Positions 1-64,000 of a stretch of DNA of 64,000 nt are shown in pieces (the first letter of the stretch is position 1; each line of letters begins with the position of its first letter). The notes beneath the pieces were generated by a model. That model did no database searches. It was given only the letters and a program-made list of their open reading frames with translations, and had not been told where the DNA came from. The translations under genes were made by a program, and so were the position numbers. Source of the stretch: Onchidella celtica (lineage: Eukaryota > Mollusca > Gastropoda > Systellommatophora > Onchidiidae); NCBI GenBank assembly GCA_963931925.1, contig OZ007569.1, positions 7,289,957-7,353,956 on the forward strand, written 5' to 3'.

Positions 1-1346
1 ATATACGCTCTAGTTATTTAGTACTTTTCTTGTGTGGTTGTGTCCGAGTGTGAGTTAGCTGCCTCTCGTGCAGTCGTAACATCCCCAAGACCCTAACTCT
101 GCTCGTGACACTGTACGTGCAGCTGTTGTTTCATTTTATTGTAATTTTCATAGTGATGTTTTGTGTGTTGGTGTGAAAAAATAAGCTGTTACTTTTGCTT
201 CCTCCATTTAGACATGAGATCCCAGTATTTATTGTCACACGAACTATCAACATTAAATCTTTTAAGTAAGGGAAACGAACCTGGAACGAACTAGGGCTTT
301 TGGGACGAACAAATTTCTTTTTTTGTTCCAATAAATACAGCATCTCTTCTACTTTTGCTTCTACTTTTTACTTTTCAAATGCATCTCTGGCGCCTAACAC
401 CTTGGACAGACTGATGGCAACCAGTGGACAAAAGAGACACAAAGGAACTAGTCAAGAATAGCATTAGGCTGGTGCCCCGAGAAACAAAGATCTTCATCCG
501 GACGTTAGCGCATTGGGAAAAACTGTAGTTTTCGTTGGTCCGCGCAGTTACCCGGTAATTAAGGCCTTTGACTTGGGCGCGAGATATCAGACATTAGAAC
601 CTCCCTGTGGGCGGGGCTCAGTGTGATTGCTCGCCTTATTACAGGGCTGCTCACTTTTCGGTGGCGTGACGGGATTCCAAGTCTCATCTCTGGAGTAACC
701 TCTAGTCTTTGTGCTGAAAGGGGCTGAACATTCCTTTCAAGCCAAACCAACCAAACAAATAAATACATGCAAACACGTTTTGGTTGCCAGTTGAATCATG
801 CGGGGATGGTGAAACAGACGAACGATGGACGTCATTGTCGGGGCCAGAGTCTGCGGAAACGTTACATGTAATTATTTCAGACAATTTAGGTCAAATTTTC
901 TAATTAATGACTGAAGTTTACGCCAATTAAGTCATTCACAAAAAGAAAGGAAGTCATTTAGCCAGAATTACAGCGGGTGAACAAAAGTATAGAAAAATGT
1001 ATTTTGTAGAGCCCAATATTGGTGGAAGCGCACACGGTTAGCTTGCCAATGGCATCCTTTATGTTCTGATCCCCCAGGGAATTTACTGTCATCTTATGCC
1101 TGCTTAGCTCTACTGCAACTCATTGCCTTGAACTAGATGTTCATCCACTTGACAAAAATGATGAGCACTCCACATTAAACACTTGCAACCATAACTGTGA
1201 TATTTTTATTCAAAATTGAAAGATAGGAACAGGCTGTGTCACGAGCAGAGTTAGGGTCTTGGGGATGTTATGACTGCACGAGAGGCAGCTAACTCACACT
1301 CGGACACAACCACACAAGAAAAGTATCAAATAACTAGAGCGTATAT
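1..1346. mobile_element. Inverted-repeat element, left side cut by the window edge
   Basis: Bases 1-111 reappear as their reverse complement at 1236-1346 with about three differences. The arms enclose about 1.1 kb (112-1235) with no convincing reading frame. Such long inverted arms are typical of foldback or TIR DNA elements. The arm may extend left of base 1, so the true terminus and any target duplication cannot be read. I see no transposase; an inverted segmental duplication is the alternative. Confidence 0.55.
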
Positions 1347-3838
1347 CTATGTCAGGCCGGTCAGGCCATCTTATTATTTAAATATTAATAAACAAAACAA
1401 AAGACAATAGAGGTATATTCAAAGCAATAAATTCTAATTACTAACTTAATCTATGATATTCATGTAACTATGGTTCCTTATTGGATGTACTGCAATCAAT
1501 AGCAAATGGGTATATTATACGAAACTAGATATCAATCTAAAGTGACAGTTGAGTCGCCACTGGCCAGTCGCCAGGCAAACTCTCCCTAAATCATATGGGC
1601 TTGAATGTTAGGAGAGCCCAGTACGTTCCAAGCCTACAGAAGCACACTTCGGCTTGTAGGTAATTAAACAGTTGCAAAAGACTATATATATATATACACA
1701 ATCACTATTCAATTCATCAACAATGTGCTATATTACTTCAATCATACTATGGAGATAGATCTCGTTCGTCGAGTGCCAGCTGGGGTTTCCTTAGACTTCC
1801 TATGAGGCTGTGGTTCTCTCTCTATCTCTGAACTTCTATTATGCTTAGACAAATAAGATATGTTACCGTTGGTCACGCCTACTGGTAGGCGCGAACATCA
1901 AAAGAGCGCAGCGTGGGCTTTTAAAGGTCAGCCCACTCAGACCTTTCTTTCTAGAGCTCAGTCAGTCCGATTAGCAAGGACTTCTAGTCTTCAGATCACA
2001 CAGTTCAGGTACTGGCCAACCGGAGATACTTCACGACACGATGCTTCTGCTCGTCTGTATTCAATGAATCTGAACGTTACACGATGTTTTATACTATCCA
2101 ACTACCCAGCAGTGCTAGTCCGCTGGCCCAATTAGTTCAGCTATCTCATTGGCCGAAACCTCCCACCATTTTAATTGTAGTAATACGTCTGCACTATTCT
2201 ACCAGTCAGTTAACGTGCAAAAACTTGTCTAGTCATACTTAACAATGTCAACCTTCCCCACCTTGTTTCACCCCTACTCCATTACTTATTAATCAGGAAC
2301 ATTAAAACCGACAAGCGTGAATCTAACAGTTTAACTTTACATTTATTTACTCACCAACTATAATTCGCGAGGACCGTTCAAGGCCACCAGCCAATTTCTC
2401 ATGGCCCTGGTAAAAAAACCACTCACGCTCTGCGTGAGATCTAACAACATCCGAATCATGACAGGCTGCTTATAGCATTCATTGCGTGCATACCTTGCGT
2501 GCTCTGCTTCATTGCTCATTATGATTGCATGTATCTTCGAGTTTTTGTTTCCATGACTACACTTCCATCAACTGCTGTTCATCGATTTTCTTGTTCATTG
2601 TTTTTACTCACTGATTTTGATTCAGGTATAATTATCAGCTCACAGTGTCTTGTGGAACAATGATCAATCAGTCTCCTTCAGCCCTCGCGTGACATCAAGG
2701 GGAAGCTTGCGGGTGGAGATTCAAAGACAAAAATTAAGCCTTTAGTGTCCGGCATTCCACACCTTAAACACGTCACCAGAGTCCAATGTTCTGGAACTGG
2801 AAGGTTTCTGAATTTGTCAAGAAAATAAATGATTTTCAGTGATAAATATTTGTTTTTGCGTTCATTTAACCAGTTTGGCTTAGTTTTCCAAGATTCATAA
2901 TTTTTCTGTTGTCTAAGTTAATATTTGTCTGGGTATCAGAAGATTAATATGTTATTTGTTTTTTTAAAATACCGTTCATATTGCAGCAGCAACAACGAAA
3001 TCAACAACAGCAACAATTTAATTGGTAAAAATTACATTGCCAAAAGAAAAACAAAAGTCGTGGGTGAAAATGGAAAAATTGAACGCTTCCAACAAGATAC
3101 ATGCATGACTGTGCAATAGTCCACAGTTTTCTAACCAGTGGTTATTCTGTGATATTTTGTAGCCATATTTTGTATGTCAGGGTGTTAGTTGAACTTGATG
3201 GGGTGCTATTTCCCAGTTGACACGCCAGTCAATCCTTCCGTGATGCAATGGGATAGATAAACCAGAGGAAAGGCGCATTGACTCATTGATTTATTCCTCG
3301 CGGAAGACGGGACGGCGCATACCCTTGCGTGGCGTAAACAATTACAATGTCATTACACCTTGCTGCATGGAAAATGAAATTAAGCCTCTTCTGAATCGCG
3401 GCATTAACTCATTCTATATGGATTTCAAATATTCAAGTATGCTAGGCGTTGTCAAGAGCCATAATTTGGCAGGTGAATTTTCAAAATGTAACGGGTTTTC
3501 TGGCATTCTTTCAGCTACAATTTGTAACCAACATTTCTGTATGCAGGGAGTGCTTTCGTTTTGCACATTGTCATAGAGATGAAGACTGCATTTGAAGTAT
3601 CATTCATTCATTATTGATTAATTGAGTATTGATTTTTGTGTTGTCTATACCTTTACATCGCATTAAGTTTCTCTCTTTCTGTGTGACGAAGATGTTTTAG
3701 TTAACGCGTTGGCGATGACTTTTCGCGAAAAATATGCTTGCTGCTTTCTTTTGATCCATACTGATAAGCACGGATAGTGAGCAATTATGTCATCAGAATA
3801 GCCAGAACGAGAGCACCAGACAACAGCAGCAGCAGCAA

Positions 3839-3869
<31 letters not shown>

Positions 3870-3870
3870 G
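1347..3870. other. Non-coding stretch without recognised features
   Basis: No frame here looks like a gene: the open frames of 64 to 96 codons have no recognisable motif. It contains a short TA run near 1684-1696 and a (CAA)n tract at about 3838-3869 that abuts the next inverted-repeat element. The part from 1350 to about 2700 has a more even base composition than its surroundings and could belong to the element at 1-1346, but I cannot show this. Confidence 0.4.
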
Positions 3871-4166
3871 TCGTCATGGTGCTGACCTTTTGGCCTAAGT
3901 CATTTTTTGCACTTCTAAGAAAATCGCAAAAAAACTTATTTAAATTCTTTTGCAATGCAGTCAGACCTAGGTCAAAGTGACTCTAGGTAAAAGTGGCCAT
4001 CATCCACGTTGGCTGAAACAACCCCAGAACCAAAATGGCCTACGTCTATGAATGAGTTAGGCCATTACACTATACAGAAAGTTTTATTTCCAGGATAATG
4101 GCTTGGCAATTTGGAATGATTTTTACATTAAGTCTGACTTCGGCCAAAAGGTTAGCACCATGACGA
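3871..4166. mobile_element. Small foldback/MITE-like element
   Basis: The 25 bases at 3871-3895 (TCGTCATGGTGCTGACC...) are matched by the reverse complement of 4142-4166 with one mismatch, enclosing a 296-bp non-coding unit. Similarity between the arms continues weakly for another ten bases inward. No target duplication is visible because the left flank is a (CAA)n repeat. The superfamily is unknown. Confidence 0.55.
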
Positions 4167-4290
4167 TATGCTCATCTAGCTTCTGATCGAATTCTAGCTC
4201 ACCTGCATAACAACATGGATTCATCACCTGACATGATACGATAAAAAAATATGAGTGAATGGTAGACAAATAGATACATGTAATATGCAG

Positions 4291-6717
4291 TTAATAATAA
4301 TAATAGTTCGTCCATCAGGTATGATGATGACCTTAACAACACCAGAGGAATAAAGAACAGAAATTGTTGAGAATTTCAACACATGGACAATAAAGAGAAC
4401 TAAAGGACACAGAGGACAGAATGGAAAGACTGTTCTTTCATGACTTATGGCTTCTCATGTGACTGATAAGTCCTATTTTTGCCCTGCAGACCCTTCCGCA
4501 TAAATGACAAGAGTGCTCCGTTGGTTCAGTACCACTGGGCCTTTCCTTGCGCCGTTCTCTTTTTTTGATAGCCTGCTGGACTCTGTCAGCTTCCCATGCT
4601 TTGCTGCCTCTGGTAAGGGCCGCCCTCCAATTTGCACGATCAAGCGAGAGCTTTTCCCACTCACTCACATCAATGGCAAAGGCCTTCAGTGATTGCTTGA
4701 GAGTGTCTTTGTAACGTCTCTTTGGGGCCCCAACATTCCTCGTTCCATTGGAGAGCTCAGAGAAGAAGATTTGCTTAGGGAGTCTGGAGTCGGGCATTCT
4801 GACAACATGTCCTGCCCAACGTAGCTGAATTTTTTTCAGGTGGCAGAAGATGCTCAATTCCTTGGCACGATTGAGGACCTCAGTGTCTGGAATTTTATCC
4901 TGCCATTTGATCCTTAGGATCTTTCTAAGGCAGGCCAGATGAAAGTGATTTAGCTTTCTGGCATGCGATTGGTACACTGTCCAGGTTTCAGCCCCATAGA
5001 GTAGGGTGGGAAGGACCACAGCATTGTACACTTTCAGCTTAGTGTCTGTGCGAATGCCGGCAACATCCCATACTCTCTTTCGAAGCCTGCCAAATGCAGA
5101 GCTGGCTTTGCTGATTCTTGAGAGAATTTCAGTATCAACACGAGCCGCGGAAGACAGTGTACTGCCAAGATAGGTGAAGTTCTCCGACACCTTCAGAAGA
5201 CTGTCATGGACTTTGATATTTGGGGTCACAGGATACTTGTCGTCTGGAGTAGGCTGATGGAGCACTTCCGTCTTCTTTGTGCTTATTGTGAGGCCAAGAT
5301 TTTCCAGAGGCCTTCACGACACACTGTGTCAAATGCTTTTGTGAGGTCAACAAATGTGATATACAGCGCTTTATTTTGTTCCATGCATTTTTCCTGAATC
5401 TGTCTGGCAGCAAAAATCATATCCGCCGTTCCCCTCTCTTTACGAAAGCCACATTGGCTCTCGGGAAGCAAGTCATTTGATGAGAGGTGATCAAGAAGGC
5501 GATTCAGAAGCATTCTTGCCAATATTTTGCCAGCAATTGAAAGTAGAGAGATTCCCCGATGGTTGTCACAGACTTGGCTGTCCCCTTTGTTTTTGTACAG
5601 ATGGATGATTGAAGCATCTTTGAAGTCCTGTGGCAGCTTCCCTGCTTTCAACATATGATTGAACAACTCGGTCAACCTTTCAATAAGCTTTTCTCCACCG
5701 AAGGCATACACCTCAGCAGGAATTGAATCCACGCCTGGTGATTTGTTAAAGGACATCTGATTTGTGGCAGTTCGGGTCTCATTTGCTGTGAATGGCTTGG
5801 CAAGAGCTGCATTAATAGGAGTCTGAGGGAGGCGGTCAATGGACTCAGTATTTATATTTGATGGCCGATTTAGCACACATCCGAAATGTTCTGCCCAACG
5901 CTGAATTATGGCATTCAATTCAACAATGCGTGTTGAACCATCTGACGCAAGAAGTGGCGTAGTGCCAGAGCGGGATGGCCCAAACACAGCTCGGAGGCTC
6001 TCAAAGAACTTTCTAGTGTTGTTTGTGTCGGCATATTTCTGAGTTTCTCTTACTCGCTCTTCTAGCCAGTCATTTTTCATTTTCCTCAGCTTCTTCTGGA
6101 GTACACCCTTACATGCACGCAGTGCATCAGCTTTTGCTGTGGAAGAGGGGTCACTGCAGTGAGCTTGGATGAGACTATTTTTTTCTTTGATGAGCACTTT
6201 GATTTCATTATCATTATCATTGAACCAGTCCTGGTGCTTGCGGACAGGAAAACCAACTGTGCTGCTGGCGCAAGAGTGTACAGTCGTATTTAGGTCAGTC
6301 CAGCTCTGTTCAATGTTCTCAGGGTCAAAAGTCACGCAATCCAATTTTGAGGAGAGTTCTGATGAGAGCTCGCTCTGTTTCTCAGCTGAGCAGAGTTTTG
6401 AAACATTTAGGCGTTTAGGTGGCGCTTTCCCTTGAAGTTCGACTGCACCCTTGCCTTTCCAGAAGAAGGTGTATCCACCACTGAGCTCTTTGAGTTGGCC
6501 ACTATCAGGGAGTCTGGTCTCACTGAGTGCCACTATGTCCAGGTTGTACCTGCTGAGCTCAATGGCAATAAGTGCAGTGCGTCTTTCCGGGTTGTTTGAG
6601 TTGTCCTGTAGTGTGCGTATATTCCAGGCTCCTAGCCTGAGTAAGCTGAATTTCTTTTTGTTTCGACCGCAAAAAGGGATCCCCACTGGTCGCGGTATAC
6701 CAGTCAGGGTGATGTGA
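4291..6717 (-). mobile_element. LINE retrotransposon with internal deletions
   Basis: Non-LTR element read on the minus strand, containing part of an endonuclease, a reverse transcriptase lacking its centre, a C-terminal zinc finger, a ~150-bp 3' UTR (4295-4437) and a short TTA/ATT-type tail (4291-4304). The 3' UTR is repeated without visible mismatch at 22625-22775, confirming this end of the element. The 5' boundary is uncertain: up to 7.5 kb may be 5' UTR. No target duplication was found. Confidence 0.85.
4438..6686 (-). pseudogene. LINE endonuclease/reverse transcriptase, two deletions
   Basis: On the minus strand 6686-5283 starts as an APE-type endonuclease (LRLGAWNIRTL; DIVALSETRL; GYTFFWKGK) and then jumps at about residue 80 to the linker before the RT (APPKRLNVSKL), so most of the endonuclease is gone in frame. 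The RT begins normally (SPGVDSIPAEVY; DNHRGISLLSIAGKI; ESQCGFRKERGTADM) through motif A (FVDLTKAFDTV), and then breaks at about 5300. There it shifts frame into LGLTISTKKTEV, losing the palm segment with the catalytic FADD box. The remainder, to 4438, has the thumb (YLGSTLSS; LYGAETW; RWAGHVVRM) and a final C2H2 finger (CHLCGRVC...H...H). Such a copy cannot copy itself. The family is common in molluscan genomes; the clade assignment (RTE- or CR1-like) is open. Confidence 0.9.
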
Positions 6718-8253
6718 AGTGGGCTTTCTTTAGGGCACCTTTTCTAGCCCCTTCCTCAGTTGAGGTGAGCAGTGCTATCCTTAAATAAGGCTGCTCAGCT
6801 ACTGTGGGTGCTGCCTCCCCGCGCCTCCACTTCAATCGACGATGAAGAGACCATAGCCCACAGCCAGTAGGTCTGTGCTAACAGCTTCCAGTCTATCCAA
6901 ACCTGCTGCCACCGCACTCGCCCATCGCCGTTGGAATTTTGAGAGGAAAGAAGACGAGACAAAGATGAAAGAAGACGAGGTGAGTGTTAAGACTGGCGCA
7001 AAGAATTTGTTTTTAGTGAGAAAGAGCTGCGCAAACATCAGACTCACTCTCTCGCCTGGACACAACTTATCCAAGTGGCAAGACAGGGTCAAGACGACTG
7101 GAAATGTATCCAGGTGCAGGAGGATGCCAGAGGGACAGTCATATTGCCTGACCGGCTGCCTGTAGGCTACTCCACAGCCTCGCAGTCCCAACTGACTAGG
7201 GTGAAAGACCCAAACCAAAGAACACCAATACTGGTGGATGCTCTGTGTCACGATATCCAGGCCAGAGTGACGGTATATTGCCATCTGCCCTATCAATCAA
7301 CCACTGGCCTGCTGCCGCCAGCTTCGAAGCTGCGTCCGGGAAGTTTGCTCAATTCTTCGTCTGTGATTTAGGCAAACAAGCCTATGACCACACCGCTACC
7401 GGGGGCCAATATGAAGGACTCAAGTACTGAGGGTCACATTGTGCCCTAGCATGTGGCCGTTGGGTTAGATGAAACCTCCTCCGCCCTGGCCGTTCGCACC
7501 GACAGGTGCACGCCCACTGATACCATGCTAGCGTACCAGTTCATGAAGCAGGTTGTACTGGATTACATGTTACCAGTAGCAGATTTTTCTGACCTGACAA
7601 AAAATATGCAGTTATATGATGTTTAAAACACAAGTGGCCTTCTACAGAGGCCTGCAAACTTGCAAGCAGATAAGACACACAAACAAATTCACATTATATT
7701 GACTCAGTGAGAGCAAATGTAGTCTTAATAAGCGAAGCACACAATATCACAATTATGAAATTGTGTTTTGTAAAGCATCCCGCCTGGGATTTCCGTTCTG
7801 GGCGATGAGCCATGAAAGAGGGGATTAACGACGGGGAATTTTATCTATAGAGGCGAACACCGAGAGTGAGACATCTGTTGTTCTGTGAGCTTCCTCTATA
7901 ACAGGAGTGATCATATCCGGAACGTCATGACCGCAGGAGGTTAACGTACTTTGTATGCTCCAGGCTGAGCGAGACACTGATAGTTTTCTAGCCTTTTTCT
8001 GCTTGATCTTCATTTACGATTTTTCTCTCTCTCTCTGTCTCTCTAGTTCTCTGTCGCTAATGCCTGAGCTGTGAAAATGATGCACTAATATTTTGAGATA
8101 TGTACATCTCCATTAAATCTCTAATTTGTGTAAAGCAGTTCAAATATTAATCACAGGTTTAGGGATTTTAGGATGAAAAATAAGAAACTGTCATTTAATC
8201 AGTGAAGAATGAAAAACATTGGTTCATGTAACATTGAGAATCACTAGTTTAGA
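6718..8253. other. Possible LINE 5' UTR, then unassigned DNA
   Basis: The first 800 bases are GC-richer than the surroundings and lie directly 5' of the LINE coding region on its strand, so they may be its 5' UTR. Open frames on both strands (for example 6832-7296 minus) carry no known motif. From about 7560 the sequence returns to the AT-rich background with a short CT tract near 8024. Confidence 0.35.
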
Positions 8254-8715
8254 AAGGTGGTTCTCAACCTTTTTCAGTCAATCGCTCCCTCAGGCTCCAA
8301 AGTTTCTGTCATCGCCCCTTTCTCCTACCTCCCCCGAAATCTCCGCCCAAAGCCAACAAATACATTTCACAAGAAGACAGACTACACACAGTTACGATGT
8401 TCAGTTTTTCAAAGCTTTGTTAATGACAACAATAGGCGTGTTGATTATTCATTATAAAACAGAAAGCATTCTTTATCAGATATGCACTAACAAGAAAAGG
8501 TAGGCCTCTTCTGTTCATAAAACTCATCTATGTGTGATGTTGAACAAGTCAGTGGTTGCCCTGTATCTGCTCCCAAATAATCCTCTATTCATGGTTTGGC
8601 CCCACCCCCATCATTTTCACCCCCTTGTCTCCCTTTTCTTCATGTTTGCCCTCCCCCCCCCCCCCAAATCAAAATGGCCCCCAGGGGGCGATATCGCCCA
8701 TGTTGAGAACCACTG
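8254..8715. mobile_element. hAT (Charlie-type) MITE
   Basis: The left end carries GGTGGTTCTCAACCTTTTT and the right end GTTGAGAACCACTG, the inverted termini well known from hAT/Charlie non-autonomous elements; the subterminal GCCCCCAGGGGGCGATATCG is also typical. The flanking octamers TAGTTTAG and TGGTTTGG resemble each other at six of eight positions, consistent with an aged 8-bp duplication. The interior is non-coding. Confidence 0.75.
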
Positions 8716-8912
8716 GTTTGGAGGATGAAAAACGTCGATAAAAAAAAGAAAAAAGAACTTATTTTTTATGAACTTTTTGTTTAATGAAGAACAAGAATAG
8801 TTGATCTAGGGACAATGAGAGATGTTGATTTGAAGGAAGGCCAGAAGCGACTTTGTCCATCAAAATAAAAGGCAAGAAAAAAAAGGGTGGTTTTTTGGGG
8901 GGGGGGGGTGAG

Positions 8913-8975
<63 letters not shown>

Positions 8976-10404
8976 AAACCGACAGAAAAAAAGAAGATCC
9001 CCTCAGTGAAATGTATATGAACGTAGATCAGGTTGGTGTATCTGGCATGTCACTCTATGGCCACATGGAGATTTGGAGGCGATCTGCGATATATCTTCAG
9101 ATTCTCCATTTCTAAACGGCCCGACTTTCGAGTGCTGAACATTTTGAGTTAAATGTTTCTTCGTACTTACGTTTTTGTCATCACTGCTTCTTGATGGGAC
9201 GGATTTTAAGCGTGGCATTTTTTGTGCATGTTTACAGGGAAATTCACAGAACATACTGCAGCTGCTGCCAGAAAGTTCATTGTATTTGTAGAGTTATTAG
9301 ATATAGAAGATAATTTTTACCATCTGCAATTGGTCTGAACACGGCATTCTAGCTAGATCTGTACCATGTGTTATAAGGGTTCAATGTCATGTTACTTCAT
9401 ATTATGTTACACATGTCTGTTACAAAGTTATGACATGTTCTTGTAATAATTTGTTACATGTATGTATGTGCTCTTTAGGTTACGTTCAGTGAAAAAGATT
9501 TTCATTATGGGATCATAAAGTGATTCATATCATATCTCATCTTATCTTAGTACAAGATGTCAGCAGGTTTGCTGACACTGGTGGTTAGCCAGCTGCCCTG
9601 ACAGAGTTACATTGTTCTATGAAGCCTGCAGAGGTCTTAGCCCTACACAATGTCAAAAACGTTAGCCCTGTTCACTTAACGTATTGGCTCAGCGATGTCA
9701 CTGACCGAGACCTTGATAAAAGCAATATTGACGGTCTACTCAAAAAATGAACCAGCAGATGGGCTTAATCACAATACAACACCTACGGCCTCGGTTGGCA
9801 GTCAGTGATATTGATAGATCGAGGACGGTGATAAATTATGTTTGTCCGAGATTGATGCGTGTTTAACAACTTATCTATATCTAACATGAGATTGTAAAGA
9901 ATTGCCTATACAATAGTGCGAGTTTATTTAATTATTTATTGGCCGAGATAAACTTGTCCTCTCTCCCTTCTCTCTCTCTCTCTCTTTCTCCCCTTCTCTC
10001 TCTCTCCTTTTGTCCCTGATCTAGTTAGTTTCCCAAAATAACCCACAATTTACTGTGGATTTCATATGTGCCAGGGCAGTAGTTTCTTGGCTGGGAAATT
10101 GCACCAAACTGAACGGGTGTCAAACACAATCTCCCATGGGTTGAGCCTGCCAAAGAGAGCAAAGAAATGTATTTTGCCACCACAAAGACGCTGTAAAAGA
10201 TTGCCTCAGACTTGAATCAACACAATACAAAAGGAGCCTGGGATAGTTTAGTTGACATGAAGAAAATTAATTCTATCGTTTTTGAAACTTTTATTCAGGC
10301 TGCAGGGTTGAGTGAAAGAAAAAAAAAGAGAGAGAGGGGAGGGGGGGGGGGGTCATAATTAAACCACAACGAAATAGTACCTCCATTAATTTTTATAATA
10401 ATAT

Positions 10405-10455
<51 letters not shown>

Positions 10456-10708
10456 TGTATTTATTTATGTATTTATTTATGTATTTACTTATTCATAAAT
10501 TTATCTATCTATTTATTTTGCACAATAGCATGTTAGGATATGACATCTTATCAAAGAGGCACATAAGTAAGAAATCCCACAGAGTATAATTTGTAACAAT
10601 TGTGTGTTTAGCTCTTTATTTTAGGAGGTTTGCTGCCCTTGGCATTTACACCTCACTTTTTTTTTTTGGTTTTATTTTCCTGTTGTGGTAGGGATAAGTT
10701 TTTTTTAG
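8716..10708. other. Non-coding DNA with simple repeats
   Basis: It holds a G12-type run (8897-8908), a perfect (GA)n tract at about 8915-8972, a CT-rich patch near 9958-10010, a GA/G run near 10327-10352 and an (ATTT)n array at about 10402-10520. The open frames over the GA tract are low-complexity artefacts. No gene seen. Confidence 0.6.
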
Positions 10709-10966
10709 AATTTTGCCTGGGCAGCGGCCTTGTACGGCCCGCTCTTCACGATTTCCAACCGCCAAGGCATTTTCAACGTGCGCAACGTGCACACGAGCCC
10801 TCCGAAGTTTTCGTCCTTATCCGAGAAGACTTGGTGGTCGATCCTACCTACCATAGGATCAGGGACAGGAGAGTATACGGGAAAAATCCCAAAAATTCCA
10901 ACATGCCTGCACCGACCGAGATTTGAACCCGATACGTTCGGCATGAGAGGCGAACACCTTGTTTGT
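10709..10966 (-). mobile_element. tRNA-derived SINE, copy 1
   Basis: Read on the minus strand it begins with a tRNA-like head whose B box is GGTTCAAATC, followed by a core shared with 31557-31802 and 49730-50206 (CGTGTGCACGTTGCGCACGT-type stretch, then GGCAGCGGCC... near the 3' side). RNA polymerase III promoter boxes of this kind define tRNA-SINEs. The LINE-related 3' tail found in the third copy is absent. Confidence 0.75.
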
Positions 10967-11696
10967 AACAATTCCAAGTACTCAAATCTTTTGAAATTTT
11001 CTGTATTTATACTCTATTAGTATTCCAAGACACCAATACAAGAGAAAGAGTGTGTGTAAAATTTTATTATAAATCGTTTGGGATGTCTCCCAGCGTTGCT
11101 ACAGATAATTGACCGAGGCTTGCCAGGAATTGCAACAGCGTCTTGACAACTGACGCCCGTGACAGGCCATATAATTGTTCTCCCATATCAACTGTGCGCA
11201 ACGGCTGCCACACCTGGAGGTAATTTTCATCAAATATCAAGAGTGCCTTAGGTATTGCTGAGGGATGTCCTTGGAGTTTCATTTTGACTGTAAAACGGTT
11301 TACAGTCAATGGAACAGCTTGTTGAGTGACTTGAAAGCCATAATGAAAAGTGACCTCAGTCATCCGGGAAGATAATCTTTGACTGATTGCATCTCATTAT
11401 TTCCCACGGCCTTTGATCAACCGGCTGTGTCAGCTTGTGAAACGGAAGAGATGTTGATCATAAAATGCTAAAACATTGCTACTTCCTGAAAAGCGAGTCA
11501 TAAGGTCACTTTTTTTTATTTAATAAACAAAATCAATGATAAAACTGTAGTTTAAACACTGCCTCAACGAAGTGGCATCTCTGTAGCGATCTCAGATTTC
11601 CGAAGTTATGCTGTGGAAACGAAATAGCTATGAAAAGCTGAATATACACTGGAATGGTATGTTTATTTTCGGGTGATAACAGTCATATTTTAGACA
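10967..11696. other. Unassigned non-coding DNA
   Basis: No repeat or gene could be assigned. A minus-strand open frame of 98 codons (11067-11363) has no motif and no flanking signals. Confidence 0.4.
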
Positions 11697-11755
11697 GTTG
11701 TTACTTGTACACACGTGCACCAAGCGTTTTGCGCTAGGGGCCCGTACGTGTACGT

Positions 11756-11763
11756 ACCTATCC
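11756..11763 (+). repeat. P-element target site duplication, left
   Basis: ACCTATCC directly before the left inverted repeat; the same octamer follows the right one at 16218-16225. An 8-bp duplication is the hallmark of P-element insertion. Confidence 0.92.
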
Positions 11764-11796
11764 CAAGGAGCTTACAACAAATAGAGGGCGGACTCG
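11764..11796 (+). repeat. P-element left terminal inverted repeat
   Basis: 33 bases, 32 identical to the reverse complement of 16185-16217; the mismatch is at position 20 (A here, G on the other side). Confidence 0.92.
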
Positions 11797-11850
11797 CTCG
11801 CTCAGCGAGCCCGCGACGCGTGGGAAGTAACATGGCTGACTCGGCATCCA

Positions 11851-11862
11851 TACTGGGGGCAT
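11851..11862 (+). repeat. P-element subterminal inverted repeat, left
   Basis: TACTGGGGGCAT, perfectly inverted at 16131-16142. It corresponds in size and place to the 11-bp internal repeats of Drosophila P, which act as transposition enhancers there; function here is inferred. Confidence 0.75.
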
Positions 11863-13015
11863 GGTTTCTCGTTACCAATGACTGCCGCGCGCAGCAACCT
11901 GTATGGCTAGTTGAAATAGGTTTGGTAGAACCTGACTTTTCACTACATTTATTTCATTTATATTATTCACTGACCCCTCTCCAAGAAAAAAAAAATAAAT
12001 TACATAAAAATAAAATAGCTATACATACTCTTAAGTAGGCTAAACATTTGGTTGTTTTTTTTAAAGGTGTAGATCAGATGTAAAGTTCTAGGGGTTTTAA
12101 TTTGATCTCTACTGGATTATTTTTGTCAGTAGGCCATCATATCGCTCTGCAGTGTTTTCTGATCCTTGCTTGGTAAGATAGGCTATAGAAAGGAAGAGAA
12201 ACCTGTTACTGTTAGTAGTTACTGACCTAGGAGACTTGTCATTGTATTCTAAGTATAATGCAAGATTTAAAAGCTGATAAATACTGATTGTATGCTTATG
12301 TTATGGTTATTAATTATGACTAATGACAAGTACTGATAGATGGATTGTAACATTGTTAGTCTTAGAGTGTGTGGTTGAATAGCAAAGAAAATAGACATTA
12401 GGCACTGAATATAAAACATTTAGATCGAATTACCTTTACTCTGCCAAACGTCGCTTGCCTACACATAATCAGGTTGATGATGTCATGGTATCATTCCTAA
12501 AGCAGGTAGTGTGGTGATCACTGTCAATCCAAGCAATAGGCTATATATCAATGCTTGTCTCCATGGTAAACTCCAATAATCAAACAAAAAAATTCCTTCC
12601 TGGTATACCCCAAAACGGTCGTAACACTGCCTGTCAGAATGGAGGAGGTTGAAAATGGTAGCTGGAGCATTCCTTGTATCCCCCACCCACGTCGTGAGCT
12701 CAACAGGTTTCTGCTCCGATGGTTGATTTCTCTCTCTCCAGTGACAGGTAATATCTAGACACCTTACGTCCTCCTCCCATCCACCCAAGGAGGTGAAGCC
12801 CTGGTTAACTAGAGGAGTTGGTAAACTCAATTATCAAACAGAAATATTCCTTTATAGTATAGTAAAACGTCCAATGATCAAGCAGAAAAACGTTCATGGA
12901 AAACTCCAATAATCAAACAATAATGTTAAATTCCAGTAATCAAGCAGGAAAATGCTTTCATGGGAAACTGCAATATATATACAAATCACACACACAAAAA
13001 AAACCCAACTAAAGG

Positions 13016-16000
13016 CTATTGGTGCATGAAAAGAACTGTTTTTGTCAGTTTGTGCCTTTGTGTTCCATTGTCTTTAAAGATATACCTGTCGCTGATGAGT
13101 CTTTCATGATGATGAACAACAATGTTACAGAAAATCTTACAAGCTTCTTTAATTATTTGGGTGACATGGCTGTCTTCTGTTTCAGTATTTGTAATTGCCA
13201 TACTATGCGCCCAGATATTGGGAAAAACTTGAGTGCTAACAGCCTCGAGGACATTCCTGGTGACACTGAGGGTAAGGTGTTGGTTGACGCCTTTGATGAC
13301 TCCCTTTGCAGTTAAAATGGACCGCAAGTGTTTGTCTGCCTCCTTGATGACAACAAACATATCATTGCACATAAGTAACCCTCCTTTTGAACACCTTTGT
13401 GTGAATACTGAAGACTGACTTCCCTGGTCCTTCACAAGGAGGCTCTGTGTGCACTTGGAACATTCAGTTCTCTCAGATACTTTACGGGCAATAAAACCAC
13501 TGATATAAAACAGTACGTGGTCATGGAAAATGCTTGGCTTTGACAAAACCGTAACTAAGTGCTGCAATTCTTTTGTAGTTGTTGACGAGATTTCGTCTTC
13601 CTCTGGCCTGATCATCTGATTTGTGGGTTCTTCAATGGCCACACAATTTGCTTTTTTTGAAGGCAAAACACCATTTTTCAAAAGAAGAGCTCGCAATGCC
13701 CATTTGAATTGTGCCGGGGTTGGATTATTATTTCAGCCATTTTTCCGTCTGATTCTGCTGAAAAAAGTCTCCAGATGGTCTTGAGACAAACGATAAGTCA
13801 TAAAGTACTTGTAATTGTGGAATTTTAGGGAGTCTCTCGCTGATGCTCACAATTGAGTTGAGTGTGCAGATAAAGCCTACAAAAGCAGTTCTCCGCTTTC
13901 CATTAATAAGCAGCTTGCCTTTTGAATCTTTAAGGCCCTTAATGTAATCTATGGCCTCATCAATTTCAAGTTTCCTTGATGGTAAATTCATCTCCATCAT
14001 GGGACTTTTCATTCCTCTGTCATAAGGGGTTGAAGAATTACAAAAATCAAATAACTGGTAAAAAATGCGCAAAAATTTTGTTGTTGCCGAACTTCCTGCA
14101 AATTGGGTCAAGACTAAGTCCTCCCTCAGAAAATCAATAGCATTGGCAACTGAGGAAGAAATAGTCTGTACAGCAAACTTCACATTCATTTTATTCTTTT
14201 CATAATTTACGTGCTTCCCTCGGACCTTGTTGGCAAGAACCAAGTTGTCACTTCTTTGCAGCTTGTCAAGTTGCACGATAAAATCCCAATTAATTAAATC
14301 TCCTTCATAGAAAAGCTGTTTTAAATCACCAAGACAGTTCCTGACATTCTTAATTAAATGGCAGGCATCAAAAATAAAAAACACTGGTTCATTTGTAACA
14401 GGGTGGGTAAATGAAGATTTCAATTCTGCTGGCTTTAAAACACAGCCCAACGAAGTGGCTGTTGCTTGGTTGGTGTAACAGCCATCACACACAACAGCAT
14501 GAACAAAATACCCAGCATTGGAAAGTAAAATTAATGAATCATTGACAATTTGAGCTTGGGTTTCTCCTGTTATTTTGTCAATGAAGAAATAGCCAATTGG
14601 TTGTTTAAAGTGTTTTTTCAAACCAACAACCATAACAGTTAAAGCCTGTCCAGCAGGGGCGTCATCATCATCAGCACTCAGTTGGCCGAGATCAACTGAG
14701 CCTATATACGACTTTGACTCTGGGTCATATACAAATCCCTTTTTGAGATGCATGCAGTCAAACATAACTGCAACGTTCTTGGTTTCCTCAGTAAGACTTA
14801 TCTTTAGTGTCTCAAAAACCTCAGACATGAACCCTGGGTTGCAATGACGCGCTGCAGCCCATTGCTGAATAGATGATGGGTGAGGAAGGGATAAAAATTT
14901 CCTTACATAATCGTATGCTTGACTACTATAAAAATGTAAAGTTACTGCAAATTTCTTCAAGTCCTCTGAATATCGCATTCCATGTGGATTAGTCGAAGAG
15001 GCTTTCAGCTCGTTTTCAATCAAAGTAAACGTTTCCTCATCGAAGTTGGCATTAAGGATGTTGTGTTGCTCTTGTGATAACATTTTCATTTTTTCCATTT
15101 CATTCAAAAGTTTCGAAATTTGTTTGTCTCTTCTTTGAAGTTTCTGGTTTAGTGATTTTATATCTTTGTTCTTTCCTGCTATCTGTTCCTCTCTTTTTTT
15201 AATCTTGTTCTTTGCCTGAGCCAATTCTGTCTCAATACTCGGGCAACAATAATTGTGCTCATTAAGCTTGACAAATTTAGTTGCTAAGGAGGGATTTGAA
15301 GGAGATTCCATGTGGCGTTTTTTGGGGGATGTTCTTTTCTTTGGAGGTGGTCGCTTTGGGGTAACCTTTGGCTGCTGACTTTGTGGATGGTTTGGAAAAA
15401 TAGTTGGCACAGCGGACTCGCGCAGTTTTTTAATAGCCATATCAATTTCATAGTCAGAAACTATGAAATGGTCGCTGCATATCCGTGAGTGAATAGTGGG
15501 CTGCCATAACCGACCCGTCTTTTCATCCTGACGGTTAACATTTCTGACCCATTGCTGACAAATTTCGGGCCTGGAAAAGGGGAATCTGACGAAGGAAAAA
15601 AAAAAAAAAAAACTTAGTTTAAAGAGACTGTAGCGAAGGTTGTGTGGACCGTAAGGTGGACTAAAGACAACGTGTGGAAGCCTAGTGGAGCCCTAGATTA
15701 GATTGAGAGGACAAGAATAGATAAATCGTTATAGGTTATCTAGATCTCATGATATATTATATATTCATAAGTTGGTGCTATCAATTAGAATACAATGCAT
15801 GCAGCAAGGGCTTCAACAAGTTCTTGGTCTATAACAGAGAAGCGCTACAAAGCATGATGTGTTACCGTAACACAATACCGATGCCGGCTCGGCCCACGTG
15901 CCAGTCTCTGTCACTAACCGTGGCTACTGTTTGGGAATATTCTAAGCAAAGTACACATATAATCTCTAAATCTTGGGACTACTTAACAAATTATACCAAA

Positions 16001-16086
16001 GTAAAGAATACTTACCCATGGAAACTCCTTTGAGAGTCCTTGTTATCACGGGCTTTACAGCCAAAAACAACACACGTTTTCACCAT
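13016..16086 (-). pseudogene. THAP-domain P-element transposase, broken near its end
   Basis: Exon 1 (16086-16016) encodes MVKTCVVFGC and 23 codons plus two bases; donor GG/GTAAGT. The acceptor CAG at 15588-15586 follows a long T tract, and exon 2 (from 15585) continues in frame with FPFSRPEICQQW. Together they give a complete THAP zinc finger: C5, C10, W36, C60, H63 and AVPTIF at 82-87. A basic/coiled-coil stretch (about 15240-15070) follows, then the RNase H-like core with FDCMHL and VVCDGCYTN carrying the two likely catalytic aspartates. Around 13801-13820 the frame shifts; the displaced frame reads SQDHLETFFSRIRRKNG, with the likely catalytic glutamate, and then meets TGA (13734-13736) before NNNPTPAQFKWALR. 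The C-terminal part is open to 13016. Closest known relatives are Drosophila P transposase and THAP9. Two lesions make it inactive unless they are sequence errors. Confidence 0.9.
15586..16015 (-). other. Intron in the P-element transposase gene
   Basis: A 430-base phase-2 intron: donor GTAAGT just below 16016, acceptor AG at 15586 preceded by a tract of about 17 T. Joining the flanks restores the THAP domain in frame, which is the main evidence. Confidence 0.85.
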
Positions 16087-16130
16087 TGTACTGGTATCGA
16101 TCGTAAACAAACCGAAGCCGCTCTGGCCGA

Positions 16131-16142
16131 ATGCCCCCAGTA
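16131..16142 (-). repeat. P-element subterminal inverted repeat, right
   Basis: ATGCCCCCAGTA, the reverse complement of 11851-11862. It lies between the transposase start codon (16086) and the terminus, so in the promoter/binding region of the element. Confidence 0.75.
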
Positions 16143-16184
16143 CAATGGCGTGAGAAGGGATCAAATTTTCACGGTCACGTGACC

Positions 16185-16217
16185 CGAGTCCGCCCTCCAT
16201 TTGTTGTAAGCTCCTTG
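16185..16217 (-). repeat. P-element right terminal inverted repeat
   Basis: Ends GTTGTAAGCTCCTTG at 16217, followed by the duplicated ACCTATCC at 16218-16225. Confidence 0.92.
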
Positions 16218-16478
16218 ACCTATCCCTAACCCTGTCCTTATCCTCAACCCTAAAATCTTATCCAATCCCTAATCCTGTTCCTTACCCTTTCGACCAAAAA
16301 AACCCAGGAGGAAAACAAAAAGAAAATCTGAAAGAATAATTAATTAAGGCTGTTGTTAGGAGTATTCTGGGGGGGGGGGGGTTGGGGGAGAACTCTGTAG
16401 CTCTGGAGTCACAAAAGGCTTTAAAATACATACCCTTAGCGAAAAAAAAAAGTGGGGGACCTACATACTTGTAACAAC

Positions 16479-19400
16479 ATTCTTTAAAAAAAGATTATAT
16501 TATTTTGTTGCTTCGGTGGTGTTTAGTCTACAGGTTTGTACTTTTTAAAATTTTTTTCTTTTTTAGTGACTTCATGACATACTTTTCAGTGGCATTTCTT
16601 TACTGTTTCATGTTTCGGTGGGTACAAAATCTATAACCCTGAGTATAGAAACGAGTGGTGCGCTTGTATGTGGTAACTATATTGGTTTCACTCCAAAGTA
16701 GACAGGATTATAATAGCATTCTCTTTATACAGTAGAAACGATTAAAACATGCTCACTTCTAAATGCGCACAGCACACATTGATTTGTATACACTCATACA
16801 GGTGACCCAGATTTCATTTCACACACACTGGCTCACTGATTGCACTGCATTGCCACCTGCAGGACATGTCCACGACTTGACTGTGTACACTCACACCACA
16901 CAGGTCACACATTCTGGTATATACCGCTCACTCTTGTCGCAGAAAAGCAACGTCTGATTTTGAGAGTTTATTTGATCATAATTAACGTGCCTTTGGTCAC
17001 TCTATTCTCGGTGCCCCGCACTCTCCTTCTCTCACGCCTGACCACTTTCCTTACGCAGAACTTACACATTTCTGATCTTCCTGCCAGGGACCACCCGTTA
17101 ACTAAATACCCTCGGAAGGATGAAGAGGCGATCCCGGTGTCCGAAAGCGTGCCTGGGGAGGTGGGGTGGGGTGCGGTTGGGGGTGGGGGGGGGATTCTGG
17201 GGAGTGTTCGTGAGCTTTTCAATTATGATAGTAAATTAAACATAATTTTTGTATTTAAGTGTTTTTTCAACATAAATGTTGCAAGATTATAATATTAAAA
17301 AAAATTGGGTTTTGTCCTTTCTAATGAAATAATCAAATTAAAAAAATCGTCCATGCCAAAAAGGCCCAAGTTTTAACATATCAAGGCCTTATCACCGCTC
17401 TAATGGTCGCTCGAGAACCTAGTAAAACGTACAATTGGGAGGAGGGAGGGTGGAGTAAGAAACAACAACAACAACTCCAAAATCGAATATACAGATTTTA
17501 TGGACCCCCTTTATTTCCAACTGGCTTGCCCCCCTCATCGTTCACACCATTCTACACCCATGTAAACTCTTATCCCAGACACGCTGGTAGAACACCTGTG
17601 TCTCGTCTCTTACATTCCTTAAGCAACTGCCTCCCATCTAACAATAATAGGTACATACATTGTATTGCTCAGAAATTGACTCCAACTGACAAGAGTATCT
17701 GGACGAGCTAACGGTTAGGGAACTTGTGTTTGGCTAGGCCGTGGTGGGGGAGCCGTCCGCCGAGAACGGTGATAAACTGATACCCTGGGGAGGAGGACGA
17801 GCCCCGTGCCTTCAGGCATATGTGTGAACTGAGGGAACCAACCTGGAAAATATAACCACAATTTTTTTTATATTTATTTATTTGACAGACATGTAGAGGC
17901 CCCTGGCTGCGACCTGTTTTAAATACACGTAAATCTTCTCAAACATTGCCCTCTACATAGCTCATTTGAGAATTTTGTGCCTGGCGCAAAAGTGTTTTGT
18001 AGCCATGCAGCATATGTTTCAAGGGAAAAAAGTCTAGACAACAGATTACATGTGAAATAAAAATAATATTCATTCAAACTGGCGCCATATGCATAATGTT
18101 TCAGGCCAACTCACGACTGAATGCGATGTGACAAGTTTCATTTTGGCAGCAACGCCATGTTGGATTTTACAATATTACATTCAAACACAACAAAATGAAC
18201 AACAACAACAAACAAACAAACAACCAGCCTGTATAATTTACCATTCATTCGATAAGTCGAATGATAAACTCCACGTAGACACTTATTTTGTTGTTTGGAA
18301 ATGATTTTAGTGTTACTGGCGGGCATATAGGGGGCGGGGGGGGGGGGGCGGCAGACTCCTAACTGCAAGGACTCAGGGTGCAAACACTCAGATTTTTTGT
18401 TCTAAAAACAGAGACGGAGAAAGCGACCACTATTTTGTCTTATTACTGCTGAAGTAAGACCAGAAGTATCTTTTTTTTTTAGGGGGTATATTTTACCCTT
18501 CAGCTGCAAACTGTGTACATATTTGTTGAGACAACAGATAATGTCTAGCATCTTTAACATCAGGCACGGTGTTTAGCTCGTATTTGTCGCAATAGGCATT
18601 GTGTGTCTTGTATTTGAATTTGAGTTCGGGGTTCACGGTAGGTCGGCACGATAACGGCCACTTTGCGCCATTCACGGTCTATTTGGCTACACTTTCTTTA
18701 TTTGTGTTTCCAATTCAGAGCTTTTTAAGTTTAACAATAGAATTAAATACTTTCGTATAATTTTATCACTGATAAAGTTTTCAAAATTTGTTTTGTATGT
18801 AGCCTGTGATTGGTCAGTTTTCTTTCACTTTTCTTTAGAAAACAACAACACCAATGGTAAAACAAAAACAGCCTAGAATGGTATGCAGCAGTGGCATGAG
18901 CCCTGTTACCAGTGTCAAGTAATTCATTCCAAGGTCCATAGAGAGAATTGCATCAAAATGGAAGTTGATAAATGTACAGTGTATATCTAAAAAGAAAGAA
19001 AGAAAAATTTTGTAGTATTACCCACTTTGAATGTTTATTAATACAATGTCATTTAGATGCAGCCGATTTTAATTCAAATTAAAAAAGACAGGTGTGTAAT
19101 TATATGATGATGGTTCTGGACCAGACACTGTTGACGACGCAGTTCAAAAGAGTTGCAATCAATGTTAAGCTGTTCATTTGTGTGTACTTTTTTGAGACGC
19201 CCTGTATAAAAGTCCTGCAGCCATTTCTGTGCTGTTCCAAACACAATAAAACTTGTTTCTAACACCGGGTCTATCAAAATGTCCAAAGTTAAACCCCTTC
19301 TAATGGGACTATAGTAATAATTATTAAGCATTGATCTCAGTGTATCGCTACATGTCTACAAAATTAGCCACTATAGACCTAGACATCGTACACAGATCAA

Positions 19401-19759
19401 TAACACAACAGTGTAAAATACCTTCCAGGTGCGAGTGTATTGACTGATTTCTGTCACAGTTGTAATCACACATTTTTGCTGGTGAAGTCAATCGATTCCG
19501 CAAGTCGATGACATCCTAACTGTATTCAGAATACACTGTTATGGCTTCATCTTTCTCACCCGATAATGGAAATATGTTACCAGTGCAAGCTGTGGCTATC
19601 ATCTTTAATACCTTATCGAAGATCTATAAAATTCAGTGACTATTAATTTATACCAGTAAACCGATATATTGGTCATGCATTTTGTTCTACTATGGCAATA
19701 CTTGTGCTAGCCAATGTGTTAACGTGTTTCACTTCATTGTTTATTACCTGAATACAACA
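16479..19759. other. Unassigned non-coding DNA
   Basis: Nothing here reads as a gene. It includes G runs (16368 on the left border, 18336-18348), a short (CAA)n patch near 18190-18222 and, at about 19180-19208, TTTTTTGAGACGCCCTGTA, which looks like one terminus of a Tc1/mariner-type element; I did not find its partner end. A 102-codon frame at 17403-17711 is without motif. Confidence 0.45.
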
Positions 19760-19869
19760 TACAAGGTGTGTCTCAAAAATAACTTTCCCTGTCCCACATT
19801 TCAAAAACCTTTGAAGATAATGTCACCAAATTTGGAACAATGTACCTTTATTATATTAGCTATGCAAGA

Positions 19870-20790
19870 TAGTCACCAACATTGTCCAAGCACTTCTGCC
19901 ACCGACGCAACAAGCTTTCAAAGGCGGCGACATGTCTCTTTGTCCGGCATTCTAAGAGCAGCTTTTGTGGCCAAAATAATGTCTTCCTCTGTCTCAAACC
20001 GCTCTCCCCGAAGGTGTTCTTTCATTTTAGGGAAAAGATGAAAGTCACAGGAGGCCAAATCAGGAGAATGTCGGGGGTGATTCAATATTTCCTAGTTATA
20101 CGAGTGCAGAAGTTCTGTCACCACATTGGCTGTATGCACAGGTGCGTTGTAATGGTGGAAAATTACACCAGTTTCAAGCAATCCAGGTCGCTTTTTCCTT
20201 ATGGCAGGTCGTAACTTTTCTTGTATAACCATTTTGTAGTAAGTGGCATTGACAGTAGTGCCTATTGGAACAGGCTACGATAAGATGACGCCTTTGTTAT
20301 AAAAAAAACATAATGTGCATGACTTTCAATGCACCCTGTTTGCAACGAACTTTCACTGGGCGAGGTTCATCGGCGACCAGCTATACAGCGGATTGTCTTT
20401 TCAGCTCTGGGTCCCAAGAATAGACCCAGGTCTCATGGCCAGTTATTATTCTATCCAAAAAACTGCTGATCCTCACAACGAAGAAAACTTCCGCCGCACG
20501 TCACTTGTTGTTCCTTTTCACCTTGATTCAGCAAATGGGACACCCATTTAGAAACACATCTGCTTTTTGTCAAGTTTATCAGTCAAAATTCTATGAACCG
20601 AAGCAGAAGAAATAGGAACTTCATCTGATATCTCCCTGCATGTTTTCCTTTTGTCTTCATCATTGGCTGTCTTTACAATAGCGATGTTTGCATCTCCACA
20701 TGCAGTCACAGACCTTCCAGGTCGTGATCCTTCCTCAACACTGATTCGCCCCTGATGAATCTTTCTTAAAATATCATAAAAACCACAGAA
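19870..20790 (-). pseudogene. Degenerate mariner transposase
   Basis: On the minus strand the frame before 20548 has the helix-turn-helix region (SVEEGSRPGRSVTACGD; TCREISDEVPISSASVHRIL). Further on, across frameshifts and stops, mariner signatures remain: ITGHETWVYSWDPELKRQS near 20430 and HPRHSPDLASCDFHLFPKMK near 20075, the block holding the third catalytic residue in this family, followed by HLRGERFETEEDI. The N-terminal part is separated by the inserted repeat. Multiple lesions and an old look; no function is expected. Confidence 0.85.
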
Positions 20791-21066
20791 AAACTGTGGG
20801 GTCGCAGCAGGGCTGTAAGCAAAGTCAAAATTGGGCAAAAAGAAAAGGTTGTATGTTGCAAAACCCCGCGTGAGAAATTAAACCCAAACAATACAAAGCA
20901 AACTAAAGAGAAGACAGAAAATACACAAAATTTTCGGCTTTCGCCTTTTTCAAGTGAAAAAAAAAAAAACGAACAATAAAAGACTTCAACAGGAACGAAG
21001 TGAAACAGTTTACTTAGCTGCCAGTTCTTGCTTCTTTAGCAGCACCAAAGCACGTCCGTCCGCCAA
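20778..21066 (-). mobile_element. Dispersed repeat R, copy inside the mariner
   Basis: About 289 bases nearly identical in reverse orientation to 26503-26794. On the minus strand it starts TTGGCGGACGGACGTGCTTT, passes a T-run and CACTTGAAAAAGGCGAAAGC, and ends CTGTGGTTTTTAT. It lies between the 5' end and the helix-turn-helix coding part of the mariner, so it arrived later. Non-coding; class unknown, probably a retroposon because copy 2 has a 13-bp target duplication. Confidence 0.75.
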
Positions 21067-21277
21067 ATGCATGGTTAAACCATACTCTCTGGTTAAACTC
21101 ATGAAAGATGGTGTAAACAAACCCCTGTAACTTTAATTCGTTCAACGCAGTGCCACAAGGTTTTTAACGGGAATTTCCGTATATGTTGGTGTTCATTTGT
21201 GTGAAGTTTCAAGCATTTAGTTTATTATTTCAAGATTTTACAAGGTAGGGCAAGTTATTTTTGAGACACACCTCGTA

Positions 21278-22613
21278 CCAATAAAGAAAAGTAAAATAAA
21301 ATAAAATGAAATGAAATGAAATAAAGTAAAATAATAGAATAAAATGAAGTACATTAAAATCATAATGAGCTAGTAAAAAAAAGCAGCACAGCGTCCAAAT
21401 GTTCTTATCTGTTGTGCATAAACAGCAGACTGCAAGAACGAAAGATGACTCCTTTTATTGTCGTAATTTATTTTTGTTCTCTGATATAAAACTGTTTCTG
21501 ATATTAAATTGATTTTCCAGCAAACTGTCCTCGTTTGATCGTGGCAAACTTCTGAGATAGAACGAACTTAATAATTTATTCTCTTTCTCTTTGATAACAG
21601 ACGCCAAATGGAAAATTCAAAACTATTATAATAAAGCTGGTTGCAAAAACACGGATGTGAAAAGATACAAATGTTATGTGAAAATGTGGCGTGGAAAAAG
21701 TGAGGTTCAACTCTGAAAACTGTCCTCTTTGAGCATAGTGCAAATACATATTGACAGTTTTATTCGTCCATTGCAAACGACGACATTATTATTTAAGAGA
21801 TTTGGGTGAAACGGTTTTTTTAAAGTTTTTTTTTTGTTATCTCAGTCCTCGGCGAACGTTTTACAACTAGCATTTAATAGAATAGAAGAGAAGGAATCAA
21901 GATTAAAAAAAAACAAAACAACAATAACAGCAAAAAGAAAACAAACTAAAAGATGAGCCTTTGATCAGTCGGCCGTTTCCGGAGAATCTTTCATATCTCA
22001 TCGCAGTTAACGACCCTTTCAACAGGATAATGTGAAGAACCAGAAAATGTTTGTGAAGTGTAGGCATTTTGTCTACACATTATTTCATTCTGTAGGGCCA
22101 TTCTTTCAATTAATTGCTTTCAGTAATCAATAGACAACTCGCAGGTATCGCTCTTTTGCGTCACTGAACTGTGGGCACCAAAGAGCTTATAGCAAAGATA
22201 CTAGACACGATAAGATGAGACAGTGTCTTCTTCGCACCACTTAAAAAAACCGTGCACACAATTTGCGTGCTGATCGGGGGAAGGGCCCATGGCTCATATT
22301 ATGAAAAGAATGCTTGATATAATGATAAATTTATGATGCAAAATTGTGTCAGTGCTACTGCGACTAAAAAAAAAAAAAAGACAAAATAGCCAGAGTTTTC
22401 CCACGCAATTGAGGTTATTATTCCACAATAAGTGACGCCAATCAAGGCCTATAGCGAAAGCTCAACAGGGAACAAAATTAAATATTTTCCCTATTTGGCT
22501 TTGTAAAATACAGCACTTTTCATGACTTCCGCGCGTTTGCCGCTCGGTGGCAAGGCGAAATCTGTGCACGTTAAAAGCACTAGCTATCTTATTTTATCAG
22601 TTCCAATATCTTT
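21278..22613. other. Unassigned non-coding DNA
   Basis: AT-rich; contains an (AAAT/GAAAT)-rich patch at about 21288-21360 and A/T runs. No gene or recognised repeat. Confidence 0.45.
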
Positions 22614-22624
22614 GCTTATAGGTA
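22614..22624 (+). repeat. Target duplication, left of LINE fragment
   Basis: GCTTATAGGTA, repeated exactly at 22776-22786 on the other side of the LINE fragment. Confidence 0.85.
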
Positions 22625-22775
22625 ATAATAGTTCGTCCATCAGGTATGATGATGACCTTAACAACACCAGAGGAATAAAGAACAGAAATTGTTGAGAATT
22701 TCAACACATGGACAATAAAGAGAACTAAAGGACACAGAGGACAGAATGGAAAGACTGTTCTTTCATGACTTATGG
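22625..22775 (-). mobile_element. 5'-truncated LINE: last 151 bp only
   Basis: Matches the 3' end of the LINE at 4.3 kb over its whole length with no mismatch that I can see, including the last codons and the stop. Flanked by an 11-bp direct duplication. The size, truncation at the 5' side and duplication are those of an aborted target-primed reverse transcription event. The identity of the two copies points to recent activity of the family. Confidence 0.88.
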
Positions 22776-22778
22776 GCT

Positions 22779-23145
22779 TATAGGTAGAATGCGCATATCC
22801 ACCATCTTGTCTGTCCGGACCCACTTAAGGCGTCGCGAACCAATCGGCGGCGAGTTTTAAAAAAGTTCACTACTGTAAACAATGACACGTGTGTATACGC
22901 ACATGGGAGACGTTCGGTCAATTCTTTCACTTCCTTTCCCTTGTTTACACGGATGGTCGCGAATCTGACCAGCTTGGATACATCCTTTCCACCCCTGTCA
23001 CAACAGTCAACTGCAATGCAACCAGCAGGTATTTTAACCGCTTAGGCATATTTTGAAGTTACACTCATCAGCTGATCCATCGGCCATCTTGTTTGGCGGA
23101 AGTACAAAACAAAAACTCTGTGACGTCATGCGCATTCTACCTATA
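22779..23145. mobile_element. TIR element with promoter-type motifs
   Basis: TATAGGTAGAATGCGCAT at 22779-22796 is perfectly inverted at 23128-23145, enclosing 367 bp. The unit has an ordered set of promoter-like words: CCATCTTGT twice (22800, 23090; YY1-like), AACCAATCGG (22838; CCAAT box), GGCGGAAGT (23096; ETS-like), TGACGTCA (23121; CRE) and ATGCGCAT at both ends. It could be a MITE or a diverged bidirectional promoter; I see no exon attached to it. Confidence 0.5.
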
Positions 23146-24566
23146 GTGCGCACTAGAGTCAGAGTCAGAACTCTTTCATTAAAAAATGTGCCAATTTCAG
23201 TCATATTGTTTAGGGAAAGAGTGTTGAGATGCGGGGAGGGAAGAAGGAAGACTAAAACGATAATAGTATTTTTTTTTTTTTTTTTACATCAAGTAGGGAA
23301 TCGAGAACACTAACACGTATACGGTAGTGAAGTCAGAAAACAGAATGTTTTCATGTCCACGTAAAGGCAGATCGGATAAATTCGGATAAATGCACGGCCA
23401 CTGGTTTAATGAGTCGTGTAACCAGCCACTTGGTCAGCCAAGGTTGTTGAACAACAAAAGCGAACCACATCAGACAAAGTTATTTTACACAACATTTGCA
23501 CCACTGTTTGAAATGCAACCAAAGAGCTTATAGTATACACTGCAGTTAGAAGGTTGCTCACAGGCATGTATACAGTAGAGCATCCCTTTCGGCATTTTGT
23601 TTTGGGCAAGCGTCTGCTGTAGTCATATTGGCTGCGACCCTGACGTCATTTCCTCCATTTTCACCTTCGTTTTGACGATTTCAACTACATCAAGCTGGCT
23701 CACACTTGCTTTGTCTATAAATGCAATAACAGACAAGTGAAAGGATCAGAGTTTACATTTCACTGGTAAGTACACGTCTATTAGAAGCCTATAAACATCG
23801 ATCTAGACTTAGAAATTTAGCATAGACGTGTAAGATGTAGGCCTAGAGAGCTGTGTGGGTAGATGAAGGCTTGGGCCTTAGAATGACACATATCATCCAG
23901 TGATACAAGTCAAAGCCTGAATGACCGAAATTGACATCGTATGGTCTTCCAGGTTTAGTATGTATTTAGTTAGAGTGCGCCCGCTTCTTACACTGGCACT
24001 ATTTAGTGCTACACAGCACGTTTGGCAAGCGAGTGCAGAAGTGAGGGTGAAGCCGCGAGGAGTACCATCAAACTTCATAAGTAGACCTTTATTCTCAAAT
24101 AAAACATTATTTGTAAAGGTTTAATTAGACAAAGGAGGGAGCACAGAGGAGATGCTGAATACCAAGCTTCTGTACTGTAGGCGTTCACTTTTGAGTGTAT
24201 TCTGGGAGTTGTCAACGCTTTATTAAGTTGCGTCAGTAAAGTGCGAAAATTGTATTCTCTTTTAAGCGGAGAAAAATTGGAAGTCATACGTGTGACGTCA
24301 CCTATTGTAAAACCTTTAGAATTTGAAAAGACCGTCTGCCTTGATAAACTATATACTTTTGTAAAAGGATTTTACTCACTTCTACATAAATCTACACTGA
24401 AAAATAATTTTCTGCTCAGACAAAAAAGAAAAAGCACCTCAGGCAAAGCTTCAAATGCATGCACATGTATTTCCATCCATCCGTTTTAAAGATATTGCCG
24501 ACTTTAATTGGTCACAAATTCTGGGACGCACTTTAGCAGGCTTTCACAGGTCAGGTAACAGAATTA
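23146..24566. other. Unassigned DNA, another CRE-like site
   Basis: Contains TGACGTCA-type sites at about 23640 and 24293, a T run at 23268-23285 and open frames of 60-82 codons with no motif. CAAAGAGCTTATAG occurs at 23519 as it does at 22180, and inverted near 25100, perhaps ends of another repeat family. No gene recognised. Confidence 0.4.
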
Positions 24567-24761
24567 GGGTAGCCACACAAAGGCCACCGAATTCTGTCAC
24601 CGAGCCACTAGGCGCTTTAGGTGAGAAGAATTGCACTATATAATTTCAACAACTGCACACAGAGCCCACCTAGGTTCGGTCCGTTTATGTAGTGTAATTC
24701 TTCTCACCTAAAGCGCCTAGTGGCTCGGTGACCGAATTCGGTGGCCTTTGTGTGGCTACCC
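24567..24761. mobile_element. 195-bp near-palindromic MITE, copy 1
   Basis: Arms of about 72 bp (GGGTAGCCACACAAAGGCCA... inverted at the right end) around a ~50-bp asymmetrical centre. Flanked by TTA on both sides (24564-24566, 24762-24764), the trinucleotide duplicated by PIF/Harbinger elements. Four copies in this window are all 195 bp long. Confidence 0.9.
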
Positions 24762-25438
24762 TTAATGTTCAGCCCACGTCACTGGTGTAATTACTAGTCT
24801 TTTTATTTGAAATTGTTTGATTTTGTCATCTTTATTAGGGGAGTGGGGAGGGGTGTGCAGGTGGCTTGTTTTTATTGTCCAGTGGATTTTCTTTGCGAAT
24901 TCAAGCTTTCAGAACTAGCGGCTGAAAGTTTTGACTCTCGCACCATCGTTTTGCGACACAATTAACGCAGAACATAGCTGGCCATTCTTCCCTTTTCCTT
25001 CCCATAAAAATGAGCAAGCACAGCTTGTCCCAAATCGTCTGGCATGTTTAACTTTCGATTCGGCACACTTCGAGAATCATGCGCAAGGTGAGAGTGTTCA
25101 ATAAGCTCTTTGGTGGACACTTATTGTTATGCTCAGTAGTAAACTGACAAAATATTTGATAAAAACACAGAAAATCCGCGAGGTCGCAGCACGACTTGGA
25201 AAAAGATTAAAAATTTATGGCAGAGAAGGAGAAATTTGAATTTTGTTTCAATTGTAGTTTTTTTTTTCTTTTTTTTTGTGAAAATTCTTGCATATCTTAA
25301 CTTGCGTTGTTGTTTTTCCTTCTGATTTCTGATTCGTTGTAATCTTTCTAGACCGTTTTTTTTGTGGGGCTTTGTAACCTACAACCTTTTCACTTTCTTT
25401 TTGGTCATATGAGATTGTGAATAAGAAAACCCGGCGTA
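24762..25438. other. Unassigned DNA with traces of repeat R
   Basis: AACACAGAAAATCCGCGAGG near 25163 and TTTGTAACCTACAACCTTTT near 25372 resemble parts of repeat R on opposite strands, so one or two degraded copies may lie here. A T run at 25258-25278. No gene. Confidence 0.4.
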
Positions 25439-25633
25439 GGGTAGCCACACAAAGGCCACCGAATTCGGTCACCGAGCCACTAGGCGCTTTAGGTGAGAAG
25501 AATTGCACTATGTAATTTCAACAACTGCACATAGAGCCCACCTAGATTCGGTCCGTTTATGTAGTGTAATTCTTCTCACCTAAAGCGCCTAGTGGTTCGG
25601 TGACCGAATTCGGTGGCCTTTATGTGGGTACCC
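25439..25633. mobile_element. 195-bp near-palindromic MITE, copy 2
   Basis: Same unit and orientation of the centre as copy 1, with a few changes including GGTACCC for GCTACCC at the right end. Flanked by TA (25437-25438, 25634-25635). Confidence 0.9.
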
Positions 25634-26452
25634 TAAGTCGGCAAAGCTGATTTTGAGAAAAACGGCTTTGAAGTGAAAATATTATGGGTCCGACACAAAC
25701 TTCTAACTTGGCTGTTGTTTAGGGGACCGTGGCATGTTACAGGGTAAACTGTAGATGAGCATTGAACACTACTCACTATGATCTCTATAACGGCTTTGTA
25801 ATTAGACTACGGTCTCCTAACAAGAATCATTCCAATATTACTTGGTCACTTAGCTATTGCCACTGTTAAATGCCTTTTTCTCAAAATCTTGTTTTATGGG
25901 GGTCACTGACTTCAATTTATCAGAAATGTCTTGTCTTTTATTATATATACAGAACTCAAAATGTCATGTTGCCGACTTAAGCCTCGTTTTCTCATGTACA
26001 CTCACATATTGTGCTCGGCAAGTTTGCAATGCAAACTGCATTGCCAAGTATGAAATCATTAAGATTACTTGTGAAACGATCATTGTACCAGCAGGCTGAA
26101 CGACTGCGTTTGCGTTTTCAACATTAATAAATTTGTTCTTACGTGTATATTGTCCCATGTACATAAAACCTGCTCGTTTTTGTTACTTTTAATATCAACT
26201 CCATATATATATTTTTACTGAAAAGCAGGTTGAGATTCTATGGTGAATATGAACATGCAAGGCACATAAGCACTGGTATATAGAGCGTGGCTCAGAGCTG
26301 AGTTAGGGCTGTAACGAGAGGAGAACTAATTTATAAAGGGATCATTCAAATTTTAAGACTGTCGCGTCTTCCTTTCTCCTCTACTTCCTTCATTCACCAA
26401 ATTTCAAGTTGTAGGTCGGCATTTGTGACGATTTGCTGGAAATTAATTTTAT
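25634..26452. other. Unassigned non-coding DNA
   Basis: No gene, repeat or unusual composition recognised. Open frames of 66-80 codons on both strands are without motifs. Confidence 0.45.
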
Positions 26453-26807
26453 TGCTCCTTCTGATTCAAAGTCAAAATTGGGCAAAAAGAAACGGTTGTA
26501 TTCTTCCACGCTTTTGGCGGACGGACGTGCTTTGGTGCTGCTAACGAAGCAAGAACTCGCAGCTAAGTAAACTGTTTCACTTCGTTCCTGTTGAAGTCTT
26601 TTTTTTTTTTTTTTCACTTGAAAAAGGCGAAAGCCGAAAGTTTTGTGTATTTTCTGTCTTCTCTTTAGTTTGCTTTGTATTGTTTGGGTTTTATTTCTCA
26701 CGCGGGGCTTCGCAACATACAACCTTTTCTTTTTGCCCAATTTTGACTTTGCTTATAGCCCTGCTGCGACCCCACAGTTTTTCTGTGGTTTTTATGCTCC
26801 TTCTGAT
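26453..26807 (+). mobile_element. Dispersed repeat R with 13-bp target duplication
   Basis: TGCTCCTTCTGAT stands at 26453-26465 and again at 26795-26807, bounding a 329-bp insert. From 26503 on it equals the copy in the mariner (20778-21066, reversed). In addition its first ~34 bases (26467-26500) are an inverted duplicate of its own 26715-26753, so this copy has a foldback 5' end. It ends CTGTGGTTTTTA. The duplication length indicates a retroposon; a tRNA or 5S head was not seen. Confidence 0.75.
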
Positions 26808-27219
26808 GTACTCAAACATCGTTAGGTTTTATTTTTTGAAATGGATCAATAAATCTTATTCTTAAATTCTACTCCCCCCCCCCCCCCCCAAAAAAAACAA
26901 CTCACAAAAACAAACAAACAAACAATGACAACACCAACAACAACGACGTCAGCAAAAACACTCAAAAAATAAAAAACCATAAACAACAAAACAAATTACC
27001 AAACATGAACCGAACGAAAAACACACACACACACACACACACAAAAAGCAAAATAATTAAAAAAAACCACGCACACACACACACATAATACGCAAACGGA
27101 ATAGAACTGAAAGTCGATCTTTAGAGTGTGAGTCGCACGCTGACAAGAACAACACGAAGCTGCATCTCCCTGTCCATCTTACTGGCCGTTTAACCTTCAC
27201 GTAAGACACACCTGTATTA
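26808..27219. other. Low-complexity non-coding DNA
   Basis: Contains a C16-type run (26874-26889), A-rich CAA/CAAA repeats and (CA)n tracts at 27021-27045 and 27069-27085. Confidence 0.55.
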
Positions 27220-27414
27220 GGGTAGCCACACAAAGGCCACCGAATTCGGTCACCGAGCCACAAGGCGCTTTAGGTGAGAAGAATTGCACTATATAAACGG
27301 ACCGAATCTAGGTGGGCTCTTTGTGCAGTTGTTGAAATTACATAGTGCAATTCTTCTCACCTAAAGCGCCTCGTGGCTCGGTGACCGAATTCGGTGGCCT
27401 TTGTGTGGCTACCC
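27220..27414. mobile_element. 195-bp near-palindromic MITE, copy 3 (reversed)
   Basis: Same length and arms, but the asymmetrical centre is inverted relative to copies 1, 2 and 4, showing insertion in the opposite direction. TTA on both sides (27217-27219, 27415-27417). Confidence 0.9.
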
Positions 27415-27750
27415 TTATTTTTACTTCAAAAAATTTCTGCCATTCACTAGAGTAGTTTGCCTGTAAACAAAGGGCTGTGTGTCACCTTTGCTCAATGGGA
27501 CACGTTCATGACATTTTCATTTTTTTCTTTTTGAAAAGTGCACAAAGAATAAACAAAAACATCGATCTCCCTGGCTGTGCATGTTGTGACGTGGCATTTA
27601 CTGTCACCAAACATCTTGTTGACAGGTAGAGAAAATTTATGGGCGTGGCATCCAGCACAATATTAGTATATTTTATAATAATATATTTTTTGTATTGGCG
27701 TTTCTATGCCCTGCTTATGCTTTTGGGATTGGGGCCCTTAATCAAAAGGT
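27415..27750. other. Unassigned non-coding DNA
   Basis: No gene or repeat recognised before the CATC/CTCA array begins. Confidence 0.45.
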
Positions 27751-28115
27751 CACCCATCCTTCCATCCATCTGTTCACTATTTGCTCCGCCCATCAATACA
27801 CTGTCCATTCAATCAACCATCCATCCATCTACACATCCATCCATCCATCCATCCATCCACTCACTCACTCACTCACTACTCACTCACTCACTCACTCACT
27901 CACTCACTCACTCACTCACTCAATCCACTCACTCACTCATTCACTCACACACTCGTCATCCATCCATCCATCCATCCACTCACTCACTCACTCACTCACT
28001 CACTCACTCACTCACTCACTCACTCACTCACTCACTCACTCACTCAATCACTCATTCACTCACTCACTCATTCACTCACTCACTCGTCATTCATCCATCC
28101 ATCCGTTCACCCACC
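27751..28115 (+). repeat. CATC / CTCA tetranucleotide array
   Basis: Alternating blocks of (CATC)n (27818-27857, 27958-27976, 28093-28105) and (CTCA)n (27858-27957, 27977-28085). Since four bases are not a multiple of three, all three frames stay open and give HSLTHSLTH- or HPSIHPSI-like peptides; these are artefacts. Confidence 0.9.
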
Positions 28116-29969
28116 GACTGACATAGACAGCTTGACCCCATCCCTGGTCGATTTCACTCACAAGAGAAATGTTTTCTGAAACAAGCCCGTGATATTCCTT
28201 AGGTTAGCTTGACACGAGACAGATCAGAGAAACCGAGTCACAAATTCTGTAGCTCCGCATCTCAATAATGCATGATGGAGGAGAAAGATGATTGTTCAAT
28301 CTCTAAAGTCCCTTCTTTTTAACGAAATTTATTGTTTTCCAAGAATCACATCGGCCCCGATTCCTGATTCCTAGTAACTGCTTCACCAACACATTAAACC
28401 TTTGTCAGTTTGAAATATAATGCACGTAACATTTTTGAAAGTGGGAATCCTCTATTTTCCATTACATTGCACCGAAAAAGCAAGCGTTTTGAATTATATG
28501 GAAATAATTCAATGTATAATAAAATGTCTGTGAGAAGCTCGATTTGTCCTGTAGCAGTGAAAGGTGAAATATGGAAATTGAAGGGGTTGGAGTAGTAGGG
28601 AGTCTGAGTGCCAATTTAACCCCCCCCCCCCAAACACACACACACATCACTCCCCAGTGTAATACAAGCGTTTCTACATTTCGTTATTCATATCACTGTT
28701 TCTTGGAACGAAAAGAGAACTGAAATCAAGAGGTAATACTGTAGTCGAAGACGAAGCCTGTTTACACCAAATATTATTTTGATCAGTCTAGATATAATAT
28801 ACAAACTAGGCGTTACACACAAGAGCCTTACTTAACTCTACGAATCTTTGACGGGTTTGTTACAGTTGGCGTCACAGAACTTGTGCTCGATCCTACGGAA
28901 TTTTGACTTTTATTTCGTCTTATGCCGAAATTCCCAAGGCCCTGCCAGAGAGTATAGATGTATAGAGAGATCTCACCTCCGCCAAATTGCGAAACTAGGT
29001 CGCTGCGGTAAACACGAAACTGAAGAATTGAAAGAGACCTTCTTCACCGAAGATAGTGTACATATCTGTTCACTGTGGTTTGTTCATATTTTTGGGCTCA
29101 CTGAAACTATTTACAACCGTTTGTATCCTCTTACGAACCGTGGAAATGCACAAACGGATATTGTTTACCGTAGCGATCTACTTTCCGCTCCATGCTAACA
29201 ATGGTTTCGCAGAGCCTCCCGTGTCTCGCAGTGCAATTTGACCAATAGTGAACCCTCTCTCTCTATTTATACATATACTCTTTGGCTCTGCTAAGAGTTT
29301 CAATTCATCTTTTGGATTACAGCCAATTTTTGCGATTGCACACGCTCAACGCCTGGCCAAAAAAAACAAATCTTTGCAAAAAATGGACTTGCTCAGCCGC
29401 CGTGCACTGGAATGGGGGTGGGGGTGGATGCTCTGCGGTCAACATCACAATTCCGGGTGACATAGGTGAAATAAAGCAATTAGGCCGAACCTGACATGAT
29501 TCTGAAACAATTGGCTCTGACTGAGATCTCTGAAAAGAACGAGAATTCACCTAGGACTCGCTGGCTAACAAGGTTAATTGATCACTGGAACTGTCCAGTG
29601 TACAAAGTGTTAATATGGACAAGTGAAACACTCTCTGAGGGCTCACGCTGCAGTCGGAACCAGTCTGGAGTTTTTAGAATTATAATTGTCACCTGTTTTG
29701 TGTAGCTGAATTTTTTTGCTCTCATTTCTTTTGTTCAGTAAATACCCCCGGTCAATCTGAACGTCCTCGTAATGACATGCAATTGGGTGGGGCATTTGTA
29801 GTGGATGTGTGCCATTCTTCTGAATTCCCTTATATCCTTTGACAAGCCCAGCGCACAGGAGACTGCACATGTATTTGGCATGCATTCAATTTGGCGCAAT
29901 TTCCTCGCCAAGAAGTGAGTGCATGATGCCCTGCTGTGCATTGTACAAGGTTTGAAGCAAGCAAATTAT

Positions 29970-29970
<1 letters not shown>
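28116..29970. other. Unassigned non-coding DNA
   Basis: A C run with (AC)n at 28620-28646 and a G-rich patch at 29412. Several open frames up to 116 codons (28848-29198) lack motifs and splice context; I do not call them genes. Confidence 0.4.
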
Positions 29971-30057
<87 letters not shown>

Positions 30058-30075
30058 ACAGCTTTATTCAAGGCA
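29971..30075 (-). repeat. (GA)n tract next to a retroposon-like tail
   Basis: About 84 bases of (GA)n (29971-30054) adjoin ACACAGCTTTATTCAAGGCA, which on the minus strand reads as TGCCTTGAATAAAGCTGTGT followed by (CT)n. AATAAAG before a repeat tract suggests the 3' tail of a short retroposon. The same arrangement is seen near 40490 and, more weakly, at 39424. Confidence 0.6.
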
Positions 30076-31556
30076 ATGTCGGGCATCTGTGTATAGAGTG
30101 TATTAAAATATAATTATGACGGTGTAAACGCTTTATTCATCCTCAACAATAAAGAGATCTCTGTGTGTACAAAACAGGGAATTGTGTGCACATGTCAAAC
30201 CATAAAGGGTTTAATGACACATGTGCATCATTTATTGTGTACACATGCTCATCTATGGATGGAAACGACTTTATTCACTGGAGTGCGAAAATAACTGGGC
30301 AGAGACGGGTGGTTTGTGGATCGGAAGACTGGTTGGCATGAAGAAACTTCAAACGGATAACTCGATGACGTCAGCCACCGTTTTGTCCCTGGGACTATGG
30401 TCTGGTTTTCCTCTGTTCAGCTTCGGGGGGGGGGGGGGGAGTGTCCATGAAGTACGTGGGATCGATTTGGGTGTTCATTGCCCCCCCCCCCCCCTCCTCA
30501 ATGTAGGATTTCATACATTTGGTATCACACACACTCCCCCCCCCCCTCTTCTTTGTATGACGAGGGTAAGGCCAGTAGATTGGCGAATGTTTATTATTAT
30601 TATTCCTTGATATTCAAGTCATATTTTGCATGCATGAATTATTTGACAGTTTCATTGTATACATTTACAACCTTTATTCAATTTACTAGTAATTTTAATG
30701 CAAAACACCATAACTGAATAGAGTGCGTGTGCTCCTTAGATCCCCCCCCCACCACCCCAACATACACACGTTTACGTTTTCATACTGCGGGGGCAATCCC
30801 CCCTGACCCTCCCTTCCCCCGACTTCCGAGCGCACGTACAATAGTTTATAGATGGCCCCTGTGTAGGAAAATCCCTGACCAATTCATGAAAGCTGGAGCT
30901 GGCGAGAGTCCAGTTGATTTCAATGCCCACGACTACAACTAGCCCTCTGTTGCAATTGATTGTGTCTGTCCGTTCATGTGTGCCTATTACTGTGTCTGCC
31001 TTCCTGTGTCCATCTGATCATTGAACTGTCGCCCGAAGCTCTTCTGCTTTTGTGTAAATAAAACTGCTCTTTGCTTGTTCTCTCGTTCTCACTCTTTACC
31101 TCATCTCTTCCATTTCTTCCTTTTCTGTTAGCGAACCGGTATGGGTTCGTTTCGCTTAATAATAATAATAATGTATAGCATTTATATAGCGCATATCCAT
31201 TTAAAATGCTCTATGCGCTTTACAGAAACAACACGTCAACCACAGAGCAGAATGGAGCTGCCTGCGAAGCGCTCAACACACTGCACTGCTTCTTTCTCTC
31301 TCCCTGTCTCGCTCACTCTCTCTCTGTATCTCTCTCTATCTCAGAGCAAATTGTAACGCAGCCTGTTAGGCGCAGTTCACAACTCGCAGCAGTTCACAAC
31401 TCACAGCAGTTCACAACTCACAGCAGTTCACACAACACACAACTCAAATAATATTTGAATATTTATTAATAACAATATATATATGATTTTGTTGTTGCTG
31501 GTGTTGGGGGGGGGGGGGGTGATATGGATAAATTTTAATCTATTAATTTCAATTTT
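30076..31556. other. Unassigned DNA, many G/C runs
   Basis: G13 at 30426-30438, C14 at 30480-30494, C10 at 30537-30546, C9 near 30741, G14 at 31505-31519, a (TAA)n at 31160, and a short tandem CAGTTCACAACTCA repeat at 31374-31432. No gene. Confidence 0.5.
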
Positions 31557-31802
31557 CAATTTTGCCCGGGCAGCGGCCTTCCGGCCTGCTCTTTACGATT
31601 TCCAACTGCCAATGTATCTTTAACGTGCGCAACGTGCACACGGGCCCTCCGAATTTTTTCATCCTTATCCGAGAAGACTAGGTACTCGATCCTACCCCCC
31701 AATAGGACCAGGGACTTGAAAATATGAGAAAAATCCAATTTCCAACATGCCTGCACTTGGCCAGAGAGGCGAGCACCTTGCCTCTAGACCACCTTGTCCC
31801 CG
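31557..31802 (-). mobile_element. tRNA-derived SINE, copy 2
   Basis: Core nearly the same as at 10709-10966 and 49730-50206 (minus strand here: CAAGGTGGTCTAGAGGCAAG at the head, A-box-like). The B-box segment is deleted between the head and CAGGCATGTTGG, so this copy could not be transcribed from its own promoter. Confidence 0.75.
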
Positions 31803-31917
31803 CTTGACGTCACGGAATGTGTGTTCCTGCGACATTTTGAGTTTCTTTTCGGGTCTTTCGTCGGATTTTCCAAAGCCATTAATTTGTTCTCCGAAGAGTC
31901 TCGATTCTTCTTTGGCT

Positions 31918-32218
31918 GTTGTTATAAAAGCACGTACGCACTCCAAGCGTTTTACATTAGTAGCGCGTACGCATACATACCTATCCCAAACCCGGTCCCT
32001 ATCCTTAACCCTAAATCTTATCGAATCCCTAACCCAGCCCCCTTACCCTTTCAACCAAAAAACAGGAGGAAAAGAAAAAGAAAATCTAAAAGAATAATTA
32101 ATTAAGGTTGTTGTTAGGAGTATTTCGGGAGGAGCTCTCAAGCTCTGGAGTCAGAAAAGGCTTCAAAATACGTACCCCTAGCGCAAAATAGTTGGGGGAC
32201 GTACGCACTTGTAACAAC
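31918..32218. mobile_element. MITE family M, copy 2
   Basis: About 301 bp, termini GTTGTTAT and GTAACAAC, with the shared interior (AATAATTAATTAAGGTTGTT) and the right-end AATACGTACCCCTAGCGCAA. It shows the uninterrupted form at the place where the P-element sits in copy 1 (TACCTATCCCAAACCC), so it serves as an empty-site comparison. Confidence 0.85.
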
Positions 32219-32836
32219 ATTCTTGTTCTATAAGGATTACAGCATAATCTTTGCAAATGTGCATGGTCAGCGGCCGTGCTCTGAGGATGTCTGTCTGTCT
32301 GTCTGCCAGTACATCCGTCCATTTGACTGTCTGGCTTTGTCTGCCCGTCCGTCCATATGTCTGTCTAGTTGTCCGTCTGTCTGTTTCTCATCTGTTCGTC
32401 CCTCCTGCCATGTGTCTGTCTGTCTGTCTGTCTGTCTATTTATATAACCGATATCTTTATCCGTTGATAAAACAATCCTAGAAAAATGACCAAGCTAACT
32501 GAGAGTTTGCCAGTAATGTCAGGTGAGAACCCATTGGTCCACAGTAACATGAAACACTAGTAGACATCTGTTGCCCCCGGAGATCGCATGTATTTCGATA
32601 CAGTTAACTGGCACCCTGTTAGTGTTAGATACCTGAGGGATCGCAAAACTACACGAGCATAATCTGCATCGTCCATGACCGGGTTCGTACGTGTTTTCCC
32701 CTGAAATGATGACCAATATGTAATGGTACAGAATAGATGACTGGTGATGGTAAATGGCAGATTGGGATGAGTTGGCGTGATCGACGTGGAGTGAAGAAAG
32801 AAGATGGAGAAAGGACTATGACATGCAGATATAGGA
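32219..32836. repeat. (TCTG)n-rich region and flanking DNA
   Basis: Degenerate TCTG/TCCG repeats at about 32288-32440 produce cysteine- and valine-rich false frames. The rest is unassigned. Confidence 0.6.
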
Positions 32837-33398
<562 letters not shown>

Positions 33399-34076
33399 CT
33401 TTTCATTTAACATAACATAACATGAACAGCATTGTTTACCATATGCCACATACGCCATTACTGAACACTGAAACAGTAATAATCGAAATCTTTGTATAAT
33501 AATTATTAGATATTATAATTTCTTGGTCACATCTAATTATTTCTCTGTTTTACATTTTAATACTCTGGGCTACTTCAGATCTATTGGCAGTTTCCTAGTG
33601 GTAGCAGAAGACGTTTATGATCTGTTCCTTCTCTAGTGGACTGGCTATCAGAAGATTCAGACTATACATTCTGTAGGGGCAGACAGTTTTCGAAAACTGA
33701 TATGTCAAATCGATCTCTCGACACGAGACAGGAAAGAGAAAGAAGAAAAAAAAATAGTGTAGCCCTAAATTGCCCGCCCCTCCCCCCCCCCCCCCGCCGC
33801 CTCCCACGAGCCCATGTCCAAACTCAATTGCCTGTCCTTCCTTACCCAGGGGCAGAACCAGGTTATGAAGCTGGGGGGGGGGGGCGTATGAAAAGATGGG
33901 CAAGCACATAAAAAAGCGCCAGGGCACATACCAAAAACATGTAGTTTTATATATTTTTTAGATTTATTCGCTCTACATTTTTATTTTGCACTTTAAATAA
34001 TACACGAGGAAGATACCGATTTTTAAAGGAAGTACATCATTGTTATATTGTATTAAGAAATCGAAACATCGTATCA
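33399..34076. other. Unassigned DNA with C and G runs
   Basis: C12-type run at 33782-33795 and G12 at 33872-33883. No gene recognised. Confidence 0.45.
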
Positions 34077-34292
34077 AAGGAAGTACATCATCGTTATTTT
34101 TTGTATATAAAAATGAAAACAAGGAAGCTACCATCGTTATTTTGTATATAAAAATGAAAACAAGGAAGCTACCATCGTTATTTTTTGTATATAAAAATGA
34201 AAAACAAAGAAGCTACCATCGTTATTTTTTGTATATAAAAATGAAAAACAAAGAAGCTACCATCGTTATTTTTTGTATATAAAAATGGAAAC
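34077..34292 (+). repeat. Tandem repeat, ~45-50-bp unit, five copies
   Basis: GAAGCTACCATCGTTATTTT followed by TTGTATATAAAAATGAAAAC repeats head to tail about five times with small length changes. It ends ~50 bases left of the next TIR element. The overlapping frame with YIKMKNKEATIVI-like repeats is a by-product. Confidence 0.85.
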
Positions 34293-34343
34293 ATAAGGAA
34301 GGTAACGTCAAAAAGGAAGTTCATCATCGTCATTTTGTATATT

Positions 34344-35023
34344 ATGTTACCGGCAGAGTATGAAATCAGGCATTCAAGAGAATGCCGAACTGGAGACGGC
34401 AAAGTATGAAGTATTTAATATTATACACATTGCCTAGGCATCCTGTAGAATGTCAAAGACAACCAGGCAAACTATAGGGCCTACAATTTTTCCACCAGTA
34501 ATAGTCCTGTGACCTTCGACACACGCTTGAATCGTCATTTCCGTGTTAGCTTAAAAGAAAAAAAAAACTGTTCATGATTGTATCTTCATACTCTGCTTTA
34601 ATAGTTAATTCACCTGCAACAAGTGTATCAATATCTTATTTATTTCATTATAAGAAGTTGTCGTACGTTCTAGCTTCATGCTGGTTTTTTGCTTGACATA
34701 ATTCCACGATTGTGTTTTCATACTCTGCTTAATAATTCATCTGCAACAAGTGAACCAGTATATTTAATGTAATATTAGGATCTTGTACTTTTTTTTTTGG
34801 TAGTTTTTGTTTGATTTTCAACATTTTTTTTTTTTCAATTAACCAACAGAAAGAAACATTTTCATGGTTGTTATTTCATACATTGCCTAGACCATGCTCG
34901 TCGTTCTATATAATGCCTTGGCACACAATGTAACAAATCAAAATAATAACTCTATTTCATACTTTATCTAATTTGTCTCGGCATTCTATAGAATGCCTGA
35001 ATTTCATACTTTGCCCGTAACAT
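34344..35023. mobile_element. 680-bp TIR element with palindromic ends
   Basis: The arms at 34344-34388 (ATGTTACCGGCAGAGTATGA...) and 34979-35023 match in inverse orientation over about 45 bases with a few changes. The right arm contains the perfect palindrome GGCATTCTATAGAATGCC. Internally TTCATACTCTGCTTAA and CACCTGCAACAAGTG-like words recur at about 34588-34630 and 34717-34752. No coding frame; superfamily unknown; target duplication unclear in the TA-rich flanks. Confidence 0.75.
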
Positions 35024-38000
35024 ATATATAAAAGGGAAATGTGATTAACGAAAGAAGTTAAAACTTTCTGAAAAGGCGCCACTTTTGAAGAATGTGCTCT
35101 GTGGAAGGGTCGCCCCCCCCCCCTGCTCCCCACCTAGATCCGCCACTTGCCTTGCCATTACAACGTTTATTCTGTATCCCACCCCACCCCTATTAACTTC
35201 ATAAGAAATGTCCCGTCTCCCTTGGGAGTCTTCCATCAAATGCTGTCAGAGTGACCTCCCATTTCCCTCAAACGTTTCTCGTGTCGAACTGCACTGTTCT
35301 GCTCTCGACGGCGCTGTAGATTAATAGAATTAAATATCAGAGAAGGAACCTCTTGGAAAAACAGAAGTAAATGAATTCTCAAAACAACCATCTTCTTTTC
35401 CTGTACAGTATTAAATCTTTAAGAGACCTTACGTTATTGGCTGTGCAGGAAATCTGGATAGAATTATTCTCTCATGAAATAACGAGCTCAAGAATTCTCT
35501 GAACGCACATTTTTTTTGTTTATTAGATCTATGGAGAAGCCTACTTTGTTGGCCGAGCAGGAAATATTATATATAAAAAGATATTAGGTTAAAAAATGTC
35601 AGTAAATAAGCTCGATTCAGAAGGAACATGACCCCCGTCAGACAAAGTTTAATCAACTATTATTTTTTATGCCACAAGGAGACAATCTCTGCTTAATAGC
35701 TGTGTTTTCAATGCTTGCTCCAGGTAAAGCAGTTAAGGCCAAGAATTGCATATTATGCATCACCATCAACAGTTCGTAGTATCTTATTAGAGATTAGATC
35801 TTTCCAGGAATAGATCCACGTCAGTGAAATCTATAACTTTATCGTGTCATGTCGAATCAGGTAACTATATGATACGTAAGGGGGTGGCAGAAAGAATGGG
35901 GGGGGGGGTGGGGGGGGGGTGAAGAAGGGGCTAATATGCCAAGTCATGAAAAAGATTTTCCATTGGGTAAAGTGAGTATGGTAGTCCGTGATTGGGTCAG
36001 TAGATCTATAGCCAGATGAGTTACTATAGGGTGCAGTCAGCCTGACGGACGTATTGAATGCAAAGAAAAGACAGGTCTATTTATCGATGAATTGATGAAC
36101 TGACGGATAGACAGACAGACAGTGACAAAAACTTGGAGGGAATAAAAGAATGATAACTAACGACATTGTGGTTTTCATTCTGGATCCAACAACACTGTCT
36201 GATCTTCCCCGAAACCCGGCCACCTTATAGCGTGTGTTAGCTATTTGCAACCAGCTAATTATAAACTTTGTACAACGGTCCATTGTCAGCTCATTAAATA
36301 TACCCATTTGATGTTCTTGTTTGACTTATTGATTAATTTGTAATTAAATATGCAGCCAGTGTTTCTATTGGAAATATAAGGACATGTTTCTTTTCCACTA
36401 ACTGGCTGTCTGGAAAAACACAGAGAACAGGGCTAAGGAAGAGAATGTGATAAGATCAAAGCAATGAAAACATGTAGGCAAAGGCTGAAGTGGGAGACAA
36501 ATTCATGCAAAATTACTTTGCAACACAAAAACTTGCAGGAGACCACACCAACCCCATCACGTAGGAAGGAAGTTTCATAATATCTGTCTGGACAAAGAAA
36601 GCTTATTGCCACTCTTAATGAAATCTCTCATTAGCGAAACTTTAAATCACTGGCATATATACATGTATACGTGGCCAAATTTTGTGCCAATATGTCATTA
36701 AAAGAGCAAATAATTCCCTCGCCAAATTTCTCAGCTTCTGGGATAAACCAGGGCTTACTGACTGGTATGACCACAAATATACACACAGCAGCCAAACAGG
36801 CGCTTGCGTCCACACATATTATATTTACATACCTCTCGGCACTCTTTGAGCACACGACTTTGTCTTGTGCAATTAATAAAAAAACACATAATGCAACAAG
36901 CAACAAGCAGTAGACATACAGACCGATAATCGTAGATGGATAGATGGAGAAATAAGTGTAGTCCAGATATCCTCCCTTCCTCCCAAACATCCAAGCACAA
37001 ATCTTTAATATGTCAGATCCCTAAAAGTTGTCAGCGAAAAGGCTAGAGAAACACGACGTAGCAACTATCTTTGGTTGTTGTTAACATTCTTTGCCCCTGC
37101 ATTGCCCTCACTTCAAACAGTGAATTCAAATAACATCTTTTATTTCTCCCTGACACCAGAGATGATGAATTTTAGATGAAGCCACACCAAAATAATGATC
37201 TCATGGAAACACATTATGTCGTAACACTTCAGGAGTAAAAGGACACGCTCTATGAATTATTCATAAGCCAGAAATTATTGATACGCTCCCAACATCCACG
37301 ATGTCTCTTGGCTTAGAAACACAGGGACTTGTTCATTGAATCTATCATGAAAATGTTTTGCACGCTTTATAATGTTCATTATTGTTTTAACAAGAGGCCA
37401 CCATGATCGAGATGTCATACTCAATGGTTCTTAGTGTTTTGGTGTGGGGCTGTGTTGAGGTACATAGAAAACAAGTAAAACAAAACTGAGAGTATATTAT
37501 CAGACCTAGTAACTGTCCCTTATTTGACAGGATTGCCCTGTACTTAGGATGCTGGGGGGGGGGGGGGGAGGCGTGAGAAAAAAGTACGAAAAAGGATTTC
37601 CTGCCAGTTTGAGGATAAAGGCCAGTCTAGTAAGGCTCAAAACAGTAATGACAGTGTGCACATTATACCACTGTACGAAGAGTATATTATGCCATCTGTG
37701 ATGAAGTGAGTAACAGCGTTGTGTATTCGCATTCTATGAAAACCAGAACTGATAGTTCCAGTTTGCTTTCAGGGCAGGGGTTTGTGTGCCCAATGAGATG
37801 TCTCTTAGAAGTAGCCATTTAGTTGGCGGGTCTGATATATATCCTACATCTTCACGCGTTTTGAGTCTGCTACCGTCGGTGGCGTATCCAGATGGCTACG
37901 TCCATGGAGATGCTAAAACTTTTCTTTGTGTCTTGGCCAGTTGAAGAATTTATTTGAGTTAGGCAAGAACATCAAACGCAAGCAGCTGATATTTCGTGAA

Positions 38001-38267
38001 ATTTCTTCCCTTCCTTTTCACAACACGCCTGGCTACGATGTGTAAGATCAGACCGAGACTGCTCTCCAGGTGATGCGTTACGAATCTTTTCCCTTTCCCG
38101 TTTCGCTGTGTTGTTTCCTTCTAACTAGACGCCCTTAGGGCCCTCCAGCAGTCGATAATAGAATTACGTCATTCCAACATTTAATTGCTGTTTTCTGCTT
38201 GAGATTAGAGAGTAGAATCTAACACCCTACAATTTTTGCCATTGGCAGGGCCTCGTCCTCCCAGCAT
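35024..38267. other. Unassigned DNA upstream of the channel gene
   Basis: 3.2 kb with C9 at 35114, G9-G10 runs at 35900-35920, G17-type run at 37555-37569 and no recognised repeats or genes. A minus-strand frame of 119 codons (36631-36990) is hydrophobic but has no family motif. Confidence 0.4.
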
Positions 38268-38741
38268 GATGGAGTTCCTTAGGACAAGTAAAAAGAGAAA
38301 AAAAACCCCAAAACATCAGTTATCACACGCAAACATCGGCTTACTGGCTCGTCAATAATCCCCGAAACACTCGGTGCATTGACATAAAACAAGATTATAT
38401 AAAGTGACAAGCGGTTCTGTTTATACGGTGATTTATCCAAAAATACGACCAGGGGTACATACGTCAACTACATAAAGTGCACACGTTCGGAAAGAGCTGG
38501 GGGAGGGGGTGGGAGAGACGCACAGCTTGTGAAAAGTATACATGGCAAAGGGGAGGGTTGTGTTCTGAGGAGCGGTCCCATCCTGATGGAACTCTCTAGC
38601 ACAAGGAAAAGGGAAAAGCACGATCTGTCACATGCCAAAATTCCCGAAATACATAGTTCACAGACACCAAACAGGATTACACAAACTGAAAAGCGTTCTA
38701 GTTCTGTTCTTGTCGTGACTTATCAAACGTTCAGGCAGTGA
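38268..38741 (+). repeat. Diverged tandem duplication 0.4-0.9 kb before the channel start
   Basis: 38268-38445 and 38583-38735 align in order through several shared blocks (GATGGA...CT; ATC..TTATCACA/ATCTGTCACATGC; CCCGAAA.AC; AACA.GATTA; AAGCG.TTC; GACTTATC-like ends) with many changes. An old duplication of about 165 bases in the presumed promoter or 5' region of the K2P gene. Confidence 0.45.
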
Positions 38742-39016
38742 TAAACACAGGCAGCATAACCAACACCAACTTCTTATATGTCTTTAAGTTTGGCAGTGAT
38801 GATTTATGTTCTTGATAGCCTTGATTGTCATTATTAACAATGTCTGCGTGCATTACCTTCACCACTGTCATCCCTGAGCAACATCTGTGTCATATGTGGT
38901 AATTTCTCTTTGAAGAGCGGAGATAAGGCTCTGTCTGAAAGTACATACTACATGAGTTTAACCATACGTTTCTTTCCCACTTTTCAGTATAACACTACTT
39001 AAGACTAAGACCATCC

Positions 39017-39280
39017 ATGACAAAACACACCACGCTATCTGGTCTGAAAAGCAGCAGCATTATCCGCGAGACCACCAGCGACAACAGCAGCAGCACCATT
39101 ATCATCATCATCGAGGACAACTACTGCAACATCATCAATAACATCAAGGATGAAGAGGAAGATTTATGTTGTGATGGTGGCCATAACTTTCGCCTATCTC
39201 ATTGTCGGTGCGCTCGTCTTTCATTTTATGGAGGGAAAAAACGAAAGGGATGCCAAAAAATCTTTTGCTGTAGATCATGA
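39017..39280 (+). other. Upstream reading frame overlapping the channel start
   Basis: An AUG at 39017 opens 87 codons in a different frame, rich in Ser and Ile from CAG/ATC repeats, running across the channel start at 39150. If the transcript begins upstream of 39017 it would be an overlapping upstream ORF that reduces translation of the channel. A pyrimidine tract and AG at 38969-38987 could be the acceptor of a 5' UTR intron. Confidence 0.25.
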
Positions 39281-39291
39281 AGAGTTTTTGA
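39150..39291 (+). CDS. K2P exon 1: N-terminus, M1
   Basis: 47 codons plus one base, donor TTGA/GTAAGT. The very short cytoplasmic N-terminus (three residues before M1) is usual for some K2P channels. A (GA)n tract starts only about 25 bases after the donor. Confidence 0.85.
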
Positions 39292-39320
39292 GTAAGTTGT
39301 TTTTATTTATGTTGAGAGAG

Positions 39321-39398
<78 letters not shown>

Positions 39399-42300
39399 AG
39401 GGAGGGAGGGAGGGAGGGAGGGAGATAGCTTTATTGCTGTTTTAAACTGTCTTTGGTTATTAATGTCTTCATTGATCATAATTAGTGCCGTGTGTCTTAA
39501 ATGATGCATGCCGGTCTAGATATCTTAACACTCGATCCCTTTTCAACATGCATCAACTACGTTGTTCCGCGGGAAGTAGAACAAAAAAAAATCAGTTGTG
39601 TCAGCATGGAGTTATTGATGTGTGCTGTATCTGATAACAATAAGAATCCGTATCAGGTGCTGGAGGGCGAAACAACCGGGTATATGTTTCATGCCGGCGT
39701 ATTTCCTCAATGCTTGTAAGAGTGAAAAGTTACATCAAGATGACTGGCAGTAATGAGCATCGAGACAAACAAAGAACTGCAGCTCTTGGGGAGCGAGTCT
39801 ACAGAAGATCTTTACAAGTAGAGGTCCGAACGTCATGTTTTATGAGTCAAATTGTGAAATAACTTATTAATTCGAGGTCAATGTGTACACCCTGTGGCCA
39901 AATTGCATTTCATTTTGCGCGGTGAAGGTTTCTAGATTTAGAATATGATTAGAATTAGGATTAGATTTGGCCAGTTGACTATTGAAGAACAATTTCGTTG
40001 GCGGCAAAGCCACAATAACATTTTCTGAAATTGGTGTCACATAAATCAGGGCCGTAGTTTTTGTTGTTCCAATCCCACTTTTTGGACAACTGAGAAATTC
40101 GACATTAAACGTTTGCGGCATCTATTATATATTTCAGTAACTCGCAACCTTTGGCATGACTAACTGACCAAACTATACACTCTTCAGGCCTCAAATTTGG
40201 CAGGAAGGTGGCAATTAAGATAAGGAAGATGATGGCTATAATTAAAAGTTGTTTACTTCAAGCATGTATTTTTAAAAAATAACAATGGTTATTGCTATGT
40301 AACATCTGTATTTCTGTGGTTTTTATGATATTTCGTGAATCTGTATATTTGCATGTTTGTTTCGTAATATATAGTACCGTGCATGTCATAAAAAGTAACC
40401 GTATCAAGCGTTCAGTTTGGTGCGCAGTGTTCTGGTGCGCATGAGTTCTAAAGCAAGACTGTAGTTTATTACTTTTATTATACTAGAGAGAGAGGGGGGG
40501 GGGGGATCACATGATTGTTTATTCTGGGCAATGCCCGGTAGCTCATCTAGTTAGTTATATGATAAAGTGTTAGCATAAACTGCAAACTCCGAACATCTTG
40601 ATAATTGCCACAACGCACTCTAAACAAGTGTCAAGGCGTGCATTTGTTATACCTCTTCAACATATTAAAAGATCTCCAGTTTTTCAGAAAACTGACATAG
40701 AACTAACAAGAACTACGGTCGGGAAATTAGACCCAAGAATCCTGTGTGAGTATTTTGGCCTGATGACCCAGATAACTTCTATCTGAAACATTTGTTTCTT
40801 TCAGAAAACCACACGTGTATCACGCCAGAGATTCTACATGAGTATGTGCTACGAGTGATAGAAACTCATGCAGAGGGCGTGGCAGTTGCCAGGATCACTG
40901 GGAAAAATACAAGCGGCAACGTCACCAACATCGACTCCGAAATTGAAGACACTGGTACAAAATGGGATGTGGCGTCTTCGATACTGTTCTGCATAACTGT
41001 TATTAGTACCATAGGTGAGTAAAATAAAATATCGTAATAGGCTTAAACTTAATCAGTAGTTAATCACTGGATATATCTCAACTTGAAGATAAACTCTTTA
41101 CTTGCACGGTATAGAAATTTACAGCATGCTGTGTCAGTAGTAGCTGAAACTCATGGCAATGCAGATAAAAGAGTGTCTGATTTAGATAGTTACATTTGGA
41201 ACACATTGTGCATACATACATACGTACAGAATCACGTTGATAGAGATAAGATGAGATAATAATCAATTTAAGAGAATGCACATGGTACGTACATCTCACG
41301 CAACATTACATAAACAGATCATAACTTAATAACAGGCTTGTTACGTGAAGTAACGTGGCTTGGAACCTTGGTAAAGTATGGCTCACATGTAGCTATCATG
41401 TCTTGTTGAGGCGAATTCTCCACAGCACAAAAAGGGCAAACGTTTGGATCGCTCATCGTGAAACAGCTGCTAATTCACAGTTTTTATGGTTGCTAATTAT
41501 CTTCAAGCAGATATGAAAGTGCACTTATTCACAAAGAGCCTTCATAAAACTGACTACAGGTGGACAAAGACTCCATGTCAATGTGTACCCAGCCAGGCAC
41601 CCTGCGCGAATCTGACGTGTAGGACTGACGTTTGACGTCAAGTTGGCACAGGAATGTCATCGTTTCTACTGAAATCCCTAGTTAGGACATCGCACCGCCA
41701 TCGGCTTGATGTAGGGAACCTGCCACTGCGGTAATCCTACCAATCTTACGAAAATATTTATCAGATTGACGTAGGGTTGCCGGCTGGGTATAGACTATTT
41801 TGTGAGTCCACTGATCAGACAGCCGTGATCCACTTAACAGGCGCGCATGAACCGATTTTGAATGGCCGGCTAGTTGGAATCTTGACGTCACGAATTCAGT
41901 TTCAATGAGACCACGCGCACTGGCCAACCCATGAACTCAGTGTCCGTGATGTCACTATCAAACTAGTCGACCTATTGATTGATGCGCGTTCAGACTTGCA
42001 CTTTTGGCGAGTTTACGTCACAACGTGTGTATGGGAGTTTGAAACGCCAGTGCATGACTTTACTGTTGACTACGTTTATGTGTGTGGGGAACAATGTCAA
42101 TTCGTGACCTCAGAGAGTTTGACAGTGGGGCCATCCGCAAAGTACGGACGCTGGATTCTAGCGACTCTTTATCCCCCTCCCCCCCTCCCCAGCGGATATT
42201 TTCAAACACGGATAGCTTCAACCCCGTCTTCTCCCTTTCTTACGAGAACATCACTAGAATGATGAATGTCTATGGAGTTTTAAATCTAAAAGTGGCATTT

Positions 42301-45300
42301 TTTTTCGGACTCTAGAAACACAATCTTTGTTTGCTGTTGTAGTTAAGGGACCAAAGTCTAATTACTAAACCAAATGAAGAAATACCGAGTTGAATTTACT
42401 GCTGATCTATGTAAAATGCCACCGTTCCCTAACAAAAGCCAGTCTTAGTTCGATCTTTATATTACCATGCAACTATTTATTATTATTTTTTTTAAAAGAA
42501 AAGTGAATAAAACCAAACTTTTTCATTGACTGCTATGATTGAAAAGCTCCCCAGAATCGTTACCAATGTACGTTTTTCAAAGGCTGGGATCAGTCGACCC
42601 TTCTTCTCTCCTGCCAAGTACATGCATACTATTAATTATGGATGGCACCATCAGAAAACAATGAACTTTGTTTACGTGCTAGGGTATTATATCGCCGGTG
42701 TCGGGAGCAAATCCCTTATTTCTATTTGAGCACTTTTTACAATAGGAAGAAGAAACTAATTTAAAGTTTATCCGCAAGACATTGCAATGAATGATTAGAT
42801 GAAATCGACCTAGTTTATGATCAGTTTTCCAAACCACTGGGCGGTAACTTTTGATATTTTGAGCAAAACTATTTTAAATTCAAAGCTAATGCGCGACATT
42901 CAAACTTTCGTGCACCATTTTCAGGTGCGCGCCAACATTCTGATGTGTGCGGCACCAATACGATGACTGCGCCGCCGCGCACCCGCGCAGCTTAGAGGGA
43001 ACATTGGTTACGATCTTTAATCATCAGTGCAGCTTTCATTATTAATAATTTTCACACAGAAGGAGAAAATCAAACTTAAAATGTAAAACGTACTTAAAAG
43101 GGGACAGATAATGCTGCGTTCCCGAGTCGTGCAGACGGGCGTGGTTGTATTTTGTCTTTACACGTGTTGTCTGAGCCTCTGGTGCTGGAATAACAAGACA
43201 GAGAGAAAAACTGATTTGCATAATGGCACAGAACACAGGATTGGCACAGCTGCTGTAACTTCATGTACGTTGTCATCAATACAGAATTACAATAGATGAG
43301 ACATTTAGAAAATATGATAACGCTTCACATGAGTGAATCACCGAAAGTGCAGTACACAGCAAAATGAACTCTCGTGAAAACCAATTGAAAAATACTGAGA
43401 CATGATGGAAAAGCAAAACAGGCTGAGAAAATACTGGTCAAAATATTTCAAAAATAACCATGAAAAATTTGTGGGATGGCAGCATGACTTAGAACAAGTT
43501 AAGATGTTGCATCCTTATAAGAAAAATGCTCTTTAATTTTTTTCAGTAAGCAAAACAAAATATCATTTACTTCTTTGGCCACATTTTAACTGAGAAAACA
43601 TTTATGAAAATCTATGGTTTCGCTGCAGAGCTTGAAACAAAGTTAAATTGTGGCCTCCCTAAAAGAAAATGCTCATTAAATTTTCCCAGTAAGCAAAACA
43701 AAATATTATTTTTGGGGCCACATTTTAACTGAGAAAACATTTTTCGTGTCTATTTTTGAGTGAATGTTTGAAATGAATCGGACTTGTGCTGTCGCCAAAT
43801 CTTCATGCCAAGTGTTCATCAGAGAAGCAAAGAACTCCGACTGCCAAATTCCTTTGTTAATAGGATAAGCCTAACACTTACTGACGGTTTTACTACTCTC
43901 AAACGGACGCTGGCGTTCAAGCATATTCATACAGTAGACCACTCAGAGCATTCCTTCTTCGCGCGGCGCTCTTACACGTTTTTCTACTCAGCAAGAGCAA
44001 GACTGCCAGTACAGGGGAAACCTCTCTAACCACAGGCAGACCACGGATCTGCACTGATTTACGTCTTCTACCCACAAATGCGGAAATAAAAACATGAAAG
44101 TATCTGCGCCCGCTTTTTGATGTAGACAAGTACAGGGGTACACTGAACTAGGGATGGGTTGAGCAAGTCCAGTTGTTACACAAAGCGCAGCGTCAACATG
44201 GCGTGTTTTTGCAAAGCACATTATTTTTATATGTAAAGATAAGCTGGCTATCATCGTATGGACCATCTGTACCACTCGTTTCATTTGCCAGGCATAAACA
44301 TATGCATGTTATTGCTCTCGGATGTACCTGTAATTGTAGCTAAAAACCTAATCGACTGATGAGTAGATCAAGAGTATCGCGAGAGACATGTTCATTGTAC
44401 CCGGGTTTATAACTTTGTTATTTTTACATTTTTATTTGGAGCCTGGATATGTGCGGGTAGCAGTGGTATTCCTGGGACGTTCAATCATTGTGAGGAGGGG
44501 CGGGAGTGGGGTTGTGTGACTTCCTTATTGATCAAACCTTTGCCCTCACATGTTTTGTTACATACAAGCGCTGTGTCACATTTTTTTTTTTATTTAGCTG
44601 AGGAAATACACGTGTACAGTTCTCAGCTTTCTGATGTCATGTATCTGACCTTGAATTCAAATCTCTGAAGGCAAAAATTAAGGAATGTGAATTACAATAT
44701 ATAAAAACCGTAGGCATTTCTTTGTTTCTTCCGGCAGTGCTGACTAAAATGCAGAAATATGTAGCAGGTAAAATGTATTTCAAATACTACAGGGTGAATG
44801 TCAGCGAGCAGTATTATGCTGTGTCTGGCGCTGTAGCCTACAACAGAGAAGCTCATAAATTATTGTTCAGTAGAAACGTAAGTTTACATGATTTGACAAA
44901 ACACACAAAACGACAGACATAACGACAAGATCCGGGCTCCTTACAGTCTTGGCACAGTTTTGTAACCTACCGAAAGGTGACGTCAGAGCTTCTTGAAATA
45001 CTACTCTCACAACGAACAACACACCAACTTTCGTCTCCACCTGCTTTTCTACTTAGGCGATGTGTATCGACCAATGGAATCCCGCGTTCTCTCTTAAAAC
45101 AACAATAACATTAATAAAAAATTGCAGCTATTGATATAATTGATCTAAAAATATGGATTTCAGACATTAATTAGCTAAATTATTGACTAGCATTGCTAAT
45201 ACGCCAGACGTAAAATCCACTGAGCTGAACAAGGACGAACGTGTTGGGGTTTCTCATTACCAAGACCTTTGAAGCTAAGGAGGGCTTAACAGCATAATGT

Positions 45301-48300
45301 TGTTATTTTGTCTTAGACGCAAGGGTGTTTGAAGAATGTGGCAAAGGGCAAGAAACTGCAGGTGGATAATCTGCAAGGGAAATAATTAACACTAGACATA
45401 CAGAATTGAATAAAAGTGGTAATTGAAACTAAGAAACGAACAAGCATACAAAGAAACTAAAATGTGCAGGCCTATTTTTGTTATCATCAGCCACACTATT
45501 TATGAAAGCAGTGTTACTAGTTAAAAGAGGTAACTACACAACTGCCTTGTTGGTAATATGAATTTAAGTGCTAAATGGTCCAAAGACATTGACTGAAATG
45601 AAAAGGACAAAATGCAGACATTTAATAGGTTGATAGATAGCAAGATAGTCGAGCAGAAAAACGAATCAGTTGATTTGTCAATATAAGAGCCCGTGGAAAG
45701 ACAACACTGAAATGTGTGTAATGAGAAGAAGCTGCCGGTATCTCCGCGGCGCTAATCAAACAGGACAATTGCTACATTAAACAAACATCAGAGAAACAAA
45801 AAATGGCATTCCTATAATAATATTCAAAAGTAGTTATAAACATTCGGGTTGGGAATCTGCGTCCCTTCAGTCTGAATTTTTCTATTCAGCCCGGCTATGC
45901 ATTACATATCACATGCCATGCGCATACTCTTAGATTACGCAATTTCATTCACGTCAACCTTTTAAGCAGCTCCAATTCCTCCCCCCCCCCTCCCCCAAGT
46001 AATTTCTGTCACCAAAAGCGCGAGATTCGTACCGATACTGCTAAGTTATTTTTGCGCCATTAGCTTAGGAAGAAGAGGTGATGTAACGTCTGGATCTATA
46101 TACATGAGCAGACCAGAAGATGTACTGACGTATCTCATAAAAATGGTCACAAAGTTTGGAAAATTTACGTCACTGATACTATTTTTGCTTCCAGTGCTGC
46201 TGAAACTGGACAACTGTGTTTCCATTTGGATTGTGTATACTTTGATGTAATGAAATATATTTTGAAGAATGTGATCCCTATTATATCCAAGCGGGTAGCC
46301 CCAGTCGATATGGAAATATCCAGAATATTTTTTTCTTTCTTTTCTCCTCTTTCTCCCGATAATGACGTGTCTCAAAGTCGTTTGTAAATGATTTTTTTTC
46401 TCCTGTTCTTGCTGATGTCGTCAGAGGCCCAGTAGTGCATCACTGAATACCGGAGGTCACTTAAAAAAGGAAACAGTTTTACTAGTTGTATCTTTGATTA
46501 AGATTTTTAAAAAATCACTTTGTATATGGTGCCAAAATATTGCATAAGGCAACAATTTTCCATAATCTGGCATATAGCACAACCTTCAAAAGTTGCTTGG
46601 GTACTGACCACGGACGTCTTCAGTTATTGGTTAAGTGGGCTGATTACACATACGGGCCTATTGAGAAAACAGTCGCTAAAGAAATGGCCGTTTCATTGTG
46701 TTCAAAGTGTTTAGCAGAAGAGAATTGCACACGATTACACGACAGCTCGGTTACTTTCCCTGTGGTTAAAATTATTGGTGTTTATTAAGACGACACATCC
46801 AGTCACTTCCTTTCACGTACCCATGGTTTCTTACTATGACTCATTGCTGTTCTAAGCCAAAGTGAGTGTCTAAATTATTCCGTGGCCTGCATTGACGAAA
46901 TAGCATCGGGACAGGCACCATTTCCTTTTTTGGACAATTTGAACGTTATTTATCGTAAAGGCTAAATTTTATACTGACATACATTGCAAAAGTAGTATCA
47001 GGTTTCATCTATATTTTTACCCTTATGGCGTCACCCCAAGATCTTTAGTTGAAATTCAAAAATAGCACAGTGCACAAAATGTGCTGTCTGAATTCTCTCT
47101 GAATTAGTTCATTTGATTCAACATGTTTTACGTACATAGACATATAAATATTCAGGATAAGAAAATGCCGATATCGATTTAAACAAAATAACCCTTGAAC
47201 ATCGGACATGGATTTGCAGTTTGTAAAAGATTGGTGTCTCGAGCTAAGGTTGAATTGGAGACAAACAACCCAGAATAGCAACTTTGAAATCCACCCATGG
47301 TTATTTTCAGGAGTAGATTTTTGAAGTTGTTTCTAAATTTACACCTGGCCAGGCTTACGTAGGGATTGTGTCGGATGTTCCATTCAGTCCCAGGTGTACT
47401 CGTAATGACAAATGTATCTCACAGATCACAGTGTCTGACCTGACGTGAGATGAGAGATAACAAGCCACTAGCTTTGATTACATGTCAGATTTAATTAGCT
47501 TAATTAAACAACGAAACTATATTGGCACACCGAATTTTACAGCCAACGGAAAGAAATGTTTACCTTTTCAGAGAGGTAGCGAATTTTGGTTGGGAGATAG
47601 AGTCTATACTTTACATCATTATTAATTATGATAATTTTCATAGAGATGGAGTCACTGTTGTTCAGAGGAAGTGAATCAACGCAGATAAAAATCAGAGAAA
47701 AGTGGACAACCATTTAAAGAAAAAGATATCAACTAAATAAAAGAGAAGAAATGATTTGTTTTAGACTACTATCCTGACTCGAAAGATAAAAACGAAAACA
47801 CACGATGGTGTTCTGGGAAACGCACAGGAAAGTGTTGGTTGAAAGTTTACATTTTACTTCCGTAACTCTGTCATCTTCATACGATTTGCTGACACTATTC
47901 TTTGATTCATGAAAAGAACACAACAAGAATGAAATAGAAATGATACATAAGTACTTTGTTGTTCTATTCCATTCCCAGCACGAGAGCAGAGTGACCTTGT
48001 GATCTCCCAAGAGTTACTGTGACATAAATGACGCTAATCTCGATTGTTTTGCCAAGACTTACCAGACCTACTCTGAATGTTTACAGGTTATGGCAACATG
48101 TCACCCAAGACATGGAACGGCCAATTGTTCTGCATCTTCTACGCACTGATAGGAATTCCTATGTTCGCGGCGGTGCTGGTTGGCACAGGGGAGAGACTCC
48201 AGATTCCCATCAAAAAGATTCATACAGGCAGGCCATGGATTAAAGACAATCCGTCCAGAGATGAGAAGTTCAAATCCATAATTTTACTGTCAATCGGTAA

Positions 48301-51300
48301 GGCCCGACTAGATATTAACGTCTTTCTTTCCTTATCTGACATTTTACAGTTTTGTTTTTAACCTGTTTTTCTGTCTGGGGCATTTAAAAAAAAATAAATT
48401 ATTTTGTCCATCTTTTATCTTCTTTTCTTTTTGTCTTTCTATCTCAGGAAAAGATTCACACAAAACTTTCATGCAAAATATTATTATTATTATTAATTAT
48501 ATACAAACACATTTGGGTTTGTTTTTCTTTTCGTCTGATCATTTCCTTTGTTAGAGAAATTATTGCTGAAAACTCCCGTACAGCCTGCTTGAGCACTCTT
48601 GTGAATAATTGTCTACAGCTTGTTTAAAACAGCATCGCCTTATAACCAGGTTGTGCAAGTCATTTGCACAGTTAACAGATGCTAGTAGAGCAGTTAACGT
48701 GATATCATCGCTAAAAAAAAAAAAAGAAAGAAAACGCCTTCGTGCATACTTAAAAAAAAAAAAAAAGACACGAGAAAACCAAAAATGTTTCGGTAATAAT
48801 TATCACACGAGCACAAGAATAATTGGGTGCTAATTTATCATACCGACAATAAAAAACCGGGGGTTGCTCAAACTGGTACAGTGTGGAAGACATGGCTGTG
48901 TGCTGGCCTTGTGGGCTTTCTAATCCCCTGAGTTATTTGGTTTTTTGTTTGTTTGTTTGTTTGTTTTTTCTGAACAAGTACTCAAATTAGATTTATAAAG
49001 TACATTTTTTTCAAAAATGTCATAAATGAACACAAAGTAGTTTACGATGCTGTATTGATGAAAATCTAACTCGACTTCTAACCCTAATCCCCTCCCCCTT
49101 TTCCACACACACACACACACTTAGAAAAAACAACAACAACAACAGCAGACTCGACTGTCAATAACAGAACGCTTGTCATTTGGGGACAAAAAAAAAAACA
49201 CAACTGTAGGAAACGGGGTGTAAAAAATGTCCAATCCCAGCTGTAACTGATCATTTCATCATCTAAACAACACAGAAACAAACACTTGAAAAACCACAGA
49301 AAATCTGTGAGGCAGCAACGGGGCCTGGAACAAAAGTTGTATATTATGTTGCAAAGCTCCCAGCGGGGATTTTCCAAAGTACAACCCTTTTTGTGTGGCC
49401 ACATGTTAAAGGGAACGAAGACGTAGCTAGTATACCGCAGTATACAAAACTGTCGTAATCTCCAAAGATCAGACTAGTAGGAAATGCTTTTGCCAACCGT
49501 TCCATTGTAGATGTGTTTCTCAGGTCCCACGATGTTCGCTTTCCAACAAAAAACACAAACACTTACCGTTTCTTGTCCGCCAGCATTGTTTACACAATTA
49601 TTTATGCGCTTATATTCTACAGGAATGCTTGGCATTATTCGCTTCTGGGTCTGACAGAGCACTTGAATAAAAACAAAGGAGTAAAGTAACCGCGAATAAA
49701 TGGGGATTTTCCGTTGTCTTTGAAGTGTAACTGGGGGGACAAGGTGGTCTAGAGGCCACTAGGCTCGCCTCTCATGCCAAGGGTCCAGGGTTCAAAACCC
49801 GGTCGGTGCAGGCATGTCGGAAGATTTGGGATTTTTCTCATATTTTCGTGTCCCTGATCCTATTTGGGGGTGGGGGGGGGTAGGATCGAGTACTTAGTCT
49901 TCTCAGATAAGGAGGAAAAAATTCACGGAGGGCCCGTGTGCACGTTGCGAACGTTAAAGATACCTTGGCAGTTGGGAATCGTAAAGAACAGGCCGCTGCC
50001 CTGGCAAAATTAAATAAAATTCATCCCTACCATTTCTCCCCCCCCCCCACCCTCCCTCATCTCTTCCCCCCTACCCCCCAAAAAAAACTCCGCCGACCGG
50101 CGCTGCACTTTGGCGACGACGTGCCTGCTCCAGTTGTAACTGGGCTGCAATGGCACGAAGGCAAATTTCCCAAAAATGGGATTAAAGAGTTATACAAATA
50201 CAAATAGATAGCAGTCTTGAAAAATAGGACGATAACAACGAAACTGCCGCTTTACCTAGCACCCAGCGAGTTATAAATACCAACATTCTGTATCACGCTA
50301 CTCTTCATTCACTACTGACTTATCGTTTCAAAAAAACCCACTCCTTAACCCAAACCTGGAGTTGGGAATCCTCCGAAATTTCCAGATTTCCAGATTTTTA
50401 ATGTTTCTTTTTTCCTGAAGTGGAAATATATGTAAGTTGCCCACGATTACATTACATGTATTTCTTTCTCCCCTTCTCTCTCTCCTTTCTTCTAAATTCA
50501 TATTCATTATAATAATAAAAATATTACTATAACTACTATTAATAAATACTGTTTCAAGAGTTGTTCAATATAATTAAATATTGGTGGTGACACATAGCTT
50601 TAGAAGTTCAGAAATTTTTCTCTTAGTAGTTCCTATCTTTGCCTAAAAAGCCTAAACTTATATAAACGCCTGTCATCAATGATTTTTTTTTATACCCTGA
50701 ATCAAGATCGAACCGTCAACTTTAGCCAGGCTTGTCTAGGACAATCAAAACCCATAAATTAGTTGGGCTTGGGAAAGAAAGATATGACGAAGACAAAACA
50801 GAAAAATAATAATGATGATAATAAAAGCAACAACAACAACAACAATAATAAAACAAACATAATAATAATAATAATGACAAGAATAAAAAAGCTGATGCAG
50901 CCTGCTGCCTGCACACAACCCCCTGCCCAGCTCACCCAAGCCTGCCACAGCGACACAGCCACGTCTTTCTCCTTTCTAAGGGTAGCCACACAAAGGCCAC
51001 CGAATTCGGTCACCGAGCCACTAGGCGCTTTAGGTGAGAAGAATTGCAATATATAATTTCAACAACTGCACATAGAGCCCACCTAGATTCGGTCCGTTCA
51101 TATAATGCAATTCTTCTCACCTAAAGCGCCTAGTGGCCCGGTGACCGAATTCGGTGGCCTTTGTGTGGCTACCCTTACGAATACGTAGGATTGGAAGCTT
51201 TGGACAAGGCCCAGGCAACTGAGGATAACAAGACTAGTGTACGGTAAATTATATAACAACTGACATCACAACTATAGTGCATGGTAACCTTTCCCAGCTA

Positions 51301-52048
51301 GACACCACCGGTTTGTGATTATGGTGATTGTCATCTGAGCTAATGGTGACTTCTACCCAACCATCCAGTGACATAAAAAATACAGAACAAAACATCCCCC
51401 CCCCCCCCCACTACTTTGTCACAATCATGCAAACCGTATTACATCCCCACAAGGTCGAAGGAAAATTGCTCTGTTGTTTTTATTACTTCCTTGGCAACGG
51501 TACACGTGTAGTGGTGTCTGTTAGCTGTATTTTTGTAGTAGTTGTTGTTGTTAACCTGCATTTTATCTCCTTTTCCAGTGCCAACGTTCCATTTTAACGG
51601 CTTTTTCTGTATCTGCTCTCCATTGTCATTACTTATTCTGTGTCTGCTGTACACTTTTCTGGCTTTTAATTAAATGTCCATTTGTTTCTGTATATTTACA
51701 ACTAACTCGCCGTAAATCAGAAATCAGACAAATGATTGAGATCGGTAGTTGTGGTTATTATTGTTGCGCTTGATTAACGTCATCTTTGATGTGAAACAAA
51801 TCGTCTTTAATAAGAACCTGTCTTTTTATTCTTTCCTAAGTCCATAAAGTTTAAAATCGAACGATAGGAAATAGTCGCTCTTCAATTTACTACTTTTGTT
51901 TTTTACTGCTGTTTACTTCCAGGTACCTGTGTGGTAGTGTTTATCCCATCCTTAGTGTTCCATCTACGCCAGGGCTGGAGTTACCTTGAGTCTGTGTATT
52001 ATACAGTCATCACATTAACAACAATAGGATTTGGAGATTTGGTACCAG
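39150..52048 (+). CDS. Two-pore-domain (K2P) potassium channel, TREK/TALK type, 3' end not found
   Basis: Background potassium channel of the plasma membrane; two such subunits, each with two pore loops, make one pore. Four exons joined at phase-1 introns give 229 codons: 39150-39291, 40805-41014, 48087-48296, 51923-52048. Residues 4-24 form M1 ([19 protein letters not shown]); 49-100 the extracellular cap with HTC..TPE like the cap cysteine region of TREK channels and sequons NHT (49), NTS (82), NVT (86); filter 1 TIGYG at 116-120; M2 at 130-152; a basic loop; M3 at about 179-203; filter 2 TIGFGD at 221-226. M4 and the cytoplasmic tail are missing and lie beyond, or were not recognised in, the window. 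The start codon is the first in frame after TGA at 39045. TREK/TRAAK or TALK grouping is by resemblance. Confidence 0.9.
39292..40804 (+). other. K2P intron 1
   Basis: 1513 bases, phase 1. It contains (GA)n then (GGGA)n at 39316-39424 followed by AGCTTTATT, and at about 40484-40530 a GA/G run followed by TTTATTCTGGGCAATGCCCG, which on the minus strand looks like a retroposon tail as at 30055. Rest unassigned. Confidence 0.75.
40805..41014 (+). CDS. K2P exon 2: cap helices, first pore helix
   Basis: 210 bases; acceptor TTTCTTTCAG, donor ATAG/GTGAGT. Ends within the glycine codon of the first selectivity filter (T-I-G), so the filter is completed only by splicing. Encodes [18 protein letters not shown]. 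Confidence 0.9.
41015..48086 (+). other. K2P intron 2
   Basis: 7.07 kb. Includes a tandem duplication of about 140 bases (43475-43610 and 43622-43745, sharing CAGTAAGCAAAACAAAATAT and GCCACATTTTAACTGAGAAA) and C runs at 42170 and 45980. Scattered open frames (41975-42262, 44722-44922, 46046-46375) lack motifs. Confidence 0.7.
43475..43745 (+). repeat. Two-copy tandem duplication in intron 2
   Basis: Unit of about 140-147 bases, the second copy diverged but collinear (GAAAATGCTC..TTAA, CAGTAAGCAAAACAAAATAT, GGCCACATTTTAACTGAGAA). Origin unknown. Confidence 0.65.
48087..48296 (+). CDS. K2P exon 3: rest of filter 1, M2, start of M3
   Basis: 210 bases; acceptor TTTACAG, donor ATCG/GTAAGG. Starts with YGNMSP finishing the filter, then M2 ([20 protein letters not shown]), the cytosolic loop and the first third of M3 ([10 protein letters not shown]). 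Confidence 0.9.
49288..49372 (-). mobile_element. Fragment of dispersed repeat R
   Basis: On the minus strand it has GCTTTGCAACATAATATACA and ends GATTTTCTGTGGTTTTTCAA, matching the 3' part of the copies at 20778 and 26466 with changes. Confidence 0.55.
49669..50445 (+). repeat. Intronic duplicate D1, split by a SINE
   Basis: 49669-49729 plus 50207-50445 equal the uninterrupted copy at 52142-52445 (for instance TAACCGC.AATAAATGGGGA and CCCAGCGAGTTATAAATACC). D2 shows the state before the SINE came in at GAAGTGTA/GATAGC. Confidence 0.85.
49730..50206 (+). mobile_element. tRNA-derived SINE, full-length copy
   Basis: About 477 bases. Head: GGGGACAAGGTGGTCTAGAG (A-box region) and GGGTTCAAAACCCGG (B box); then the core shared with two other copies; a C-rich stretch; finally GGCACGAAGGCAAATTTCCC and AAATGGGATTAAAGAGTTAT with an (ACAAAT)n tail, similar in style to LINE-derived SINE tails. 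Boundaries come from comparison with the empty copy D2. No clear target duplication is visible. It is not a tRNA gene. Confidence 0.85.
50980..51174. mobile_element. 195-bp near-palindromic MITE, copy 4
   Basis: Same unit and same centre orientation as copies 1 and 2; flanks TAA on the left and TTA on the right, so the duplication is not exact here. Lies in K2P intron 3. Confidence 0.9.
51923..52048 (+). CDS. K2P exon 4: M3 and second pore loop
   Basis: 126 bases; acceptor TTACTTCCAG, donor CCAG/GTAAAA. Encodes [14 protein letters not shown], the [10 protein letters not shown] linker and [12 protein letters not shown]. Length divisible by three and phase 1 on both sides: skipping would remove the second filter without a frameshift. 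Confidence 0.9.
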
Positions 52049-53706
52049 GTAAAACACTGTATTAATTGAATCACTCAGTATTGTCTTGGGTTCTTCCTGT
52101 CAAGTTTTAACTATCCTCTCACCGCAGTCTCAAGCTCGTTCAAAAACAAAGGTGTAAAGTAACCGCAAATAAATGGGGATTTTCCGTTATCTTTGAAGTG
52201 TAGATAGCACTCTTGAAAACTAGGACGATAACAACGAAACTGCCGCTTTACCTAGCGCCCAGCGAGTTATAAATACCAACATTCTGTATCACGCTACTCT
52301 TTATTCACTACTGACTTATCGTTTCAAAAAAAAAAACCCACTCCTTAACCCAAGGCTGGAGTTGGGAATCCTCCGAAATTTCCCGATTTCCAGATTTTTA
52401 ATGTTTCTTTTTTCCTGAAGTGGAAAAAATATGTAAGTTGCCCACGTCAGTAAGAAAAAATGAAATAACTACAAAGAATGGAATATAAATTTTAGGCAGC
52501 AAGTAAATGCACAGAAAGGCACATTTTCTACTAATCCAGACCTTAGTGTGTTTACAGTGATTTTGTTAGGGTAAAGAGACATTGTGAATGCGTCACAAAG
52601 AATGAGTCATTACGTTTCATTTTCTGGTTAAATGAAAAGAAAGGCAGAATTTTTACTATTGTCTGTTGCTCCCTCTTGTCCGTTTTGCAGGTTGCCCACG
52701 TTGATTATTATTTGTTTTGTTTCATTTTTCTTTGTTTGTTTCACTCTTTTGTTATTGTTTGGCCCTGTTCTTGTTTTTGTTTTTCTGTGTTTGCGTTATT
52801 TTTTTATTATTTTTTTAAAAATTTTTTCTCGTATGTTGTTTTAAATTTCAAGAGCAAAGTAAAATCTCATGAACAAATACTGATTCTATTTAAACCTTGA
52901 TGTCAGCTTTTAATATGTGAAACTCAAGAAGGTGGATTATTTAGTTTCCCTATGTCAGCATGACATAAATGCTGATTTCGTCCAGGCTTTGATGTCCGTT
53001 TTTTTGCTTGTGAAATTTTAGACTTTGGAAGATTTGGTAAATTTTTGCTATCAAAAACTAACTTCCTGTCTTGAACTCAGGACAGTAATCCAGCTGCTTC
53101 ATCGGAATATTCCAAGATTTGAAAATTCAAATGCAGTGAAGTTCTAAAGGAAGTAAGGCTGAAATGCTAATTTCAGTTTTGGTAACCAAAATGTTTGATG
53201 TCTCATTGTTTTATATATTGTGGTTCATCCTTCCCCCCCCCCCCTCCAAATGTAGTATCTCTGAAAACGAATATTTTATTCCATTTTTAAAAATATATTT
53301 ATTTTACATGTGAATTACCACATAGATTCCTTCCGTGTCCCTTTCTTATTTAAGCAGTATTTTATGTGCAACACCACTTACATGTAATCTGATGAATATA
53401 CATAAGAAGATTACGAGGGAAGAACGTCAGTTGTCACAAAATGCGAGTTTTATGGTTACCTCTCTCAGTTCTTAGCTAATATCTTTAGCCTTGTTCCTCT
53501 CACGCCGATTAAGGTGAAAAACAACCGTTGTCCAGCAATAGGAGCAAATTCAGACAAGGTGTCCTCTTTTCAAGTTTCAAATTTTAATTTCTCAAAACCT
53601 TCATTTTGTGACAAGTGACGTTTTTTCCCTCCAGTCTTTCTAATTATGCAATGACTCGTATGCCGTAATTTAACGATATTTTCTCTTCTGTAATTTTTAT
53701 TTGCAG
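52049..53706 (+). other. K2P intron 4 (if exon 5 is real)
   Basis: 1658 bases with duplicate D2 (52142-52445), T-rich DNA and a C12-type run near 53234. No other candidates for exons. Confidence 0.5.
52142..52445 (+). repeat. Intronic duplicate D2
   Basis: 304 bases, direct copy of D1 without the SINE; together they bracket exon 4 of the channel gene. The sequence itself is not recognised. Confidence 0.85.
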
Positions 53707-53724
53707 GTTACTTTGAAAAGCCAG
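53707..53724 (+). CDS. Possible 18-nt micro-exon of the K2P gene
   Basis: GTTACTTTGAAAAGCCAG follows an excellent acceptor (TTTTTATTTGCAG) and precedes GTTAAT, a weak donor. It fits the phase left by exon 4 and would add GYFEKP after GDLVP, then leave phase 1 again. The frame closes at TAA two codons later, so only a micro-exon is possible. Not supported by homology that I can recall. Confidence 0.3.
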
Positions 53725-55989
53725 GTTAATTGCTTTTTGTTTTATATGTCTATATCATATCCCCATTTGTTGCACTCTCTGGCATGTTTACAACCTTTTT
53801 TTTTTCTTAAATATAATATCTATTAACATCACCTCACACTGTACAGTAGGCCCCAGAACACGCACTTATGTCACGCTATGATAGTCAGGTTGAATTATAT
53901 TTTTGAACGTTTGTGTCAATGCACCAAAGAATTGCGAAGCTTCAGAGACGGAAAGAAAAAAAGAGTAAATCATCGGTACAGTAATGCAAAAGCAGTATAT
54001 TATGACAATATATGACGTTGCCATGCCCTTAATTTTCAGAATTTGACCACCATTTGTATAACAAAAACCAGGCAGGCTGTCAAATATCTCACTTTCCGAA
54101 AAAAAAAGAAAAAGTCGAGTTACGACAGTTTGCCATGCAGTCATTGAGACTAGAAAATAATTATAAGGAAATCTTCACCCAGAGATGGAAAGGATAATGG
54201 TTAAACAGGATAGGAATACACTATTGTTTATTTTTTAACAGAATGTTTAAATTTAATTTGAAGTGATCTGAAAAGAACTCATAATCCAACATAATATTGT
54301 GAAAAGAGACGAGGAATCACTTTTCAGTCAAATGTTTCTATATGAAAATAATCATCTGGAGTGCTTAGCCGTAGCGCCATACAGGGTATTACTGTGTGGA
54401 CTTGTGGAGCACATACCGCGTTAAAAGGTTAAACCTGCATTGTTTTCTTGCCAGGTCTACACTTGTCCAATTAGCAGTCCGCCTATCATCCCTTATTTAG
54501 AGTGGCTTGGTACAGTCATTATGTGTTTTGTCGCACTTAACATTCAATTAAATATGAGTAGTCGGTTCTCAACACTTTGTTGGCGATGGTGCCTGACTGT
54601 TTGGTTGTGACGGAAGTCAAAATCACGAAGTGGGTTCTGTAATAAAATTGGGAGCTTTGAGTTTTTTGTTTTAAAAAAAACATTTATAATCAAAATCATT
54701 GTAAAATGATACGGGGGCGAAATGGGATCAAACGCCACTTCTCTAATGTTGAATTAATAGATATGAATAGAAGTGGTACAAGTCTTCCGGGGTTGTTTTC
54801 TTTTAAGTAGCACATTTAGGTTGTTGGCCTCCCTTTGTGGAGATCCGTTACGGAAGTTTGAAAGAGTATTTCACTCTGTGCTGTCCTCGAATATGGCAGT
54901 CAAAACGTTCAATATCCACTGTTTTAACCACTCAGTGCTAAGTTGAGCGAGATTCTATTTGGAGTCGCAACCAAAGCAAATTGGGAACTGCTTGTCTTCA
55001 TACCAGCAGACAGAACAATGAACATTTTTGTCGTGTTGTATGTTCACTATTGAAGATTTCTGCGTCGTATGCTGTCTCCCCATTTTATTTTTTCCAATTT
55101 CGCTTATTTCACCTGCATGTTCGGTATTTGCACTGCATGCTGAACTGATTACGGTTTGTCATCTTCCTGCTTGATCGTTTAGATTTAGGCTGGGATCATC
55201 TGACACCATAAACAAATCACAAAAGTTTCACATCATCGTTAAAAAACAAAAGAAACAATAATAAAAAACAACAACGGGTTCATGTTTACTTCAGCAATCT
55301 TTGTTGTTGCCACTTTCAGAAAACAAAACAAAACCAAAGATTTGTTTGTAATGTGGACGATAAAAAATGTTGTAATTTTACAAATAATAATATTTATCTA
55401 GATCTACTGTAAGTGTTTGGTGATCAGAAAATGGAATTTGTCGATTTGGGAAGATCTGCTTCCTCCCCGCCATGACAGGAACAGGATATTTTAAGGAAAA
55501 ACCAATTATGCCTTCAAATACTTGAGCTATATACTTTTTTTTAAACTTTTTTTTTTTTAGCGTTGTTGTATTGGGTAGCTATTCTTGATCGTCCTCGGCG
55601 TACCAGTCATGGCGGTCACCTGCTATACACAAAGTTGATTTTGTAGGCAAATTTATGTAGACATGTGCGACACGAGTTTGGATTTATATCAATTTGCAAT
55701 CTATTTCATACAAAGTACGAGGATATCCGAAGCCAGAATCTAAGTTTTTCTTCACAATGCTATTCTTTGGGTGTCTCTGAGATTTTATGCGTTTCTGGAA
55801 TAACTATCAAACAAGAATGCATTACCGAGCCTGAAGTGATTAAAATAAAAATATTGTGACGAGATATCTTGGGCCTCGTTTCAATTAAGTTTCTTTCTAG
55901 ATTTTAACATACAACTGCATTGTAATGGTAGGTAACGCCTCTGGAATGGCTAGTGTCAGGGGCGCGTAGTATTTTGCATTATAAGCCAT
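53725..55989. other. Unassigned DNA, M4 of the channel not found
   Basis: I looked for an exon encoding the fourth membrane segment and saw none. AT-rich with A/T runs, no repeats recognised. Confidence 0.4.
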
Positions 55990-56300
55990 TGGTGAACAAT
56001 GAACACAATTCCATACGACAACCTCTTGACGCTGGCCAGAAAACGCAAACTGAGTTGGTATGGACACATCACCCGTTCAAAGGGCCTTGCCAAGACCATC
56101 TTGCAGGGCAAAGTCCAGGGAGGAAGAAGAAGAGGCAGACAAAAGAAGAGATAGGAAGACAACATCAGAGAATGGACGAGCACGGAACTCAGAGAGACGC
56201 TCAGAAAAGCTGAAAACCGAGAGGAATGGAGAGGGATAGTTGCAACGTCATCAGAGATGCCTCGACGGACGTCTAGTCTAATGGATTCGCGATCGTGATC
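55990..56300 (+). pseudogene. LINE reverse transcriptase C-terminal relic
   Basis: The plus frame reads IPYDNLLTLARKRKLSWYGH, then ITRSKGLAKTILQGKVQGGR and RRGRQKKR, a TAG where this family has tryptophan, then EDNIREWTSTELRETLRKAE and EEWRGIVATSSEMPRR before the normal stop TGA. This is the C-terminal tail of a LINE different from the one at 4.3 kb, which has a zinc finger there. Truncated at its 5' side and interrupted by one stop. Confidence 0.85.
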
Positions 56301-57314
56301 TGTATGGCTTTGTTCGCGCGCCTGACAACATTCCTTTTGGAATAGTTCAGAGAAATTATTTCTCATTTGCAGAACATGATAAATACTTACAGGGTATACC
56401 CGCGACTTCACGTGCTCGGGACAAAAACTGGATTTCTGCTCACCGCTAATCTCTTGGACTTGTTTTGATCGGCATTGTTTCCCGCTCTCCCCACTTCCCT
56501 CCTTTTCTATCCGCCCTGCCCCCATCTAACTAATTATCAAGCAGAGCGCATGTCAAATACAGTCTCCCATACACTGGACTTCTCGAAGGGGAGCCAAAAA
56601 AAGTTCATTGTATTTTACCGTCGTAACAAAATTTTTAACAGATTGTCTGAAACTTCAATGAACGCAATAATTCCATACAAAAATCGATTGGGTTCGATTA
56701 TTTGACATCTAGAGCTGGGTTCTCATGTGTGCGGAAAGGGAAACGGCAAAAAATCCCTCATAATGTAAAAGGAAAGAGTGTGTACGGAAACGGCGTGCGG
56801 AAACATTTTTTCTATTTCATTACTTGAAGGCTCTATGACAATGCCGTTGCCCGTTTCAGTATATATGAGAACCCAGCTTAAGAAAACTCATTCTTTTTGA
56901 AATTGTTATTCAGGCTGCAGCGTTGAGAAAAATAAAAAAGGCCAAATTCAACCACAATGAAATACTCCCGTCACTAATTTTTAAAAAATATAATATATAA
57001 TAATGATTAGGATAGTTTCTCCCCAGAACGTCCAAAACTTCAGCTGGACCTTGTGAGTGACTGTCGTATAAATTATCAATGTAGTGTTTAAATGACATTT
57101 AGCCCAAAGAAGACACAATACAATTCTCTTCCATTAACTGCACGATGTGGAAGCATAAATAGCTTACATATGTTGACAGTCTGTATAACACTTGTACAAA
57201 CAAAACTCTACATGTTAACACTTCAAATTCCTTTCAGAATGTAAACATTTACGAATTACACGTGATGCCGAAGAACGGAAAAAAAAAAGGCAATGCACAT
57301 TTCTGAAAGAATAT
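56301..57314. other. Unassigned non-coding DNA
   Basis: No gene or repeat recognised; TTGTTATTCAGGCTGCAG.GTTGA at about 56903 also occurs near 10285 (TTATTCAGGCTGCAGGGTTG), pointing to another dispersed repeat. Confidence 0.4.
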
Positions 57315-57707
57315 TGTTACAAGTACGTAACTGTGTTCCCCCAAGTTTTTTGCCCCACGGGTACGTATTTTAATGTCTTTTGTGACTTCAGAGCTAGAGA
57401 GCTCTCCCCGAGAGACTCCTAACAACAGCCTTAATTAATTATTCTTTCAGATTTTCTTTTTGTTTTCCGCCTGTTTTTTGATTGAAAGGGTAAGGGGGCA
57501 AAGTTGGGGATTCGATAAGATTTAGTATCGAAGATAAGAATTTTCTTTTTGTTTTCCTCTTGTTTTTAGATTGAAAGGGTAAGGGGGCAAAGTTAGGGAT
57601 TCGATAAGATTTAGTATCGAAGATAGAGACGGGGTTAGGGATAAGTATATATGTACGTAAGCGCCCCTAGCGCTAAACGCTTGAGGACCGTACGTACAGG
57701 TAACAAC
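57315..57707 (-). mobile_element. MITE family M, copy 3 with internal duplication
   Basis: Inverse to copies 1 and 2. Termini TTGTTAC and GTAACAAC. Longer than the others because an 85-90-base segment (57452-57540, then 57541-57626: TTTTCTTTTTGTTTTCC...GGGATTCGATAAGATTTAG) is tandemly doubled. Confidence 0.85.
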
Positions 57708-58290
57708 AGCTTACTGAAATTGTTTTAACCAGGACACTAAATGTCAACGAGTATTTTTCCATTAGCTGGTTCAAAGAAAAAGCATTATGTCTGAAGTTGT
57801 TTGAGTGCCACATCCCGAAGGAAAATCCAGTTTTTGTACTTTTGCACAGGCAAATGTCCAGTAAACTGAAATGTGCTGTCAGGCACGCTATTCGACGCAA
57901 AATTTTACCACAAGGCGCAGAGCCATGCACGACCTCTGTATATTCTCCAGAACTCTTTAAAAATTAATAAATTCTAAAGCAATAAATATCGGTATGATTG
58001 TATCTTCTCCTGCAACAGTAATACCTCGCCTTTGTTCTTTTTTAATGGTCCATTAAACTTTATCCCGATAATTTTACATTAAAATGTGTTTACTTTGTGC
58101 ATGTTAGCAAGTGGCCTTCGTGGAATATTTTAGTTTTACATTGGTTGCTTTAAAAAGAAAATTAAACCATTACACAGGTGGACATTTTTCAGACTCGTAT
58201 ACAGGGAGCAGAGAGGGAGACAGAGAGAGAAAGAGACAGACAGACAGACATACAGAGAGATAGAAAGAGGCAGAGAGAGACACACATACA

Positions 58291-58374
<84 letters not shown>

Positions 58375-60457
58375 GACCTGAAAACTTTCCGCACATGTAT
58401 GATTTATGTAAGAAATGTGTATTGGTAATGAGCAGGAAAGTGAGTATTTCATGAATTGCTGCACGCACATCCTAAGTCTGAATGAAGTTTAATGATGTCA
58501 TCATTTTGGGCAGGCAAAGATTTGATGTAATCCCAATCGTATTGCTCTCTGCAATGCTCTTGCTGGAGTCAGCAACAGCCACTAAGTGTACACACACGTT
58601 CTGTCTCTGCAGAAACTCAAGCCATTATAATGACACATTTTGCTGTGTTGCTAGAGAAATTTATCACTTATGGGCGTTTTCACCCAGAAATTAACATTAT
58701 TAGTCAATCAGTGAACAATACAAACTCGTTAACGCTTTATGAACAGAAGCTGATTATATTGTCTTCTGTCGTGCAAATGTACGTTTTGCTATGCGTTGTG
58801 TTGTAAGTCTATCGTTGATTGTTATTTATGCAAGTAAATGTCATGTTATCAAGTTATGGCAGTCAAGACTGGTAACGTACAATATCAATTTTTCAATGCC
58901 TCGAGAACCAGTGGCGTAACCTTTAGAAAGTAGGCAGTGATAGTGACATTTACGTGTGCTGGCTCTGACAACAATACAATCACACTGTCTCTCTCACTTT
59001 CAGTCTCTCTCCCTCCCTCCCCTTCCTTGATCACCTTCTTTCCCTCCTCCTCCCCTCTCTTTGTCTCCCCCTCTCTCTCTCCCTCGCACCCCTTTCCCTC
59101 TCTCCCTCTCTCTTTCCTTCTCTTTCTTTCCTTCCTCTGCCTCCCCTCTCCCTCTTGCAGGTGGTCTGTGGGCGCGTCTGGCAAGGAATCCTCTTGTCCT
59201 GTTGATGTGTTCTATTCTGTCTTCTGTCTTGCTTTTTCTTCAGCACAATGTGATCTTCAGCGTGTGGAGTTCTCCAAACACGAACACCCTCCCACCCCCT
59301 TCACTCCCCCCCCCCCACTCTCTCTCTCTTTCTATTTTTCTGCCTGTAATTTCTGACCCAGCTACTATGATTGTTATCACCCTTTTGTTTGGAGAGTATA
59401 AAACATACCATTAGGGGAAGTAAATGCTTGATTGTAAAATCCCATTTCATTTTCCTGGGTAGCTTTGCAGAGAGCTTTTCCGACATTACCTTCACTTACG
59501 TTTCTCCACAACCACAACAGTGATCGTCTTTATTTAAACTTGCTGTTGGAGACTCTTATTTGTTTCCATTTTCTATATTATTATTTTCTTTTTCTTTTTT
59601 CTTCTTAATAATAAAGTTTTCAATTTTCTATATCGTATTTTCTACATTTTCGTAACAACACAGTTTCTATGGGCTTTCTATATTTTTAAAGAATAGTTCT
59701 GGTTATATTTTCTATATTATTATAACCTTGTAAAATCAGTATCCTTCCACCACCATCGTTTCTTTCTTTGTCAAAAAAATAAGTTTGCTTTCATAATCAT
59801 ACACTAATCTATACATTTTCCCCCGTATTCTAGTTGTAATTTGGTGTGATATCTTTGTAGAAAATATATTATCCTGGCTACTGTTTGAATCTTATGTTGT
59901 AAACCTTTGCGTGTTCTGGCGTACAACAAAACTGATAATTGGACAGCATGAATGTTTTGAAACTCTAGCGGAATTTTGTTGCTTCTCCAATAATATACAG
60001 TTTTCCGTTCTGCATACAATGATTAGCATGCATTATTGATGGATTGGACAATAATCGTCTGATTTAATGTCTTTCCATGTCTAGTCATTTTTTTTTTTTG
60101 GCAATGATTTTGCCGGGGCAGCACGTCAAAATAAAAAACAACAGCAGCAACAGTTTTTTAAAAATGAACTTGAAAATCACGCAACCCATTTGCTTAATTC
60201 TACTTCTAGCCTACGTTTTTAGACTGTTTGTCCAGCAGGGACGGGACAGCGTGAAAAACAAACTGATGAATTTTTATTTACCTAAAGGCACATTATTATT
60301 TTCTTCATATATTTGGTTGTTTTGGCTTGAAAATATGTCAACTACAGGATGGTCGAAACTGAGTTTTTTCTTTTTGTCTCTTTCGATGAAGATCTGCCCT
60401 ATCTCTTTAAGAAACCATAGAAAAATAGACATGTGTACACACACAGACACACACACA

Positions 60458-60495
<38 letters not shown>

Positions 60496-62311
60496 GAGAG
60501 GTGTAATGATAGATTATTTAATCATATTTCCATGCTTTTGAAAATGGAGAACTATTCCCATTTTGCTTGGAGAGCTGCCATATAATAACAATCATAACAT
60601 TCTCTTATTGCTCACTGGAAATGAGTCGCCGCTGGGACTCTTTGTATAGTATAATAAAATTGTAGCGTTTGATATGCCACATTTTGCCAAAGCCTTAGAG
60701 GATTGTTTTAGTCTTTTCCTTTCTGTTACAATTTCCTCAAAATATATGATGAATAAAATAAAGTGATTTCCGTTTTACTATCACATTTTATAAAGTTTTT
60801 TTTGCCAGGAGCAGAAAGATCTAGGACTGAAAGTAATAGATCTATATTGAAATGAACTTGTCGTATTATATGTCTTTTTGTATTTATTTGGAACAGTGTA
60901 AGAGACTGTCAGAGGCTGGGATCACAAACATCAGTTCCTGATATCCCATCGCAATCACTTAAAGCATTCGAAGTCCATCAAATTTTAACATTTCCCTAAT
61001 AATTATTAAAGCAACAAACAGCATTCCCGTTGTAATGATCACTGAACCAAACGAAATTCTGGGCTGCTGGCGCCTCATCACAGAGCTGATTCATCATTAT
61101 CCAGTGATGTAGGATAAAGAAATGATGCCACAGGATTTTTGTTGTGCATTCAGTATTTAACCATTTATTATCCTTTCTGTTCTGCTGAATGAAACTGTAG
61201 GGGAATGTTTTCCATGTGCAATTTTGTCGTGGATTGGGGCAGGGGAAGAGGAAGTATGAGTTGTATCCGTCTATAAAATTATAGTTGTCTCCTAAAAAGA
61301 TGACAGTCACGCAACACGTGATGAATAATTCGTTTGGGCATCGATCCTAGTTTTAGAATTTAAAATGCGATGTTTCCATCGTTTCGGTCGCAGCAATTCC
61401 TTGTCTCCTGGTTTAGGCCGAAGAACCGGTATAGAGAGATCTTCACAGACTGTTATCCGGCACCACGTAACTCTCGGACACTCTCGTTTTGGACACTCAA
61501 AGAAAGGATGACAAAAACGAGAAGTAAAAAACAACAACAACCCAAAAAACAACACATTATTTACCCATGTATGATTAGCATTCTGAATTTTCGATTGAAT
61601 ATAACAGTATACTGAAGAATTAGAATCACGGTTTACAGTTCAAATTATAAAAATATTATATACGATAATATGTCATTAGTAACACAGAAGCAAAACAATA
61701 GGATGTCGATTTAATTAAAAAGTCATCACAGACCATATCTGTTTCAGGGTGTACTGGTTGAGTTACAAAAATGTCCTGGCTTAATTACAGAGGTTAGTCA
61801 GGTTCTACATTTCGCGGTTGCAATATGATCTCATTAAGTTGACGACCATGACAATGTGAGGCCTATATAGTTCGTACAAGTTTGCAGAATGTAAAGGTTG
61901 GCAACTTTTGGCATACAAATGCTATGTTGAATGTCGTTAGTTGAATAAATTAAGACGCTGGCACTCATATGCAAACTGGCAAACTCTTTGCCACTGGCTT
62001 ATTGCCACATTCTGTACGGCTATGCTTGCACTGCTATGGAATACTATGAAATCGTGAGCGGTGAGGCTTATGAAATTAAGTACACATTTTGAACTCAACC
62101 TGCCGGCATTTGAACTGTACTGCTTGTTTAAAGGAGACTGGTGAAACTAATGAATGAGAACCTTCCTGTCATAGAGTGGCCTAAACTTGATAGAATAGTA
62201 AAAGTACCGTAGCTATAAAAAATCACCACAAAATAATGGCTACGAGCCATCTCTATTAATGCCCCTACTGTTTTATTTTCATAATCATATTTTTTTTTTT
62301 TTGTTGTGCCT
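57708..62311. other. Non-coding DNA with simple repeats
   Basis: 4.6 kb. (GA)/(CA) tracts at 58209-58372, a CT-rich tract at 58987-59158, C9 near 59306, (CA)(CT) repeats at 60438-60500. Frames of 99-154 codons across these tracts are composition artefacts. Nothing recognised as a gene. Confidence 0.5.
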
Positions 62312-62314
62312 TAA

Positions 62315-63022
62315 GGGGCCCATACACGATCAAAAAAGTCGTCAAAATTTTGATTCAAATTTTTGATGGGAAATTTTGATTCAAAATTTTGATGTACAAT
62401 TTCCCACACACGTATCCACGATTTTTGATCAAAATTCAGTTTTGTCAAAATCTTCGACATGGACGTATCAGTGGCCATAGCACTTGTAATTGCCTTGGAC
62501 TCGGATGAAAGACCTCGTAAACGGCGGAAATGGTCCAAGAACTGGTTATTACAGCGCGGAACCTACGGACATGCTAATCTTCTAAAAGAATTACGTATTA
62601 GCGAACCTGAGGACTTCCGTAACTTCCTACGAATGGATGCGCAATCGTTTGATGAGTTACTCGGCCTTGTTGAGCCATTGATAAGGAAAAAAGACAGTAA
62701 TGCGTTCATCCATTTCTTTGAAGACATTGTGATTTCTTATTTAATTTCTTGTCCTGTCGTCTTGGTTGTCAACTAGGAAAAAGAAATTTATTTGATCAAA
62801 ATTTTGACACGAGCCCACAAACGAATCAAAAATTTGATAGCTCGTATCAAAAATTTGACAACTCATCAAAAAATATCAACTGAAGTTGATCCGTCAAAAT
62901 TTTGATTCAAATTTTTTTTTGACATCAAAACACCCTACACACGATCAAATTTCTCATCAAAATTTTGATGTCAAAAATTTGAATCAAAATTTTGACGACT
63001 TTTTTGATCGTGTATGGTCCCC
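62315..63022 (+). mobile_element. PIF/Harbinger derivative, internally deleted
   Basis: 708 bp with termini GGGGCCCATACACGATCAAA and, inverted at the right, GGGGACCATACACGATCAAA; similarity continues well inward. Flanked by TAA at 62312-62314 and 63023-63025, the TWA duplication typical for PIF/Harbinger. The subterminal 130-200 bases on both sides are crowded with TCAAAATTTTGA-like palindromes. It keeps only the N-terminal part of the transposase gene. Confidence 0.88.
62459..62776 (+). pseudogene. Harbinger transposase (HARBI1-like) N-terminal remnant
   Basis: 105 codons. RKRRKWSKNWLLQRGTYGHA followed by LLKELRISEPEDFRNFLRMD and FDELLGLVEPLI is the characteristic N-terminal region of HARBI1/ISL2EU-type nucleases, which are about 350-400 residues long. 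The DDE nuclease part is absent: after IRKKDSNA the frame runs into a short unrelated hydrophobic end (SYLISCPVVLVVN). It cannot be a nuclease; the piece might still be translated. Confidence 0.85.
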
Positions 63023-63025
63023 TAA

Positions 63026-64000
63026 AGTTGGATAGTGGAAGAGCGGGAAAATATGGTAGAAAAGGTAGACCCAAGCAGCACCAACACTGTGCACGAGGAA
63101 AACTAGGGTTATTCCTTCATTGTAATTCATAGAGTCAGTGTTGTTCTAGCAATGATAGATAGCCCCGTTTTGGCACTTGTGATGCTATAATGTGTCTTGC
63201 CCAAGCTAAATTATTGGTATGCAGCTTTTGAGACCCCCGAACAATAGGATACTCTGGGGTCGGGGGGTTTGGGAGTAACCATAACCAAGGACCATACACC
63301 ACAACCTACTTGACCTATTAACTTAAGTGCCCCTGAGTAGGCCTATTGGCCCGAAAGGGCAGACACATTGCGTGAATTTAAATAATACCAAGTGTTTTGT
63401 TTAGCATTAATTAGAGCTAAATCGATTGCCGATTATACACAGGTTAAGGTCGTAGAGGCCTAGCTTTTCATGCCTGCCAGCATTCTGTCGATCGAAATGT
63501 CAGAGAATACTTTTAAACAATTTCTTGAGTGAGTACTTAGACCAGCTGTTCACAGTGTACAATAACTTGGTAACAGTGTTAACGGCAAACATATTTGTGT
63601 GAGAGCTTGCTCTTTTAGTTGCGAGACATCGAAGCCAGGGCAAGTGAGTTATGTTGTCAAATATCAGTTCCTTCTCTGTAAACAAAAGCGGGTACTGGGA
63701 AATTGATATTATTTTATCAGTAGTTATTTAACTCATGCAAGCCGCTGCCTCCAGTAAATACAGCCACGACGTCTATAGAATCAAAAGGTCAAAATTAAAA
63801 TTAAAAAGAACTACGAAAAACTTGTTTCTTGTAAAAGAGGAAGGACTTCTTATTCCATTGTTTTAGGCCTACAACTATTTTTGCAGGACGAGCATAGGGC
63901 TGAATCACAACAAAAACAATTTGATGAGCACAAATACAGGCATGTGAGTAAACAAAAAATACTTTGGAGATTCACACCAATAACTATAAAACTTGATACA
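63026..64000. other. Unassigned non-coding DNA
   Basis: No gene or repeat recognised to the end of the window. Confidence 0.45.

Follow-up and report, generated by a model that had tools for sequence, protein, structure and literature searches.

A full-length, gene-dead P-superfamily transposon in a high-copy MITE-like repeat of Onchidella celtica

The window (the whole stretch of 64,000 nucleotides analysed here) contains, at 11697-16478, what a preliminary description took to be a P element nested inside a MITE. Is this a genuine transposition, and could such a copy still move? We conclude, with a probability of about 96%, that the element is most probably a full-length, gene-dead copy of a young P-superfamily transposon, brought by cut-and-paste insertion into an older, high-copy MITE-like repeat. 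The interval 11697-16478 comprises both host repeat and P element; the P-superfamily transposon alone occupies 11764-16217 (4,454 bp), with its gene on the minus strand. Outside the gene, it is organized as follows.

11756-11763, no strand: target-site duplication ACCTATCC, left copy
11764-11796, plus strand: left terminal inverted repeat, 33 bp, gene 3' side
11851-11862, plus strand: subterminal inverted repeat TACTGGGGGCAT, 12 bp, 87 bp inside the left end
12562-12987, plus strand: imperfect direct repeats, four copies of a unit of about 29 nt, in the 3' non-coding part
16131-16142, minus strand: subterminal inverted repeat TACTGGGGGCAT inverted, 12 bp, 75 bp inside the right end
16173-16184, no strand: palindrome GGTCACGTGACC, adjoining the right terminal repeat on its inner side
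16185-16217, minus strand: right terminal inverted repeat, 33 bp, gene 5' side
16218-16225, no strand: target-site duplication ACCTATCC, right copy

The hallmarks that had been claimed for this element were recovered as described. Its 33-bp inverted termini (CAAGGAG.../...CTCCTTG, ends CA...TG) agree at 32/33 positions, the target duplication ACCTATCC is identical at both ends (8/8), and the 12-bp subterminal inverted repeats are present. The one mismatch, at position 20 of the left end, is private to the window copy, G being present in the other 30 of the 31 termini found in the genome. When the two 200-bp subterminal regions were shuffled by mononucleotide, any shared 12-mer arose in 3 of 2000 trials. 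The palindrome GGTCACGTGACC is also present in a second family, represented by locus L050 (62% identical).

We next consider the gene, which reads on the minus strand.

16016-16086, minus strand: predicted exon 1, start of the THAP domain (MVKTCVVFGC...)
15586-16015, minus strand: predicted intron, GTAAGT...CGTCAG, 430 bp, giving a frame-open splice
15441-15585, minus strand: predicted start of exon 2, remainder of the THAP domain, by the same predicted splice
13728-15440, minus strand: 570-aa open frame with P-type HTH, N-terminal part of RNase H and GTP-binding insertion domain
13828, minus strand: one extra base, absent from the other three full-length copies, a frameshift
13733-13735, minus strand: premature stop in the family frame, at a codon for tryptophan in L033, L038 and L044
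13016-13732, minus strand: C-terminal transposase frame, split from the main frame by the lesions

All three Pfam domains of the window frame score above cut-off (P-element HTH, E 1.5e-21; RNase H N-terminal part, 3.7e-38; GTP-binding domain, 5e-39), and the predicted spliced piece, exon 1 joined to 15585, matches THAP at E 4e-19. In phmmer comparisons with the Drosophila P transposase structure 6p5a, the 570-aa window frame gives E 2.8e-16 and the longer frame of a sister copy, L038, gives 9.6e-27. The D, D and E of L038 align with fly D230, D303 and E531, the catalytic residues named in the excerpted text of PMC7776569. The frameshift of the window copy lies upstream of the codon that aligns with E531 in L038, and the E codon is beyond it; alignment places the catalytic D, D, E at the level of the family, not within the window frame alone. 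Taken by itself, the window's C-terminal piece (13016-13732) has no Pfam match; the RNase H C-terminal model PF21789 does not match it, whereas it does match a relative, L049. The window family thus has the features of the P superfamily, namely an 8-bp duplication, CA...TG terminal repeats, subterminal repeats, the expected domains and the catalytic D, D, E, and the identification as a P element is borne out by the agreement of domains, catalytic residues, ends and duplication.

These data suggest that the family formerly possessed a gene, with one intron, for a THAP-HTH-RNase H/GTP-binding transposase, although splicing of exon 1 to exon 2 is a prediction from the open frame. Such an enzyme would have bound the termini, cut the element out and integrated it into its target with an 8-bp stagger. 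Because of the one-base insertion and the premature stop, the window copy as assembled cannot yield a complete transposase; its single-base lesions might conceivably have arisen during assembly. Another open frame, of 115 aa at 12486-12830, is open in all four full-length copies and has no Pfam match; we have left it as non-coding.

The element is flanked by the two parts of another repeat.

11697-11755, no strand: host MITE-like repeat, left part, which elsewhere aligns with the right part as one unit
16226-16478, no strand: host MITE-like repeat, right part, which elsewhere aligns with the left part as one unit

Joined through a single octamer, these flanks align without a break to window 31943-32224 (80% identity) and in two pieces to 57300-57707 (77-78%), a copy that has an internal duplication. 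The joined repeat, with its homopolymers shortened, was also used to search the genome. Among the 40 of 3234 first-look candidates that were scored, the insertion point was spanned in 39/39 listed long matches, at 83-89% identity, once a 50-bp partial match and the right half of the window copy itself had been set aside. Because uninterrupted forms span the insertion point elsewhere, the alignments indicate that the P element did insert into a pre-existing high-copy repeat, an event that would have duplicated 8 bp of the target. The earlier proposal that the flanks rejoin to a MITE known from two other places in the window was therefore right about the uninterrupted repeat, which is present at both, and partly right about the label. 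The host repeat is short (about 320 bp), non-coding and of high copy number (at least 39 long matches other than the window copy itself). In this copy it has candidate inverted ends, GTTGTTAC, that are perfect over 8 bp and have 2 mismatches over 13 bp. No target duplication of its own was recognized in the three window copies, which share a few bases beyond the right end. MITE is a reasonable, partly tested name for it.

How common are such copies? We searched the 1.14-Gb assembly for the terminus, allowing up to 3 mismatches, with the same pattern reversed as a control. As the preliminary description had advised, 8-bp duplications were also counted. The terminus gave 31 matches and the control none; the matches resolve into 13 pairs and 5 single ends. 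The duplication is 8/8 in 11 of the 13 two-ended copies, 7/8 in one (L041) and 2/8 in one (L047). A lack of other copies with the same ends, which had been raised as a possible objection, is answered by 12 other two-ended copies. Both subterminal 12-bp repeats are kept at the same spacing in 10/13; L047 is shortened, and the exact right motif is absent from L035 and L045. On this evidence, past movement of the family is attested by the copies and their duplications only; the ends of the window copy may still be functional.

Four copies are full length: the window copy, L033, L038 and L044, the last with two additional inserts. Substitutions between these copies amount to 0.70-1.26%, and the insertion appears to be fairly recent and the family young. 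With its uninterrupted host repeat known and its sister copies about 1% apart, the window copy is useful as a dated insertion. The transposase frame is broken in 4/4 full-length copies, by different lesions, and the intact transposase that the preliminary description had suggested looking for was not seen among these four copies. Two more coding copies in the six-frame search table, C2 and C17, at about 90% identity, have stops or a split frame.

The same counts bear on whether transposition is the right reading at all. All of the evidence comes from a single assembly, and the apparent insertion might be an assembly join or a mosaic of two repeats; however, an 8/8 duplication sits at the exact ends, and the same anatomy is repeated elsewhere, at ten sites whose 8/8 duplications differ in sequence, making such an artefact extremely improbable. 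We give equally little credence to the idea that the window gene is not part of a mobile element but a THAP9-like gene domesticated by the host. Vertebrate THAP9 genes do have the same domains (PMC7776569, in part), but the window copy has complete ends and an 8/8 duplication, its host repeat is uninterrupted elsewhere, its reading frame is broken and 12 other two-ended copies occupy other sites. For this copy, domestication is refuted by the lesions, the ends and the dispersed sister copies.

A further question is how copies without a gene have spread. Eight copies share an identical internal deletion of about 1.6 kb, leaving 2.8-kb derivatives; seven are two-ended, each with its own 8/8 duplication, and the eighth, L043, has its left end clipped. 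Their pairwise divergence is 0.72-1.21%. Because one deletion is found at eight sites, these gene-less copies must have been moved by a transposase supplied in trans. Mobilization in trans, which had been suggested for the window copy, is thus supported by the history of its sister copies. In 8/8 derivatives the reading frame continues across the deletion from exon 1 into the GTP-binding region (MVKTC...SQRS-LFTHPVTNEP), raising the idea that they encode a repressor like that of the Drosophila KP element, with the first 20 codons fused to the GTP-binding region. The in-frame junction favors this, but the frame ends after only 36-40 residues in 8/8 copies, and a passive derivative mobilized in trans accounts for the copies with no need for a protein. 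As the copies stand, the early stops (8/8) make a KP-like repressor very unlikely, and we retain passive mobilization as the explanation.

The window family is not the only P family in this genome. A six-frame search with the 570-aa frame, in which 76 of 1403 candidates were scored and some copies count twice, returned at least 79 P-transposase matches, with identities from 100% down to about 34%; several relatives carry long uninterrupted transposase frames. Fourteen loci outside the window family (L049, L050 and L053-L064) were examined for both ends, L051 and L052 being used only to extend L050 and L049. Both ends, together with 8/8 duplications, were recovered at six of the 14, which represent five additional families.

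L050: 5,027 bp, both ends, 8/8
L049: 5,167 bp, both ends, 8/8
L053: 4,375 bp, both ends, 8/8
L064: 4,338 bp, both ends, 8/8, same end type as L053 (one family)
L056: 5,120 bp, both ends, 8/8
L058: 5,636 bp, both ends, 8/8

Because this search was conditioned on CA ends and a perfect or near-perfect 8-bp duplication, it gives no independent evidence for the length of the duplication. Both ends were not found at the other 8/14 loci; L054 and L057 have the gene-5' end only, and the candidate at L055 looked spurious. For the L049 family, a genome search with the gene-5' terminus gave 452 matches (228 + 224; control 0). The preliminary description had held that copies with intact ends are comparatively few; with 13 two-ended copies in the window family and 452 matches to one terminus of another, that does not apply here. 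This genome has no shortage of intact P ends, and the window copy is accompanied by many others.

Comparison with published systems, drawn in each case from excerpts of the papers cited, indicates that the window copy is an ordinary member of a well-described superfamily, with close precedents in zebrafish (PMC10983969) and Anopheles (PMC1562414). Like the window family, the P element of Drosophila melanogaster has 8-bp duplications, terminal repeats (31 bp, against 33 bp in the window family), subterminal inverted repeats, a THAP/HTH/RNase H/GTP-binding transposase and internally deleted, non-autonomous copies (PMC7776569). It differs in the sequence of its ends, in overall length (2.9 kb versus 4.45 kb), in introns (three versus one predicted) and in its subterminal sites, which are 10 bp long and lie 9/21 bp inside the terminal repeats, as against 12 bp and 75/87 bp inside the ends. 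Zebrafish Pdre2/zfTHAP9 shares CA-starting terminal repeats, 12-bp subterminal inverted repeats, 8-bp duplications and internally deleted copies, whereas its terminal repeat is 13 bp rather than 33 bp and its subterminal sequences differ (PMC10983969). Anopheles gambiae likewise harbors several P subfamilies (nine, seven of them with full-length copies) and non-autonomous derivatives in one genome, including ten MITE families derived from P elements (PMC1562414); by contrast, a single 2.8-kb deletion derivative represents the non-autonomous form observed in Onchidella, where the MITE-like repeat serves only as the target of insertion. The COX1 frame of the mitochondrial contig (L048) is open under genetic codes 4, 5, 9, 13 and 14, and with the invertebrate mitochondrial code 5 it yields the expected conserved residues; these features by themselves suggested a mollusc, probably a bivalve, and Onchidella celtica is a gastropod mollusc. 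On P elements of bivalves, in the excerpted part of PMC10294476, a P profile is among the 17 used and 16 superfamilies were found, with no name given for the seventeenth; P is not in the curated consensus counts given there.

The window copy also offers an entry to a genome with several deeply split, coexisting P families that have complete ends, in which two questions become testable. One is how THAP domains locate their ends when the fly motif is missing: no zfTHAP motif was found in Pdre2, and how the THAP domain engages Pdre2 was left open in that work (PMC10983969, in part). The other is whether P transposition generally requires the two ends to be spaced unequally. In Drosophila P, one transposase site is 9 bp and the other 21 bp inward of the terminal repeats; the two distances differ by 12 bp, the shorter being found at the gene 5' end, and this spacing has been likened to 12/23 signals (PMC7776569, in part).

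In Onchidella, the subterminal repeat was never equidistant from both ends in the families measured. We express this as an offset, subtracting the distance at the right end (gene 5' side) from that at the left end (gene 3' side).

Window family: +12 (10/13 copies)
L047, a decayed copy of the window family: +6
L050: +11
L053 and L064 (one family): +23
L056: -10, motif differs
L058: -9, motif differs
L049: +10, weak, sharing only the 4-base core GGGC

In size, the offset ranges from 9 to 12 bp across four families and reaches 23 bp in a fifth. These values are near one or two helical turns, in few and partly related families whose motifs were found after the fact. A fixed 12-bp rule is excluded by the offsets of 11, 23, -10 and -9, and of 6 in the decayed copy. 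The subterminal repeat may have a binding role, and its motif ACTGGGGGCA is a putative transposase (THAP) binding site; we take it to resemble known THAP sites. It is conceivable, though we consider it doubtful, that the P transposases of Onchidella, as in Drosophila, need two unequal ends, with the recognition site farther from one end by roughly one helical turn, or roughly two in one family. This would amount to a general 12/23-like rule of P elements, under which one deep clade has its long end at the gene-3' side and the other at the gene-5' side. In a tree of ten transposase frames, L056-L058 stand apart from the rest with full support, and the window family groups with L050 and then with L053/L054.

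The P family represented by the loci L049 and L052, which is distinct from that of the window, is strongly amplified. The gene-5' terminus of this family gave 452 matches, and several copies of the family and its relatives contain uninterrupted frames of more than 850 codons. The element itself was placed as follows.

C12:40738070-40743236, P element of the L049/L052 family

At the right, gene-5' end of the window P element, the palindrome GGTCACGTGACC (window 16173-16184) adjoins the terminal repeat on its inner side. It is also kept at the right end of L050, a related P family that is only about 62% identical in protein; at the corresponding position on the left, the window family carries a different near-palindrome. 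The 3' non-coding part of the window element holds a further frame, which is open in all four full-length copies of the family and for which a Pfam search returned no match.

Window 12486-12830, minus strand, 115-aa frame

One of these full-length copies, L044, is itself interrupted by two inserts.

C12:29867324-29876221, two inserts (1220 bp and 1235 bp) within the P element of L044

Both start near TGTCA, terminate in GTGACA and have apparent flanking repeats of 4-5 bp. By these ends and flanking repeats they resemble solitary LTRs, and blastn between the two detected no mutual similarity.

Elsewhere in the window, two long frames are open.

Window 4438-6686, pair of long open reading frames on the minus strand

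Their residues look like those of a putative LINE-type reverse transcriptase together with its C-terminal part. The long open frames at 27639-28179 and 32557-33458 are composed of simple-sequence repeats. Finally, in the copy of the MITE-like host repeat at 57300-57707, a stretch of about 90 bp is duplicated internally when compared with the other two window copies.
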